The notes under the pieces: generated by a model | The model's input: the letters and a program-made list of their open reading frames with translations, nothing else | Told to the model about the DNA's origin: nothing | Databases searched by the model: none | Position numbers and translations under genes: made by a program | DNA from: Dietzia timorensis | GTDB taxonomy: Bacteria; Actinomycetota; Actinomycetes; Mycobacteriales; Mycobacteriaceae | Direction: 5' to 3' | NCBI RefSeq assembly: GCF_001659785.1 | Contig: NZ_CP015961.1 | Coordinates: 1,922,001 to 1,986,000 of the forward strand | Length of the DNA stretch: 64,000 nt | In this document: positions 1 to 64,000 of the stretch, piece after piece | Position numbering within the stretch: position 1 is the stretch's first letter | Layout of the letters: every line of letters begins with the position of its first letter

Positions 1-148
1 CATTCTCCAGTTCCCCGGTCGGCGCGTGCCCACTATTCTAGTCGTTTTCGGCGAGCATTTCGCCGTCGTTCACCGCCCGTTCGCCGCACGCACCGATTCC
101 GGGGCAGATCTCTTGCACAGCTCGCCCGTGATGGCGCGAAAGGCGGGT

Positions 149-178
149 TTGGGAGCCCTCGCGCGCACATGCTAAATT
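149..178 (+). promoter_or_regulatory. Putative promoter of tRNA-Val
   Basis: A TTGGGA box (149-154) and a TAAATT box (173-178) are separated by 18 bp and end about 40 bp before the tRNA. This matches housekeeping sigma-factor spacing. It is a by-eye call. Bases 1-148 hold nothing else I can support: short open frames there have no recognisable product. Confidence 0.4.
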
Positions 179-218
179 GATGAACCGTTGCACGCGGCGT
201 GTAGCCGCCTCGCATCGC

Positions 219-293
219 GGTCCTATGGCTCAGTGGAAGAGCGTTCCGTTCACACCGGAAAGGTCGCTGGTTCGAACCCAGCTAGGACCACCA
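219..293 (+). tRNA. tRNA-Val (anticodon CAC)
   Basis: The acceptor stem pairs GGTCCTA (219-225) with TAGGACC (283-289), followed by discriminator A and an encoded CCA (291-293). The anticodon arm has stem TTCCG/CGGAA around loop TTCACAC, giving anticodon CAC at 251-253, which reads GUG valine codons. The T arm contains GGTTCGAACCC. Because the 3' CCA is encoded, it need not be added after transcription. An open frame running through this gene into the next CDS is not coding here. Confidence 0.95.
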
Positions 294-317
294 CAATCCC
301 CCTCCCCCCGGCGCGAG

Positions 318-323
318 TAAGCT
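318..323 (+). promoter_or_regulatory. Putative -10 box for the GNAT gene
   Basis: TAAGCT lies 8 nt before the GTG chosen at 332. This would give a leaderless or nearly leaderless mRNA. No ribosome binding site is visible before that GTG, which fits. Confidence 0.35.
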
Positions 324-331
324 CGCCCGGC

Positions 332-913
332 GTGGACAGAACCTTTTCGAATGACGGCGGACAACGCCTTTCCCCGAACTCCGCGGCGCCGATTCTAGCC
401 GCAGAAGAATTCGACGCCTCCGATCTTTCCTCCCTCGCGTCGTTGACCTTTCCGCTGGCGTGCCCGCCGGAGTTAACGAAGGCCGATATGGCCGCGTTCA
501 TCGAGGAAAATCTCACGCCCTCGGCATTTCGGCGCTACATTGCCGAACCAGAGAACGTGGTGCTTCTGGCGCGAGATGCCGTGGGCGATCCCCTTGCCTA
601 CACGCTTGGCATCCCCGGCAGAGGTGACGATGACGACGCTGCAGCGCTTATTACGGCTGAGAGGCCGATGTACCTATCCAAGGTGTACGCGGCGCCGCGT
701 GCCCACGGCACGGGACTTTCCACAGCGCTCATGGACGCACACGCTGTCGTGGCAAGAGAGCGCGGATTCGACTCGCTGTGGCTGGGCACGAACGTCGACA
801 ATGGCCGCGCGAGACGCTTCTATGAAAAGATCGGCTTCGTCGATCGCGGGCGGCGCACCTTCCTCGTTGGTGGCCAGAACTGCCACGACGTCGTCTACGA
901 ACTACCTCTGTAG
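332..913 (+). CDS. GNAT-family N-acetyltransferase
   Basis: The 193-residue protein carries the acetyl-CoA binding motif A of GNAT enzymes: RAHGTGLS at about residues 119-126, followed by the usual helix. The C-terminal GRARRFYEKIGF motif (about 157-168) is typical of the family. It should transfer an acetyl group from acetyl-CoA to an amine; the substrate cannot be read from the sequence. The frame is open upstream through the tRNA, so the start was set at GTG 332, just after a TAAGCT box. It lies between tRNA-Val and a convergent zapE-like gene, the position of Rv2669 in M. tuberculosis as I recall. The family is secure, the start less so. Confidence 0.8.
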   Translation: MDRTFSNDGGQRLSPNSAAPILAAEEFDASDLSSLASLTFPLACPPELTKADMAAFIEENLTPSAFRRYIAEPENVVLLARDAVGDPLAYTLGIPGRGDDDDAAALITAERPMYLSKVYAAPRAHGTGLSTALMDAHAVVARERGFDSLWLGTNVDNGRARRFYEKIGFVDRGRRTFLVGGQNCHDVVYELPL

Positions 914-940
914 AGACTCGAAACGCCCGTGCGCCGCCGC

Positions 941-1960
941 CTAGTGGGTGTCGCCCGGCTGGAAGCGCGAAAGCGCGAGCAAGCGGCTCGTGGCCCGCAG
1001 GTACTTCTTTTTATAGCCGCCGTTGATCATCTCCGGGGTGAAGATCTCGTCGAGCTTCGCGCCGCTATTGCGAACCGGAATTCCGGCGTCATACAAACGG
1101 TCTGCCAACACGACGACGCGCAGCGCGATCGCCTGATTCTCCACGGGGTGCACGTTTTCGAGGCACACCTGCGTGATCCCGCCGACGAGGCGGTTGTACT
1201 TGGACGGGTGCAGCTTGTCTAGGTGCCGGCACAGCTCGTCGAAGTCATCGAGGGTCGAGCCTTCGACTTCCGCCGCCGTGGCCTCGAGATCGGCGTTGCT
1301 CATCGGATCGGGCGCCGGCGGCAGATCGCGGTGCCTGTAGTCCGGTCCGTCGACGCGAAGCGTCTGGAACAGCCCCGAGATCTTGCGGATCTCGCGGAGG
1401 AAGTCGGCCGCGGCGAAACGCCCTTCGCCCAGCTGGCCCGGCAGGGTGTTCGACGTCGCGGCGATGAATACCCCGGCGGCGGATAGTTCGGCGAGTAGCC
1501 GGGACACGAGCATGGTGTCGCCGGGATCGTCGAGCTCGAACTCGTCGATGCACAGCACTGAACGCGTCGACAGTTCTTCGACCGCGCGGTTGAAGCCGAG
1601 CGCGCCGACCACGTTGGTGAGTTCGACGAATGTTCCGAACGACTTCGGCGCGGGGCACGCGTGGAAGATGGACGCGAGAAGGTGCGTTTTGCCGACACCA
1701 AATCCGCCGTCGAGATAGATTCCGCGGCCCTCGACCGGCTTCTTCTTGCCGAAAAGACCCTTCTTCTTCCCGGTCTTGGCCTTGACCACTTCCTCGGCGA
1801 AGGCGCGGCACGCATCGCGGGCCTCGGCTTGGCTCGGTTCGCCCGGATCCGGGATGTAGGAGTCGAAGCTCACCTCGTCGAACATGGACGGTGGCACGAG
1901 CTGAGCGACAAGCTCATCGGGTGAGACATCTGGGGTAATGTCGGCGAGGCGTAAGACCAT
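941..1960 (-). CDS. zapE: ZapE/AFG1-like AAA+ ATPase
   Basis: The 339-residue ATPase has a Walker A motif GGFGVGKTH (about 85-93), Walker B LCIDEFELDD (about 136-145) and the AFG1/ZapE C-terminal region with LYDAGIP. In proteobacteria ZapE acts at the division ring and in eukaryotes AFG1 is a mitochondrial ATPase; the role in actinobacteria is not settled. A short Lys-rich insertion (KTGKKKGLFGKKK) precedes the Walker A strand. The start is ATG 1960, preceded by a TAGGCT box 7 nt upstream, so the mRNA is probably leaderless. The frame stays open for 125 codons upstream, but that part antisenses the divergent reductase gene and has no homology I recognise. Confidence 0.85.
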   Translation of the reverse strand: MVLRLADITPDVSPDELVAQLVPPSMFDEVSFDSYIPDPGEPSQAEARDACRAFAEEVVKAKTGKKKGLFGKKKPVEGRGIYLDGGFGVGKTHLLASIFHACPAPKSFGTFVELTNVVGALGFNRAVEELSTRSVLCIDEFELDDPGDTMLVSRLLAELSAAGVFIAATSNTLPGQLGEGRFAAADFLREIRKISGLFQTLRVDGPDYRHRDLPPAPDPMSNADLEATAAEVEGSTLDDFDELCRHLDKLHPSKYNRLVGGITQVCLENVHPVENQAIALRVVVLADRLYDAGIPVRNSGAKLDEIFTPEMINGGYKKKYLRATSRLLALSRFQPGDTH

Positions 1961-1979
1961 GAAAGTAAGCCTAACGCGA
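1961..1979. promoter_or_regulatory. Possible DtxR/IdeR-type iron box overlapping the zapE -10
   Basis: By hand count, GAAAGTAAGCCTAACGCGA matches 14 of 19 positions of the iron-box consensus TWAGGTWAGSCTWACCTWA, with the 11-bp core GTAAGCCTAAC fully consistent. It also contains the TAGGCT (1968-1973, minus strand) that looks like a leaderless -10 for zapE. Either reading is possible, and both could hold if the regulator blocks this promoter. Confidence 0.35.
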
Positions 1980-2098
1980 GAGCGGTGGATATCCGGATTT
2001 CCCCTCTCGTTATAGGCGCTGGGCACGAGCGGATTCGGACGTTTACCCTCGGGGCCCGAACAGGAAGGATTGGCCTGATTTTGCACCAGCCAGCGCAG

Positions 2099-2875
2099 AT
2101 GAGTGCCGAGATATCCGATCCGGGCCGGGCGCTCGCGCTGTGGAATACCCTTGCGCCTCATCGCGGAAGTGAAGCCGTATATCCCGTGCGGGCAACGTTT
2201 ATTTCTGCGCTGGACGGGGCCGTCACCGCGCAGGGGGCGTCTGCCGGCCTGGGTACGGAAATGGACCAGGCGGTCTTCCATGGTATGCGGGCACGGGCCG
2301 GCACGATCCTCGTCGGCGCGGCGACAGCCCGGCACGAAGGGTACGGTCCGGCCACCGTTCTCCCAGCGTTATCGCACTTACGAACGAGCACCTCACCGGC
2401 CCCGCTATGGATAGTGTCACGCGCCCTGCGCCGGACCGACATCGATCACGTCTCGAAAGCGCAACAGGCAGCTACTCGAGACGCTGGCCAAATGAGTCTC
2501 GTCGTCCCCGAATCTTGCGCCGCGCCCGAGCACCGTACCTACGCAAAGGAGAACGGGGTAGACGTTCGCGTCGTATCGGGAGGCATTGACGAATTACTTC
2601 CGGGCGCAATCGGACTCGCGCGAAGCGAGAACGGAGGCGAAATAGACTGCGAGGGCGGTCCCCATCTCTTGGAGGCCCTTTTGCGAGCTGGTCTCCTCGA
2701 CGAACTGGTGCTGAGCATGTCCCCGCACCTCCACTTCCCGTCCGGCGTTCACCTGCTTCCGAACCCTGAAGGCGCGGACACACACCCGTGGCAACGCCGA
2801 CTTCACGTCGTGTCGGCATTCAGTTCGGACGACGGTGGCCTCTACACTCGTTGGATCGTGGACCACAATGACTGA
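2099..2875 (+). CDS. RibD-C-terminal-type pyrimidine reductase family protein
   Basis: The 258-residue protein belongs to the bifunctional deaminase-reductase C-terminal (RibD/dihydrofolate reductase-like) fold. It shows the N-terminal strand RATFISALDGAVT, the segment RAGTILVGAATARHEGYG, and the C-terminal EGGPHLLEALL nucleotide-binding loop. No deaminase domain is present, so it is a reductase-only member using NADPH; the substrate is unknown (the Rv2671 type has been discussed as a folate or flavin reductase). ATG 2099 was chosen; a TTG at 2081 behind AGGAAGG (2062-2068) is a real alternative. Its end overlaps the next gene by 8 nt, suggesting coupled translation. Confidence 0.75.
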   Translation: MSAEISDPGRALALWNTLAPHRGSEAVYPVRATFISALDGAVTAQGASAGLGTEMDQAVFHGMRARAGTILVGAATARHEGYGPATVLPALSHLRTSTSPAPLWIVSRALRRTDIDHVSKAQQAATRDAGQMSLVVPESCAAPEHRTYAKENGVDVRVVSGGIDELLPGAIGLARSENGGEIDCEGGPHLLEALLRAGLLDELVLSMSPHLHFPSGVHLLPNPEGADTHPWQRRLHVVSAFSSDDGGLYTRWIVDHND

Positions 2876-4388
2876 ACTCCCCTCTCGGCTCTTTCGAATC
2901 CTAGCCGCGGTCGGGCTCACCGCGGCGCTCGTCTCGGGCTGCGCGCCCGGACCGTCCTCCGGTCCGCCGCTCGCCGTCGTCGACGGACGCGAATCCGCTG
3001 CGAACGACGGTTCCGCCGGACCCCCTTCCGAACCACCGCCGAGCCCGGAAGCGTGGTCCGAGGGGCTCTCTCGGATCAGTGAGAATGCCCAGTTCGGGGA
3101 GTGCCGATACCTCGATTCAGAGGTTCCGGCCGATGTCACACGAGAATGCCTGTCGTTCTCACCCGGCGATGCCCTGGCCAGCGAGGGCAAGGAGCTCTAC
3201 GCGGCATTGGTGACGTCGCAGGAAGCCGATCGAGCCAAGCCTCCGCTGGTTATCGCCTCGGGGGCGGACAGATCATTCTCGGCGGTCGTCGACACCTGGG
3301 CCCGCGCGCTTGCCGACGGTCTTTCATGGCCGGTGGTTGTGATCGAGTCCAGAACCCAGCTCATCGGCCACGACACGTGCCAGCCACCCGTGGACGTCGC
3401 CGGGGACGAACTCGTCGCCGCCGATGCGGCGCCGACGGATCCGGAGCCTCGCCGCACCGCCACCGAGGTCGCCAGGGGGTGTCAGGACGCCACCGGCGAG
3501 CTCGCTCTGGAATTCGGTGCACGAGGTTCGTCGGGCGACATCGATATCGTCGCCGAGCGTCTGGGCCTGGACACGTTCGTTCTCGGCGGGGCGGGCTCGG
3601 GCATCCGCTCTGCGCTTCGCTACGCAAGCGACAACCCCGATTCGGTGGCAGCGATCGTCGCCGACTCCCCCGCCGGCTTCGGCGAGGACCTCACCGAACA
3701 GGTCTCGGCACAGGCCGAAGGAACACAGATGGCGCTCGCTAGTTGGGCAGGTCAGTGCGAGGCCAACGATTGTCTATCGGCGCCCGTTCCCGCCTCGACG
3801 ACACCGTTCGAGAGCTTCGAGTCGAGCCCCGCCGGAGCCGCTGCACTTCGCTACGGGGCGAGCGCCCTGTCCGGCGTCCAGAATTCAGTACCCAATGACC
3901 GCGACAGGATGTTCGAGCTTTTTGCCGCCGCGGCCGACGGCAACCCGCCCCGGGGAACCGTACCGACCTCCGATATTGGTACTCGCGAACTATTTTCCAC
4001 GTGCACAGATTTCCCCGTGCGCGCATCCACCGAGGACCGCAGCGCGTTGATCGACGACCTAAGCGCGCGCTTCCCCACCTTCGGGCGCTCCATGGCGATC
4101 AGAGCCGGACTGTGCAATGACTGGCCGGTTGTCGAAGCCGAGCCGCTGACACTGCCCCAGGTTCCTGCGCTCGTCCTCGGCACGACTGGTGGGGACCCAC
4201 TGGCAGGCCGCGACCCGGCCGGCACTGGGTCTGCGGCCCTTACCGCAGCGGGCGCTGCGGGAGCGATCCCCCTACGCTATGGCGGATTCGGATCTGCTGC
4301 AGCGGGAACCGGGACTTGCATCGCCGACGGCATCAACGAGTTCCTCGTCGATCCGGCAGCCGCCGCACCCACAGCCTGTCCGGCATAG
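2868..4388 (+). CDS. Lipoprotein of the tripeptidyl-aminopeptidase/alpha-beta hydrolase type, probably catalytically dead
   Basis: The 506-residue precursor starts with a signal peptide ending in lipobox VSGC (Cys25), so it should be lipid-anchored outside the membrane. The rest resembles SlpD/E-like and Rv2672-like hydrolases: a C-terminal VLGTTGGDPL segment normally supplies the acid residue, followed by a final Cys-containing block. Where the family has GxSYG, this protein reads GGAGSGI (about 239-245). Where the catalytic His normally lies before the last Cys, it reads GFGSAAAGTGTC (about 473-484) without His. So Ser and His seem to be missing. The start ATG 2868 overlaps the reductase stop. 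aftC follows 56 bp downstream. Confidence 0.65.
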   Translation: MTELPSRLFRILAAVGLTAALVSGCAPGPSSGPPLAVVDGRESAANDGSAGPPSEPPPSPEAWSEGLSRISENAQFGECRYLDSEVPADVTRECLSFSPGDALASEGKELYAALVTSQEADRAKPPLVIASGADRSFSAVVDTWARALADGLSWPVVVIESRTQLIGHDTCQPPVDVAGDELVAADAAPTDPEPRRTATEVARGCQDATGELALEFGARGSSGDIDIVAERLGLDTFVLGGAGSGIRSALRYASDNPDSVAAIVADSPAGFGEDLTEQVSAQAEGTQMALASWAGQCEANDCLSAPVPASTTPFESFESSPAGAAALRYGASALSGVQNSVPNDRDRMFELFAAAADGNPPRGTVPTSDIGTRELFSTCTDFPVRASTEDRSALIDDLSARFPTFGRSMAIRAGLCNDWPVVEAEPLTLPQVPALVLGTTGGDPLAGRDPAGTGSAALTAAGAAGAIPLRYGGFGSAAAGTGTCIADGINEFLVDPAAAAPTACPA

Positions 4389-4431
4389 CGGCGCGCCGCA
4401 ATGCCCACGGACAATCATGCGCAGGTAGCGG

Positions 4432-4437
4432 TAAATT
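4432..4437 (+). promoter_or_regulatory. Putative leaderless -10 box of aftC
   Basis: TAAATT is followed by 7 nt and then GTG 4445. The first transcribed base would fall at or next to the start codon, in line with the lack of a ribosome binding site. Confidence 0.45.
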
Positions 4438-4444
4438 ACTCCCC

Positions 4445-5650
4445 GTGTCGACAGCAATAACAGCAACTCCGCCGTGGCAGCGGACCCTCAGAACCATTCT
4501 GTGGCCGCTCGCCATCCTGACGATGATCCACCGGGTCGTCATTCGCGCCGTCAACGGTTCGGTGACCAATGATTTCGGAACGGTTTACGCGGCGACCAGG
4601 CGTTTCCTCGATGGTGGGCCTGTATACGTGGAAAACCTCCAGGTTGTTGATCCACATTACCTCTATGCGCCCAGCGCGACCGTGCTGCTGTCTCCCTTCG
4701 GCATGATCGACATGTACACCTATGCACGGTGGATCTTCATCGCATTCAATGCCCTGTGCATTATCGGCGCGGTCCTATTGCTGTTGCGTCTGTTCAAAAT
4801 CTCGCTGTCGAGCTACGCGACACCGGCGGTGTTCCTCGCCGTGTTCTGTACCGAGTCGGTGACGAACACACTTGTGTTCACGAACATCAACGGACTGATT
4901 TTCCTCTGCCAAGCCGCGTTCTTCGTGCTACTCCACGAACGACGTCTCTGGGCGGCAGGTATACCGATGGGGCTTTCGCTAGCCATCAAACCGATGCTCG
5001 CTCCGCTCCTTCTGCTTCCGCTGCTCCGGCGCCAATGGCAGCCATTCGTCGGAGCGGTCGCCATCCCGCTGGTCGCATTCGCCGCCGGCTGGTGGCTGAC
5101 GTCCGACGGAAAGTCGTACTTCGACATCATCACTCCCTATATGAGCGAGGTGCGCGACTACTACAACTCCTCTCTTGCCGGAGCCGGACTTTACTTCGGG
5201 GTACCGGAACCGCTCATTCTCGCACTGCGGATCCTGGTCATCGTGATGGCCGCGGTCGCGGTGTACCTGCTCATGGGGTATCGCCACAACCATGAGGTCC
5301 TATGGCTGTCGACCACCTCGGGCGTGGTCATGGCCGCGGTGTTCCTCGTGAGTTCACTCGGGCAAATGTACTACTCGATGGTTCTCATCCCGCTGATGCT
5401 CACGGTCGTTCTGCGTGAGTCCCTTGTCCGAAACGCGGCCGCGTGGGTCGCGGCGTACGGATTCTTCACCATGGACATGTGGGAATCCGAGCGTTGGCCG
5501 TTCCATGGCCGGCTCGTCGAGTTTCTCCATCCGACCTTCGGGTGGCTGCTCATCATCGTGACGATCCTCGTGGTGCTGCTCTGGCGCTATTTCGACCCCG
5601 AAAGGCGCCAACACATCACCCCGTCGGTGAAGACGCCCGCGGCAACCTAG
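4445..5650 (+). CDS. aftC: Alpha-(1->3)-arabinofuranosyltransferase AftC-like, GT-C membrane enzyme
   Basis: The 401-residue protein is polytopic, with hydrophobic segments spread from about residue 15 to the C-terminus. It shares long stretches with mycobacterial AftC as I remember it: the first-loop segment with NGSVTNDFGTVY (about 37-48), VDPHYLYAP, TNTLVFTNINGLI, KPMLAPLLLLPLLRRQW and the GQMYYSMVL region. AftC uses decaprenylphosphoryl-arabinose to add alpha-1,3 branches to arabinan in arabinogalactan and lipoarabinomannan, acting on the outer face of the membrane. The first-loop pair is Asn42-Asp43, whereas the mycobacterial protein has two Asp there. It is a strong taxonomic marker for arabinogalactan-making actinobacteria. 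Start GTG 4445 sits 7 nt after TAAATT. Confidence 0.88.
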   Translation: MSTAITATPPWQRTLRTILWPLAILTMIHRVVIRAVNGSVTNDFGTVYAATRRFLDGGPVYVENLQVVDPHYLYAPSATVLLSPFGMIDMYTYARWIFIAFNALCIIGAVLLLLRLFKISLSSYATPAVFLAVFCTESVTNTLVFTNINGLIFLCQAAFFVLLHERRLWAAGIPMGLSLAIKPMLAPLLLLPLLRRQWQPFVGAVAIPLVAFAAGWWLTSDGKSYFDIITPYMSEVRDYYNSSLAGAGLYFGVPEPLILALRILVIVMAAVAVYLLMGYRHNHEVLWLSTTSGVVMAAVFLVSSLGQMYYSMVLIPLMLTVVLRESLVRNAAAWVAAYGFFTMDMWESERWPFHGRLVEFLHPTFGWLLIIVTILVVLLWRYFDPERRQHITPSVKTPAAT

Positions 5651-5671
5651 CGGTACCGTCCCCAGCGGGCG

Positions 5672-5677
5672 TACCCT
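5672..5677 (+). promoter_or_regulatory. Putative leaderless -10 box of msrB
   Basis: TACCCT is separated by 7 nt from ATG 5685, and there is no Shine-Dalgarno sequence between them. Confidence 0.4.
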
Positions 5678-5684
5678 CGGCGCC

Positions 5685-6119
5685 ATGAGCGACAACGATC
5701 TTTCCCTCACCCCCGAATCAGCCGCCGCGATCGCCTTGTCCGACGCGCAATGGCGGGAACGTCTCAGCCCGGACGAATACCGGGTACTCCGAGAAGCGGG
5801 AACCGAAGCTCCGTTTACCGGCGAGTACACCGACACCGAGACCGAAGGCGTCTACCGCTGCCGCGCCTGCAACGCGGAACTGTTCCGCAGCACCGAGAAA
5901 TTCCACTCCCACTGCGGTTGGCCGTCATTCTTCTCTCCACTTGCGGGAGACTCGATCATCGAGCGAAGCGACACCTCGCTCGGCATGACACGCACCGAGG
6001 TGCTTTGCGCGAACTGCCACTCCCATCTCGGCCATGTCTTCGCAGGGGAGGGCTACGACACCCCCACCGACCTGCGGTACTGCATCAATAGCATCTCGCT
6101 CACCCTCGAAGAGGCCTAG
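5685..6119 (+). CDS. msrB: Peptide-methionine (R)-S-oxide reductase MsrB
   Basis: The 144-residue enzyme reduces methionine-R-sulfoxide in proteins, repairing oxidative damage in the cytosol. Zinc ligands are the two CxxC pairs Cys59/Cys62 and Cys108/Cys111. The active-site Cys133 lies in RYCINSISL, the MsrB signature. Length is normal for a stand-alone MsrB. It is transcribed with or just after aftC (34 bp gap), but a TACCCT box before its ATG suggests its own leaderless promoter. A strong hairpin follows the stop codon. Confidence 0.95.
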   Translation: MSDNDLSLTPESAAAIALSDAQWRERLSPDEYRVLREAGTEAPFTGEYTDTETEGVYRCRACNAELFRSTEKFHSHCGWPSFFSPLAGDSIIERSDTSLGMTRTEVLCANCHSHLGHVFAGEGYDTPTDLRYCINSISLTLEEA

Positions 6120-6140
6120 CAGCACCCCACCCTTTAAATA

Positions 6141-6182
6141 CCACTACGCCGCTCCCTCGGATATCGAGGAGCGGCGTAGTGG
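6141..6182. terminator. Bidirectional terminator between msrB and hemQ
   Basis: A perfect 15-bp stem pairs CCACTACGCCGCTCC (6141-6155) with GGAGCGGCGTAGTGG (6168-6182) around a 12-nt loop. It is flanked by TTTAAA and TTTAA, which supply U-tracts on both strands. It lies between two convergent genes, so it should stop transcription from both sides. Confidence 0.85.
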
Positions 6183-6235
6183 TTTAAGAGGACGCGTGGG
6201 GGCGGCGCAGGCCGGTAATCCCGGCTTCTCCGACG

Positions 6236-6931
6236 TCAGGGAAGGATACTGATCAGCTCGGCAGGTTCGACGCGTGGGCCTGAGAAGAAGGGAATCTCCT
6301 CGCGGACGTAAAGCCGCGCCTCGGTGCCTCGCATGATGCGCATGAGGTCGACGATCCGGTCGAGCTCCGGCCCCTCGAACGCGAGGATCCATTCGTAGTC
6401 GCCGAGCGCGAAAGCCGGGACGGTATTCGCGCGCACGTCTGGATACTCACGTGCGGCTTTGCCGTGCTCGGCGAGGATCCGGCGACGGTCCTCGTCCGGG
6501 AGGAGGTACCAGTCGTAGGACCGGACGAACGGGTACACGCTGATGTACTTGCCCGGCGCCTCGTCCGCGAGGAAAGCCGGGATGTGGGACTTGTTGAACT
6601 CCGCGGGGCGATGGAGTGCCGCGTTGGACCAGTACGGGTCCGACACCGCTCCTAGCAGGGTCGTGCGACGGAAATCGTTGTAAAACTTCTGCAGGTCCTC
6701 GATGTGTTCGGCGTGGGTCCAGAACATGAAGTCGGCCTCGGCGCGGAGGCCCGAAACGTTGTAGAGACCGCGCACGACCACATCGGAGTCCTCCCAGCGG
6801 GCGAGGAACTCGTCGAGGTCCTTGGTCACTCTTTCGCGATCGGGGCCGAGTTCCCCGGCTCGGACCGTGAAGACCGAGAACATCAGGTAGCGAAGAGTGG
6901 AATTGAGCTTCTTATAGTCGAGACGTGCCAT
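6236..6931 (-). CDS. chdC: Coproheme decarboxylase (ChdC, formerly HemQ)
   Basis: The 231-residue protein is of the actinobacterial chlorite-dismutase-like family. It carries the segment [10 protein letters not shown], whose first Tyr corresponds to the catalytic tyrosine, the KSHIPAFL segment with the distal His, and [10 protein letters not shown] with the likely haem-ligating His. It removes the two propionate carboxyls of coproheme with peroxide to give haem b, the last step of the coproporphyrin-dependent route. It overlaps the end of the upstream oxidase gene by 20 nt, and follows hemE and hemY in one minus-strand operon. Start ATG 6931 (MARLDYKK) matches the family N-terminus. Confidence 0.92.
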
Positions 6932-8384
6932 GGCTCTCATCCTGCCACTTGGCGACCAGGTCCGCCGCAGCGGTCTGCGCCACGGATATGCAGGCGGGCA
7001 CGCCGACACCGGCGATCGCCGAATTCGCGAGGACAACCGGCACGGACTGGTCATCGAGGCCGCGACGAGCGCCGTCGATCAGCCGCTGGTGGTCGACCCC
7101 GGGAACGGGCAGTCCGTGCGTCCATCGCGTGGGCCGCATCTCGGCGCCCGCGGCGTCGATCCCGGCGATCTCGGCGAGTTCGATTCGTGTTTGCGCGCAA
7201 AGAGCTTCGTCGTCGAGGTCGAGGATCGAATCATCGTCCAGCCGGCCGAAGGACACGCGCAACACATGCCCCCTCCCCGATGCGGAACGGTCGAGATGGT
7301 CCCACTTGCGTGAGGACAGCGTGATCGCCTTGGCCGCCCGTCCCGCATCCGCGGCAACGAGGATTCCCGAGAGGTCGGGAACCTCGACCCCGGGTGCGAG
7401 CGCAACGCTCACCACGGCACTCGACGAATACGGGATTTCTCGCAGCGGTTCTGCCGCGGCTTCGGACAGCCCGGCAAGAAGCGGTAGCGCGGCATGGAAC
7501 GGTAGGGCGCACACTAGTCCGTCGTAAACCTGAGGAGCCTTCTCGGCCTGTCCGGAAATCGCCAGCCGCGCCGCGCTCCCCTCCGGAGTGATTGAGTCGA
7601 CCCGCACCCCGAGGTGGAGTGCGGTTCGCCCTGAGACGGAAATGCGAGTGACCAGGGCATCGATCAGTCGTCGATAGCCGCCGTCGAGCGCGGCGAACAC
7701 CTGCCCGCCCACCGTTGTCGACTTGATCGAGCGGACGGCATCGACGAGGCTCGCGCGGCCTTCGTCGCCGCCGCTCGACGTCTCCTCGGCCTGCGCGTCG
7801 AGGCGGGACGCGAGCGCCGGAGCGACCGCGCGTACCCCGAGGGCGTCGGCGGTGGCCGCGTACACGCCGCCGAGCATCGGGTCGACAAGGCGATCGACCA
7901 CCTCCCGGCCGAGCCGCTCCGCGACCATCGCACCCACCGAGATGTCCTGCCCGATCCGCCACGGCGCAGGGTTGCCGGGTTCGGCGTCAATGGTGCGTAT
8001 GACGTCGGAGGTGAGAAGCCCATCCAGGCCGTCGGTGCCGCCCGGTACGCCGAACACCTGATTCCGAGGGAGCGGACGCAACCGCCCGCCCGAGAACAGA
8101 GCGGGCGACCTGCCCGCTGGTTTGCGGACCGCAGCGTCCAGCCCGAGCTCGGATACGAGATCGAGCGCCTCGGGGCGCCGAACGACGAACGCCTCGGCGC
8201 CGACATCTGCCGGTCCAGATCCCAGGTCGATCGTGCGCAGCTTGCCGCCGGCCTGATCGGCGGCCTCGAAAATATCGATGCGCGCCTCCGGCAGGGCCTG
8301 CGCCAGGCGAAGGGCGGCTACGAGGCCGGAGATGCCCCCGCCGATCACGGCAAAACGAGGAGCTGCCACGGGGTCAGTAGGCAC
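6912..8384 (-). CDS. hemY: Coproporphyrinogen III oxidase CgoX (HemY family)
   Basis: The 490-residue flavoprotein begins with the FAD-binding motif [18 protein letters not shown] and continues with the protoporphyrinogen-oxidase fold to a C-terminal flavin contact ([13 protein letters not shown]). In Gram-positive bacteria such enzymes oxidise coproporphyrinogen III to coproporphyrin III, with oxygen as acceptor. Start GTG 8384 overlaps the hemE stop by 11 nt; GTG 8369 is an alternative. Neither has a good Shine-Dalgarno site, so translation probably depends on hemE. The long open frame further upstream is antisense or out of frame with hemE and is not used. Confidence 0.9.
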
Positions 8385-9462
8385 GGGAGGAGCGGAAGGC
8401 GTGCACGGTGTCGACGACGCGTGCGAGTGCATCGGGGTTCGTGTCCGGCAATACCCCGTGACCGAGGTTGAACACGTGCCCGGTGGCGCCGGCGTTGATC
8501 GCGCGCTGTCCGGCATCGAGGATCTCGGAGACCTTCGCGGTGAGCACGTCGGGATCGGCAAGGAGCAACGCGGGGTCGAGGTTGCCTTGGAGCACTTTGC
8601 CCCCTTCGACGCGCGTCTGGGCGACGTCAAGCGGGACCCGCCAATCCACGCCGACGGTACTCACGCCGAGCTGGGAGATCGAGGACAGTAGCTCACCGGT
8701 GCCGACTCCGAAGTACGTGCGCGGCACGGCGGCGATTTCCGGGGTGGAGAGAACCTCGCGTGAATACGGTGCGACGAAACGTTCGAAATCGGCGCGGTCG
8801 AGCGCGCCGACCCACGAGTCGAAAAGCTGAATCGCGTCGGCACCCGCGGCGATCTGGGCTTTGAGGAAGTGCGTCGTCATACTCGCGAGAGACGACATGA
8901 GCTCATCCCACACCTCCGGCTCCGAGTACATCAACGCCTTGGTGTGCTCGTGGTTGCGGCTCGGGCCGCCCTCGACCAGGTAGGACGCGAGGGTGAACGG
9001 AGCGCCGGCGAAGCCGATGAGCGACACGGAGTCGTCGAGTTCGCCGCGCACCTTGGACACCGCCTTCGCGACCGGGTCGATCTGTTCCGCCTCGAGCACG
9101 GGAAGCGCGCGCACGGCCTCGAGCGAGCGGATGGGCGCATCCATGACCGGCCCGATTCCCGGCTTGATATCGACGCCGACCCCCGCCGCGTACAGGGGAA
9201 CGACGATATCGGAGAAGAAGATCGCCGCATCGACGCCGTAGCGGCGGACCGGTTGCATCGTGATCTCGGCGGCCAGATCGGGCATGAGGCACGATTCGAG
9301 CATCGTCGTACCCTCGCGGGCGCGTTTGTATTCCGGCAACGAACGACCGGCCTGGCGCATAAACCAGAGCGGGACGCGATCAGCTCCGCCCACAGTCGAT
9401 TCGACCATATAAGGCCGGGTGGCGGAGTCGGACGGCGCGGAATCTTGGGCTGAGGTGTTCAT
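8374..9462 (-). CDS. hemE: Uroporphyrinogen decarboxylase
   Basis: The 362-residue enzyme converts uroporphyrinogen III to coproporphyrinogen III by four decarboxylations. The family signature PLWFMRQAGRSLPEY occurs near the N-terminus, and GFAGAPFTLASYLVEGG near the middle. It is the first gene of the hemE-hemY-chdC operon, so three steps of haem synthesis are co-transcribed. Start ATG 9462 was taken, preceded by GGCGGG 3 nt upstream; an in-frame GTG at 9480 is less likely. It is divergent from the DUF3000 gene across about 100 bp. Confidence 0.95.
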   Translation of the reverse strand: MNTSAQDSAPSDSATRPYMVESTVGGADRVPLWFMRQAGRSLPEYKRAREGTTMLESCLMPDLAAEITMQPVRRYGVDAAIFFSDIVVPLYAAGVGVDIKPGIGPVMDAPIRSLEAVRALPVLEAEQIDPVAKAVSKVRGELDDSVSLIGFAGAPFTLASYLVEGGPSRNHEHTKALMYSEPEVWDELMSSLASMTTHFLKAQIAAGADAIQLFDSWVGALDRADFERFVAPYSREVLSTPEIAAVPRTYFGVGTGELLSSISQLGVSTVGVDWRVPLDVAQTRVEGGKVLQGNLDPALLLADPDVLTAKVSEILDAGQRAINAGATGHVFNLGHGVLPDTNPDALARVVDTVHAFRSSRAY

Positions 9463-9550
9463 CGCCCGCCATTGTCTCACCGGTGGCCCGTCCGCGGCGA
9501 CCTCTCCTTCTGTAACGGCGCGCCTCCACCGGAGGCGGAGACGTGCGCCG

Positions 9551-9556
9551 TACCGT
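9551..9556 (+). promoter_or_regulatory. Putative leaderless -10 box of the DUF3000 gene
   Basis: TACCGT is followed by 7 nt and GTG 9564. This spacing favours GTG 9564 over GTG 9543 or ATG 9573. Confidence 0.4.
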
Positions 9557-9563
9557 CAGCGGC

Positions 9564-10172
9564 GTGACTTCGATGCCAATCTCGGATGCACCCGAACTGT
9601 TTCGCGACGCCGTCGAGGCGATGTCGGCGGCAAAGGTGCGTAAGGAACTTTCTGTGGCGCCCATCAGGCCTCCACAGCGGCTCGCCGCGCATAGCTACGC
9701 AGTGGGGTTGGAAGTGCTCCACGGCGAGTCCGAACAGGGCGACGTTCCCGAGTTCTCCGAAGGCGACGCCTTCGGCCGCCTCATCCTGCTCCACGACCCC
9801 GCCGGCGATGAAGCGTGGCAGGGATCGCTGCGCCTGGTCGCCTACATCCAAGCCGACATCGACAACGATATGGCGTCGGACCCCGCACTTCCGAAGGCCG
9901 CGTGGTCGTGGCTGACCGAGGCGCTGGATGGCGCAGCGACCGGATACACCGCGCTCGGTGGAACCGTGACCAGCACGACCTCCGTGCGATATGGAGATAT
10001 CTCCGGTCCCCCGGAAACCCATCAGTTGGAGTTGCGTGCGTCGTGGACGCCTCTGCACTCGGGAATCTCCGATCACGTGGAGGCGCTCGCCGGGGTGCTG
10101 GCGGCCGCCGCCGGAATGCTTCCCGAAGGCGTCGTTGAGGCCTCGACCAGGCCCGCCGGCCCGGCCCGATAG
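9564..10172 (+). CDS. DUF3000 family protein
   Basis: The 202-residue cytosolic protein matches the actinobacterial DUF3000 family as I remember it (Rv2680-like), with a conserved HSYAVGLEVL segment and WLTEALDG. No catalytic motif, signal peptide or membrane segment is visible, and the function is unknown. It sits 20 bp upstream of RNase D in the same direction, an arrangement kept in mycobacteria, so a link to RNA metabolism is possible but unproven. It is divergent from hemE. Confidence 0.7.
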   Translation: MTSMPISDAPELFRDAVEAMSAAKVRKELSVAPIRPPQRLAAHSYAVGLEVLHGESEQGDVPEFSEGDAFGRLILLHDPAGDEAWQGSLRLVAYIQADIDNDMASDPALPKAAWSWLTEALDGAATGYTALGGTVTSTTSVRYGDISGPPETHQLELRASWTPLHSGISDHVEALAGVLAAAAGMLPEGVVEASTRPAGPAR

Positions 10173-10192
10173 CCGGTCCCCGCTCCGACGTC

Positions 10193-11461
10193 GTGAGACA
10201 ACAAACGTCCATTCCGCCTGTTCAGGCCGAGTTGGCAACTTTCGCGGATTCGGCAGCGAAGATAGCCGCGACCCCGGGCGAGTCCATTGTCTTCGCTGAC
10301 GTCGAGCGCGCGTCGTCGTATCGGTACGGCGAACGCGCGTTCCTCATCCAGGTCGTCATCGATGGTCTCGAGCCGATGCTCATCGATCCCGAAGCCACCG
10401 GCCAGGACATCGGCGAGCTTTCGGACGCGCTCTCGGCGCGGCCCATGTGCCTGCACGCCTGCCGCGCCGATCTGCCGTCGCTCCGCGCTCTCGGCGTCGA
10501 ACCGACGCGGCTGCACGACACCGAGATCGCCGCGAAGGTGCTGTCGACCACCGGTTTCAGTCTCGGCTGGCTAGTCGAGTCGTACCTCGGGGTTCATCTG
10601 GCCAAGGAGTATTCGCGGGCGGACTGGTCACGGCGGCCGCTGCCCGCAAAATGGCTGGAGTACGCGCTAGGCGATGTGCTTTACATGCCCGAGCTGCTGG
10701 CAATGCTCCTCGAGGACACCGAAACAGTGCCCATAGCGATCCCCGATTACTACCCGCGTTCGCTGGCGCACGAGAGCCGAGCCGAGTGGTACGACTCGGC
10801 GATGAGTCAGATGGAGGCCTGGTCTCCCGCTCCCCCGACGGATGAGCCGTGGCGGAAGCTGTCCAAACTGTCGAGCCTTCGCTCGCCCCGCGAGTACGCC
10901 CGTGCCCGGGCGCTGTGGGAGGCCCGCGAGGAGATCGCCTTCCGCAACGACGTGTCCGTGCATCGCATCGTGCGTGACAGGTCGATCATTCAGGCCGCAC
11001 GTACCGACGCACGGTCCTTCGACGCCTTCGAGAAGATCGACGGTTTCTCAGGCTCGGATGTCGACGCCGTGATCCCAGCCTTCGCCGCGGCCGTGAAGGA
11101 AGCGGACGCCATCCCGCCGAAAAAGTTGCCCTCCAAGCGCGCCGCGCGAGACGACACCCCGGACCGGCCCTCGCACCGCCAGTGGAAGGTCAAGGCGCCG
11201 GGCGCCAACGCCCTCCTTTCTCAGGCACGGGAACAGCTCGCCGAATTGTCCGAGATCGCGCAGATCGAGATGCAGACCCTGCTGCCCTCGGCGATGCTGC
11301 GCGAATGGGTGTGGGCCGAGGCGGGAACGAACGCGCCAGGCCGACGCGGGAACGATCCCGTCGACGTCATCGAGACCGCCTTGGCGGACGCGGGCGCGGC
11401 TCCATGCCAAATCCGCTTGGTGACGCCGGCGTTGCTTGCCGCCCGGGACGCCACGGCCTAG
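10193..11461 (+). CDS. rnd: Ribonuclease D
   Basis: The 422-residue 3'-5' exoribonuclease is of the DEDDy type. Asp36 and Glu38 lie in FADVERASSY; the second Asp is in HACRADLPSLRALG; the Tyr/Asp pair is in LEYALGDVLYM. An HRDC-type domain follows (about 210-290, with WEAREEIAFRNDVS). It trims 3' ends of tRNA precursors and other structured RNAs. GTG 10193 is the start, 20 bp after the DUF3000 stop. Its stop overlaps the convergent dxs stop by 4 bp, so no terminator can separate the two genes. Confidence 0.9.
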   Translation: MRQQTSIPPVQAELATFADSAAKIAATPGESIVFADVERASSYRYGERAFLIQVVIDGLEPMLIDPEATGQDIGELSDALSARPMCLHACRADLPSLRALGVEPTRLHDTEIAAKVLSTTGFSLGWLVESYLGVHLAKEYSRADWSRRPLPAKWLEYALGDVLYMPELLAMLLEDTETVPIAIPDYYPRSLAHESRAEWYDSAMSQMEAWSPAPPTDEPWRKLSKLSSLRSPREYARARALWEAREEIAFRNDVSVHRIVRDRSIIQAARTDARSFDAFEKIDGFSGSDVDAVIPAFAAAVKEADAIPPKKLPSKRAARDDTPDRPSHRQWKVKAPGANALLSQAREQLAELSEIAQIEMQTLLPSAMLREWVWAEAGTNAPGRRGNDPVDVIETALADAGAAPCQIRLVTPALLAARDATA

Positions 11462-13272
11462 CGCCGACTCCGCTCGACCGCGATGCGGTCTGCGATTGCG
11501 GCGCCGTCCAGCCCGGCGGCACGAAGGATCTCCGCGCGCGAGGCATGGTTGATGAATTCCTGCGGCAGAGCGAAACGGCGCAGCGGAGTATCCACGCCGC
11601 GCGACGACATCGCCGCCTCGATCGAGCTTCCGACGCCGCCGTGTTCGGCCCCGTCCTCGATGACGGCGACCAAGCTCGCCCGGCCGGCGAGCTCCACCAA
11701 CGCCTCAGGCACGGGGAGCACCCACAGCGCGGTGGCCGCGACCGCATCGATTCCTTGTTCCTCGAGCGCGTGGGCACAGTCGAGCGCCTGCCCGGCCATA
11801 ATACCGATGCCGACGATGAGGACGGCCGGATCGGGAATCGCCTCCTCCGTCGTCATACGTGAAGGGTCGTGCACGACAGATGTAGAGTCGGCGCGGTCGG
11901 CGCGGCGAAGCACCTCGACGCCGCCGGGGAGAACAGCGGAAATCGACGCCGGAGTGGGAACCTCGCCCTTGGGATAGCGAACCAAGGTAGGGCCCTCGGA
12001 ATGCGCCGTCGCCTCGCGCAGCGCACGCCGCAGCGTCGGTTCGTCGCGCGGGGCGGCCACGCGCAGCCCGGGGACGATTCCGGCGAGTGCCAGGTCCCAC
12101 ATCCCGTGATGGCTGGGCCCGTCGGGGCCGGTGATTCCGGCGCGATCGAGAGTGAAGGTAACAGGCTGACCGAGCAGAGCGACATCGAGTAACAACTGGT
12201 CAAAGGCACGCCCAAGGAACGTGGAGTACATCGCCACCACCGGATGCATGCCGCCGAGGGCAAGGCCGGACGCGGAGGCGACGGCGTGCTGTTCGGCGAT
12301 TCCGACGTCTAAGAAGCGGTCTTGGAACCGCTCGGCGAACGCGGTGAGACCCGTGGGTCCGGCCATCGCCGCGGTGACGGCGACGATGTCGCTGCGGCTC
12401 TCGGCGAGCGCGCAGAGCTCGTCCCCGAACACGTCGGTGAAGGTTGTGCCGGGCGCGCTGTGCAGCGGTGTGCCGGATTCCGGATCGATTGCGGAGGTGG
12501 AGTGCATGAGCTCGGCGCTGTCTCCCTCCGCGAGCGCGAAGCCGTGGCCCTTGAGAGTGCGCACGTGGACGAGAACGGTGCGACGGGAATCCTTGGCGCG
12601 GCGCAGCGCGTCCTCGAGTTCGGGAAGCGAATGGCCGTCGACCGGGCCGATGCAGTCGAAACCGAGCTCCCCGGCGACCTGATTCGCGCCGCGGGAAACG
12701 ATTCGCGCGGCGAGCCCGCCGATAGTTGGCGAGTACGAGCGGCCGTTGTCGTTAACGATGATGACGAGCGGCCGATGCGCCGCGACGAAGAAATTATTGA
12801 GCGCCTCGGCCGCCATCCCCCCGGTCAGCGCGCCGTCGCCGATGATAGCGACGACGGTGCGGTCGTTCTCGCCACGCAGCTCGAAGGCCTTGGCCATTCC
12901 GTCCGCGACCGACAGTGATGCGGAGGCGTGCGAGGACTCGGTGACGTCGTGCTCGCTCTCCGCACGCGAGGGGTATCCGGATAGCCCGCCCCCAGCGCGC
13001 AGAGTGCCGAAATTTCCGGCTCGGCCGGTAAGGATTTTGTGCACGTACGCCTGGTGCCCGGTGTCGAAAAGGATTGGATCTCGTGGCGAGGAGAACACGC
13101 GATGCACGGCAATGGTGAGTTCGACGACTCCGAGATTAGGGCCGAGGTGGCCGCCGGTCGCGGAGACGCGCTCGACGAGGAGTTGGCGGATCTCGGAGGC
13201 GAGCGGGGCGAGTTCGTGCGGGGAGAGCGCACGGAGGTCGGCCGGGGAGTTCATGCGTTCGAGTGCACCCAT
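11458..13272 (-). CDS. dxs: 1-deoxy-D-xylulose-5-phosphate synthase
   Basis: The 604-residue thiamine-diphosphate enzyme joins pyruvate and glyceraldehyde-3-phosphate in the first step of the MEP isoprenoid pathway. Visible family blocks are ATGGHLGPNLGVVELTIAVH, FDTGHQAYVHKILTGR, the GDGALTGGMA cofactor motif and a C-terminal transketolase domain with PSHHGMWDLAL. Isoprenoids from this route feed decaprenyl phosphate for cell-wall arabinan, linking to aftC. ATG 13272 (MGALERMNSPADL) aligns with corynebacterial Dxs; ATG 13254 is an alternative. Confidence 0.95.
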   Translation of the reverse strand: MGALERMNSPADLRALSPHELAPLASEIRQLLVERVSATGGHLGPNLGVVELTIAVHRVFSSPRDPILFDTGHQAYVHKILTGRAGNFGTLRAGGGLSGYPSRAESEHDVTESSHASASLSVADGMAKAFELRGENDRTVVAIIGDGALTGGMAAEALNNFFVAAHRPLVIIVNDNGRSYSPTIGGLAARIVSRGANQVAGELGFDCIGPVDGHSLPELEDALRRAKDSRRTVLVHVRTLKGHGFALAEGDSAELMHSTSAIDPESGTPLHSAPGTTFTDVFGDELCALAESRSDIVAVTAAMAGPTGLTAFAERFQDRFLDVGIAEQHAVASASGLALGGMHPVVAMYSTFLGRAFDQLLLDVALLGQPVTFTLDRAGITGPDGPSHHGMWDLALAGIVPGLRVAAPRDEPTLRRALREATAHSEGPTLVRYPKGEVPTPASISAVLPGGVEVLRRADRADSTSVVHDPSRMTTEEAIPDPAVLIVGIGIMAGQALDCAHALEEQGIDAVAATALWVLPVPEALVELAGRASLVAVIEDGAEHGGVGSSIEAAMSSRGVDTPLRRFALPQEFINHASRAEILRAAGLDGAAIADRIAVERSRR

Positions 13273-13359
13273 GGGCCCTGGATGGTCCTCCTCTTTCGGC
13301 TCGTCGCGCGTCGTTTCCGTCGGAGTTCGAGTCTACGTGGCAGGGCCGACGGTGGCGTA

Positions 13360-14718
13360 TCAGGAGCGGCCAGACAACACCGCGACGGCTTCGAGATGGT
13401 GAGTGCCGGGAAAAGCGTCGATGCCCTGGATGCGCTCGACGCCGAAACCGGCGTCCGCGAAGAGCCCGAGATCCCGCGCGAAGGAGGCGATATCGCAGCC
13501 GATGTGGACGATCGTGCCCGGGTTGGAACGGGACAGTTCGCCGATGACGTCGGCGCCGAGCCCCGCGCGCGGTGGATCCGTGATCACCAGGTCCGGCATC
13601 ACATCCGCGCTGCCCTCGAGCCACGAGCGCACATCCGACGAGACGATGTCCAGGTCCGCACCGATTCGGCGGGCGGTATCCCTGCCGGCGATGACGGCGG
13701 GGGCGGCAGTTTCCACCGCGGTTACGCGTGCTCTGCCACCGGCGAACGTGGCGGCATCGAGCGCCGCCGAGCCCAGGGCGCCCACGCCCCCATAGAGATC
13801 CCAGACGCGCAGCTCCTCCCTGCCGCCGCGAACCAGTGCGGCCGCAGACTCGCGCACGACATCTGCGTATGCCACCAGGGCGCTGCGGTGTGCCTGCCAG
13901 AACGCCGAGGCCTCGAGATGCCATATCCATGGCGGCATGAGTTCGTGTTCCAGAGCGCGGCCTACGGCTGTCGGCAGCCCGCCTCGCCCGTCGAGCGCCT
14001 TCCACGCGGCGGTGGCCGAACGCGCACGTCGACGCTGGGCCCGCCCCCGCGTTCCGCCGCGGCGGGGCGATCCGGGCTTCTCGGTGCGTCGCCATTGCAC
14101 GGCCACGTCCCCATCGATGCCGGCGGCGATGACGATCTCGGCGTCCTTCGGCGCTCCGGCGCTCTCGATCAGTTCCACTGCTGCGGCGATTTCCGGAACG
14201 ACCTGGCTGCAACGGTCCTCGGTGACGACGCGGTGGCTGCCCGCTCGTCGTACCCCGATGCGCCCGGATGAATCCGAGTGCCAGCGGGCGACCGTGCGCC
14301 AGCGCTGCATCTCGTCCTGTTCTCCCGGGTGCGCGGAGGGCCCGATGTCGCGGACTCCGACGTCATCCAGAACCGGTTCCCATTCCGCGGCGGAAAAACC
14401 GCCGAGCCTGCGTAGCTGATCTCGGAGGATCTCGGTCTTCAGCGCTCGGGCATGCGCGGAGGTCGTATAGGCAAGGTCGCAACAACCGGCACCCGCGGCT
14501 GCGGCAGGGCACACGATGGGTCGGCGTTCGGGCGAAGCGGAGACGAGCTCGACGATCTCGGCGCGCGCGAAGGATTTCTTGGCCGACGTGATACGCACGG
14601 CAGCGGTCTCGCCGGGGAGCAGCCCGGGAACGAAGACGACGAGACCTTCGTTGCGGCAGATGGCCTCGCCGCCGTGGGCGATCGCGTCGGCGGTGACGGT
14701 GATGGTGCCTTCGGTCAC
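13360..14718 (-). CDS. TrmA/RumA-like 23S rRNA or tRNA (uracil-5)-methyltransferase
   Basis: The 452-residue SAM-dependent enzyme has an N-terminal TRAM domain (about 1-60), Cys residues spaced as for an iron-sulfur cluster (CPAAAAGAGCC and a later DRCSQV), a VWDLYGGVGALG SAM-binding loop, VITDPPRAGL, and the nucleophile region VHIGCDIASFARDL. It methylates C5 of a uridine in RNA; which RNA cannot be read off. Start GTG 14718 overlaps the transporter stop (GTGA) and has GAGGAGAA just upstream, so translation is coupled. Confidence 0.85.
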   Translation of the reverse strand: MTEGTITVTADAIAHGGEAICRNEGLVVFVPGLLPGETAAVRITSAKKSFARAEIVELVSASPERRPIVCPAAAAGAGCCDLAYTTSAHARALKTEILRDQLRRLGGFSAAEWEPVLDDVGVRDIGPSAHPGEQDEMQRWRTVARWHSDSSGRIGVRRAGSHRVVTEDRCSQVVPEIAAAVELIESAGAPKDAEIVIAAGIDGDVAVQWRRTEKPGSPRRGGTRGRAQRRRARSATAAWKALDGRGGLPTAVGRALEHELMPPWIWHLEASAFWQAHRSALVAYADVVRESAAALVRGGREELRVWDLYGGVGALGSAALDAATFAGGRARVTAVETAAPAVIAGRDTARRIGADLDIVSSDVRSWLEGSADVMPDLVITDPPRAGLGADVIGELSRSNPGTIVHIGCDIASFARDLGLFADAGFGVERIQGIDAFPGTHHLEAVAVLSGRS

Positions 14719-16718
14719 GGGTTCTCCTCGGCTGCTGACTGATTCGCGGGCGAGGCGGCGCCGCCGGGAACGTCGTCGCGTTCCGAGCCTTCGAGTCCAC
14801 TCATCTGCCACGGCACCGAAGTGATCATCACGCCTGGTTCGTGCAGCAGTTTGCGGCTCAATCGCCTGGCGGACTGATTGTGCAGCGCTCGCTCCCACCA
14901 GTTGTCCTCGACGTATTCGGGGATGTACAACGCGACAACGTCCCGCGGATTGTCCGCCCGGACTCTACGAATGTAGTCGATTACCGGCGTGTTGATGTCT
15001 CGGTAGGGTGCCTCGATCACCTTGAGCGGAATCTTCGGACGTTTCTCCTCCCAGGCGGTGACCAGCGCCTTGGTTGCTGCGACGTCGACGCTCACCGTCA
15101 CGGCCTCGAGGTAGTCGGGCCGCGTAGCGCGCGCATAGGCGATGGCACGCAATGTCGGCAATGAGGCGTTCGACACGAGAACGATGCAGTGGATTCGAGA
15201 CGGCAGCACCGGCCGTTTCTCCGATTCACGCAGCCTGGTCGACATCTGAGAATAATGCCTGGAAACGGCCCGCATGACGAAAACGAGGAGGGCCATGATC
15301 ACGATGACGAGCCATGCCCCGGCGGTGAACTTGGTGATGATGACGATGACGAGAACGACGGAGGTGCAGGCAAAGCCGAGCGCGTTGATGGCTCGTGCCC
15401 GGTAGAGCCGCCTTCGGCGCCTGCGCACGGTGATCTCGGCCAACTCGCCGGTCCAATGTCGGACCATGCCCCACTGGCCGAGGGTGAACGAGGTGAAAAC
15501 TCCGACCACGTACAACTGGATCAGCGTGGACACCTGGGCCTGAACAAGGACCGTGACGAGCACCGAGAACACAGCGAGCCCGATGATGCCATTCGAGTAG
15601 GTGAGCCGGTCGCCGCGATTGGACAGCTGGTTGGGGAGGTACTTATCTCGGGCGAGCACAGACGCCAGGATCGGCGAACCGTTGAACGCGGTGTTTGCCG
15701 CGAGCACGAGGATGAGGCCCGTGCCTGCGACGATGACGCCGGTGATCCATGGCATGCCCGCGAACACGGCGTCGGCGAGCTGCACGATCAATGTCTTCTG
15801 GTGGTAGTCCTCCCCCGCCCCTACAAGCACTGTCGGGGTATCCGACATTGTTGCCCCGGTGATCTCGGCGAGCGCAACGAGGCCGAGGAACAGCGTTGCG
15901 GTCAACCCTCCGATCAGCGAAAGCGTCAGCGCGGCGTTGCGCGCACGAGGTTTGCGGAACATGGGCACGCCGTGCCCTACGGCCTCCACACCGGACAGAG
16001 CCGCCGAACCGGACGCGAACGCGCGAAGCACGAGGAATGCGAGCGCGAACCTGCTTTGCTCGGCCGCGTCGGAGTCGAATCTCAATCCGGCGGACTCGGC
16101 CTGTAGATCCACCCCGAGGAACGCCCACTGGACGAGCCCCCACACGATCATCACCGCGATCGATGCGATGAAGAAATAGATCGGACCGGCGAACGTGCGC
16201 CCGGAATCCCGGACACCCCGCAGGTTGACGGCGGTGAGCAGGACGATCGCGACGACCGAGAAAACCACCGAGTACCGGGACACGAACGGCACGACGGAGC
16301 CCAGATTGGCCACGGCCGCGGAAATCGACACCGCCACAGTGAGCACGTAATCCACCAATAGCGCGGCCCCGGTGACCTGCCCGGCGAGTGGCCCCAGGTT
16401 GCGCCGGGCCACCTCGTAATCACCGCCACCGCCCGGGTAGGCGTAGATCACCTGCCGATACGAAGCGACGACGATGAGCAGCACCGCCACCACGACAACA
16501 GCGAGCCACGGGGCGAGCCCGACGGCCGCCGCGCCGGCGAGTGAGAGCATGATGAAGATCGCCTCGGGTGCGTAGGCGACCGAGGAAATCGCGTCGGAGG
16601 CGAATACGGGGAGCGCGAGTCGCTTGGGCAGCATTGTCTTGCCCACGCGATCGGTGCGGAAGGGTCGTCCGAACACCAGGCGTTTGCCTGCGGTCGCGAC
16701 CGAACTGAGCCTGCTCAT
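14715..16718 (-). CDS. APC-superfamily transporter, KimA-like potassium importer
   Basis: The 667-residue protein has about 12 membrane segments (about 35-450) and a cytosolic C-terminal domain resembling universal-stress folds. It shares many blocks with Bacillus subtilis KimA (YdaO) as I remember it: SDAISSVAY, SYRQVIYAYPGGGG, LLVDYVLTVAVSISA, FASGSAALSGVEA, VLARDKYLP, NRGDRLTYSNGII and, at the end, LHNQSARRLSRKLL. KimA imports K+ with protons and is inhibited by cyclic di-AMP. The divergent neighbours are two TrkA-type K+ regulatory proteins, which fits K+ uptake. Usually such genes are just labelled amino-acid permease. The start is ATG 16718; a TAGTCT box lies 9 nt upstream. Confidence 0.75.
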   Translation of the reverse strand: MSRLSSVATAGKRLVFGRPFRTDRVGKTMLPKRLALPVFASDAISSVAYAPEAIFIMLSLAGAAAVGLAPWLAVVVVAVLLIVVASYRQVIYAYPGGGGDYEVARRNLGPLAGQVTGAALLVDYVLTVAVSISAAVANLGSVVPFVSRYSVVFSVVAIVLLTAVNLRGVRDSGRTFAGPIYFFIASIAVMIVWGLVQWAFLGVDLQAESAGLRFDSDAAEQSRFALAFLVLRAFASGSAALSGVEAVGHGVPMFRKPRARNAALTLSLIGGLTATLFLGLVALAEITGATMSDTPTVLVGAGEDYHQKTLIVQLADAVFAGMPWITGVIVAGTGLILVLAANTAFNGSPILASVLARDKYLPNQLSNRGDRLTYSNGIIGLAVFSVLVTVLVQAQVSTLIQLYVVGVFTSFTLGQWGMVRHWTGELAEITVRRRRRRLYRARAINALGFACTSVVLVIVIITKFTAGAWLVIVIMALLVFVMRAVSRHYSQMSTRLRESEKRPVLPSRIHCIVLVSNASLPTLRAIAYARATRPDYLEAVTVSVDVAATKALVTAWEEKRPKIPLKVIEAPYRDINTPVIDYIRRVRADNPRDVVALYIPEYVEDNWWERALHNQSARRLSRKLLHEPGVMITSVPWQMSGLEGSERDDVPGGAASPANQSAAEENP

Positions 16719-16727
16719 CAAGGTAGA

Positions 16728-16733
16728 AGACTA
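16728..16733 (-). promoter_or_regulatory. Putative -10 box of the KimA-like gene
   Basis: On the minus strand TAGTCT precedes ATG 16718 by 9 nt, so the 5' leader would be 0-3 nt. It is divergent from the ceoB promoter within the same 79-bp gap. Confidence 0.35.
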
Positions 16734-16785
16734 TGCCCTAGCTCGCGCGTGGGCCAGAGGGGCGTGGGCGTGCCGCATGTAGGGG

Positions 16786-16791
16786 TACGGT
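16786..16791 (+). promoter_or_regulatory. Putative leaderless -10 box of ceoB
   Basis: TACGGT, then 6 nt, then GTG 16798. No Shine-Dalgarno sequence is present. Confidence 0.45.
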
Positions 16792-16797
16792 GTACGC

Positions 16798-17466
16798 GTG
16801 CACGTAATCATCATGGGGTGCGGCCGTGTCGGCGCGGGCTTGGCCGGAGATCTGTCGGCATCTGGCAACGATGTCACCGTCATCGACAAGGACCAGTCCG
16901 CATTCCTCCGCCTCGGTCCCGCGTTCGGTGGAAAGACCATTACGGGTATGGGCTTCGATCGCGCGGTGCTCGAGCGTGCCGGCACGGCTGATGCCGATGC
17001 CTTTGCTGCGGTGTCCTCGGGGGACAACTCCAACATCATCGCCGCGCGCGTCGCCCGCGAGTCCTTCGGCATCGAGCGGGTCATCGCCCGCATCTACGAT
17101 TCACGTCGCGCCGAAGTGTTCGAGCGTCTCGGGATTCCGACGATCGCCACCACACCGTGGACGACCCGCCGCTTCTACCGGTTCCTCACCGGTGCGCCCG
17201 AGGCCGAGCCGTGGGCCGACCCGACCGGCTCGGTCGTCCTCGCCGTTCGTGAGGCCACGGCGCCGATCGTCGGCCGTAGTGTCCGCGATATCGAGCGGGC
17301 CGCCGCCTGCAAGGTCGTCGCCATCACCCGCTACGGGGATTGTTTCCTTCCCGGAGCGACCGTGCTGATTCAGGCAGAAGACCTTTTACACCTGGCAGTG
17401 ACGGCGGACGCGGTGGATCTCCACGGACCGCGGCTACTCGACCGCGAAGGACTCTTTGATGACTGA
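16798..17466 (+). CDS. ceoB: TrkA-type potassium uptake regulator CeoB
   Basis: The 222-residue protein has an RCK/TrkA-N Rossmann domain with the dinucleotide motif GCGRVGAGLA at residues 7-16 and an acidic end of strand 2 (DKDQ), followed by a TrkA-C domain (about 140-210). Such proteins bind NAD(H) or ATP and gate K+ transport at the membrane. The gene overlaps the next TrkA-like gene by 8 nt and is divergent from a KimA-like transporter, giving a compact potassium cluster. No TrkH/TrkG channel subunit is in the window. Confidence 0.88.
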   Translation: MHVIIMGCGRVGAGLAGDLSASGNDVTVIDKDQSAFLRLGPAFGGKTITGMGFDRAVLERAGTADADAFAAVSSGDNSNIIAARVARESFGIERVIARIYDSRRAEVFERLGIPTIATTPWTTRRFYRFLTGAPEAEPWADPTGSVVLAVREATAPIVGRSVRDIERAAACKVVAITRYGDCFLPGATVLIQAEDLLHLAVTADAVDLHGPRLLDREGLFDD

Positions 17467-18175
17467 TGCGTACCTGAGCTCCACCACCGGCGCGATGAAG
17501 GTTGCCATCGCCGGCGCGGGGGCTGTCGGCCGCTCCATCGGCAGAGAGCTTCTCGCCAACGGTCACGAGGTTCTTCTCATTGACCGCCGGGTCGATGTCG
17601 CCACCAACGATCCGGTCCCCGGCGCGGGCTGGGCCACTGCAGACGCGTGCGAGCTCGGATCGCTCGAGGACATCGGCTTGTCGCAGTTCGATGTCGTCGT
17701 CGCCGCGACCGGTGATGACAAGGCCAACCTCGTGCTCAGCCTGCTCGCGAAGACCGAGTTCGCGGTCACCCGCGTAGTCGCGCGCGTCAATGAGCCGCGC
17801 AACGAGTGGCTATTCGGTGAGCGTTGGGGTGTGGACGTCGCGGTGTCGACCCCGCGGCTCATCGCTGCCGCCGTAGAGGAGGCCGTCGCCGTCGGCGATG
17901 TCGTCGAACTGCTCACGCTCAGAGGCGGACACAACCGCCTGGTCTCCTACACGCTCCCGGACCACACCGCCTTCGGTGGCCGCGCGGTGGCCAAGCTTCG
18001 CCTGCCTACCGATTCGGCGCTTGTGTCGATTCTTCGCGGCGGCAGGGTCATCGTTCCCGATGACGACGTCCCGCTCGAACCCGGGGACGAGATGCTCTTC
18101 GTCGTGCAGGTCGACGCGCTCGACAGTCTGCGCGAGCACCTCCTCGATATCTGCAGTCCGCCCGGTTCGCGTTAA
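17459..18175 (+). CDS. ceoC: TrkA-type potassium uptake regulator CeoC
   Basis: The 238-residue paralogue of the preceding protein has its nucleotide motif AGAGAVGRSIG after a 13-residue N-terminal extension, and a TrkA-C domain with LPTDSALVSILRGG near the end. ATG 17459 overlaps the ceoB stop by 8 nt (translational coupling); ATG 17495 would remove the extension. Two single-RCK proteins encoded together suggest a hetero-oligomeric gating ring. hrpA starts 12 bp downstream, probably in the same transcript. Confidence 0.88.
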   Translation: MTDAYLSSTTGAMKVAIAGAGAVGRSIGRELLANGHEVLLIDRRVDVATNDPVPGAGWATADACELGSLEDIGLSQFDVVVAATGDDKANLVLSLLAKTEFAVTRVVARVNEPRNEWLFGERWGVDVAVSTPRLIAAAVEEAVAVGDVVELLTLRGGHNRLVSYTLPDHTAFGGRAVAKLRLPTDSALVSILRGGRVIVPDDDVPLEPGDEMLFVVQVDALDSLREHLLDICSPPGSR

Positions 18176-18187
18176 GCTTGCGAGGTC

Positions 18188-21100
18188 ATGCCCGCAAAAT
18201 CTCGCCGCTCCTCGCAACGACGCCGGCCTTCCGGCAATGCCCCGCGCAACCCAGAACTCGATGCCAAACGTTCGGCGCTTCGGGCCGAACTGTCTAAGGT
18301 CACGCTTCTCGAAGAGCATCGTCTTTCGCGCCGTATCGGCAAGGCGTCCGCGGCCGACGAGTTAGACGCCATTGGCAAAGAGATCGATGCCGCCTCAGAC
18401 GAGCTTCGACGGCGAAGGGAGACCCTTCCCACGGTTTCGTATCCGGAGTCATTGCCGGTATCCGCCCGGCGCGACGATATCGCCGATGCGATCAGCAACA
18501 ATCAGGTCGTCATCATCGCGGGCGAAACGGGTTCGGGTAAGACCACCCAGATTCCCAAGATCTGCCTTGAGCTCGGTCGCGGCGTCCGCGGCGCTATCGG
18601 GCACACGCAGCCGCGCAGGCTCGCCGCACGCTCGGTGGCCGCGCGCATTGCCGAGGAACTCGACGTCGAACTCGGGGACGAGGTCGGGTACGCCGTTCGC
18701 TTTGATAACCGCGCCGGTAGCAACACCGCGATCAAGCTACTCACAGATGGCCTTCTCCTCAACGAGATCAGGCGTGACCGGCTCCTGCGCGCCTACGACA
18801 CGATCATCATCGACGAGGCTCACGAACGTAGCCTCAACATCGATTTCCTCCTCGGCTACCTCGCGTCGATCCTGCCCAAGCGCCCGGATCTCAAGCTCAT
18901 CATCACGTCCGCGACCATCGATCCCGAGCGGTTCGCCGAGCACTTCGCCGGCGCGGACGGCCGACCGGCCCCCATCATCGAGGTCTCCGGGCGCACGTAC
19001 CCGGTCGAAGTACGGTACCGCCCGCTTGTCCAGGAATTCGACGACCGTACCGTCGACGTCGACCCCATGGACGCGCTCTGTTCGGCGGTGGCGGAGCTTC
19101 TCGGCGAAGGCTCGGGAGACATTCTCGTATTCCTGTCCGGCGAACAGGAGATCCGAGACGCAGAGGAGGCCATCAAGGGGCGCCGTTTCCGCGATCTCGA
19201 GGTCTTCCCCCTGTTCTCTCGCCTCAGTGCGGCCGAGCAGAACAAGGCCTTTCGTAAGCATTCGAAGCGGCGCGTGGTGCTGGCCACGAATATTGCGGAG
19301 ACCTCCGTCACCGTTCCGGGTATCCACTACGTGATCGACACGGGTCTGGCCCGTATTTCGCGGTACTCCACGCGAACGAAGGTGCAGCGACTGCCGATCG
19401 AGCCCGTGTCGCAGGCATCGGCGAATCAGCGTAAGGGGCGTTCCGGCCGCGTGACCGAGGGCGTGTGCATCCGCCTGTATTCGGAGGAGGATTTCGATTC
19501 CCGGCCCGAGTTCACCGACCCTGAGATCCTGCGGACGAACCTCGCCTCGGTCATCTTGCAGATGGCCGACCTAGGGCTCGGCGAGATCGCGTCTTTTCCG
19601 TTTGTCGACCCGCCCGATTCCAAGGCGATCAAAGACGGCCTGTCGCTGCTCGACGAACTCGGCGCGCTGCGCACGTCCAACGGTGGGGCGCCGTCGCTCA
19701 CCAAACGAGGTCGCGAGATCGCGGCGCTCCCGCTCGACCCTCGCCTGGCGCGGATGCTTCTGGCCGGCCGCGACAACGGCGCGCTCGCCGAAGTCATCGT
19801 CGTCGTCTCGGCGCTGACTGTCGGAGATGTGCGCGAACGGCCCGCCGAAGAACGCGATAAAGCGGCTGCGATGCATAGCCGCTTCCGGGACAAGACCTCC
19901 GATTTCCTCGGATACCTCAACGTCTGGCGTTACGTCGTCGAGCAGAGGGCCGAACTTTCCGGCAGTGCGTTTCGGAAAATGTGCAAGGCCGAGTATCTGC
20001 ACTGGCTCCGTATCCGCGAGTGGCAAGATCTCAACCGCCAGCTCACCACGGTGTGCCGCGAGCACGGATGGCACGCGGGTTCGCTCACCGCTTCCGATGA
20101 CGACGTGCATCGCTCTCTTCTGGCCGGGCTCCTATCATCGATCGGCGCTCGGAAGGAGGAGACCAGGGAGTTCGCCGGACCTCGCGGCATCTCATTCCTG
20201 ATCCACCCTTCGTCCTCAGTCGCGAAGAAGCCGCCGAAATGGATCATGGCGTCCGAGCTCGTGGAGACTTCCCGACTGTTCGCCCGCGACGTCGCCCGAA
20301 TCGATCCGATGTGGGTCGAGCCGCTTGCCGAGCACATGGTGAAGCGAAACTATTCCGAGCCTCACTGGTCGTCCAAACAGGGTGCGGCGATGGCGTACGA
20401 GAAGGTCACGCTGCTGGGACTGCCCGTCGTTGAGGGGCGCCGGATTCTTCTGTCCCGCGTGGACCCGCAACTGGCACGGGAGCTCTTCGTCAGGCATGGG
20501 CTCGTCGATGGGGATTGGACGAGCAAATCCACTGAGGTCCGTGCCAACAGGGAACTCGTGGAACGTGCCCGCGAGCTACAGACGCGTGCTCGCCGCGCCG
20601 ACGTCGTGATCGACGACGAACAGCTCGTCAGCTGGTATCTTCACCGGGTTCCGGAATCCGTCGTATCGGGGCGTCATTTCGATTCGTGGATCAAGTCCGC
20701 AAGCGAGGACGAGAAGGCCGCCCTCACTCTCTCGGAAAGCGACGTGCGCGGCGCCGGCACGGTGCCCTCGGAGGCAGATTTCCCGCCGCAGTGGAAACAG
20801 GGCGATCTCACGTTCGACCTCGATTACACCTACGATCCACGGTCCGAGACTGACGGCGTCGTGGTGAAGATTTCGTTGGCGCAGCTCGCCCGCGTGCGCC
20901 CAGCGGGTTTCGAATGGCTCGTGCCGGGGCTTCGGGCGGAGCTCTATACCGAGCTCATCCGCACATTGCCCAAGATGTACCGCCGCCTTGCGGCGCCGGC
21001 CGCCTCGTTCGCTGATCTCCTCGTCGAGGACATCACGCCACGAAAGGCTCCGCTCGCGGTGTCCGTCGGCGAAGCGCTTTCGGCACGGGTGGGGACCACC

Positions 21101-22135
21101 ATTCCGGCCTCGGAGTTCCATCCGGAGGCTTTGCCCAACCATCTGCGTATGAGGTTCGAGGTCATCGGCGCCGACGGCGACCCCGTGTCCTCGGGCTATT
21201 CGCTCACCGCGCTGCAAAAAGAACTTTCGGCGCGGTCCCAGGATCAACTCGTCAATTCGCTTGTTGACGACGACGGGCCGTTCCGCGAATGGACGGCCGA
21301 GTCTATCGGCGATCTTCCCGACGAGGTGTCCCGCGACATCGGTGGCGTCCGTGCCGTCGCGTACCCGGCTCTGGTCGTCGAATCGGACGGCATTCACAAG
21401 ACGGTGTGCACGACTCCGCAGAAGCGTTCGGCGGCAATGACTCGTGCCGTGATCGAGATGTTGCGCCCGGGACTGGTATCGACAACTCAGCTACTCAAGG
21501 GCCGTCCCCCGGCCCAGCGGCTGGCACTGACGCAATACCCGTACGGCGGCATCGATGCATTGGTTGCCGACGCTGTCGTTGTCATGATCGGCCGCATACT
21601 GGCCTCGAACGGAGGCGCTCCACTGACCGCCTCGGGCTTCGCTGAGATACGGGATGCAGCAAGGTCCGAGGTTCCTGGTGGCGTTGCCCGTATGATTACA
21701 CAGGTATTGCCAGCTCTAGCGGTACTTCTCGATGTGCAGCGTTCCCTCATGTCGATGCGGGAAAATGAGCTTGGCGACGAGATACGTGCCGAGGTCGAGT
21801 TTCTCGTAGGGCGTGGATTCCTGGCGCGTCACGCGCGGGGCCGGCTTGAACACCTTGAGCGCCACATGAGGTCCATCGACGCACGAATCCAGTTGGCTGT
21901 CGACAACCCACCAAAATACGATGCCCTTCGCGCGCGCGTTATCGGGATCGAAGACGAAGTCGAAGAGGCGTGCAGTGCGCTATCGCATCGAAAGGGTGGC
22001 TCACGGCAATCTAGGGAGCTTCGCTGGTCCCTGGCTGAATATCGGGTAAGCGTATATACGCAGCAATTGGGTACTGCCGGGTCGATATCGGAGAAGAAGA
22101 TCAGGCAGGCAATCCGTGGTCTACACTCTCCCTAG
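18188..22135 (+). CDS. hrpA: ATP-dependent RNA helicase HrpA
   Basis: The 1315-residue DEAH-box helicase has Walker A AGETGSGKTT (about 111-120), DEAH in IIIDEAHERS (about 207-216), the motif SGEQEIRDAE, TNIAETSVTVPG and QRKGRSGRV (motif VI), then the helicase-associated and OB-type domains and the long DUF3418 C-terminus of full-length HrpA. It unwinds RNA and in E. coli rescues stalled ribosomes and processes mRNA. It starts at ATG 18188 behind GAGG, 12 bp after ceoC. The last 160 residues show looser codon use, with more A/T third positions, than the core. Confidence 0.93.
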   Translation: MPAKSRRSSQRRRPSGNAPRNPELDAKRSALRAELSKVTLLEEHRLSRRIGKASAADELDAIGKEIDAASDELRRRRETLPTVSYPESLPVSARRDDIADAISNNQVVIIAGETGSGKTTQIPKICLELGRGVRGAIGHTQPRRLAARSVAARIAEELDVELGDEVGYAVRFDNRAGSNTAIKLLTDGLLLNEIRRDRLLRAYDTIIIDEAHERSLNIDFLLGYLASILPKRPDLKLIITSATIDPERFAEHFAGADGRPAPIIEVSGRTYPVEVRYRPLVQEFDDRTVDVDPMDALCSAVAELLGEGSGDILVFLSGEQEIRDAEEAIKGRRFRDLEVFPLFSRLSAAEQNKAFRKHSKRRVVLATNIAETSVTVPGIHYVIDTGLARISRYSTRTKVQRLPIEPVSQASANQRKGRSGRVTEGVCIRLYSEEDFDSRPEFTDPEILRTNLASVILQMADLGLGEIASFPFVDPPDSKAIKDGLSLLDELGALRTSNGGAPSLTKRGREIAALPLDPRLARMLLAGRDNGALAEVIVVVSALTVGDVRERPAEERDKAAAMHSRFRDKTSDFLGYLNVWRYVVEQRAELSGSAFRKMCKAEYLHWLRIREWQDLNRQLTTVCREHGWHAGSLTASDDDVHRSLLAGLLSSIGARKEETREFAGPRGISFLIHPSSSVAKKPPKWIMASELVETSRLFARDVARIDPMWVEPLAEHMVKRNYSEPHWSSKQGAAMAYEKVTLLGLPVVEGRRILLSRVDPQLARELFVRHGLVDGDWTSKSTEVRANRELVERARELQTRARRADVVIDDEQLVSWYLHRVPESVVSGRHFDSWIKSASEDEKAALTLSESDVRGAGTVPSEADFPPQWKQGDLTFDLDYTYDPRSETDGVVVKISLAQLARVRPAGFEWLVPGLRAELYTELIRTLPKMYRRLAAPAASFADLLVEDITPRKAPLAVSVGEALSARVGTTIPASEFHPEALPNHLRMRFEVIGADGDPVSSGYSLTALQKELSARSQDQLVNSLVDDDGPFREWTAESIGDLPDEVSRDIGGVRAVAYPALVVESDGIHKTVCTTPQKRSAAMTRAVIEMLRPGLVSTTQLLKGRPPAQRLALTQYPYGGIDALVADAVVVMIGRILASNGGAPLTASGFAEIRDAARSEVPGGVARMITQVLPALAVLLDVQRSLMSMRENELGDEIRAEVEFLVGRGFLARHARGRLEHLERHMRSIDARIQLAVDNPPKYDALRARVIGIEDEVEEACSALSHRKGGSRQSRELRWSLAEYRVSVYTQQLGTAGSISEKKIRQAIRGLHSP

Positions 22136-22178
22136 CCCCAGAACGCCCGTACGCCGCGGACAACTAGAGTCACGGCTG

Positions 22179-22637
22179 TCAGGAGCGAACGGGCCGGTCG
22201 TTCCGCAGTAGCGAGATCTCCTTTTCGAAATCGTCCGCAGACTCAAACGATTTGTAGACGGAAGCGAACCGCAGATACCCGACTTCATCGAGGTCGCGCA
22301 GTGGCTCAAGAATGGCAAGCCCCACTTCATGCGCCGGTACCTCCGACACGCCCTGTGCACGCACGGCCAGTTCGACCCGATGCGCGAGCATGTGCAGATC
22401 GTCGGAGGTAATGTCTCTTCCCTGGCATGCACGACGGACTCCGCGAATGACCTTGTCCCGACTGAACGGCTCGGTGACGCCGCTGCGCTTACTCACCATG
22501 AGCACCGGAGCTTCCATGGTGGTGTATCGATGACCGCAAGATGTGCATTCTCTTCGCCGGCGGATCGCAAGGCCTTCATCGGCCGTTCGTGAATCAATGA
22601 CTCGCGAATCCGCCTTGTGGCACATAGGGCAAAACAT
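22179..22637 (-). CDS. nrdR: Transcriptional repressor NrdR
   Basis: The 152-residue regulator has an N-terminal zinc ribbon ([13 protein letters not shown] ... [10 protein letters not shown]) and an ATP-cone domain (about 48-138), the fixed architecture of NrdR. It senses ATP/dATP and represses ribonucleotide reductase genes. It is convergent with hrpA and follows a small SOS-type membrane gene. GAGGAG lies 8 nt before ATG 22637. A sequence resembling an NrdR box occurs about 90 bp upstream, which could mean autoregulation. Confidence 0.95.
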
Positions 22638-22725
22638 CTCGGGACTCCTCGTAGCTCCACGACGACGGTCTCTGCCGTCTCGGCTACAACCTATGGTACG
22701 CCCGGGTGCTTTAATCCGATACTCA

Positions 22726-22739
22726 CCACTAGATGTTGG
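22726..22739. promoter_or_regulatory. Weak NrdR-box-like sequence upstream of nrdR
   Basis: CCACTAGATGTTGG fits 8 of 10 core positions of the CWATATATWG-like NrdR box. Functional sites usually come as pairs about 30 bp apart, and I see no good partner, so confidence is low. Confidence 0.2.
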
Positions 22740-22826
22740 GGCGAGCTGACTCCCGTAACTTCAATCCCCTCGGTTCGCAGTACACGGCATCCGTCCCATC
22801 CCCAATGCAGCGAGCAGACGCTTCTT

Positions 22827-23312
22827 CTAACTCGCGTACAAGAGAAACAGGAAGAGAACGAAGCCGGCGATGACGCCCAGTGCGGCAGCGGTAATAGTCT
22901 GCATACGCTCGATCGACCGCTGCGTTGGCGCCCGGAAATCGACCGCTTCGCGCCGAACTGAGTCCCTGCCGCGTGCACTGGTCGGTATGCAGACATCTGG
23001 TGCCATGCGATCGAAATTGGCACTCGAGAAAAGATACCGCTCAGAAGCTCCCCGCTTCGCCACAGATGTGTAGCGGTCGAAGCGGCGCCCTGCATCGCGC
23101 CCCACAGAAAGTCGTTCGAACCGTTCCGCCTTGGTACCCGACCGGCTTCGGAGACCATGATCGCGAAGGGCCGCAACGGTCGTGTTGTCGATACGGCTAC
23201 GTTCATCTGCGACCTGCTTGAAACCTTTGACGGCAAGGCCGGAGTTACGGACGTTCTGGCGATCGGCGGTCAATTCCTCGGGCACACTGGGCCGTTCCAT
23301 GTGAATAGTCAT
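22827..23312 (-). CDS. Small membrane protein divergent from lexA, probable SOS cell-division suppressor (DivS-like)
   Basis: The 161-residue product is polar and Arg-rich for about 135 residues, then ends in one membrane helix (about 139-160, ALGVIAGFVLFLFLLYA). It occupies the place of divS in Corynebacterium and Rv2719c in mycobacteria, divergent from lexA, whose products block division after DNA damage. I see no LysM domain, unlike the mycobacterial and Bacillus YneA proteins. ATG 23312 has AAAGGA about 10 nt upstream; the frame is open further up without homology. Its promoter would share LexA boxes with lexA. Function is inferred from position and topology only. Confidence 0.55.
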   Translation of the reverse strand: MTIHMERPSVPEELTADRQNVRNSGLAVKGFKQVADERSRIDNTTVAALRDHGLRSRSGTKAERFERLSVGRDAGRRFDRYTSVAKRGASERYLFSSANFDRMAPDVCIPTSARGRDSVRREAVDFRAPTQRSIERMQTITAAALGVIAGFVLFLFLLYAS

Positions 23313-23513
23313 TTCCCATTCCTTTCGGACCACACTTCGTCTGATGCGGCGTTTCGAAAATCTGTGCCGCTTTTGTTCGTGTCTTAGTTCTACGAAACGG
23401 GTCCGACAATTTCGCCGACGAAAGCTCTTCGTGGCCGGAGGAATTACCCCTGTTTGGGGTCTCGTGGTTCCTTGACCTGCATTCAAGCCCAAACCGCGAA
23501 AGCAACACGCGGA

Positions 23514-23529
23514 TCGAACACGTGTATGT
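23514..23529. promoter_or_regulatory. LexA (SOS) box candidate A
   Basis: TCGAACACGTGTATGT matches 11 of the 14 defined positions of the corynebacterial SOS consensus TCGAAMANNTGTTCGA, with a perfect left half. It lies 102 bp before the lexA start and about 200 bp before the divS-like start. Confidence 0.5.
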
Positions 23530-23577
23530 CGGAATTACGATTCGAACGGTATGCTATCGAATGAAGCTACACGCACA

Positions 23578-23593
23578 CCGGCCCAATGTTCGA
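23578..23593. promoter_or_regulatory. LexA (SOS) box candidate B
   Basis: This 16-mer ends in a perfect right half TGTTCGA and matches 10 of 14 consensus positions. It is 38 bp before the lexA ATG, downstream of the putative -10, where repressor binding would block lexA transcription. Confidence 0.4.
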
Positions 23594-23630
23594 AAGTGGC
23601 CCGCTCGAGCTACCCAGTGAGGAACCCGGC

Positions 23631-24284
23631 ATGGCACGCACCGCAAAGGAAGAGCTGACCGATCGGCAGCGAATGATCATGACCGTCATCAATGACGCGA
23701 TCGAGGAGCACGGCTATCCGCCGAGCATTCGCGAGATCGGCGACTCCGTCGGTCTGCAGTCGACGTCGTCGGTGGCCTATCAGCTTCGCGCTCTCGAGAA
23801 GAAGGGGTACCTCATTCGGGATGCGCATAAGCCTCGCGCGGTCGATGTGCGCTCGCCTAGTTCGTCACGCCAGCCCTCACGTCGCGCTCAGCTGCCACGT
23901 GGCGCCTCGCATCCCGCTTTCGTTCCGGTCGTCGGACGTATTGCCGCGGGCGGACCGATCCTCGCGGAGCAAGAAATCGAAGCTGTATTTCCTTTGCCCG
24001 AAGAACTTGTCGGATCGGGCGAAACCTTTATTCTCAAGGTCGTCGGCGAGTCGATGCGGGACGCAGGCATCCTTGATGGTGACTACGTCGTCGTCCGACG
24101 GCAGCAGGTGGCAGAGAACGGCGACATCGTCGCCGCGATGATTGACGGCGAGGCCACCGTGAAAACGCTGGACAAATCATCGGGCGGCGTGTGGCTGGTT
24201 CCCTCCAACGAAGCCTTCAGACCGATCCCGGGTAATTACGCCACGATTCTCGGCAAGGTAATCATTGTGTTCCGCCGTATCTAG
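23631..24284 (+). CDS. lexA: LexA SOS repressor
   Basis: The 217-residue repressor has an N-terminal winged helix-turn-helix (about 31-58, [20 protein letters not shown]), a linker rich in Ser/Arg/Pro, and the S24 peptidase domain. The self-cleavage bond is Ala106-Gly107 (RIAAGGP), with Ser141 in GESM and Lys178 in ATVK as the dyad. RecA filaments trigger cleavage, freeing recA, divS and other genes. ATG 23631 was chosen because GAGGAA lies 8 nt upstream; an in-frame ATG at 23586 would add 15 residues. Its stop overlaps the convergent hflX stop by 4 bp. Confidence 0.95.
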
Positions 24285-25687
24285 CGGCGGAACTCCTCCA
24301 ATTCGCCTGCCACCGATTCCGGAAGACGAACGGTAACCACCGTTCCCTGGTCCGAATACTCCTCGTGCACGACTGCACCCTCGGAGTGCACGCGGGAGAC
24401 GATCTCACCACGGGAGTAGGGAATTTCCAGCGTCACCGTGACGTCGGTTTCGGCAATGTACTCGGCCAGCGTATGTCGGAGCGCCTCGATCCCCTCGCCC
24501 GATGTCGCGGAAACGAACGCCGCATCCTTGAACACCGCGCGCAACTCGGCAAGGACCAGCGGGTCTGCGGCGTCGATCTTGTTGATGACGAGCAGTTCCG
24601 TCGGCTGCTCAGCGTTCTGTTCGGCCACAACGTCGCGAATCACGGCGCGGACGGCATCGATCTGCGCCATAGGAAACGCGTGGGAGCCATCGACGACGTG
24701 CACAAGTAACTCCGAGTCGACCACCTCTTCGAGCGTGGAGCGGAATGCCTCGACAAGCTGAGTCGGGAGGTGCCGGACGAAACCGACGGTGTCGGTCAAC
24801 ACCACAGCCCGTCCGTCGGGAAGTTCAGCCCGCCGTGTCGTCGGATCCAGTGTCGCGAAGAGGGCGTCCTCCACCAACACCCCGGCGCCGGTAATCGCGT
24901 TAACGAGACTGGACTTCCCCGCGTTCGTGTATCCGGCAACAGCGATGGACGGCACCGGCGTAGCCCGCCGGCGGTGGCGCTTGGTGAGCCGGGCCTGTTT
25001 CATTCCTCGAATTTCGCGGCGGACTTTGGCCATGCGCTCACGGATTCGACGACGATCAGTTTCGATCTTCGTCTCACCGGGACCGCGAAGCCCCACGCCG
25101 CCATTGGACCCCGCGCGACCGCCGGCCTGACGTGAGAGCGCCTCACCCCAGCCGCGAAGCCTCGGAAGCATGTACTCCATCTGCGCGAGCGATACCTGGG
25201 CCTTACCTTCGCGAGACGTCGCATGCTGAGCGAAGATATCCAGGATCAACGCCGTTCGATCGATCACCTTGACGTTGACCGCCTTCTCGAGCGCGATCAA
25301 CTGGCCCGGTGTGAGTTCACCATCGCAGATCACGGTATCGGCGCCCGTGGCGTCGACGATCTCGCGGAGCTCTTTGACCTTCCCGGAGCCGATGTATGTG
25401 GCGGCGTCAGGCTTGTCCCTGCGCTGGATCACCGCATCAAGCACCATCGAGCCTGCAGTCTCTGCTAGCGCGCCCAGTTCTGCCATCGCGGAATCGGCCT
25501 CCGCGGAGGACCCTTCGGTCCATACACCAACGAGGACGACACGCTCGAGGCGTAGCTGACGGTACTCCGCGTCGTTAATGTCCTGTAGTTCGGTGGACAG
25601 GCCGACAACGCGCCGGAGAGACGAGCGTTCCTCCAACTGGAGTTCGCCGGTGGACGGGTCATGATCAGAGTGCAAAGGGTTCGTCAT
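24281..25687 (-). CDS. hflX: GTPase HflX
   Basis: The 468-residue GTPase has the HflX N-terminal nucleotide-binding domain, a Gly-rich linker ([18 protein letters not shown]), the G1 loop [19 protein letters not shown] (G2), DTVGF (G3) and NKID (G4). HflX binds ribosomes and splits stalled or heat-damaged 70S particles. ATG 25687 starts 8 bp after the dapF stop, so the two are probably co-transcribed. The gene is convergent with lexA, overlapping by 4 bp. Confidence 0.95.
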
Positions 25688-25694
25688 ACGAGGT

Positions 25695-26633
25695 CTATTC
25701 TCGCACGTCATCCGCCTTCAACAAATGTTCACCGAGAGTTCCGAGAGCGACGAGGCGCGAAGGTCCCGTCATCTGCGCGTGGCCGTCGACGATTTCGACC
25801 TGAACCCGGCCCCCCGGGACGTTGACGACCACAGTGCCGTCATTCTGCTCTGCGTCGGCGAGCGCCGCGATCGCGGTGGCCACGATGCCGGTTCCACATG
25901 AGCGGGTCTCTCCTGCACCACGTTCATGCACGCGCATCGTCACCTCGCCGTCGACCAGCGGAGTGGAGATCTCCACGTTGACGCCATTCGGGAAGAAGCC
26001 CTCGTCGAAGCTCGGCGAGACATCGACAGGCAAGGTGGCGAGGGACTCCGGCGTCATACGTGGAACTATCGCAGCGACGTGCGGGTTCCCGACGTCCACC
26101 GCCAAACCTGCGAACGTGTGACCTTCGAAGGAGACCGTCGAGACGCCGAGGACCTCGGGAACACCCATCGACACCGATACCGTTGCCGATTCGGCGGTCA
26201 CGTCGCTGACCGTGGCGGGACGAAGTCCGGCACGCGTGCCCACCCGGATCTCCCCGGCGTCGGCGAGCCCCGTGGCAACCAGGGCATGCGCGAATACGCG
26301 TACGCCGTTACCGCACATTTCGGCGATGCTGCCATCGGCGTTGCGGTAGTCCATGAACCAATCGCCAGCGTCGACACCACCGGGAATGGCATCAAGTTCT
26401 CCTGCCGCGTGCAGGTCGCCGGCCCGCGCGACCCGGAGGATTCCATCGCCCCCGATGCCCGAACGACGGTTCGTGATCGAACGAATCGATACCTCGGAAA
26501 GCCGTAGCGACGCGGACTCGTCAAGAACGACCACGAAATCGTTCTCAGTCCCGTGGCCTTTGAGAAATTTGATCTCCCGCGCGTCGTCTGTCGCGCCTGC
26601 CGATGCTATAGCTTTCGGGTCGAAACTCGTCAT
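25695..26633 (-). CDS. dapF: Diaminopimelate epimerase
   Basis: The 312-residue epimerase converts LL- to meso-diaminopimelate for lysine and peptidoglycan. The two catalytic cysteines are Cys107 in MCGNGVR and the one in RSCGTG (about 243). An N-terminal extension of about 20 residues precedes the conserved FLKGHGTENDF. ATG 26633 is preceded by TATCAT at 7 nt, so the mRNA looks leaderless. A 15-bp palindrome sits at its -35 region. dapA and dapB are elsewhere in the window. In mycobacteria miaA is next to dapF; here malate synthase and an IclR gene intervene. Confidence 0.95.
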   Translation of the reverse strand: MTSFDPKAIASAGATDDAREIKFLKGHGTENDFVVVLDESASLRLSEVSIRSITNRRSGIGGDGILRVARAGDLHAAGELDAIPGGVDAGDWFMDYRNADGSIAEMCGNGVRVFAHALVATGLADAGEIRVGTRAGLRPATVSDVTAESATVSVSMGVPEVLGVSTVSFEGHTFAGLAVDVGNPHVAAIVPRMTPESLATLPVDVSPSFDEGFFPNGVNVEISTPLVDGEVTMRVHERGAGETRSCGTGIVATAIAALADAEQNDGTVVVNVPGGRVQVEIVDGHAQMTGPSRLVALGTLGEHLLKADDVRE

Positions 26634-26640
26634 ATTCGTG

Positions 26641-26646
26641 ATGATA
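26641..26646 (-). promoter_or_regulatory. Putative leaderless -10 box of dapF
   Basis: On the minus strand TATCAT is followed by 7 nt and ATG 26633. Confidence 0.4.
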
Positions 26647-26663
26647 ATGCCTGGCCAAAGTAA

Positions 26664-26678
26664 TTCCGCAATGCGGAA
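26664..26678. promoter_or_regulatory. 15-bp perfect palindrome, candidate IclR-type operator between dapF and glcB
   Basis: TTCCGCA-A-TGCGGAA is a perfect inverted repeat of 7-bp arms around one base. The size and TTCC/GGAA ends resemble operators of IclR-family regulators. It lies 86 bp before the malate synthase start, just upstream of a possible -10 TACCAT (26686-26691), and also at the -35 position of the dapF promoter. An IclR-family gene lies just past the 3' end of malate synthase. Confidence 0.5.
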
Positions 26679-26768
26679 CCTGACCTACCATGCTCTAGAG
26701 CTCGCGAATTAAACTCGGCGGTAGGAACATCGCGATCCAACCCACTAATTACAGGGAGGTCAGCGCAC

Positions 26769-28967
26769 ATGACTGAGCGCATTACCGTCGGCAATATCCA
26801 GATCGACAAGGTCCTCTACGACTTCGTCAACAACGAGGCCATTACCGGAACCGGCCTCGACGCCGACTCGTTCTGGCAGGGCGTGTCCGAGATCTTCACC
26901 GACCTCGCTCCGCGCAACCGCGAACTGCTCGATATCCGCGAGGAATTCCAGGCCAAGCTCGACAACTGGCACCGCGAGTACCCGGGCGCAGTCGACCAGG
27001 ACAAGTACCTCGATTACCTTCGCGAGATCGGCTACCTCCTCCCCCAGGACGACAACGCCAAGGTCACGACCGAGAACGTCGATGCGGAGCTGGCTACGAT
27101 TGCCGGGCCGCAGCTCGTCGTGCCGATCCTCAATGCTCGCTTCGCCCTCAATGCGGCGAACGCACGCTGGGGCTCGCTCTACGACGCTCTGTACGGCACG
27201 GACGCCATCCCCGAGGATGGCGGCGCAGAAAAGGGCAAGGGATACAACAAGGTCCGCGGTGACAAGGTCATCGCCTGGGTCCGTGAATTTCTCGACGACG
27301 TCGTGCCGCTCGCATCGGGAAGCTACGTCGGCGCTAAATCCTTCGCCATCGTGGACGGCAAGCTGGAGGTCACCCTCGCGGACGATTCGACCACGGGCCT
27401 GGCGGATCCGGACAAGCTCGCCGGTTACCTCGGCGACGCGGCGTCCCCGACCAACGTGCTTCTCGTCAACAACGGGCTCCACATCGACATCGTCTTCGAT
27501 GCTTCGACCCCGTCAGGCGAATCCGATTCGGCCGGCATCTCCGACGTTGTCGTCGAGTCCGCCGTGTCTACGATCATGGACTTTGAGGACTCCATCGCCG
27601 CCGTCGACGGCGAGGACAAGGTGCACGGCTACCGCAACTGGCTCGGCCTGATGCGCGGAGACCTCGCCCACAAGCTCGAAAAAGGCGGCAAGACGATCAC
27701 GCGTGTCCTCAACGACGACCGCACCTACACCACGCCTGACGGCGGAGAGCTCAATCTTCACGGACGTTCCATGCTGCTCGTGCGCAACGTCGGTCACCTC
27801 ATGACGAACCCGGCCATCCTCGACGCCGAGGGCAATGAGCTCCCCGAGGGCATCATGGATGCCATTGTCACCTCGCTGTGCGGGCTGCACGGCATCGCCG
27901 AGGGCAATACGCACCGCAACTCCCGTTCTGGCTCGATCTACATCGTCAAGCCGAAGCAACACGGCCCTGACGAGGTCGCGTTCACCTCGGAGATCTTCGG
28001 CCGCGTCGAGAAGCTCCTCGATCTGCCCGAGAACACCATCAAGATGGGCGTCATGGATGAGGAGCGCCGCACCTCGGCCAACCTGTCCCGCGCCATCGCG
28101 GCCGCAAACACTCGCTGTGTGTTCATCAACACCGGCTTCCTCGACCGCACCGGCGACGAGATCCATACCTCGATGGAGGCCGGACCCATGGTCCGCAAGG
28201 GCGATATGCGCTCGGCGGCGTGGATGTCCGCGTACGAGAACTACAATGTCGACGAGGGGCTCGCCGCAGGACTCCGTGGTCGCGCCCAAATCGGTAAGGG
28301 TATGTGGGCCAAGACCGACCTCATGGCCGAAATGCTCGAGCAGAAGATCGGCCAGCCGAAGGCCGGAGCGAACACGGCTTGGGTTCCCTCGCCCACCGGT
28401 GCCTCGCTGCACGCCACGCACTACCACCGCGTGAACGTCCTCGAGGTCCAGGAGCAGCTGAGCTCCGCGGGACGCCGCGTCAAGCCCGAGGACATCCTCG
28501 AGCTGCCGTTGGCCCCGTCTGCCGATTGGACCGAGGAAGAAAAGAAGCAGGAAGTCGACAACTCCTGCCAATCGATTCTCGGCTACGTCGTTCGTTGGAT
28601 CGACCAGGGAATCGGCTGTTCCAAGGTGCCGGATATCCATGACGTCAACCTCATGGAGGACCGCGCAACGCTTCGAATCTCGAGCCAGATGCTCGCGAAC
28701 TGGCTGCGCCACGGCGTTATCACCGAGGAGTTCCTTATCGAGGAGCTCAAGCGCATGGCGCAGCTGGTCGACGGGCAGAACGAGGGGGATCCGAACTACT
28801 ACCCCATGGCCCCGAACTTCGAGGACTCCGTGGCCTTCAACGCCGCTCGTGACCTGATTCTCAAGGGCGGCGAGCAGCCCTCCGGCTACACCGAGCCGAT
28901 TCTGCATGCACGACGCCGCGAGTTCAAGGCGAAGCACGGCGCGAACAACACCGCTGCGCTTGGCTAG
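26769..28967 (+). CDS. glcB: Malate synthase G
   Basis: The 732-residue enzyme condenses glyoxylate with acetyl-CoA to malate, the second step of the glyoxylate shunt. It has the isoform-G length and hallmarks: [24 protein letters not shown], the [10 protein letters not shown] block and [21 protein letters not shown] near the C-terminus. GGGAGG is 11 nt before ATG 26769. No isocitrate lyase gene is in the window. A palindrome in its promoter region and a convergent IclR gene suggest carbon-source control. The gene splits an interval where dapF and miaA are neighbours in mycobacteria, suggesting insertion or rearrangement. Confidence 0.97.
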
Positions 28968-28992
28968 TAACGGCTGGTGACCAGAGCGGCAC

Positions 28993-29038
28993 AGCGCCCC
29001 GCGAGCTATCGTCCACCATGGCGATTCTCCGGGGCGCT
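28993..29038. terminator. Bidirectional terminator between glcB and iclR
   Basis: AGCGCCCCG (28993-29001) pairs with CGGGGCGCT (29030-29038), with further inner pairing (GAG/CTC, ATCG/CGAT). It lies between two convergent genes and no long U-tract is present. Confidence 0.65.
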
Positions 29039-29069
29039 TCGTCGTGTTCGAGAGTAAGCGACGCCCCGG

Positions 29070-29816
29070 TCAGTCCGGCGGAAGAAACGGACTCGCGGCA
29101 ATGGCCGAGGCAATCGTTTGAGCGGCGCCCTCACGCTTGTCGTAGGTGAACCGCGCCTCCGGGCCTGACACCGATATCGCGATCGCAGAACGCCCAGAAC
29201 CGTGGGATACCGCCACGCATCGCACGCCTTCTTCCTGTTCGGATTCATCGCCGGCGAAACCATTCTTTCGCGCGGTATCGAGTTCGGTGATAAATTCGTC
29301 AGGAGAGGTAATCGTCGAAGAGGTGTACCGGCGCATCCCTGTCCGCGCCAATAGTTTACGCACCTCGGAATCTTCCCGATTAGCCAACAGTGCTTTACCA
29401 ACTGCGGTGCAGTGGAGATCGACCCGCCTGCCTACTTCGGTGAACATCCGCATCGAATACGGGCTCGGCACCTGAGCAAGATAGACGATCTTGTCGCCTT
29501 CTCGCGCGGCGAGGTTGGCAGTCTCCCCAGTCGCATCGACAACTTGCTGCAGGATGGGCACGGCCCAGCGCTTGGTTACCGATTGCGCTGCGCCACCGGC
29601 CCACATGAGAGTCGGGGCAAGGACATATTCGCGGCCAGGAGCTTGCCGTAGCAGACCGGTCTCTACAAGAGTCGAAGCCAATCTGTGGACGGTCGCCGCG
29701 GCTAGTCCGGTCTTTTCGGCGATGGTCTTGAGCGAGACTATCCCGCCCTCGGACACGACCGCTTCGATGATCGCCGCAGCGCGTGTAACCGACTGCACCG
29801 TTTCCCGAGTACTCAC
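29070..29816 (-). CDS. IclR-family transcriptional regulator
   Basis: The 248-residue protein has an N-terminal winged helix (about 25-57, [20 protein letters not shown]) and the IclR effector domain (about 75-245, with [12 protein letters not shown] and RCVAVSHG). Such proteins bind small acids, glyoxylate or pyruvate in the E. coli case. GTG 29816 overlaps the miaA-fusion stop (GTGA) and has GAGGAAA 6 nt upstream, so it is translated from the miaA transcript. It is convergent with malate synthase G, whose promoter region carries a palindrome of suitable type, making that gene the likely target by inference. Confidence 0.88.
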
Positions 29817-31513
29817 GAGCGTTTCCTCACTGTTCGAAGTGCCTGGTCCACAAGAGACCCAGTCGCATCCGCGTTTGCGTCCAACCATCGGATCCGCGCG
29901 TCCCGCCTGAACCATGAGCGCTGGCGCCGAACGTAGCGGCGTGTGCCGATGAATGTTTGATCGAGAGCGTCCTCGACGGCGCTCGCCGTTGGTTCGCTGT
30001 CCCCGAATTCGTCCAGGAGCTCGAGCACCTGCAAATATCCGATCGCTCGTTTCGCCGTGACTCCATCTCTGAGCCCCTTGGGAACGAGGTGTCGTACCTC
30101 ATCGATAAAGCCTTGCTCGAACATCCTTCTCGTGCGCTGCTCCAACCTCGAATCGAGCTCGCTGGTCTCCATGTCGAGAGCAAAAATGTGCGCGTCCCAA
30201 CGAGGTTTCCCGATGGTGGGCCGGGACGCGGCAAAGGGCTTCCCGGTCAGTTCGATGACCTCTAGAGCGCGAACCGTTCGGCGTGGATCGGTGTCGAGAA
30301 TTGTCTTGGCCGCTTCGGGGTCCTTCGCGGCCAGCTCCGCGTGTAGCGCCTGGACTCCGATCTCTTCGAGCCTGGATTCGTAACGCGCCCTGACCGACGG
30401 ATCGGTCTCTGGAAAATTCCATTCGTCGATGAGTGATTGGTAGTACATCATCGAGCCGCCGACGACTATGGGCGTCTGTCCGCTGGCTCTGATGCGTTCG
30501 ACGATGTCGCGGGCATCGCGCTGATAGTCGGCTACCGACGCGGTCTCGTTGACGTCGAGTACATCCAACATATGGTGCGGGATCCCTCGACGCTCGTATT
30601 GCGGCACTTTTGCCGTGCCGATATTCATACCTTTGTAGAGTTGCATCGCGTCGAGGTTCACGATCTGGCCGCCCAGTTCCTCGGCAAGGTTCAACGCTAG
30701 ATCTGACTTGCCGGTCCCCGTGGGTCCGACGATGACGATTGGCCGCGACAACTCTTCGTCGTGTGGCACGCCGTTTGATCCTGACGTATGGAGAAGAGGG
30801 TCTACCCTCTCGGAGGAGATCGCCCAGCGAGCGGTGTGATAGCCGACACCGAAAGGAGCGGCGTGCGACGCCGATATCGGCGGTTCTCCTGCCACGAAGT
30901 CGGAAAGGAGCGTCCACATCGGTTGCGAATACCAGCCGATCGACGTCGCTGCGTCTTGCTGCAATAACGGAAGTTCGTCTTCTCCTTGGACGAAAGCCGT
31001 CAGCTTCCTATCCAGCTCTACCGCTGATTCGTCGAGTGGGATCGGCGCCTTCGGGGCCAGAGCTGCGGGCCCATCGGCCATGAGCATCACCACGCCGTCA
31101 TGTGCATGGATCGTGCGCAGTACCGATGGGACCGAGCCCGTGAGTTCATTCGCCGTGGCGCTGACCGTCATAGTCTTCACATCCACGTCGAGGCCCGCTC
31201 GCGCAATCCACCACCAGGCCATAAGGACAGCACCGGGGATCCCAGAAGGATCGTTCAACTCTCGTTCGGAGCGTGATGAGCCCACAGCGACCGAAGGCGC
31301 GCCCCAACGACGAAGATCATGCGCACTGTAGGCGAGCTCGGTTGTTTGGGGGCCCTGGGCGACGACGAGGATCCTGCGATCGGCGGTGGCGACGGCGTCT
31401 TGAAGCATGCCCACACCGGCGTCAACAAGCGTAGAGACGTCCGTCCATGCCGCTCCCGACAGTTCGGGTACGAGTACCGGCGCGCCCGGTAGGAGGACGA
31501 GTTGTGATGCCAC
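29813..31513 (-). CDS. miaA: Fusion: LigB-like (class III extradiol dioxygenase-type) domain plus tRNA dimethylallyltransferase MiaA
   Basis: One uninterrupted 566-codon frame joins two proteins that are adjacent separate genes in M. tuberculosis (Rv2728c, Rv2727c, from memory). Residues 1-235 match the Rv2728c type ([15 protein letters not shown] start, later [12 protein letters not shown]). Residues 236-256 are a linker. Residues 257-566 are a complete MiaA with P-loop GPTGTGKS (263-270), [23 protein letters not shown] and a C-terminal [13 protein letters not shown]. MiaA adds dimethylallyl to A37 of tRNAs reading UNN codons; MiaB, also in the window, then methylthiolates it. TAATCT 6 nt before GTG 31513 supports the full-length start. 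GTG 30769 behind AGGA might also start a MiaA-only product. Confidence 0.85.
30795..30810. repeat. Inverted repeat in the linker of the MiaA fusion gene
   Basis: AGAGGGTCTACCCTCT has 7-bp arms around two central bases. It falls in codons about 235-240 of the fusion, just upstream of the internal GTG 30769 with an AGGA site. As an RNA hairpin it could affect internal initiation, but this is speculative. Confidence 0.4.
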
Positions 31514-31519
31514 CCGTCC

Positions 31520-31525
31520 AGATTA
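31520..31525 (-). promoter_or_regulatory. Putative leaderless -10 box of the miaA fusion gene
   Basis: On the minus strand TAATCT is followed by 6 nt and GTG 31513. Confidence 0.45.
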
Positions 31526-31766
31526 CTAGCCGCGCTGTGGAAACCTCCGTCGGGCGAGCTTGGCCGCGTTGAATTGGGCTTCCGCACGTGTGGGTGAGGA
31601 TCGCAGCTCTGACGCGATGCCCACTTCTAGGGAAACTCCTGCGAACACACCGTCGTGCAAGGCAATATTGGCTGGAAAGTCGTGAGACTGTTGTCGCACG
31701 CATTTTGGTGGCGAAGCCGCATACCGCGGTCGGAGATCCGCTTCGCGCGGTGGAACAAGGAGAGCA

Positions 31767-33143
31767 ATGTCTGACGTCGACAAGATTTCGGAGGCTTCAA
31801 AGGTTAGAGCCAATTCACGGCCGAAGCCGGCGGCTCCGAAGCCTGGTGTCCCTTCTCCTGCAGCCGTAGCGTCGAAGAGTTCGGCGGGGCACGTTCATCC
31901 GCACGCTGCACCTACGGCCCCCAAGAGTGACCCGAAGAAGTGGGGACACGTCGATGACGACGGCGCGGTCTGGGTGCGCACGAGCGCCGGCGATCGCCAG
32001 GTCGGCTCCTGGCAGGCCGGAAATGCCGACGAGGCACTCGACCATTTCGGGCGGCGATTCGACGATCTCGCCACCGAGGTGGTGCTACTCGAGCAGCGCC
32101 TCGAGACGCACCCGTCCGACGCGCGCAAGACGCGCTCTGCCGCTAAGGCTCTCGTGGAAACCGTCCCCGAGGCCAAGGTAGTCGGAGACCTCGAGGGGCT
32201 GGAAACTCGCCTTCATGCGATCATCGAATTCTCGTCCCAGGTCGAGGAACAGGTCCGCAAGGACAAGGCTGCTCACCGCGAAACTGCGATCGCTCGCAAG
32301 GAAGAGCTTGCCTCGGAGGCCGAGCAAATCGGTGAGTCCTCTACGCAGTGGAAGGTCGCGGGCGACCGGCTCAAGGTGATTCTCGACGAATGGAAGACGA
32401 TTCGCGGTATCGACCGCAAGACCGACGACGAGCTGTGGAAACGGTTCTCCAAAGCTCGCGAGGCATTCAACCGTCGACGCGGCTCCCACTTTGCCGAACT
32501 CGATAGGAATCGGGCCACGGCTCGCAACACCAAGGAAGAGCTTGTTGTGCGAGCGGAAAAGATGGCCAACAACACCGATTGGAACGACACCGCACGTGCT
32601 TTCCGGCAGCTTATGGACGAGTGGAAGGCCGCGGGTCGGGCTCCGCGGGAGGCCGATAATCAACTGTGGGGCCGTTTCAAGAAGGCTCAGGACACGTTCT
32701 TCGATGCGCGACATGCGGCCGCGGCGGAACGCGATGCCGAATTCGAGTCGAACGCGAAGGCCAAGGAGGCTCTGCTGGCGGAATACGACTCCAAGATCGA
32801 CCCCGCACAGGGGCTAGATTCCGCCAAGCGCGCCCTTCGTGAGCTTCAGGAACGGTGGGAGGCCGCGGGAAAGGTCCCACGTAGTCGAATATCCGAATTC
32901 GAGGGTCGGATTCGCGAGCTCGAAAAGCGCGTCGACGCCGAGGAACAGTCGCAGTGGCGACGAAATGATCCGGAGGTCAAGGCGCGTGCAGGGCAGTTCT
33001 GGGACCGAGTAACCGCGTTCGAGGATCAGGCGGCCAAAGCTGAGGCCGCCGGCAAGAGGAAAGACGCGGATAAGTTCCGCGCACAGGCCGAGCAATGGCG
33101 CGAGTGGGCGCAGGCTGCGGAAACCGCGGTCGAAGACCGCTAG
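31767..33143 (+). CDS. DUF349-repeat coiled-coil protein
   Basis: The 458-residue protein has a Pro/Ala-rich N-terminal tail (1-55), then three DUF349 repeats recognisable by WK.(A/V).G or W.AAGK.PR signatures near residues 195-215, 275-295 and 360-375. Most of the remainder is predicted helical and highly charged, with many Glu/Lys/Arg. It is cytosolic; there is no signal or membrane segment. It corresponds to Rv2731 by position. The function is unknown; DUF349 proteins have been linked to RNA binding in some species. AAGGAG lies 6 nt before ATG 31767. It is divergent from the miaA fusion and followed by a strong hairpin. Confidence 0.82.
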   Translation: MSDVDKISEASKVRANSRPKPAAPKPGVPSPAAVASKSSAGHVHPHAAPTAPKSDPKKWGHVDDDGAVWVRTSAGDRQVGSWQAGNADEALDHFGRRFDDLATEVVLLEQRLETHPSDARKTRSAAKALVETVPEAKVVGDLEGLETRLHAIIEFSSQVEEQVRKDKAAHRETAIARKEELASEAEQIGESSTQWKVAGDRLKVILDEWKTIRGIDRKTDDELWKRFSKAREAFNRRRGSHFAELDRNRATARNTKEELVVRAEKMANNTDWNDTARAFRQLMDEWKAAGRAPREADNQLWGRFKKAQDTFFDARHAAAAERDAEFESNAKAKEALLAEYDSKIDPAQGLDSAKRALRELQERWEAAGKVPRSRISEFEGRIRELEKRVDAEEQSQWRRNDPEVKARAGQFWDRVTAFEDQAAKAEAAGKRKDADKFRAQAEQWREWAQAAETAVEDR

Positions 33144-33169
33144 GAGCCAAGAGCGTTCGATCCCAATAA

Positions 33170-33207
33170 TTCGGCCCCGCCTCCGTGGTACGGATGGCGG
33201 GGCCGAA
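33170..33207. terminator. Bidirectional terminator after the DUF349 gene
   Basis: TTCGGCCCCGCC (33170-33181) pairs perfectly with GGCGGGGCCGAA (33196-33207). It lies between two convergent genes. Confidence 0.75.
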
Positions 33208-33254
33208 CTCGTTCCGTGAGCGCCGAAACTGTAGAAACCCGGGGAAGAGATCGT

Positions 33255-33914
33255 CTACAGACCCGAGTTGTCGCCTTCACCGTCGGTGCGGTGGCTTTCC
33301 CTTTGCCGTTCGGTTGCTTCCTTGAGCTTTCGACTTTCCTCCCGGACGAGCTCCTCGGCTTCGATCTGCTTCTCGGACTTCGACCACAGGAGTATCGAGA
33401 ACGTCACCGCCAAGCAGATGACGAGTACTTCTGAAAGATACAGGCCGATTCCGGGGCCGCCATAGTTCTGAAAGTCCGGGTTCGGGCCTCGCCCATCTTG
33501 CCGCAGCCAAATGGCCAACACGCCATATACGGCTGACACACAGGAGGTGCACCAAGCAATGCCCGCGGCCCACCAGCGTTGGGTAAAGATGGTGACGGCA
33601 CCGAAGATGATCACGCCGACCGAAAACAGGGTGACGAATACGCGGGAGGGCAGCGACATTTCCTGATCCTGCGCTGCCTGAGTCCAGAACAATACGTCGA
33701 GGCCGCTCACGCCCTCGCTGTGTGGAAGAAGCTGTACACCCGCGAGAAGGACGATGAGCACGAGCGCTACGAGAAACGGACGTCCGACTTCCACGCGTCC
33801 TGCCCAGAACGCATCGGTCTCCCGGGACTCCAGTTTCGCCTCTTCCAAAGTGGTGCGAACCTGTTGGATCGGATCTTTCCGATTGTCTTCGTAACTCAAG
33901 GCTCTTGCCGTCAC
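33255..33914 (-). CDS. Integral membrane protein (Rv2732c-like)
   Basis: The 219-residue protein has four hydrophobic segments (about 46-64, 88-108, 115-133 and 158-180), a polar N-terminus and a charged C-terminal tail rich in Glu/Arg/Lys. No enzymatic motif is visible. It follows miaB by 47 bp on the same strand, the place of Rv2732c in M. tuberculosis. The function is unknown. The GTG at 33914 was taken as the start, though AGGAA abuts it closely, so a later codon may be used. Confidence 0.65.
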   Translation of the reverse strand: MTARALSYEDNRKDPIQQVRTTLEEAKLESRETDAFWAGRVEVGRPFLVALVLIVLLAGVQLLPHSEGVSGLDVLFWTQAAQDQEMSLPSRVFVTLFSVGVIIFGAVTIFTQRWWAAGIAWCTSCVSAVYGVLAIWLRQDGRGPNPDFQNYGGPGIGLYLSEVLVICLAVTFSILLWSKSEKQIEAEELVREESRKLKEATERQRESHRTDGEGDNSGL

Positions 33915-33961
33915 TTCCTGCTGACTGTGCTGATAGACCTAACGAACGGCGGACGCTGTCT

Positions 33962-35527
33962 TTACTCCGCGCCGGATCGGATGGTGGGCAGACCGAGTCC
34001 GACTCCAACCGGCTCGGTCGTGGGCACTACCCCGGCTTCATAATGATTACCCGCCTTGGTACGGCGATGCGAGAGGACCCCGGAGTCCGCGAGAAGATGG
34101 TGCGGTGCCGCTGCGGTCACGTCGACCTCGATGATGTCACCAGGACGCAGCGAACGATCGATTGCGCCCGCGGTGGCCGGTTTGGGATCGAAATGGACCA
34201 ATCGCCCATCACGAGCCCGGCCGCTCATGCGCGACGTGGACGAGTTCTTCCGACCGGAGTCATCAACGATGAGCAGCTCAACGCAGCGGCCGACGATCTT
34301 TCGGTTCTCTTCGAGGGTGATGCGCTCCTGAAGCTCCAGAAGCCGGTCGTAACGGTCCTGCACGACGGCCTTGGGAACCTGGTCCTCCATCTCAGCCGCC
34401 GGAGTGCCCGGACGAGGCGAGTACTGGAACGTAAACGCACTGGTGAAACGGCTCTTCTCGACTACCTCGAGGGTTTGTTGGAAGTCTTCCTCGGTCTCCC
34501 CCGGGAAACCGACGATGATGTCGGTGGTGATGGCAGCGTCCGGGATCGACGCGCGTACCTTCTCGATGATGCCCAGGAACTTCTTCTGTCGATATGAACG
34601 ACGCATCGAACGCAGAACTCTGTCCGATCCGGATTGAAGGGGCATGTGAAGCTGCGGGCACACGTTCGGCGTCTCCGCCATCGCCGCAATGACGTCATCG
34701 GTGAATTCTGCCGGGTGCGGCGACGTGAAGCGGACTCGTTCGAGTCCTTCGATCTGCCCACACGCACGGAGGAGTTCTCCGAAAGCACCTTTATCTGCCG
34801 GCTCGTCTGGGTGGATAAACGACCGACCGTATGCGTTGACGTTCTGCCCAAGGAGCGTGACTTCCAGAACGCCTTCGGCCACCAGCGCCTCCACCTCGGC
34901 CAGAACCTCGCCGGGCCGGCGGTCGACTTCCTTGCCACGGAGAGACGGGACGATACAGAAGGTGCAGGTGTTGTTGCACCCGACTGACACCGAAACCCAT
35001 CCGGCATAGGACGAATCGCGCTTCGCCGGAAGGTTCGAGGGAAAATGCTGCAGCGAATCGGCGATCTCGACTGCTGCTTCGTCGTTGTGCCGGGAGCGAT
35101 CGAGAAGCGACGGCAAATGGCCCAGATTGTGGGTACCGAAGACGACGTCTACCCACGGCGCCCGATCGACGACAACGTCCTTATCCTTCTGCGCCAGGCA
35201 ACCGCCTACGGCGATTTGCAGTCGAGGGTTGACGTCCTTCCACGGACGCATGTTGCCCAGCGTTCCATAGAGGCGGTTGTCGGCGTTTTCGCGCACCGCG
35301 CACGTGTTGAAGACGACGAGATCCGGCAACACACCAGCGTCCTCATCCGCTTCGCCTTCGAAAGGAACGTACCCGGCCTCGTCCAAGACGCCCGACAGCC
35401 GCTCGGAATCGTGAACGTTCATCTGGCAGCCGAACGTACGGATCTGATAGCGAAGCGGTTCCACACCTGACTCCGCGGCGTTCCCCTCTGCCTCGCGGGT
35501 GCGTCTATCGAAAAGAACCTCGCTCAC
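33962..35527 (-). CDS. miaB: tRNA-2-methylthio-N6-dimethylallyladenosine synthase MiaB
   Basis: The enzyme is a radical-SAM methylthiotransferase of about 521 residues. Three N-terminal cysteines for one iron-sulfur cluster lie in [20 protein letters not shown] and VGGCLAQ; the radical-SAM CxxxCxxC is in [20 protein letters not shown] domain ends the catalytic part, followed by a 50-residue tail. It converts i6A37 (made by MiaA) to ms2i6A37 in tRNAs. The start is uncertain: AGGAG lies 11 nt before GTG 35527, while GTG 35539, 12 nt further up, overlaps that site. It is the third gene of recA-recX-miaB. Confidence 0.95.
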
Positions 35528-35590
35528 CTGCGCCGACACTCCTGTCTATCGTGGTCGTATACCCAGATAAGATTACGCGCGAACCGAGAC

Positions 35591-36184
35591 CTAGAGAAAT
35601 TGGCGGGCGTTGGCTATCTCGTTGTTGACCACGGACAGGGCTACTCCGGATGAATAGCCCCGGCGCTGTAAGTAAGCCACCAATCGACGCTTGACCTTCG
35701 TGCGCTGCTCCATGGTCGACAAGTCGGAATTCTCGCGTCGTTGGATTCGCTGCGCGACGAGTTCGTGCGCACGCGCCCGCTCGTCCTCCTCCGTAACCGC
35801 TTCCAGAGCTTGGCCGATCTGTGCAGATTCGACGCCTTTTTCTTCAAGCTCCCGGCGAAGCAGCGTCCGAGTCGTACCTTTGCTGACCGAACGCTGCTCC
35901 ACCCACTGGCGCGCGAAATCTGCATCATCAAGGAGTTGCCACGCGTCGATTCTTTCCATCGCCTCCGCAACGGCGGACTCGGAAAACTCCTTCTCGGTGA
36001 GTCTTCCGTACAGTTCATGCCTGCTTCTCGCGCGGAACTTCAGTAGACGCAGCGCAGCCTTGGTGGCCTTACTTCCTTCTTCCGAAAGTGGAGGCAGTTC
36101 CGGAAGCGGCGCAGGGGACTCGATCGCCGCTATCGCGGCCTGCAGCTCCTCGAGGGAGCTAGGAACCGGAGATGACTCAGTCAT
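35591..36184 (-). CDS. recX: RecA regulator RecX
   Basis: The 197-residue helical protein has the RecX triple three-helix repeats with LRLLKFRARSRHELYGRL near residue 46, a central block at about 100-130 (TLLRRELEEKGVE) and RRLVAYLQRRGYS near 165-177. An acidic/Pro-rich N-terminal tail of about 40 residues is extra. RecX binds RecA filaments and limits their activity. It starts 4 bp after the recA stop, as usual in actinobacteria, so expression follows recA. Confidence 0.92.
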   Translation of the reverse strand: MTESSPVPSSLEELQAAIAAIESPAPLPELPPLSEEGSKATKAALRLLKFRARSRHELYGRLTEKEFSESAVAEAMERIDAWQLLDDADFARQWVEQRSVSKGTTRTLLRRELEEKGVESAQIGQALEAVTEEDERARAHELVAQRIQRRENSDLSTMEQRTKVKRRLVAYLQRRGYSSGVALSVVNNEIANARQFL

Positions 36185-36188
36185 CTAC

Positions 36189-37277
36189 CTAGAAGTCCAC
36201 CGGGACCACGTCGACCGGAGCATCTTCGTCTTCGACCGCCGGGACCTGGGACTCCTCCCCCGGTTCCTCACCGAAACCGAGTTTGGCCAGAATCTTCTCC
36301 TGGACCTCGTCGCGTACGGACGGATTGTCCTTGAGGTAGCGGCGGACGTTTTCCTTGCCCTGGCCGAGCTGGTCACCGTCGTAGGTGAACCAGGAACCGG
36401 ACTTCTTCACGATTCCGTGCTCAACGCCCATGTCAATGAGCGAGCCCTCTCGGCTAATCCCCTGGCCATAGAGAATGTCGAACTCGGCCTGCTTGAAGGG
36501 CGGCGCGACCTTGTTCTTGACCACTTTGACTCGCGTCCGGTTTCCGACCGCGTCGGCACCGTCCTTGAGCGTTTCGATGCGACGAACATCGAGTCGAACG
36601 GAGGCGTAGAACTTCAGGGCCTTACCACCGGTCGTCGTCTCGGGGGACCCGAACATGACACCGATCTTCTCACGCAGCTGGTTAATAAAGATGGCTGTGG
36701 TTCCGGTCGAGTGAAGAGCGCCCGTCATCTTACGAAGTGCCTGGCTCATAAGGCGTGCCTGGAGACCCACGTGGCTATCGCCCATCTCGCCCTCGATCTC
36801 TGCTCGCGGGACGAGGGCGGCAACGGAGTCGATAACGATCATGTCAATGGAACCGGAGCGAACAAGCATGTCCGCGATCTCCAAAGCCTGCTCACCGGTA
36901 TCAGGCTGGGAGACGATCAGGTTCTCCGTGTCGACACCCAACTTGCGGGCATATTCCGGATCGAGCGCGTGCTCGGCGTCGATAAAGGCTGCGATGCCGC
37001 CGCCGGCCTGCGCATTCGCAACCGCGTGCAGTGCGACAGTCGTCTTACCCGAGGATTCGGGGCCGTAGATTTCCACGACGCGGCCGCGAGGCAGCCCGCC
37101 GACACCGAGAGCCACATCCAGCGATAGTGCGCCGGTCGGAATCGCGTCTACCGGGGGACGATTGTCATCGCCCAGGCGCATGACCGAGCCCTTGCCGAAC
37201 GCCTTATCGATTTGTGCGAGCGCCATGTCCAAAGCCTGCTCGCGGCTTGCCGGCTTTGCTTGAGACTTTGCAGCCAT
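36189..37277 (-). CDS. recA: Recombinase RecA
   Basis: The 362-residue protein has Walker A GPESSGKT (72-79), the DNA-binding loop region with [21 protein letters not shown], and an acidic C-terminal tail ([14 protein letters not shown]). It is full length with no intein, unlike the M. tuberculosis gene. RecA drives homologous recombination and LexA self-cleavage. LexA-box-like sites lie about 115-150 bp upstream, in a 188-bp gap before the DUF3046 gene. It leads the recA-recX-miaB operon. Confidence 0.98.
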
Positions 37278-37391
37278 TGTTCGTCCTCCACGCTGAATAG
37301 TGTGCGATTTTCTATCGTGCCCACACTCTACGAACCGACCCCGACAAAATGGGGACGCTTCTTTATCCCGTGTGTTCTAACCACACGATAG

Positions 37392-37407
37392 ACAAATGTA
37401 TGTTCGA
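37392..37407. promoter_or_regulatory. recA: LexA (SOS) box candidate upstream of recA
   Basis: ACAAATGTATGTTCGA has a perfect right half and matches 10 of 14 defined positions of TCGAAMANNTGTTCGA. It is 115 bp upstream of the recA ATG. A second half-site TGTTCGA lies at 37429-37435. Confidence 0.45.
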
Positions 37408-37465
37408 TTCAAAGAACTATGTTCGGCGTGTTCGAACTTATAACTACGTCGATGCCCCTCCGTGC

Positions 37466-37666
37466 TCAGCGGTAGATTTCCGGCACCTCGAATTCCGCCG
37501 AGAGTGTTAACCACACCTCTTTGGGTTCGAAGCCGTCATCTATCGCCTGTTCGGCAGTGCGTCCTCCGAGTTCGGTCAGGACATGGGTACGCAACAGGTG
37601 GTCGGCCCGCGATGAACCGAACACCTCGTGCGTCAGCGAATTGAAATCGCTCAGCGTCATTGCCAT
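37466..37666 (-). CDS. DUF3046 family protein
   Basis: The 66-residue protein matches the actinobacterial DUF3046 family (Rv2738c-like): FNSLTHEVFG, LRTHVLTELGGRTAEQAIDDG, EPKEVWLTLSAEFEVP. It is small, acidic and cytosolic with no known function. It lies upstream of recA on the same strand, a position kept across mycobacteria. ATG 37660 is an equally possible start. Confidence 0.8.
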   Translation of the reverse strand: MAMTLSDFNSLTHEVFGSSRADHLLRTHVLTELGGRTAEQAIDDGFEPKEVWLTLSAEFEVPEIYR

Positions 37667-37693
37667 TTGGAAGAAGTGAAACCTCGGAAAGCG

Positions 37694-38521
37694 CTATTCC
37701 GGCTGGGCCTGGCCCTGAGCCGGGTTGTTGCCGGTTTGAGCGGGATTGGCTGCTGCGGGGTTCGCCGAAACGGGAGCCGCCGTCGTCTGGCCGGCCGCGT
37801 CCGACTTCATCGAAGCGCGAATCTGCTCGAGGCGGGAGTGACCGGCCATCTGGACCGAGGCCTGCTGGACCTCGGCCATGCGGCCCTGCACAGAGTTCTC
37901 CGCGAGCTCCGCACTTCCGAGCGCGTCTGCGTATCGCTTTTCGATCTTGTCGCGGACCTGGTCTAGGTTCGGCGTCGACGAGTTCTCCGCCATGTCCGTC
38001 ATCGAACGCAGGGACGCGCTGACTTGCTCCTGCATCTTGGCCTGCTCGAGCTGGCTGAGAAGCTTCGTCCGCTCCGCGACCTTCTGCTGCAAGCGCATGG
38101 CGTTCTGTTCGACCGCTCGCTTGGCCTGGCTGGCTGCCTGCAGGGACTGATCGTGGAGGACCTTGATGTCCTCGACGTTCTGCTCCGCCGTGACAAGCTG
38201 GGCCGCGAAGGCCTCGGCCGCATTCTCGTACTCCACGGCCTTTGCCTCGTCCCCATTGGCCCGCGCCTGGTCGGCCATCTGGAGAGCCTGACGGGTGCTG
38301 CCCTGGATTTTTTCGATGTCCTCCAGCTGGCGCTTGAGCTTCATCTCCAGTTGGCGCTGGTTCGAAATGACTGCGGCGGCCTGCTGAGAAAGCTGCTGAT
38401 GCTGCTGCTGGGCATCCGAAATAGCCTGTTGGATCTGGACTTTCGGATCGGCGTGTTCTTCGATTTTCGAATCGAACAATGCCATGAGGTAGTTCCACGC
38501 CTTGCTGAACGGGTTAGCCAT
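37694..38521 (-). CDS. pspA: PspA/IM30 family envelope-stress protein (35-kDa antigen type)
   Basis: The 275-residue protein is one long helical coiled coil (about 20-225) with an amphipathic N-terminal segment ([15 protein letters not shown]) that binds membranes, and an Ala/Pro/Gln/Asn-rich flexible tail from about 240. PspA proteins form oligomers that shield damaged membranes. In mycobacteria and corynebacteria the gene is controlled by ClgR; here clgR lies just upstream on the same strand (154-bp gap). ATG 38521 fits the family start. Confidence 0.92.
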
Positions 38522-38675
38522 CGCAGTCAGTCCTTATTTCTGGTCTATGAGCATGTTGGCGGCGGTGGCTTCCGCCTCGATCCCGCCTGCATCACGTCGC
38601 ACTCTACGTTACCGAAAACGAGTGTGCGGACAGTAAGGTGTGCCGCCTAAAAACTTCCTCTGAAACGAGTGCCGC

Positions 38676-39017
38676 TCAGCCCGGTTGACCGGCGAGCGCC
38701 GCTTCCTGCCCGAGGTGATCGGGAGCTAGCTCGGCGACGATCCTGATGAGAAGCTCGCCCAGCGAGATATCGAGGGCTCCCGAGATTGCGGCGAGCAACT
38801 CGCTGGAGGCTTCCTTGCGTCCGCGTTCGAGCTCGGAAAGATATCCCGGGCTGACGCGAGCATCGTCCGCGACGTCCCGGAGAGTCCGGCGGGACTCCGT
38901 GCGTACGGCACGCAAAACCGATCCGAGGGCCTCACGGAAGAGTCGCGGGCGCACATCAGCAGCCCGTGAGAACGAATGGCCGACCGTGTCGACGCTTATG
39001 GTCATTTCCTGCATCAC
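38676..39017 (-). CDS. clgR: XRE-family transcriptional regulator ClgR
   Basis: The 113-residue protein has a Cro/XRE helix-turn-helix (about 40-95, [39 protein letters not shown]), the hallmark of ClgR. ClgR activates clp protease genes, its own gene and pspA during envelope or proteolytic stress, and is itself degraded by Clp. It carries an extra 20-residue N-terminus relative to the mycobacterial protein. ATG 39017 has GGAG 6 nt upstream; ATG 39005 behind AGGAA is also possible. The neighbours cinA and pgsA upstream and pspA downstream match the corynebacterial order. Confidence 0.9.
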
Positions 39018-39086
39018 CTACTCCAACGCGCCCCGACCGCGAAATGTTCCCGGGAAATATCTTCGCCGAAACCGCGGAACGGACCG

Positions 39087-39605
39087 CTATAGCGCCAACC
39101 GCGCCAGATCGAGCCCGGCGAGCGTGGCAGCGGCGCGAATTCGTGCCCTGTCTCCGTTGACCTCCAGCTTATGCACGGTGACCGACATAGCGCGAGACAA
39201 GCCGAGGAATACCGTTCCCGGATCGACGCCATCTTGCGGGTCGGGTCCCGCCACGCCGGTGAGCCCTATTCCGATATCCGCACCGCACCGATCGGATGCT
39301 CCCCTGGCCAGTGCCGCAGCCGTCTCCGGAGATACCGGCCCGAACTTGGCAAGGACCGTCTCCGGAACGCCGGCAAGAGAACCCTTGAGGTCGGTGGCGT
39401 AGACGATGAGACCGCCCCGGAGCACCGCGCTCGCGCCCGGGACATCGGCGATCGTGGCCGCGAGTTGCCCGGCCGTCAGGGACTCGGCGGTCGCTATCGT
39501 GAGCCCCGCGTCCGTGGCGCCGGCGACGAGACCGGAGGCGGTATCGTAAAGCACGCTCGTCGTCGGATCATGGGAAATTGGGAGAACCGAGTAGTCCTGG
39601 GCCAT
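39087..39605 (-). CDS. cinA: CinA C-terminal-type nicotinamide-nucleotide amidase
   Basis: The 172-residue protein is the stand-alone PncC/CinA-C domain: catalytic Ser42 in TAESLTAGQL, then GGLIVYATDLK and GIGLTGVAGPDPQDG. It hydrolyses nicotinamide mononucleotide to nicotinate mononucleotide in NAD recycling. GGAGG lies about 6 nt before the ATG. It is between pgsA and clgR in a minus-strand run and may be co-transcribed with both. Confidence 0.92.
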   Translation of the reverse strand: MAQDYSVLPISHDPTTSVLYDTASGLVAGATDAGLTIATAESLTAGQLAATIADVPGASAVLRGGLIVYATDLKGSLAGVPETVLAKFGPVSPETAAALARGASDRCGADIGIGLTGVAGPDPQDGVDPGTVFLGLSRAMSVTVHKLEVNGDRARIRAAATLAGLDLARLAL

Positions 39606-39652
39606 TGCGTGCCTCCGACGTCATACCTGGGTGGTGCGAGCTTGATGCCAGC

Positions 39653-40234
39653 CTACGCCGGGCTTCCCTGCTGCTTCGCGGCCTGACGGGCCTTGAGGAG
39701 GTAGTCGATTCCCGTGTAGACGGTGAGGACCACAGCGACTGCCATGACGAGCCATTCGAAGGGCCACACCCAGTACGGCATCGGCAGGATGAGCAGGCCT
39801 ACGCCGAGCGTTTGCGCCGCGGTCTTGAGCTTGCCGCCAGGGCTGGCGGCGACGACATAGTCCACGCCGACGAGGCGCCAGATGGTGATGCCGATCTCGC
39901 GGACCAGGATGACGATGGTGATCCACCAGAACAGCTCATCGAGGAGGGAGAGCCCGATCATCGCCGCGGCCATCATCGCCTTGTCCGCGATGGGATCGGC
40001 AAGCTTACCGAAGTCGGTGACCAGGCCCCTGGAGCGCGCATACCACCCGTCGAACCAGTCGGTGCCCATAGCGACGGCGAACACGGCCCATGCCCCGATG
40101 CGCCACGCGGTGTCCTCGCCGCCGTGGCGGAACAGCACCCACACGAACAACGGGATGAGCAGGATGCGGATGACCGTGAGCACGTTGGCGAGGTTCACCA
40201 CGGGCACGTCAGGAGTCGAGGACGCTGATTTCAC
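39653..40234 (-). CDS. pgsA: CDP-diacylglycerol-glycerol-3-phosphate 3-phosphatidyltransferase
   Basis: The 193-residue membrane enzyme has the CDP-alcohol phosphotransferase motif with Asp59, Asp62, Gly63, Arg67, Gly76, Asp80 and Asp84 and about five membrane helices. It makes phosphatidylglycerophosphate, the precursor of phosphatidylglycerol and cardiolipin. The family also contains inositol-phosphate transferases, but position (pgsA-cinA-clgR) favours PgsA. The start is GTG 40234, downstream of an ftsK terminator-like structure. Confidence 0.9.
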   Translation of the reverse strand: MKSASSTPDVPVVNLANVLTVIRILLIPLFVWVLFRHGGEDTAWRIGAWAVFAVAMGTDWFDGWYARSRGLVTDFGKLADPIADKAMMAAAMIGLSLLDELFWWITIVILVREIGITIWRLVGVDYVVAASPGGKLKTAAQTLGVGLLILPMPYWVWPFEWLVMAVAVVLTVYTGIDYLLKARQAAKQQGSPA

Positions 40235-40254
40235 AACTACTACCCTAAGGTAAG

Positions 40255-40317
40255 TTCCGCTCCCGCCGGGTATTCGCGGCTTTCCTTGGCCCCGACATAC
40301 CCGGCGACACAGCGGAA
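40255..40317 (-). terminator. Nested stem structure after ftsK
   Basis: TTCCGCT (40255-40261) pairs with AGCGGAA (40311-40317), and inside it CCGGGTAT (40266-40273) pairs with ATACCCGG (40297-40304). It starts immediately beyond the ftsK stop. No long U-tract is seen, so termination or attenuation before pgsA is inferred. Confidence 0.5.
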
Positions 40318-40318
40318 A

Positions 40319-43300
40319 CTAGATCTCTTCGGGGACACCGCCGTCGTCGTAGTCGTCCTCGTCGTCGGCCGGTAACGGGTCGTCGCCGCGGATCGCGCCG
40401 AGCACCCCGGCGAGGTCCTCGGGCTTGACCAGCACCTGCCGCGCCTTCGATCCCTCGGACGGGCCCACGATGTCGCGAGACTCCATGAGGTCCATGAGCC
40501 GTCCCGCCTTTGCGAAGCCGACGCGCAGTTTGCGCTGCAGCATCGAGGTCGAACCGAACTGCGAGGACACCACGAGCTCGACGGCGGCGAGCAGATCGTC
40601 GAGATCGTCGCCGATATCGCCGTCGATCTCCTTCTTGTCTCCACCCTTCTCCTCGGTGATCGCCTCGTTGTAGTCGGGCTCGGCCTGGTCCTTCGCCGCG
40701 TCGACGACGGCCTGGATTTCCTCGTCGGAGACGAACGCACCCTGCATACGCAGCGGCCGCGGCGCACCCATCGGGATGAATAGCGCGTCGCCCATGCCGA
40801 TGAGCTTCTCCGCGCCTGGCTGGTCGAGGATGACTCGCGAGTCGGTGAGCGAGGAGGTCGCGAACGCCAGGCGGGACGGCACGTTCGTCTTGATCAGGCC
40901 GGTGACGACGTCGACGGAAGGACGCTGCGTGGCGAGCACGAGATGGATGCCCGCGGCACGCGCCTTTTGCGTGATGCGGACGATCGCGTCCTCGATCTCC
41001 TTTGGCGCGGTCATCATGAGGTCGGCGAGCTCGTCGACCACCGCAACGATGAACGGGTACGGCTCGTACACGCGCTGCGAACCCGCCGGCGCCGAGATCT
41101 CCCCGGAACGAACCTTCTTGTTGAAGTCGTTGATGTGGCGGACTCGTGCGGCCTTCATGTCCTGGTAGCGCTGCTCCATCTCTTCCACGAGCCAGGTCAG
41201 CGCAGTAGCGGCCTTCTTCGGAGAAGTGATGATCGGCGTGATCAGGTGCGGGATGCCCTCGTAGGGGGTCAGCTCGACCATCTTCGGGTCGATAAGGATG
41301 AGGCGCACCTCTTCCGGCGTCGCGCGCGCAAGCAGCGACACCAGCATTGAATTGACGAAGCTGGATTTACCCGAGCCGGTGGAACCGGCAACGAGAAGAT
41401 GCGGCATCTTATTGAGCTCGGCGGAGACGAACTCGCCCTCGATGTCCTTACCCAGACCAATGAGCATCGAGTTGGTGGACTTCTGGGTCTCGGGCGCGAG
41501 GAGCACATCTGCCAGGCGCACCATCTCGCGGTCCGAGTTCGGCACCTCGATGCCCACCGCCGACTTGCCCGGAATCGGGGTGAGGAGGCGGACGTTATCG
41601 GTCGCCGCGGCATACGAAATGGTTCGAGCCAGGTTCGTGATCTTCTCGACCTTGACGCCCGGGCCGAGCTCGACCTCGTAGCGCGTGACCGTCGGCCCAC
41701 GGGTGAACCCGGTGACCACGGCGTCCACGTTGAACTCGCGGAATACGGAGCCGATCGCCTCGATCATCCGATCGTTGGCGGCGCTGCGCTGCTTCGGCGG
41801 ATCCCCGAGCTCGAGCAGATCCAACGAGGGCAGTTCGTAGGTGTCGCCCGAGTTCATGGTCGCGGGGCGCGGAGCCGGGCGCGGCGCGGGCTTCGCGGGG
41901 GTCGACGACGCCGCAACCTGTTCGGCCCGTGCCGGCTTGCGTTCCGGTGCGGACTCCTGCGGAGCCAGAGCCTGACGGCGGGCGGGCGCAGCCCCACCCG
42001 CGGCCTCGCTAGCGGACCGCGCTGCAGATGCACCGGCTGCATCGGCAACCGCAGCGGTCCCAGCGGCCGCAGCGGTCCCCGCGGCCGCGGCCTTAGCGCC
42101 TGCCGCTCCGGCCGCACCAGCTGCCGCAGCCGTAGACCCGAGGTTCGTCGAAGAACGCTGACGGCCTTGGCGCGCCTCCGCTGCCTGTGCACGCGAGTCG
42201 GTCCATGGGTCGCTGCGAAGTCGCGGATCGTCGCCCGCCGCGGGCAGGGTGCGCGTCCGGTTATCGCGGCCCGCAGAGGCGGGCACGAACTCGCCCGGAG
42301 CCTCGTCGAAGAACTCGTCGAGCGAGTCGTCCTCGGTGGCGTCGTTATCCGACGTCATCCCCAAACCGAAGAACTGCTTGATACCGCCTAGCGCGCCGGC
42401 GCCGCGACGGCGAGAGACCGGGGCATGGCCCTGGACCGGTTCGACGGCGAAATCCTCGTCGACACCGTCGTCGAAGATCGTGGTCTGGGACTCGTCCGCG
42501 AGGCCGGCCGCTCCACCGGGCGCGTTCGCCGGGTACCGGCCGCGCAGGCTCGGGGAGAGTGCCGCGGGCGCGTCCATGCCCTGGTCGTCGCCGGGCATAT
42601 CGACATCGACATCGTCCTGGTCTACGTTGCCACCGCCGAAGTAGGAACGGACCAGCCCCGGGATCTCACGCGCGGGCCGACCGACGAGGATCAGCACGCC
42701 GAACGCCACGAGGAGCACCAGAACGAGGCCCGCGACGAATCCTGTGAGGCCTGCGGCGAGTCCGCCACCCACGACCCGGCCGAGCACACCGCCGGCGTGC
42801 TGCACCGCGTCCGCGTCCGAAGGAGAACCGGCAGCGATGTGCCACACGCCGAGGACTCCGATGGTGATCACCACCACGCCGACGAGCCAACGGGCGTGCG
42901 TCTGCGGATGCGGTTCACGAACCATGAGGAGGGCGCCCCACACGGCGAGCGCCACGGGAAGAAGAAGAGCCCCGGAGCCGATGATGGTGCGGGCGGCGAT
43001 CTCCACCCACTCCCCGACCGGGCGCGCGGCGGAGAACCACACGGCACCCGCGACGATAATGGCGACGGCGAATAGCACGAGGGCCACGCCGTCGCGCCGA
43101 TGCGTCGTGAGGTCGGCCCGCGGGGTCTCCTCGATCGACGTCCGCGCGCGGGTGCCCACCGCGCGCATACCCGAACCCACTCCCCGGGCGGTTCCGAGCC
43201 ACATCGCCGTCAGTCCGCGACCTACGGCCCCGAAAGCGCCGCCGGTACGCTCTGGCTGAGCAGCGCGCGAGCCGCGCGGGGCGCTCACGACCGAACCCCG

Positions 43301-43402
43301 GCCGCTCTTCGCCGAGCGTCCCGAGTTCCTATAGGTCTGCGTGGACCCGGATCTAGCGCGTCTCGGCGTACGTGTCGGGGACGTGTGGGTTCCAAGTGCC
43401 AT
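40319..43402 (-). CDS. ftsK: DNA translocase FtsK
   Basis: The 1027-residue protein has an Arg-rich N-terminal tail, four membrane helices (about 105-240), a long low-complexity linker (about 250-500, including an Ala-rich run near 425-480), the RecA-like motor with P-loop [10 protein letters not shown] (about 670-680) and DELADLMM, and a C-terminal gamma winged helix (about 945-1005) that reads KOPS sequences. It anchors at the septum and pumps chromosome ends for dimer resolution. ATG 43402 is preceded at 6 nt by TAGAAT, so the mRNA appears leaderless. Confidence 0.96.
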
Positions 43403-43408
43403 GCGACC

Positions 43409-43414
43409 ATTCTA
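43409..43414 (-). promoter_or_regulatory. Putative leaderless -10 box of ftsK
   Basis: On the minus strand TAGAAT is followed by 6 nt and ATG 43402. Confidence 0.45.
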
Positions 43415-43462
43415 AACTCTCTAGTCACATCAGTAACAGTAGGCACGGCCGTATCGCTGAAT

Positions 43463-43873
43463 TTATGCCTGACGCACCTCTTCGCCCGGCTTGAGCGGCC
43501 GGATACGGATGGCCGAGAGCGTGTCCGAATAGGACACGTTGGACACGGCGCGCCAAGAGTATTCGAGCAGCTGGGTCCAGAGCGTATCCCTGTTCACCGG
43601 GGCCTTGTTTCCCTTGGCGTACACGAGCCACACGACCGGGACCTGCGCCAGCCGCTCCCGGTAGTCGGCCATGATCTTCTCGACGTCTGCGGCGCCTTCG
43701 ACGAAGAGCACCGCCGCATTCGCCGCGTCGAGCTCGACTCGGTCCAGGTCCTCGGTTGCGGCGAGCTCCGGTGCCGCGGCCGTCGCGGGCCACACCCACA
43801 GCTGGGTTCCGGCCTTGAATTGCATTTTCTTGTGAAGGGACGAATGGGGGCCGGGTTCGCGTGCTGCTGCCAT
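43463..43873 (-). CDS. Small conserved hypothetical protein (DUF3052-like flavour)
   Basis: The product is a 136-residue soluble protein. The middle and end read VVWLVYAKGNKAPVNRDTLWTQLLEYSWRAVSNVSYSDTLSAIRIRP split over beta strands. This resembles a family of small proteins with a VWxxYPK-like strand and a terminal WSxxRxRP motif (DUF3052 and relatives), though I am not certain. No catalytic residues, signal or membrane segment are evident. It lies alone between the RNase J terminator and ftsK, 60 bp from ftsK. ATG 43873 is preferred; GTG 43891 would add six residues. Confidence 0.6.
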   Translation of the reverse strand: MAAAREPGPHSSLHKKMQFKAGTQLWVWPATAAAPELAATEDLDRVELDAANAAVLFVEGAADVEKIMADYRERLAQVPVVWLVYAKGNKAPVNRDTLWTQLLEYSWRAVSNVSYSDTLSAIRIRPLKPGEEVRQA

Positions 43874-43927
43874 GTGCCCAGTATCGCCCACGACCAGCGA
43901 GCGCGCGACGGGAAAGACCCGAAAAGT

Positions 43928-43980
43928 ATGACGGCGGAGGGAGTAGCTCCCGTCAAAGAGAGCGCCTCCTCCGCCGTCAT
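43928..43980 (-). terminator. Intrinsic terminator of the RNase J operon
   Basis: ATGACGGCGGAGG (43928-43940) pairs perfectly with CCTCCGCCGTCAT (43968-43980). On the minus strand the stem is followed by ACTTTTC, giving a short U-tract. It lies 38 bp after the RNase J stop. Confidence 0.8.
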
Positions 43981-44018
43981 CGGAAGGTTCGTGCCGCGCA
44001 ACCGGCGCGCCGTCGCGA

Positions 44019-47131
<3,113 letters not shown>

Positions 47132-47159
47132 CTATCGACGTGGCTGTTGGCGGCACCTC

Positions 47160-47912
47160 TCACCCCTCGACCACGTACGGGCTGATGGCGATCTCGGAGC
47201 CATCGTCCATTTGCGAGATCTCGAAGTCCGCGAACACGTTCGGCGCGAGGGCCTGGAGCTGGCGTAGACAGTCGATCGCGAGACCCCGGATCTCGGTGTC
47301 CGCATGTTCGGTGGCCCGCATTCCGATGAAGTGTCGCCACGAGCGATAGTTGCCCGACACCACGATGCGGGTCTCGGTAGCGTTTGGTAGGACCGAGCGC
47401 GCGGCCTGCCGCGCCTGCTTGCGACGCAGCATCGGGTTGGGGACGTCGGCGAATTTCGCCTCGAGCGCCGTCAACAATTCGGCATAAGCCTCCCGGGACG
47501 AATCCGCGACCTTCTCGAAAATGGCGAGCAGCTCGGGATCATCCTCGATGGCCGGCGGCGGGACCACCTTGGAATCGTGCTCTGGAACGAAGCGCTGGGA
47601 GAGCTGCGAGTAGGAGAAATGGCGGTGCCGGATCAGTTCGTGCGTGCAGGACCGCGAGATTCCGGTGATGTAGAACGACACGCTAGCGTGCTCGAAAACG
47701 CTGGTATGACCGACTTCGAGGATATGACGCAGGTATGCCGAATTCGTCGCCGTACGCGGATTTGGTTTGTCCCAGGACTGGTAGCAGGCACGGCCTGCGA
47801 ATTCGGCGAGCGCTTCGCCGCCCGTGGCATCGGCGTCCCACTCGAGATCTTCCGGTGGAAAGAATTCCGTATGGGCCACCACCTTTACCTGCCGCCGCAG
47901 TAGCTCGCTCAT
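47160..47912 (-). CDS. thyX: Flavin-dependent thymidylate synthase ThyX
   Basis: The 250-residue enzyme carries the ThyX signature RHRX7S (Arg95-His96-Arg97 and Ser105). It makes dTMP from dUMP with methylenetetrahydrofolate, FAD and NADPH. The frame is open 63 codons upstream, but those residues are a low-complexity Arg-rich shadow; ATG 47912 matches the family N-terminus, with GAGGAG further up. It lies between dapA and a flavodoxin-like gene. Whether ThyA also exists cannot be seen. Confidence 0.95.
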
Positions 47913-47992
47913 CCTTGGTGTGTCTCCTCGTCGATGGTTGTTGTGCGGGGCCGGCGCCATGCGGCGCCCACGGGAATTCTGAGAAAAAGAAG

Positions 47993-48451
47993 CTAGATCA
48001 GCAGCGATGCGGCGACGCCCGCCGCGGCATCGCCGGCTTGTTCCCTCTCGGACGCCCCGACGTCGCCGATGATCTCGACCGCGGGCTGCGACTGCTTCCA
48101 TTGCAGCGCCCCGGCGATCTTCTCGATCGATTTCACCGCGCCGGTGGTGTCGTCATTGCCGTGGACGACGACCCCGTAGGGCACGGACTTCGTCGCGTCG
48201 AGGCACGGGTAATAGATCTGGTCGAAAAAGTGCTTGAGGGCTCCGGCCATGTACCCGATGTTCGCAGGGGTGAGCAGGCAGATCGCGTCGGCCTCGAGCA
48301 CGTGGGATGCCGTGGCGCCGAGCGCGGGAACACAGTTGACCGAGATGTCCTCGAGCCCTTCCTGTCCGAGCGCCTCGACCATGGCCTCCCGCAAGGACTC
48401 AACCCCCGGCGAAGGGGTGTGATGGACGAGCAGAAGCGTATAGCTAGCCAC
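47993..48451 (-). CDS. Flavodoxin-like / NADPH-dependent FMN reductase family protein
   Basis: The 152-residue protein has a flavodoxin fold: strand [13 protein letters not shown], then [23 protein letters not shown], the typical FMN-contact and helix of this family, and [27 protein letters not shown]. It probably binds FMN and reduces a quinone, azo compound or flavin with NAD(P)H. GTG 48451 overlaps the upstream membrane-protein stop by 8 nt. It is 80 bp upstream of thyX; as ThyX needs reduced flavin, a supporting role is conceivable but unproven. Confidence 0.72.
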
Positions 48452-48914
48452 GCGATGCCTTCCTCTCCGCGGCCTCACCCGCGACCGCCTTCTTCATGAA
48501 TTCGCGCCCGCGGGCGCGGTCCCCTGCGTGGTCGTAGGCGCGCGCCAGCCGGTACTGCACCCGCCAATCCTCGGGGTTCGCCTCGTATTCCTTCGATACG
48601 TCGGCGAACAGCTTGTCGGCCGATTCGGGCATGATCCGGCCAGACGGGCGGCGCTCCAGCCCGGAGGTGTCAAGCTCGAACCCCTCCGCGCGGGCCCGAG
48701 CGGAAATGTTCTGCAGCTCGAAGCCATTGCGCACAAGCACCCAGATGCTCCACGCGCCGACGAGAGCAAGGACAATGAGCCCGATGCCAAAGCCCTTCTC
48801 GGTGACCTCCGGGCTGCGAAGACCGGCGATTCCCTGCGCGATGAGCAGGCCGAACGCGAGCAGCAGGCCGAGGATCACCAACGTCATTAGGGCGGGCTTG
48901 ACGTACTTCAACAC
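48444..48914 (-). CDS. Membrane protein with TPR-like C-terminus (Rv2772c-like)
   Basis: The 156-residue protein has two membrane helices (about 8-30 and 43-63) and a soluble tail. The tail has a tetratricopeptide-like helix pair (about 110-145: YEANPEDWRVQYRLARAYDHAGDRARGREFMKKAV). It starts 15 bp after the dapB stop and overlaps the flavodoxin-like gene, so dapB, this gene and the flavodoxin form one transcript. In M. tuberculosis Rv2772c occupies the same place next to dapB. Its function is unknown. Confidence 0.7.
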   Translation of the reverse strand: MLKYVKPALMTLVILGLLLAFGLLIAQGIAGLRSPEVTEKGFGIGLIVLALVGAWSIWVLVRNGFELQNISARARAEGFELDTSGLERRPSGRIMPESADKLFADVSKEYEANPEDWRVQYRLARAYDHAGDRARGREFMKKAVAGEAAERKASRG

Positions 48915-48929
48915 AGCGACGGTGTCCTT

Positions 48930-51087
<2,158 letters not shown>

Positions 51088-51104
51088 CTGCCCGAGGTTA
51101 GTGC

Positions 51105-53354
51105 CTACGACTCAGACTGCTCCTCGGCGGCCTCGTTCTCCACGGGGATCAGGCTGATCTTCCCGCGGTTGTCGATATCTGCGATCTCTACCTCGATCTT
51201 GTCGCCGACATTGAGCACGTCCTCGACCTTGGCGATGCGCTTGTCTCCGCCGATCTTCGAGATGTGCAGCAGGCCATCGCGGCCCGGGAGCAGGGAGATG
51301 AACGCGCCGAACGGGGCGGCCTTGACCATCGTGCCGAGGAAACGCTCGCCTACCTGCGGGAGCTGCGGGTTCGCAATCGAGTTGATTCGATCGATCGCGG
51401 CCTGTGCCGACTCTCCGTCGGTAGCGCCGATGAACACCGTGCCATCGTCCTCGATGGAGATGTTCGCGCCGGTCTCCTCGGTGATGGTGTTGATGTTCTT
51501 GCCCTTGGGCCCGATGACCTCGCCGATCTTGTCGAGCGGAATCTTGATGGACTGCACGCGCGGGGCGTACGGGCTCATCTCGTCCGGCTCGTCGATCGCA
51601 TCGGACATGACCTCGAGGATCGTCAGGCGGGCGTCGCGGGCCTGCTTGAGGGCCGCGGCGAGAACGCCGGACGGAATGCCGTCGAGCTTCGTATCGAGCT
51701 GCAGCGCGGTGACGAACTGTGCGGTGCCGGCAACCTTGAAGTCCATGTCGCCGAACGCGTCCTCGGCTCCGAGGATGTCGGTGAGCGCGACGTAGCGGGT
51801 CTCGCCGTCGACCTCATCGGACACGAGGCCCATGGCGATGCCGGCGACAGGCGCCTTGAGCGGAACACCCGCGTTGAGCAGCGAAAGCGTCGACGCACAT
51901 ACCGAGCCCATCGACGTCGAACCGTTGGATCCGAGCGCCTCGGACACCTGGCGAATCGCGTAGGGGAATTCCTCGACGGAGGGCAGCACCGGCTCGACGG
52001 CGCGCTCGGCAAGCGCGCCGTGGCCGATCTCCCGGCGCTTGGGAGAGCCGACGCGGCCGGTCTCACCGGTGGAGTACGGCGGGAAGTTGTAGTGGTGCAT
52101 GTACCGCTTGGACGTGACCGGTCCAAGCGAGTCGATCTGCTGGGCCATCTTCACCATGTCGAGAGTGGTGACTCCCATGATCTGGGTCTCCCCGCGCTCG
52201 AACAGTGCCGAGCCGTGGGCGCGAGGGACGATGTCCACGCCGACGCTCAGGGCGCGGATGTCGGTGGTGCCACGGCCGTCGATACGGAAGTGGTCGGTGA
52301 GGATCCGGCTGCGCACGGTCTTCTTCGTGAGCGAGCGGAACGCGTTGCCGAGCTCCTTCTCGCGCTCTTCGAAGTCGCCGGCGAGCGAGTCGAGGACCTC
52401 TTCCTGTAGCGAGGAGATCGCGTTGTCGCGCTCCTGTTTATCGGCGATGGACATGACCTCGCCGATGCGCTTGCCCGCAGCCTTTTCCACCGCTGCGAAC
52501 GCATCGTCGGCGTACTCGGGGAACAGCGGGAACTCGCGGGCTTCCTTCTTCGCGACGTCCGCGAGGGCAGCCTGCGCCCCGCACAACTCTGCGATGAAGG
52601 GCTTGGCGGCCTCGAGGCCCTCGGCGACGACCTCTTCGGTCGGAGCCTGCAGGCCGGAGTTGACTTTGTCGACCACGGTGTTCGAGGCGCCGGCCTCGAC
52701 CATCATGATCGCGACGTCGGCGTCGGCTCCGGAACCGGAGACCACGCGGCCGGCGACGATCATGTCGAAGACGGAGGCCTCGGTCTGTTCGACCGTCGGG
52801 AACGCGACCCACTGGCCCTTCGGGTTCTCAGCGGTCGGAATAAGCGAGACACGCACGCCGCCGATCGGGCCGCTGAACGGCAGACCGGACAGCTGCGTCG
52901 ACGCCGAGGCCGCGTTGATCGCGACCACGTCGTACATGTCGGACGGGTTCTGACTCATCACCGTGATGACGACCTGGATCTCGTTGCGCAAACCCGAGAC
53001 GAAGCTCGGACGCAGCGGCCGGTCGATGAGACGGGCCGTGAGAATGGCATCGGTCGAGGGACGACCCTCGCGGCGGAAGAAGGAGCCGGGGATGCGGCCG
53101 GCGGCGTACATGCGCTCTTCGACGTCAACCGTGAGCGGGAAGAAATCGAATCCCTCGCGCGGGTGCTTACCAGCGGCGGTCGCCGACAGCAGCATGGTCT
53201 CTTCGTCGAGGTAGGCAACGACGGAACCGGCGGCCTGGCGGGCGAGAAGGCCCGTCTCGAACCGCACCTCGCGGGTGCCGAACGCGCCGTTGTTGATGAC
53301 AGCTACGGACTCGAAGACTCCTTCTTCGACTTCCGTTGCCTTGTGTGAAGACAT
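51105..53354 (-). CDS. pnp: Polyribonucleotide nucleotidyltransferase (PNPase)
   Basis: The 749-residue enzyme has two RNase PH domains (about 20-150 and 350-540) separated by a helical domain, then a KH domain (about 595-650, [17 protein letters not shown]) and an S1 domain (about 665-735). It degrades RNA 3'-5' using phosphate and can add tails. ATG 53354 has AGGAAAG 8 nt upstream. It leads pnp-pepR; the rpsO terminator lies in the long gap upstream. With RNase J nearby it forms the core of RNA decay. Confidence 0.97.
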
Positions 53355-53627
53355 GAAAACTTTCCTGACTGTAGATGGTGCAAACACACGTCTACGCAGC
53401 AGCCAGGGTGCAGAGTAAGGTGGGCGGCCTTCGATCGAAGCAGCCGAAAGTGTGGGAAAGTCCTGCGCGTTCTACGCGAATGTTCGGCTGCCACTACCGA
53501 GGACCGAGCCCCTTGGTCGCTCTGCGCCCATATCCTGCGCGGACAAGTGCCAGGCTATCACCCATGGCGGACGTTCCACGACTATCGCGGGTCCCGCGCG
53601 CCAGAAGAGTAGGGGCCACGGCAAAGC
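53355..53627. other. Intergenic region upstream of pnp
   Basis: These 273 bp between the rpsO terminator and pnp carry no convincing gene. Short open frames on both strands lack homology and good starts. The region should hold the pnp promoter and 5' leader; I could not pick a -10/-35 pair with confidence. Confidence 0.5.
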
Positions 53628-53658
53628 AGAACGCCCCCGAAACATTCGGGGGCGTTCT
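53628..53658 (-). terminator. Intrinsic terminator of rpsO
   Basis: AGAACGCCCCCGAA (53628-53641) pairs perfectly with TTCGGGGGCGTTCT (53645-53658) around a 3-nt loop, 40 bp beyond the rpsO stop. The minus-strand 3' side reads GCTTTGCC, a short U-tract. Confidence 0.85.
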
Positions 53659-53697
53659 GGTGCGACCGACATTCGATCGCGAAAGTGTTGCGCTGGA

Positions 53698-53967
53698 TCA
53701 GCGGCGCAGGCCGAGGCGCTCGATGAGCTTACGGTAGCGCTGGATGTCCGACTTCGCCGCGTAGTTGAGCAGGCGGCGGCGACGACCGACGAGGAGCAGC
53801 AAGCCACGACGGGAGTGGTGGTCGTGCTTGTGGTCCTTGAGGTGCTCGGTGAGCGAGGAGATGCGCGCGGTGAGCAGCGCAACCTGTGCCTCCGGCGAAC
53901 CCGTGTCGGACTCGTGGATGCCGTACTCGGCGAGAATGGTCTTCTTCTCTTCAGTGGTCAAAGCCAT
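53698..53967 (-). CDS. rpsO: 30S ribosomal protein S15
   Basis: The 89-residue protein is a standard S15 with [36 protein letters not shown] and the C-terminal [13 protein letters not shown]. It binds the central domain of 16S rRNA early in small-subunit assembly. ATG 53967 has GGAG 6 nt upstream. It is its own unit: ribF ends 128 bp upstream and a strong terminator follows. Confidence 0.98.
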
Positions 53968-54095
53968 GATTTTCTCCGTTGTTCCAGTTCGCGAACATTT
54001 TTCAGCCCTGCCGCCGCGAACCACAGCAAGACCGAGGGATCACTCTACCTGCCGCCGCATCAAGGGCGTTAATCGTATGACGTCGGAGGTGCCGA

Positions 54096-55109
54096 TCACT
54101 CCTGGGCTTCGCGCGAGATGCCGGTCTTCTCATCGCAGCCGGCGAGCATCGACCGGACGATCTGCACGTCCCGGTCCATCGCCTCCAAGAGCTCGTCGAC
54201 GCCGTTGAATTTCTCCATGCCGCGGACATGGCCGACAAAGTCGACGGCCGCATGGCGCCCGTACAGGTCACTGGTCTCGTCGAGCACGAAGGCCTCGACA
54301 GTGCGGTCGACTCCCGCGAACGTCGGGTTCGTGCCTACGGAGATCGCCGCCGGGTAGCGCGTGCCGGCTTCCATGGAGCCGTCGAGTTCGCCGCCGTCGA
54401 GCACGGTGAACCACCCTGCGTAGACGCCGTCGACCGGAACACATTCGCTCATGTCGGCGCTGAGGTTAGCGGTCGGGTAGCCGAGCTCCTTGCCGCCGCG
54501 GCCCTCTCCGTGGATCACTTCCCCGGTGACGCGGTGTGGCCTGCCGAGCATCTCCCCCGCACGCTGCGCGTCGCCCTCGGAAAGTGCGTGCCGGACGGCG
54601 GTCGAGGACACGGTTCCCTCGCCGTCACTGACGAGATCTTCGATACGGCACTCGATGCCGCGTGCCTCGCACAGAGACTTCAAGGTCTCCGCCGTCCCCG
54701 CAGCCTTATGCCCGAAGGTGAAGTTCGTGCCGACGACCACGCTGCGCGCGTGAAGCCGCTCGACGAGCAGACGGTCGAAGAATTCCGCCGGCGTCCAGCC
54801 GGCGATCTCCTTATCGAAGGGAATCGCGAACACGGCGTCGATGCCGTATTCGGCGGCCAGTTCGGCGCGGCGCGCGAGTGGGGTGAGCGTCGCCGGGCTC
54901 TTCCCTGGCATGATCACCTCGACGGGATGCGGGTCGAAGGTGACCATCACGGCCATGGTGCCCAGACGTTTCGCATCGTCGACCGCGTGCGCCAGAAGCT
55001 TCTGGTGCCCCTTATGAACGCCATCGAACACGCCAATGGCCACACTCGCGCCATGCGAGCCGACACCGGTTTCGGTGTCGATATCGGTGAACTCTCGCCA
55101 CAATTGCAC
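54096..55109 (-). CDS. ribF: Bifunctional riboflavin kinase / FAD synthetase
   Basis: The 337-residue enzyme has an N-terminal FMN adenylyltransferase domain (about 10-180: IGVFDGVHKGHQKLL, TFDPHPVEVI) and a C-terminal riboflavin kinase domain (about 185-320: GRGGKELGYPTANL, PAAISVGTNPTF). It makes FMN and then FAD, cofactors used by CgoX, ThyX and the flavodoxin-like protein. GTG 55109 (VQLWREF) was chosen because TAACCT lies 7 nt upstream and the sequence matches family N-termini; GTG 55136 is the longer alternative. truB lies 35 bp upstream. Confidence 0.94.
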   Translation of the reverse strand: MQLWREFTDIDTETGVGSHGASVAIGVFDGVHKGHQKLLAHAVDDAKRLGTMAVMVTFDPHPVEVIMPGKSPATLTPLARRAELAAEYGIDAVFAIPFDKEIAGWTPAEFFDRLLVERLHARSVVVGTNFTFGHKAAGTAETLKSLCEARGIECRIEDLVSDGEGTVSSTAVRHALSEGDAQRAGEMLGRPHRVTGEVIHGEGRGGKELGYPTANLSADMSECVPVDGVYAGWFTVLDGGELDGSMEAGTRYPAAISVGTNPTFAGVDRTVEAFVLDETSDLYGRHAAVDFVGHVRGMEKFNGVDELLEAMDRDVQIVRSMLAGCDEKTGISREAQE

Positions 55110-55116
55110 GGAACCT

Positions 55117-55122
55117 AGGTTA
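55117..55122 (-). promoter_or_regulatory. Putative leaderless -10 box of ribF
   Basis: On the minus strand TAACCT is followed by 7 nt and GTG 55109. It overlaps the 10-bp palindrome AACCTAGGTT. Confidence 0.4.
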
Positions 55123-55144
55123 CGCGCACCCGCCACGATCGCAC

Positions 55145-56050
55145 CTACTGCGGGTCGACGAGGAACACCGAAGCCGCCCGCCTACCGGATTCGACCAGCA
55201 ACGCGATCGGCGTGCCATCCGGATCGACGGCGGCCACCGTTCCCGAGTTGCCCACGGTCTCGAGCCATTTGCCGTGCGCGAGGCCCGCGGCCTCGGCCGC
55301 CGAGATATCGCGGTGCGGGAAGCTCGCGAGCACGGCGTCGTGGAGCGGCACCGACAGAGTCGGGGTTCCCTCGAGTTCGTCGAGCGTTCGCGCCACGGAC
55401 AGATCGAAATTCCCCACTCGTGTACGGCGCAGCGCGGTGAGGTGCCCTCCGACCTCCAACGCCTCGCCTAGGTCGCGGGCGAGCGCGCGAATATAGGTTC
55501 CCGAGGAGCAGTCGACCCTGACATCGACGTCGAGGTATTCGCCATTCGCCGTGCTATCGAGGATGTCGAAACGGTGGACGGTGACCGGGCGGGCCGGGAT
55601 TTCGACGCTCTCCCCCTCGCGGACGCGTTCGTGGGCGCGCTTTCCCGCGATCTTGATCGCGGAGACCGCGGAGGGGCGCTGCATGATCTCGCCGGTCAAC
55701 GCGGCGATTCCTGCCCCGAGGTCCGCCTCGTCGATATTGGCGGCGGAAGCCCCGGAGATAATCTCCCCTTCGGCGTCATCGCTGCTTGTGGCCGCCCCCA
55801 GCCTGATCGTGGCGTCGTAGGACTTATTCGTCAGCGCGAGGTGGCCGAGGAGTTTGGTCGCGCGTTCGATCCCCACGACAAGCACTCCCGTCGCGTCCGG
55901 GTCAAGTGTCCCGGCGTGCCCGACCTTGCGGGTTCCGAAAAATCGTCGGCACCGCGCGACGACGTCGTGGCTGGTAAGCCCGGTGGGCTTGTCGACCACG
56001 ACGATTCCCGCCGGTGGCGCCGGGCGCTGAGGTTTCGCTTTTCCGGACAT
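55145..56050 (-). CDS. truB: tRNA pseudouridine(55) synthase TruB
   Basis: The 301-residue enzyme has the catalytic Asp50 in GHAGTLDPDATGVL, KSYDATIRLG and RVDCSSGTYIRALARDLG. It isomerises U55 of the tRNA T loop. ATG 56050 lies 8 nt after AGG; a GTG at 56056 overlaps the pptT stop (GTGA). Either way it is translationally coupled to the phosphopantetheinyl transferase upstream. Confidence 0.95.
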   Translation of the reverse strand: MSGKAKPQRPAPPAGIVVVDKPTGLTSHDVVARCRRFFGTRKVGHAGTLDPDATGVLVVGIERATKLLGHLALTNKSYDATIRLGAATSSDDAEGEIISGASAANIDEADLGAGIAALTGEIMQRPSAVSAIKIAGKRAHERVREGESVEIPARPVTVHRFDILDSTANGEYLDVDVRVDCSSGTYIRALARDLGEALEVGGHLTALRRTRVGNFDLSVARTLDELEGTPTLSVPLHDAVLASFPHRDISAAEAAGLAHGKWLETVGNSGTVAAVDPDGTPIALLVESGRRAASVFLVDPQ

Positions 56051-56052
56051 TG

Positions 56053-56817
56053 TCACAGCCTAACGGGCGCAGGCTGCTCTACGGCTATAGCGGCCACCAC
56101 GAACCCCGAGTCGATCGCCCAGTGGCCACTCAACGCCCGCAGCGGCGTACCCCCGTCGATGACGTCGGGCGCGATGAGAATTCGCGACACGAAGGTCCCC
56201 CGCGCCCGTATCCCCGTAGCCGTGCGGGATATGTCCTCGGTGTCGAAGGACAACTCGGCGTCCTCGAAACCCAGCCACCGACGTGTGAGTGGGAACCACG
56301 CCTTGTACGTGGCCTCCTTGGCGCTGAAGAGGAGTTTGTCCACGCGCAGCTGCGGTTCTCCGGCGAGCACGGCGCGCACCCAGTCCCGCTCGGATGGGAG
56401 CGAGACGGCGTCGAGGACGCCGGGCGGAAGCCCCTCGTGGGGTTCGGCGTCCACGCCGAGGCTGCGGAACCGTTCCTGCCTGGCGATCGCCGCAGCTCGG
56501 AGACCGTCGGTGTGGGTCATTGCTCCGACCACGTTCGGCGGGAACATCGGGGCGCCGCGCTGCCCCTTCACGATCGCCGCCGGCTCGATCCCCTCCCCGC
56601 GAAGTGCTTCTCGCGCGCAATCGCGAACCGAGGCGTACTCGGCGCGCCGCCGGGGCGCGTACGTCGCGCTCGCCTCGGCCTCGGCCGGCCACAGGTTCTC
56701 GATCGCGGCATCCTCGTCCCGTCCCGCCGCGAGCAGCTCGTCCCAGGACGACACACGCACGCCGTCGGGGAACACCGAGCGCAGCATGTCGCCCGTGGTA
56801 CCGCGTGCGTCGTTCAT
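56053..56817 (-). CDS. pptT: 4'-phosphopantetheinyl transferase PptT
   Basis: The 254-residue enzyme matches PptT/Sfp-type transferases: GVDAEPHEGLPPGVLDAVSLP with metal ligands Asp123 and Glu125, and FSAKEATYKAWFPLTRRWLGFEDA with Lys167/Glu168. It moves phosphopantetheine from CoA to carrier proteins, including the polyketide and fatty-acid synthases for mycolic acids. ATG 56817 overlaps the upstream phosphoesterase stop (ATGA). It corresponds to Rv2794c, with truB and the phosphoesterase as flanks in M. tuberculosis too. Confidence 0.95.
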   Translation of the reverse strand: MNDARGTTGDMLRSVFPDGVRVSSWDELLAAGRDEDAAIENLWPAEAEASATYAPRRRAEYASVRDCAREALRGEGIEPAAIVKGQRGAPMFPPNVVGAMTHTDGLRAAAIARQERFRSLGVDAEPHEGLPPGVLDAVSLPSERDWVRAVLAGEPQLRVDKLLFSAKEATYKAWFPLTRRWLGFEDAELSFDTEDISRTATGIRARGTFVSRILIAPDVIDGGTPLRALSGHWAIDSGFVVAAIAVEQPAPVRL

Positions 56818-57938
56818 TTCCCGGCCACCTCTGCCCATTGATCGTCGGTAATGTCCTCGCGGAACGGTCGTCCGGTTTCGTCCGGCCCGGCGATATGAGG
56901 TCCCTCGCCGTCATCCAGCCACCGCACAGGCGGGTCCGGCGGTACCGGAACTATTTGGCGGGCCAGCGGTACGGGGAATCCGCGCCGCTGCCATTCGCGT
57001 GGATAGCCTAGCGAGACTTCCTCGAAGCGGACGCCGTCGACGATGTGGCTGCGCGGAATGTGTAGGTGCCCGTAGACACACGTCTGCGCTCGGTAGCGCA
57101 GTGGCCATTGGCTGGTGTGTTCGGTGCCGCACCACATCGCGAAATCCTGGAGAAACAGCATGCGGGTCGGCTCGCGGTGGAGCGGCCAGTGATTGATGAG
57201 CACCGTCGGCATGTCCGGGTCGAGGCGAGAGAGCGTGCGCGTCGTTTCCGCGAGTCGCTCGGAGCACCAGGCCGATACGGATGGGAACGGCGCAGGGTCG
57301 ATGAGATATTCGTCGGTGGCGACCACTCGGCGCTCCCGTGCTGCGGCGAGCGCCTCGGCCTTGCTCGCGCGGGGGTCCGGTCGCCACGAGTAGTCGTAGA
57401 GGAGGAACAACGGGACGATGCGTACGGGGCCGCCTGCACCCTCCCACAGCGGATACGGGTCCTCGGGGGTGTCGATTCCCAACTGGCGGCAGATGTCGAC
57501 CATGACGGCGTATCGCGTGGGCGCGGCAAGGCCGTCGAGGCCGATGCGTCCTCCCCACAGTTCGTGGTTCCCGGGAACCCAGATGACACGCGCGAATCGC
57601 TCGGCGAGGGTGGCGAGAACGTCGGCGATATCGGCGAGGCGCTCGGCCACGTCGCCGGCGACGATAAGCCAGTCGCCGGGGTGGCTTGGCCGAAGGCCCG
57701 CGACCACCGAGCGATTACCGCGGCTCGCGGCGTGCAGGTCGGCGACCGCCCGCAACGTCGGGTGGCCCGGCCCGGCGCCGATGGTGGCGACTGCGTCGAC
57801 TTCCGCCGGGTCGTCCTCGGCGGGATCAAATGCGCGGGCTCTTCCTGCCAGCAGGTATTCCGCTGCAGCTGCGATCGACGCGGGGTCGCCCGCATCGACG
57901 GCGGGATCAGCGCTGTTGTCGTGCGGCTTCGAGCTCAT
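56814..57938 (-). CDS. Calcineurin-like metallophosphoesterase
   Basis: The 374-residue protein carries the metallophosphoesterase motifs DWLIVAGDVAE, WVPGNHELWG, LINHWPLH and CVYGHLHIPRS in order; the first GDxH-like block is less canonical. It should bind two metal ions and hydrolyse a phosphoester; the substrate is unknown. It is always beside pptT in mycobacteria (Rv2795c) and loss of that homologue affects sensitivity to PptT inhibition, as I recall, so it may act on phosphopantetheinylated carriers. ATG 57938 has GGAGGGAG upstream and overlaps the MATE stop (ATGA). Confidence 0.88.
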   Translation of the reverse strand: MSSKPHDNSADPAVDAGDPASIAAAAEYLLAGRARAFDPAEDDPAEVDAVATIGAGPGHPTLRAVADLHAASRGNRSVVAGLRPSHPGDWLIVAGDVAERLADIADVLATLAERFARVIWVPGNHELWGGRIGLDGLAAPTRYAVMVDICRQLGIDTPEDPYPLWEGAGGPVRIVPLFLLYDYSWRPDPRASKAEALAAARERRVVATDEYLIDPAPFPSVSAWCSERLAETTRTLSRLDPDMPTVLINHWPLHREPTRMLFLQDFAMWCGTEHTSQWPLRYRAQTCVYGHLHIPRSHIVDGVRFEEVSLGYPREWQRRGFPVPLARQIVPVPPDPPVRWLDDGEGPHIAGPDETGRPFREDITDDQWAEVAGK

Positions 57939-59302
57939 GTGCTCCCTCCTTGCGGCGTTCCCATCCGCATCCACGTGTCGGAACGAGCCCGAAGTGCGAC
58001 ACCGACGAGCCGGCCGAGGATGAATGCGCCTAGGCCGGCCCATATCCCTTCTAGCCCCCACCCAAAGTAGTGCGTGGCAATGAGCACCGGTAAGTAGCAC
58101 CCCAGCGCGGTAACCACAGTGAGTCTGCGCAGGAAGGCGGCATCGGCGGCCCCGAGCAAGACGCCGTCCAGGCCGAACACCACCGACGCCGGAATACACA
58201 GGAGCGCCGCGGCGAACACGGCTACGCGGAAGCGTTCGGCCACTTCCGGGTCCGAAGTAAGTAGCGACACGATAGGACCGTGCAACACGGCGATGGCGAT
58301 CGCAAGCACGACGCCGAGCCCCAGGGACCACGTGACGGTGAGTCTGGTGAAGCGCCGAACGCGCTCGCGATCTTCGGCGCCGAGGGCCTGGCCAACGACG
58401 GCCTGGGCTGCGATCGCCACGGAGTCGAGAACCAGGGAGATCAGGTTCCACACCTGTCCACCCAGATGATGGGCGCCGAGTGTCGCGTTTCCCGCTTCCC
58501 CGGCGGTCTTGGTGGCGGCGAAGAACGTTACCTGGAATGCGGCCGTTCGGACGATGAGGTTCCCGCCGAGACGCAGCTGTGTCGCGATGACGTCGGGCAG
58601 CGGGCGAAGCGACAGGCCGTAGCGATGCTTCTGCGCGAAGAGCGCGGCCAGCATGCCCGACGCCGCGCATGCCTGGCCGACGACGTTGGCGATGGCGGAG
58701 CCTTGGAGGCCCAATTCCGGGAAGGGCCCGAGACCGAGGACCAGCGCGAAACACAGGGCGGTGGACACCGCGATCCCTCCGACCACAAAGGCCAGGGGTC
58801 CGCGGGTTCGTTGGACGCCGCGCATCCAACCATTTCCCGCTGCGGTGAGGAGGATGAGCGGAATGCCCCAGGCCGCGATGTGCAGCCAGTTCCGCGCCAT
58901 CTGCGCAACGTGTGGATCTGGGGTCAGTGCCCCGGTAATTGGTCCCACAAACACGAGCAGGACGGTGACCACTGCCAGGCCGACTCCACCGGCGATCCAG
59001 GAGGCCTGTAGCCCCTCCCGCACGGCGAGGTCGGTGCGGCCGGCGCCGAAAAATCTCGCTGCGCGCGCCGTCGTCCCGTATGACAGGAAGTTCATCTGCG
59101 TGCCCAGAAGGGTGAGCAGCAGCGAACCTACGCCGAGAGCCGCTAATTCGGTCGACCCGACGCGCCCGACCACGACGCCGTCGACCAATAAGTAAATCGG
59201 CTCCGCCGCAAGAACCGGCAACACCGGCAAGGCGAGGCCGAAGAGAGTCTTCCCGAAGGAAGACGGGCGAGTGCGCTCCTCGGATCTTTGGTCGTCGTGC
59301 AC
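57935..59302 (-). CDS. dinF: MATE-family efflux transporter (DinF-like)
   Basis: The 455-residue protein has about 12 membrane helices and the DinF-branch start LALPVLPVLAAEPIYLLVDGVVVGRVGSTELAALGV. It exports cationic compounds using an H+ or Na+ gradient. GTG 59302 lies 13 bp after the rbfA stop and its end overlaps the phosphoesterase gene. In relatives a DHH-type phosphodiesterase gene sits between rbfA and dinF; it is absent here. No LexA box was noticed near it. Confidence 0.9.
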   Translation of the reverse strand: MHDDQRSEERTRPSSFGKTLFGLALPVLPVLAAEPIYLLVDGVVVGRVGSTELAALGVGSLLLTLLGTQMNFLSYGTTARAARFFGAGRTDLAVREGLQASWIAGGVGLAVVTVLLVFVGPITGALTPDPHVAQMARNWLHIAAWGIPLILLTAAGNGWMRGVQRTRGPLAFVVGGIAVSTALCFALVLGLGPFPELGLQGSAIANVVGQACAASGMLAALFAQKHRYGLSLRPLPDVIATQLRLGGNLIVRTAAFQVTFFAATKTAGEAGNATLGAHHLGGQVWNLISLVLDSVAIAAQAVVGQALGAEDRERVRRFTRLTVTWSLGLGVVLAIAIAVLHGPIVSLLTSDPEVAERFRVAVFAAALLCIPASVVFGLDGVLLGAADAAFLRRLTVVTALGCYLPVLIATHYFGWGLEGIWAGLGAFILGRLVGVALRARSDTWMRMGTPQGGST

Positions 59303-59315
59303 GAGGCGGCTTCGG

Positions 59316-59756
59316 CTACTGCTCGTCTTCGTCGAGCTTGTAGGGGTTTTCTTCGCCCGCCGGCTTCGCTCCCTCGGCGGTGCGGCGAACCTCTTCGTCC
59401 TTCTCGCGGGCCTTCGCGAGCAGGTCTTCCATCTGCCGCGCGGCGTCGGGAACCGTGTCGGCCTGGAACGCGAGGGTCGGCGTGAACTTCACGCCGGTCT
59501 GGCGACCGACGATGCTCCGCAGGCGCCCCTTGGCGCGTTCCAGCGACGCGGCCGCGGCCTCGTGGTCCGGTTCCTCGTCGAGGGTGCGGCCGCGCACGGT
59601 GTAAAACACGGTCGCGTCGCGCAGGTCCGCGGTCAGGCGCGCGTCGGTGACTGTGACGAATTCGAGCTGAGGATCCTTGATCTCATGTTCGATGGCGGTG
59701 GCGACGATCTCGGCAATGCGCTTGGCCAAGCGGCCCGCACGCGCGCGTTCGTTCAT
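59316..59756 (-). CDS. rbfA: Ribosome-binding factor A
   Basis: The 146-residue KH-fold protein has [49 protein letters not shown] and a charged C-terminal tail. It assists 16S rRNA 5'-end maturation in the small subunit. ATG 59756 has AGGAGAAGGAA directly upstream; the eight codons above it are not conserved. It follows infB, separated by a perfect 16-bp stem that could limit read-through. Confidence 0.95.
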
Positions 59757-59821
59757 TTCCTTCTCCTGCTGTGTGCTCAAAAGCTCATGATGCCCGATGA
59801 CGGGCGGTAAAGGGCGGCAAC

Positions 59822-59867
59822 ACCGGCGGGGCCGCGGTTGCGCTCTCGCGCCCGCGGCCCCGCCGGT
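59822..59867 (-). terminator. Strong stem-loop between infB and rbfA
   Basis: ACCGGCGGGGCCGCGG (59822-59837) pairs perfectly with CCGCGGCCCCGCCGGT (59852-59867) around a 14-nt loop. There is no U-tract on the minus strand, so it may be an I-type terminator or an intercistronic stabiliser. Confidence 0.7.
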
Positions 59868-59895
59868 CTAGTCCCGTTGTCGAAAAAACCTACGC

Positions 59896-62730
59896 TTAGT
59901 CGCGGGGCTTTTCGACCAGTTCGTACGCCTCGATGAAGTCTCCGACCTGGATGTCCGGGTAGGACACGGTCAGACCACATTCGAAGCCTTCGCGCACCTC
60001 GGTGACGTCGTCCTTCTCGCGACGCAACGTCTTGATCTCGATGGAATCGGAGACCACGTTTCCGTCGCGAACGAGCCGCGCCTTTGCGTGACGCCGGACG
60101 CGCCCCTCGGTGATCATGCAACCGGCGATCGTACCGACGGCGGAGGACTTGAACAGCTGGCGGATCTCCGCCTTGCCGAGCTCGGACTCCTCGTAGATCG
60201 GCTTGAGCATGCCCTTCAGCGCCGACTCGACCTCGTCGATGGCCTGGTAGATCACCGAGTAGTAGCGGATCTCGACGCCCTCGCGGTTGGCTCGCTCGGT
60301 CGCCTTACCCTCTGCACGCACATTGAAGCCGATGATGATCGCATCGGATGCGGCCGCGAGATCCACGTTCGTTTCGGTGACAGCACCGACACCGCGGTCC
60401 ACGACACGCAGTTCGACCTCGTCGTCGATCTCGATTCCGAGAAGCGACTCCTCGAGAGCTTCGACCGTACCGGCGTTGTCGCCCTTGAGGATGAGGTTGA
60501 GCTGGCTCGTTTCCTTGAGCACCGAATCCAGGTCCTCGAGGCTGATCCGCTTACGCTTGCGAGCCGCCTGCGCGTTGCGCTTGAGCGCATTGCGTCGATC
60601 GGCGATCTGGCGTGCGATACGGTCCTCGTCGACCACCATCAAGGTGTCGCCGGCACCGGATACGCTGGTCAGGCCGATGACCTGAACCGGGCGCGAGGGA
60701 CCGGCTTCCTTGACGTCCTGTCCGTGCTCATCCACCATCCGTCGCACGCGACCGTAGGCGTCGCCGGCGACAATCGAATCGCCGACGCGCAACGTACCGC
60801 GCTGGATGATGACCGTCGCGACGGGCCCGCGGCCGCGGTCGAGGTGAGCCTCGATCGCGACGCCCTGGGCGTCCATCTCCGGGTTGGCGTACAACTCGAG
60901 CGTTGCATCAGCGGTCAGCACGACGGCTTCGAGAAGTTTGTCGATGTTCTCACCGTTGCGGGCGGAGATGTCGACGAACATCGTCTCGCCGCCGTACTCC
61001 TCGGGGATGAGTCCGTATTCGGTCATCTGACCGCGGATCTTCGCCGGGTCGGCGCCTTCCTTATCGATCTTGTTCACCGCGACCACGATCGGTACATCCG
61101 CAGCCTGGGCGTGGTTGATCGCCTCCACCGTCTGCGGCATGACTCCGTCGTCGGCCGCCACAACGATGATCGCGATATCGGTCGACTTCGCACCACGGGC
61201 ACGCATGGCGGTGAACGCCTCGTGGCCCGGGGTATCGATGAACGTGATGGTGCGGTCTTCGTCGTTGACCGGGGTGGTCACCTGATACGCGCCGATGTGC
61301 TGGGTAATACCACCGGCCTCGGCGTCACCGACGTTCGCTCGACGGATTGAGTCGAGGAGTCGGGTCTTACCGTGGTCGACGTGACCCATGACGGTAACGA
61401 CCGCGGGACGCTTCTCGAGCTCCTCATCGCCGCCGTCATCCTCGCCGTAGGTGAGGTCAAACGATTCCAGTAGTTCGCGATCCTCGTCCTCCGGAGAGAC
61501 GACCTGGATCTTGAAGCCCATCTCCTCGCCGAGGAGCTGCAGCGTCTCTTCGCTCACCGACTGCGTGGCCGTGGCCATCTCGCCGAGGTTGAACAAAGCC
61601 TGGACGAGCTGCGCCGGGTTGACGTCGATCTTGTCGGCGAAGTCGGCGAGCGATGCGCCCTGTGCCAGGCGGACGGTCTGGCCGTTACCGTTCGGAAGCC
61701 GAACGCCGCCCACCTCGGGTGCGCGCATCGAATCGTATTCCTGGCGCTTCTGCCGCTTCGACTTACGTCCACGACGTGGTGCGCCACCGGGGCGACCGAA
61801 CGCACCGGCCGCGCCGCCGCGTCCGCGACCGCCGCCACCGGGGCGACCGCCACCGCCCGGACGAGCCGGTCCACCGGGTCCTCCGCCGCGGAAACCGCCA
61901 CCGCCGCCACCGGGGCGACCGCCACCGCCCGGACGGCCGCGGCCTGCCGGCTTGACCCGTTCGGGCATCTGGCCCGGGCTCGGGTGCGCAGGCATCATCG
62001 CCGGGTTCGGGCGAGGTCCACCACCCTGGCCGCCGCCCTGAGGACGACGATCACCCTGGGGGCGGGCGCCCGGACGGGGCCCTCCCTGGCCGGGACGAGC
62101 GCCACCCTGCGGGCGAGGTCCGCCCTGGCCGGCGGCCGGGCGCTGTCCGCCCGGTCCGGGGCGGGGTCCGCCGGGCCCCGGCGCCGGACGGGGCGCGGGA
62201 CGAGCAGACTGGCCGCCGGTGGAAAAGGGATTGTTGCCGACGCGCGGCACCTTCGGACCCGGCTTCGGTCCGGGGCGAGCGCCGGGCTTGGGTGCAGCCT
62301 CGCTCGAGGGCTTCGGCGCGGCGTCCGCAGTCGCCTCAGCCGCCGGCTTGGCCGCCGCGGGCTTCGGAGTGCTCGCGGGGGACGGCTTTTCCGCCGGCGC
62401 GGGGCCGGGCTTCGCGGCCGGAACCGGCTTTGCCGAGGACGGCTTCGGGCCCGGTGTGGCCGCGGACGGGGTGGCCTTCGGCGCGGCCTTTTTTGCGCCG
62501 GGCTTCGGCCCATCGGACTTCGCCGACTTGGCCGGGGCCTTGTCGGCCGATGCGGAGGCGCCACCCGAGGACTCGGGGAATGCCTCTCTGAGTCGCCGAA
62601 CCACCGGAACTTCCAGGGTCGACGATGCGGACTTGACGAATTCTCCCTGCTCGCGCAGCTTCGCCAAGACCTCCTTGCTCGTTACGTTGAGCTCTTTCGC
62701 GATCTCGTGGACGCGGGGCTTTCCTGCCAC
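59896..62730 (-). CDS. infB: Translation initiation factor IF-2
   Basis: The 944-residue GTPase has an N-terminal IF2N helix (about 1-55: [19 protein letters not shown]), a long Ala/Pro/Lys then Gly/Arg/Pro-rich disordered region (about 55-330), the G domain (about 440-610, [28 protein letters not shown]) and the C-terminal fMet-tRNA-binding domains. The Gly-rich part is built on direct repeats. GTG 62730 has ACAGGAG just upstream. It belongs to the nusA-ylxR-infB-rbfA cluster. Confidence 0.97.
61828..61935. repeat. 36-bp direct repeat pair inside infB
   Basis: Identical 36-bp copies lie at 61828-61863 and 61900-61935, 72 bp apart and in frame. They encode the same Arg-Pro-Gly4-type block of the disordered region. 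Recombination between them would delete 24 codons without frameshift. Confidence 0.8.
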
Positions 62731-62853
62731 TTTTCTCCTGTCCTGTAGGGACTAGAAGGCGACATGGCAGGTCGCTTTCAAGCCCCTAATGCTTTCCGAT
62801 ATCCGTTCATCGTTTCGACTTCACGGTGTTCTCATCGGTTGCGGTCCATTTCT

Positions 62854-63186
62854 TCACTCCTCCTCCCCTGCGTCTGACGCAGGAGGGATCGTCTGGTCGC
62901 CACATAGCCGGGCGACAAACTCGTTTAACGCCGAAACGTCGGCATTCAGTCCCACGCGAAGCGACCTCGGAAAGGCCTTCCGCTCGAGTGCGGTCCGAAC
63001 GCAGTCGGCATTGCGGTGAACCCAGGCTCCGCGACCGTCCATAGTCCCTGGCCGGTCGGGAACGATCGCCGAACCGTGCTCCACGGCGACCACGCGGACG
63101 AGGTCGCCGGAAACCGGCTCGCTTCGGCGGCAACCCACGCACGTGCGTACGGGGCCACATCGATTCGCAGGCTGTGAATCACTCAA
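62854..63186 (-). CDS. YlxR (DUF448) RNA-binding protein
   Basis: The 110-residue protein has the YlxR motif RTCVGCRRSEPV (14-25) and the GRGAWVH strand. YlxR/RnpM binds RNase P RNA in Firmicutes and is always between nusA and infB. The start is probably TTG 63186, unusual but consistent with the conserved N-terminus; GAGGAAGGG lies further upstream. The 165 bp to the nusA stop contain no other gene. Confidence 0.85.
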   Translation of the reverse strand: MSDSQPANRCGPVRTCVGCRRSEPVSGDLVRVVAVEHGSAIVPDRPGTMDGRGAWVHRNADCVRTALERKAFPRSLRVGLNADVSALNEFVARLCGDQTIPPASDAGEEE

Positions 63187-63351
63187 GTGACTCGCCCTTC
63201 CTCGATTCCGAATCCACCAGTTACGACCTTAGGCCGGTTTTCGCGGCACGCCTAATAGGTCCGCCTCTGCGGCGGCAACTCATCGAGCGTTCCGTTTACC
63301 TTCCGGTAAAAGTCGCAGAAGCTGAGTTTACCGCGAATTCGACCAGATGAC

Positions 63352-64000
63352 TTAATCGACGCCCGGTACCTCAATGGGATCGGAGGTGTCGGCATCGGAG
63401 CGGATGTCGATGCGCCAGCCCGTGAGGCGATGCGCGAGTCGGGCATTCTGCCCTTCTTTCCCGATCGCCAGCGACAGCTGGTAGTCGGGCACTACTACGC
63501 GGGCGGCCTTGTTGACCTCGTCGACGACATCCACCGAGACGACCTTCGATGGCGACAAGGCGTTACCCACAAAGATCGCGGGATCGGAGTCCCAGTCGAT
63601 GATGTCGATCTTCTCGCCGCCGAGTTCGGCCATCACGTTGCGTACGCGCGCACCCATTGGCCCGATGCACGCGCCCTTGGCGTTGAGACCATTGACGTGA
63701 GCGGACACCGCGATCTTCGACCGGTGCCCGGCCTCGCGCGCAATGGACGAGATCTCCACCGATCCGTCCTCGATCTCGGGCACCTCGAGACGGAACAGCC
63801 CGCGGACGAGGTCCGGGTGCGTCCGGGAGAGATTGATCGTCGTCGACCGCGGCCCCTTCGTCACGCCGACGACGAAGCATTTGATGCGCTCGCCGTGCGG
63901 GTAGCGTTCGCCGGGTACCTGCTCCGAAGGCATGATCGTGCCCTCGGTGCCGCCGCTTTCGGGCCCGAGCCGGACGACCACGATGCCGCGGTCGTTAGCG
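63352..64000 (-). CDS. nusA: Transcription termination/antitermination factor NusA (3' part)
   Basis: The gene runs off the window end; about 216 C-terminal codons are present. They contain the end of the S1 domain, then KH1 ([20 protein letters not shown]) and KH2 ([20 protein letters not shown]). It lacks the acidic repeats of enterobacterial NusA, as usual for actinobacteria. NusA binds RNA polymerase and nascent RNA. Only the N-terminal RNA-polymerase-binding domain is missing from view. Confidence 0.97.

Follow-up and report, generated by a model that had tools for sequence, protein, structure and literature searches.

MiaA, the tRNA dimethylallyltransferase (TIGR00174; Pfam: PF01715), works alone in E. 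coli. Proteins of what we take to be the Rv2728c type are found in the Mycobacteriales in the place before miaA, encoded by a separate gene which mostly overlaps it. Related to these are the LigB-AMMECR1 proteins, whose LigB domain (Pfam: PF02900) belongs to the PCAD-Memo superfamily. In a 2019 JBC paper, Burroughs et al. reportedly used genome context to predict a role of the Memo clade in nucleotide-base and isoprenoid modification, and this is the same kind of link as the one considered here. PMC7694686 describes the PCAD-Memo superfamily and cites Burroughs et al. 2019. Our literature search found no paper joining MiaA with an extradiol dioxygenase, AMMECR1 or Memo domain, none joining an extradiol dioxygenase with a dimethylallyltransferase, and none joining AMMECR1 with a Memo domain. 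In the literature passages searched, Rv2728c appeared only in a gene table, and nothing came up on the assembly of Dietzia timorensis. No printed description of a fusion of an Rv2728c-type domain to MiaA was found in the literature searched.

Such a fusion is present in Dietzia timorensis. The window is the whole stretch of 64,000 nucleotides (64 kb) that was analysed, taken from a genome of 3,607,892 bases in a single contig with a completeness of 99.99%. On its minus strand, positions 29813-31513 form a single uninterrupted frame of 566 codons from GTG 31513 to a TGA. The features of the locus are:

29813..31513, minus strand: fused open reading frame of 566 aa with GTG start and TGA stop, read directly as an open frame
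30821..31513, minus strand: N-terminal Rv2728c-type domain (N-domain), residues 1 to about 231, LigB-like with a probably lost metal site, based on homologues, alignment, hhalign and metal-site columns
30746..30820, minus strand: linker of 25 residues, about residues 232-256, with neither the stop and start (NTGA) shared in the congeners nor an in-frame stop
29867..30745, minus strand: MiaA (tRNA dimethylallyltransferase) domain, about residues 257-549, based on Pfam, TIGR00174 and motifs
31520..31525, minus strand: TAATCT, a -10-like element 6 nt before GTG 31513, of a putative leaderless-type start
30767..30769, minus strand: GTG codon 249, candidate internal MiaA start with AGGA (30779-30782) 9 nt upstream, from sequence only
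30749..30751, minus strand: TTG codon 255, second candidate internal MiaA start, likewise read from the letters alone

By its profile matches, the C-terminal part of the fused protein is a complete MiaA. Pfam IPPT (PF01715) matches residues 291-538 with an E-value of 6.1e-78, and TIGR00174 matches residues 259-548 with an E-value of 1.4e-73 and 247.6 bits (cut-off 148.65), covering positions 2-287 of the 288 in the model. The P-loop GPTxxGKS, DAMQLY (D-A/S-MQ-L/V-Y) and RRQRSWF motifs, which we take to have their usual roles in MiaA, were read in the alignment, and among solved structures the nearest in sequence are bacterial MiaA enzymes, whose matches begin at about residue 255. The entire C-terminal domain with its motifs is thus alike in the Dietzia fusion and in known MiaA, and what the Dietzia protein has in addition is the 231-residue N-terminal domain and the linker. 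The first-pass annotation had described a 566-codon frame joining an N-terminal domain to full-length MiaA, which is borne out by the open frame, TIGR00174 and Pfam; the linker is indeed open but measures about 25 residues rather than the 20 given there.

Residues 1 to about 231 gave no match to a family of their own in Pfam or NCBIfam. Homologues of this N-domain (E <= 0.001) are found in 204 of 301 genomes of the family, the own genome counted. We aligned 35 Rv2728c-type members, including the fused protein (alignment A1), and 16 LigB-type domains of more distant Actinomycetota (alignment A2). The N-domain of the fused protein shares 25-39% identity with the 34 other members of A1 and retains the invariant residues of the Rv2728c-type family, among which there is no histidine. 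Comparison of A1 with A2 by hhalign gave a full-length profile match with a probability of 99.5% and an E-value of 1.6e-22 over 232 columns. All eight A2-type proteins tested match PF02900 (E 7.6e-36 to 6.8e-43), the four longer ones matching AMMECR1 too. The Rv2728c-type members lie below Pfam detection, with PF02900 found on only one of the 35, at an E-value of 0.27, and the best related match of the family profile in the PDB, TK2203, was not significant (E 1). The P-x-GVGY motif near the C-terminus of LigB is largely retained, with A2 positions P254, G256, V257 and Y259 kept in all 35 members. The N-domain is LigB-like through remote homology alone, being distantly related to the LigB domains found with AMMECR1. 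In a regression of N-domain identity on MiaA identity the result was mixed: the own N-domain is closer than predicted to its congeners (16/16 residuals positive), and further than predicted from 21 non-Dietzia members of the family (17/21 residuals negative).

The N-domain differs from the LigB-AMMECR1 proteins in having neither the metal site nor an AMMECR1 domain. We take the metal-holding and metal-serving roles of the A2 positions over from LigB and Memo. In every one of the 35 members the equivalents of H7, H152, D177, H180, E226 and E252 (A2 numbering) have been substituted or lie in gaps. That of H51 is lost in 33; the other two have a His there, where the alignment is gappy. D121/H122 fall in a gap. 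The fused protein keeps none of the alignable metal-site positions, and its N-domain lacks the ligands (His, His, Glu type) and the catalytic His of class III extradiol dioxygenases. With six of the seven alignable positions lost throughout and the seventh in 33 of 35, metal chemistry by the N-domain seems unlikely. A LigB/extradiol-dioxygenase-type domain had been proposed at first; the distant homology to LigB held and the extradiol metal ligands did not, and the metal, redox or further i6A modification chemistry suggested with it is disfavoured by the loss of the site across the 35 members. The N-domain would instead be a non-catalytic partner of MiaA.

In a motif screen of 69 loci, each of the 16 with AMMECR1 retains the three His motifs together, as does none of the 53 without AMMECR1 in the stretch; 14 of the 53 retain the first His motif only. 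Since the 16 loci are those of A2 and the 69 share ancestry, they do not count as independent cases, and the screen contrasts clades. The AMMECR1 motif lies in the same ORF in 10 of these 16 loci and in another ORF of the stretch in 6. The contrast suggests that the metal site was lost along with AMMECR1. AMMECR1 (Pfam: PF01871) gave no match in the own genome; of 23 Dietzia genomes three carry it, and these also retain the N-domain gene before miaA. In four deep actinobacterial loci (L102, L105, L106, L107) a LigB-AMMECR1 gene with an intact-looking metal site lies directly before miaA. In five others (L113-L116, L121) a LigB gene, again with an intact-looking site, lies 530-761 nt before miaA, and L113-L115 have a separate AMMECR1-like ORF in between.

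Both parts of the fused protein are present in 23 of 23 Dietzia genomes, and they are separate genes in all 22 congeners. The stop of the N-domain gene and the start of miaA share 4 nt (ATGA/GTGA) in each of the 20 congener junctions read, and the other two congeners have the two parts in open frames of different length. Among 29 further loci of the family, mostly chosen for long open frames, there are 21 with a 4-nt overlap, 6 with an 8-nt overlap, 2 with a gap and none fused. Another 80 named loci, from Dietzia, Rhodococcus, Nocardia, Gordonia, Corynebacterium, Mycobacterium, Streptomyces and others, with species that partly repeat the other sets, comprise 57 with a 4-nt overlap, 6 with an 8-nt overlap, 3 close, 5 more than 120 nt apart, 9 without miaA in the stretch examined and none fused. 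The first-pass annotation had given M. tuberculosis as an example of separate adjacent genes; in three other Mycobacterium loci the two genes are separate. One locus of the family has a stop between the N-domain gene and miaA, which otherwise share a frame; this is possibly a halfway state to a fusion. In a presumed Streptomyces family, a gap of 530-1262 nt lies between the Rv2728c-type match and miaA in 11 of 11 genomes.

The search for the same fusion in other actinobacterial genomes, proposed as a check in the first-pass annotation, was run and gave none beyond this Dietzia species among the loci read. In the family genomes, every listed match with at least 525 open codons closes before miaA. 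Among the long-frame matches listed and read from the phylum genomes, only the own locus is fused; three were left out, namely G332, whose N-part and miaA sit in open frames that differ in length, and G554 and G653, with miaA on another contig or more than 100 kb from the N-part. The 20 listed matches read from the class genomes include no fusion; two are without miaA in the stretch. A further listed match, G948, already ends in a stop itself. So far the fusion is found in this Dietzia species only. At the fused junction no TGA is seen, and both the stop and the start of the congeners are absent. A 25-codon open linker is unremarkable alone, and what stands out is the loss of both. The overlapping frames differ by one base, so a fusion would have required loss of the stop and a net change of frame.

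The fused gene appears to have a leaderless-type start. All 17 distinct Dietzia upstream sequences, the own one included (19 loci given, minus one too short and one duplicate), have TANNNT 6-8 nt before the N-domain gene, against 4.7% of shuffles when a spacing of 5-9 nt is allowed. On these counts a leaderless-type start at GTG 31513 is well supported, with the reserve that the 17 sequences are related and thus not independent. The TAATCT first pointed out 6 nt upstream of this GTG is present, and the fused start for which it was cited is supported.

The surroundings of miaA provide evidence on both sides of a partnership with the N-domain. An N-domain-type match is found in 126 of 396 phylum genomes, of which 111 are outside the family, all 111 with MiaA. 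The match of one of these 111 was not listed; among the other 110, a LigB-like gene precedes miaA in the same orientation and at no more than 2 kb in 85, spread over 27 families. In the remaining 25 it is on another contig (17, some of them perhaps assembly breaks), far off (7) or on the other strand (1). In a search that scored at most seven candidates per genome, 270 of 396 phylum genomes and 132 of 394 class genomes gave no N-domain match; the domain is therefore not universal. As a control we used dapF, for which we know of no tRNA role. It was sought in 80 of the 111 genomes and found in 74 (6 without a match; 9 second copies dropped), and in 71 of these 74 it lies within 2 kb downstream of miaA. 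A hand count over these same 74 genomes gives 64 with the LigB-like gene at most 2 kb upstream of miaA. Adjacency is therefore weak evidence for partnership, and a conserved housekeeping cluster may stand behind it. Gene order as proof of function is weakened by this control.

The overlap of the two genes is not special either, because miaA overlaps the next gene in the same way. At 29813-29816 on the minus strand, GTGA holds both the end of miaA and the probable first codon of a gene for an IclR-type regulator of 248 aa, which the automatic ORF list starts earlier, at 29915. A 4-nt overlap of miaA with the next IclR-like gene is found in 8 of 8 loci, and Pfam confirmed IclR after miaA in the own genome and in one of these loci (L124). 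In the two Pfam-checked Dietzia genomes the LigB-like gene persists before miaA despite the IclR gene behind it. On the strand of the fused gene and upstream of it (33962-37277, minus) there are a miaB-type gene (UPF0004 and radical SAM), recX and recA, with a DUF349 gene on the plus strand (31767-33143) in between. The claim that the N-domain acts with MiaA is plausible from the overlap in relatives, the gene order in 27 families and the fusion, and is held back by the weakness of adjacency and by there being one fusion lineage. Overall we see moderate support for a partnership.

Two readings would take the fused chain itself, or its exclusive presence, out of the account. One is an error of sequencing or assembly, in which a single base gained or lost in the roughly 20 nt that follow Trp230 conceals a stop and the genes are really separate, with miaA starting at GTG 249. 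In its favour, the adjacent frame meets a TAG after 7 codons, and AGGA precedes GTG 249 by 9 nt; it is the less likely reading. Against it are the single-contig assembly of 99.99% completeness and the junction itself, which even then would be without the NTGA overlap, unlike the 20 congener junctions read; no TGA is left in the junction, and a single erroneous indel is thus not enough to mask an overlap of the usual kind. A codon score, for which five parts of genes in the 64-kb window served as training set with the linker excluded, gives modest support to the linker as coding, at +1.3 bits in frame versus -13.5 and -9.3 in the other forward frames, with one reverse frame near the in-frame value at +0.5. 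We judge such an error improbable. The other reading keeps the fused frame and adds a second product, free MiaA initiated at GTG 249 or TTG 255, with both forms coexisting. The AGGA ahead of GTG 249 and the start of the congeners' miaA near this site favour it, and codon 253, which is homologous to the congeners' start, is GAA in the fused gene, which tells against it. Coexisting forms are conceivable, if on the unlikely side; they are compatible with an accessory-subunit role of the N-domain, so the likelihoods of the two overlap.

The remaining alternatives concern what the N-domain does. An N-domain still active as an extradiol-type or metal enzyme, with i6A or the prenyl donor as its substrate, could appeal to the distant homology to LigB/AMMECR1 N-domains, to the His in the H51 column of two of the 35 members and to the first His kept in 14 of the 53 more distant loci without AMMECR1. 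Set against the six equivalents lost in all 35 members, H51 lost in 33, D121/H122 in a gap and no invariant His, it is very improbable. Alternatively, co-transcribed overlapping genes merged by chance, and an N-domain with an unrelated or slight function is tolerated on MiaA. The occurrence in one species, the equally regular overlap of miaA with its next gene (8/8) and dapF flanking miaA in 71 of 74 genomes compared with 64 for the LigB-like gene all suit such a neutral merger. It fits less well with a LigB-like gene conserved before miaA in 27 families and persisting in two Dietzia genomes despite the IclR gene after miaA, nor does it lead one to expect that the domain retains the invariant residues of its family, and we regard it as rather unlikely. 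We put it at somewhat better than even that the fusion is real and, jointly, that the N-domain, its metal site lost, is a non-catalytic accessory subunit of MiaA. As we infer the direction of change, the contact of the N-domain with MiaA and the role of the N-domain, the domain, a relative of the LigB-type domain found with AMMECR1 in more deeply branching actinobacterial lineages, would have lost its metal site. The 4-nt stop/start overlap of an Rv2728c-type gene with miaA would then have been lost and the frames joined, giving one chain here where relatives would make two products from overlapping genes. MiaA would carry out the prenyl transfer to A37 alone, with the N-domain as an accessory, e.g. 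in stability, tRNA binding or regulation. A Rosetta-stone reading is plausible, resting on one event that started from an already overlapping pair. A wider proposal, which we offer tentatively and consider unlikely, is that LigB-AMMECR1 acts in or on tRNA A37 prenylation, that the metal site and AMMECR1 were lost in Actinomycetes, that the remnant is a structural MiaA subunit and that the fusion is its covalent contact.

If the fusion is neutral, it is a mere curiosity of overlapping genes. If the N-domain is a MiaA subunit, this would account for an uncharacterised protein that is widespread in Mycobacteriales and Streptomyces. It would also give a handle on the role of the Memo-related LigB-AMMECR1 system beside miaA, which is enigmatic and widely conserved, since a single chain and relatives with and without the metal site could be compared.
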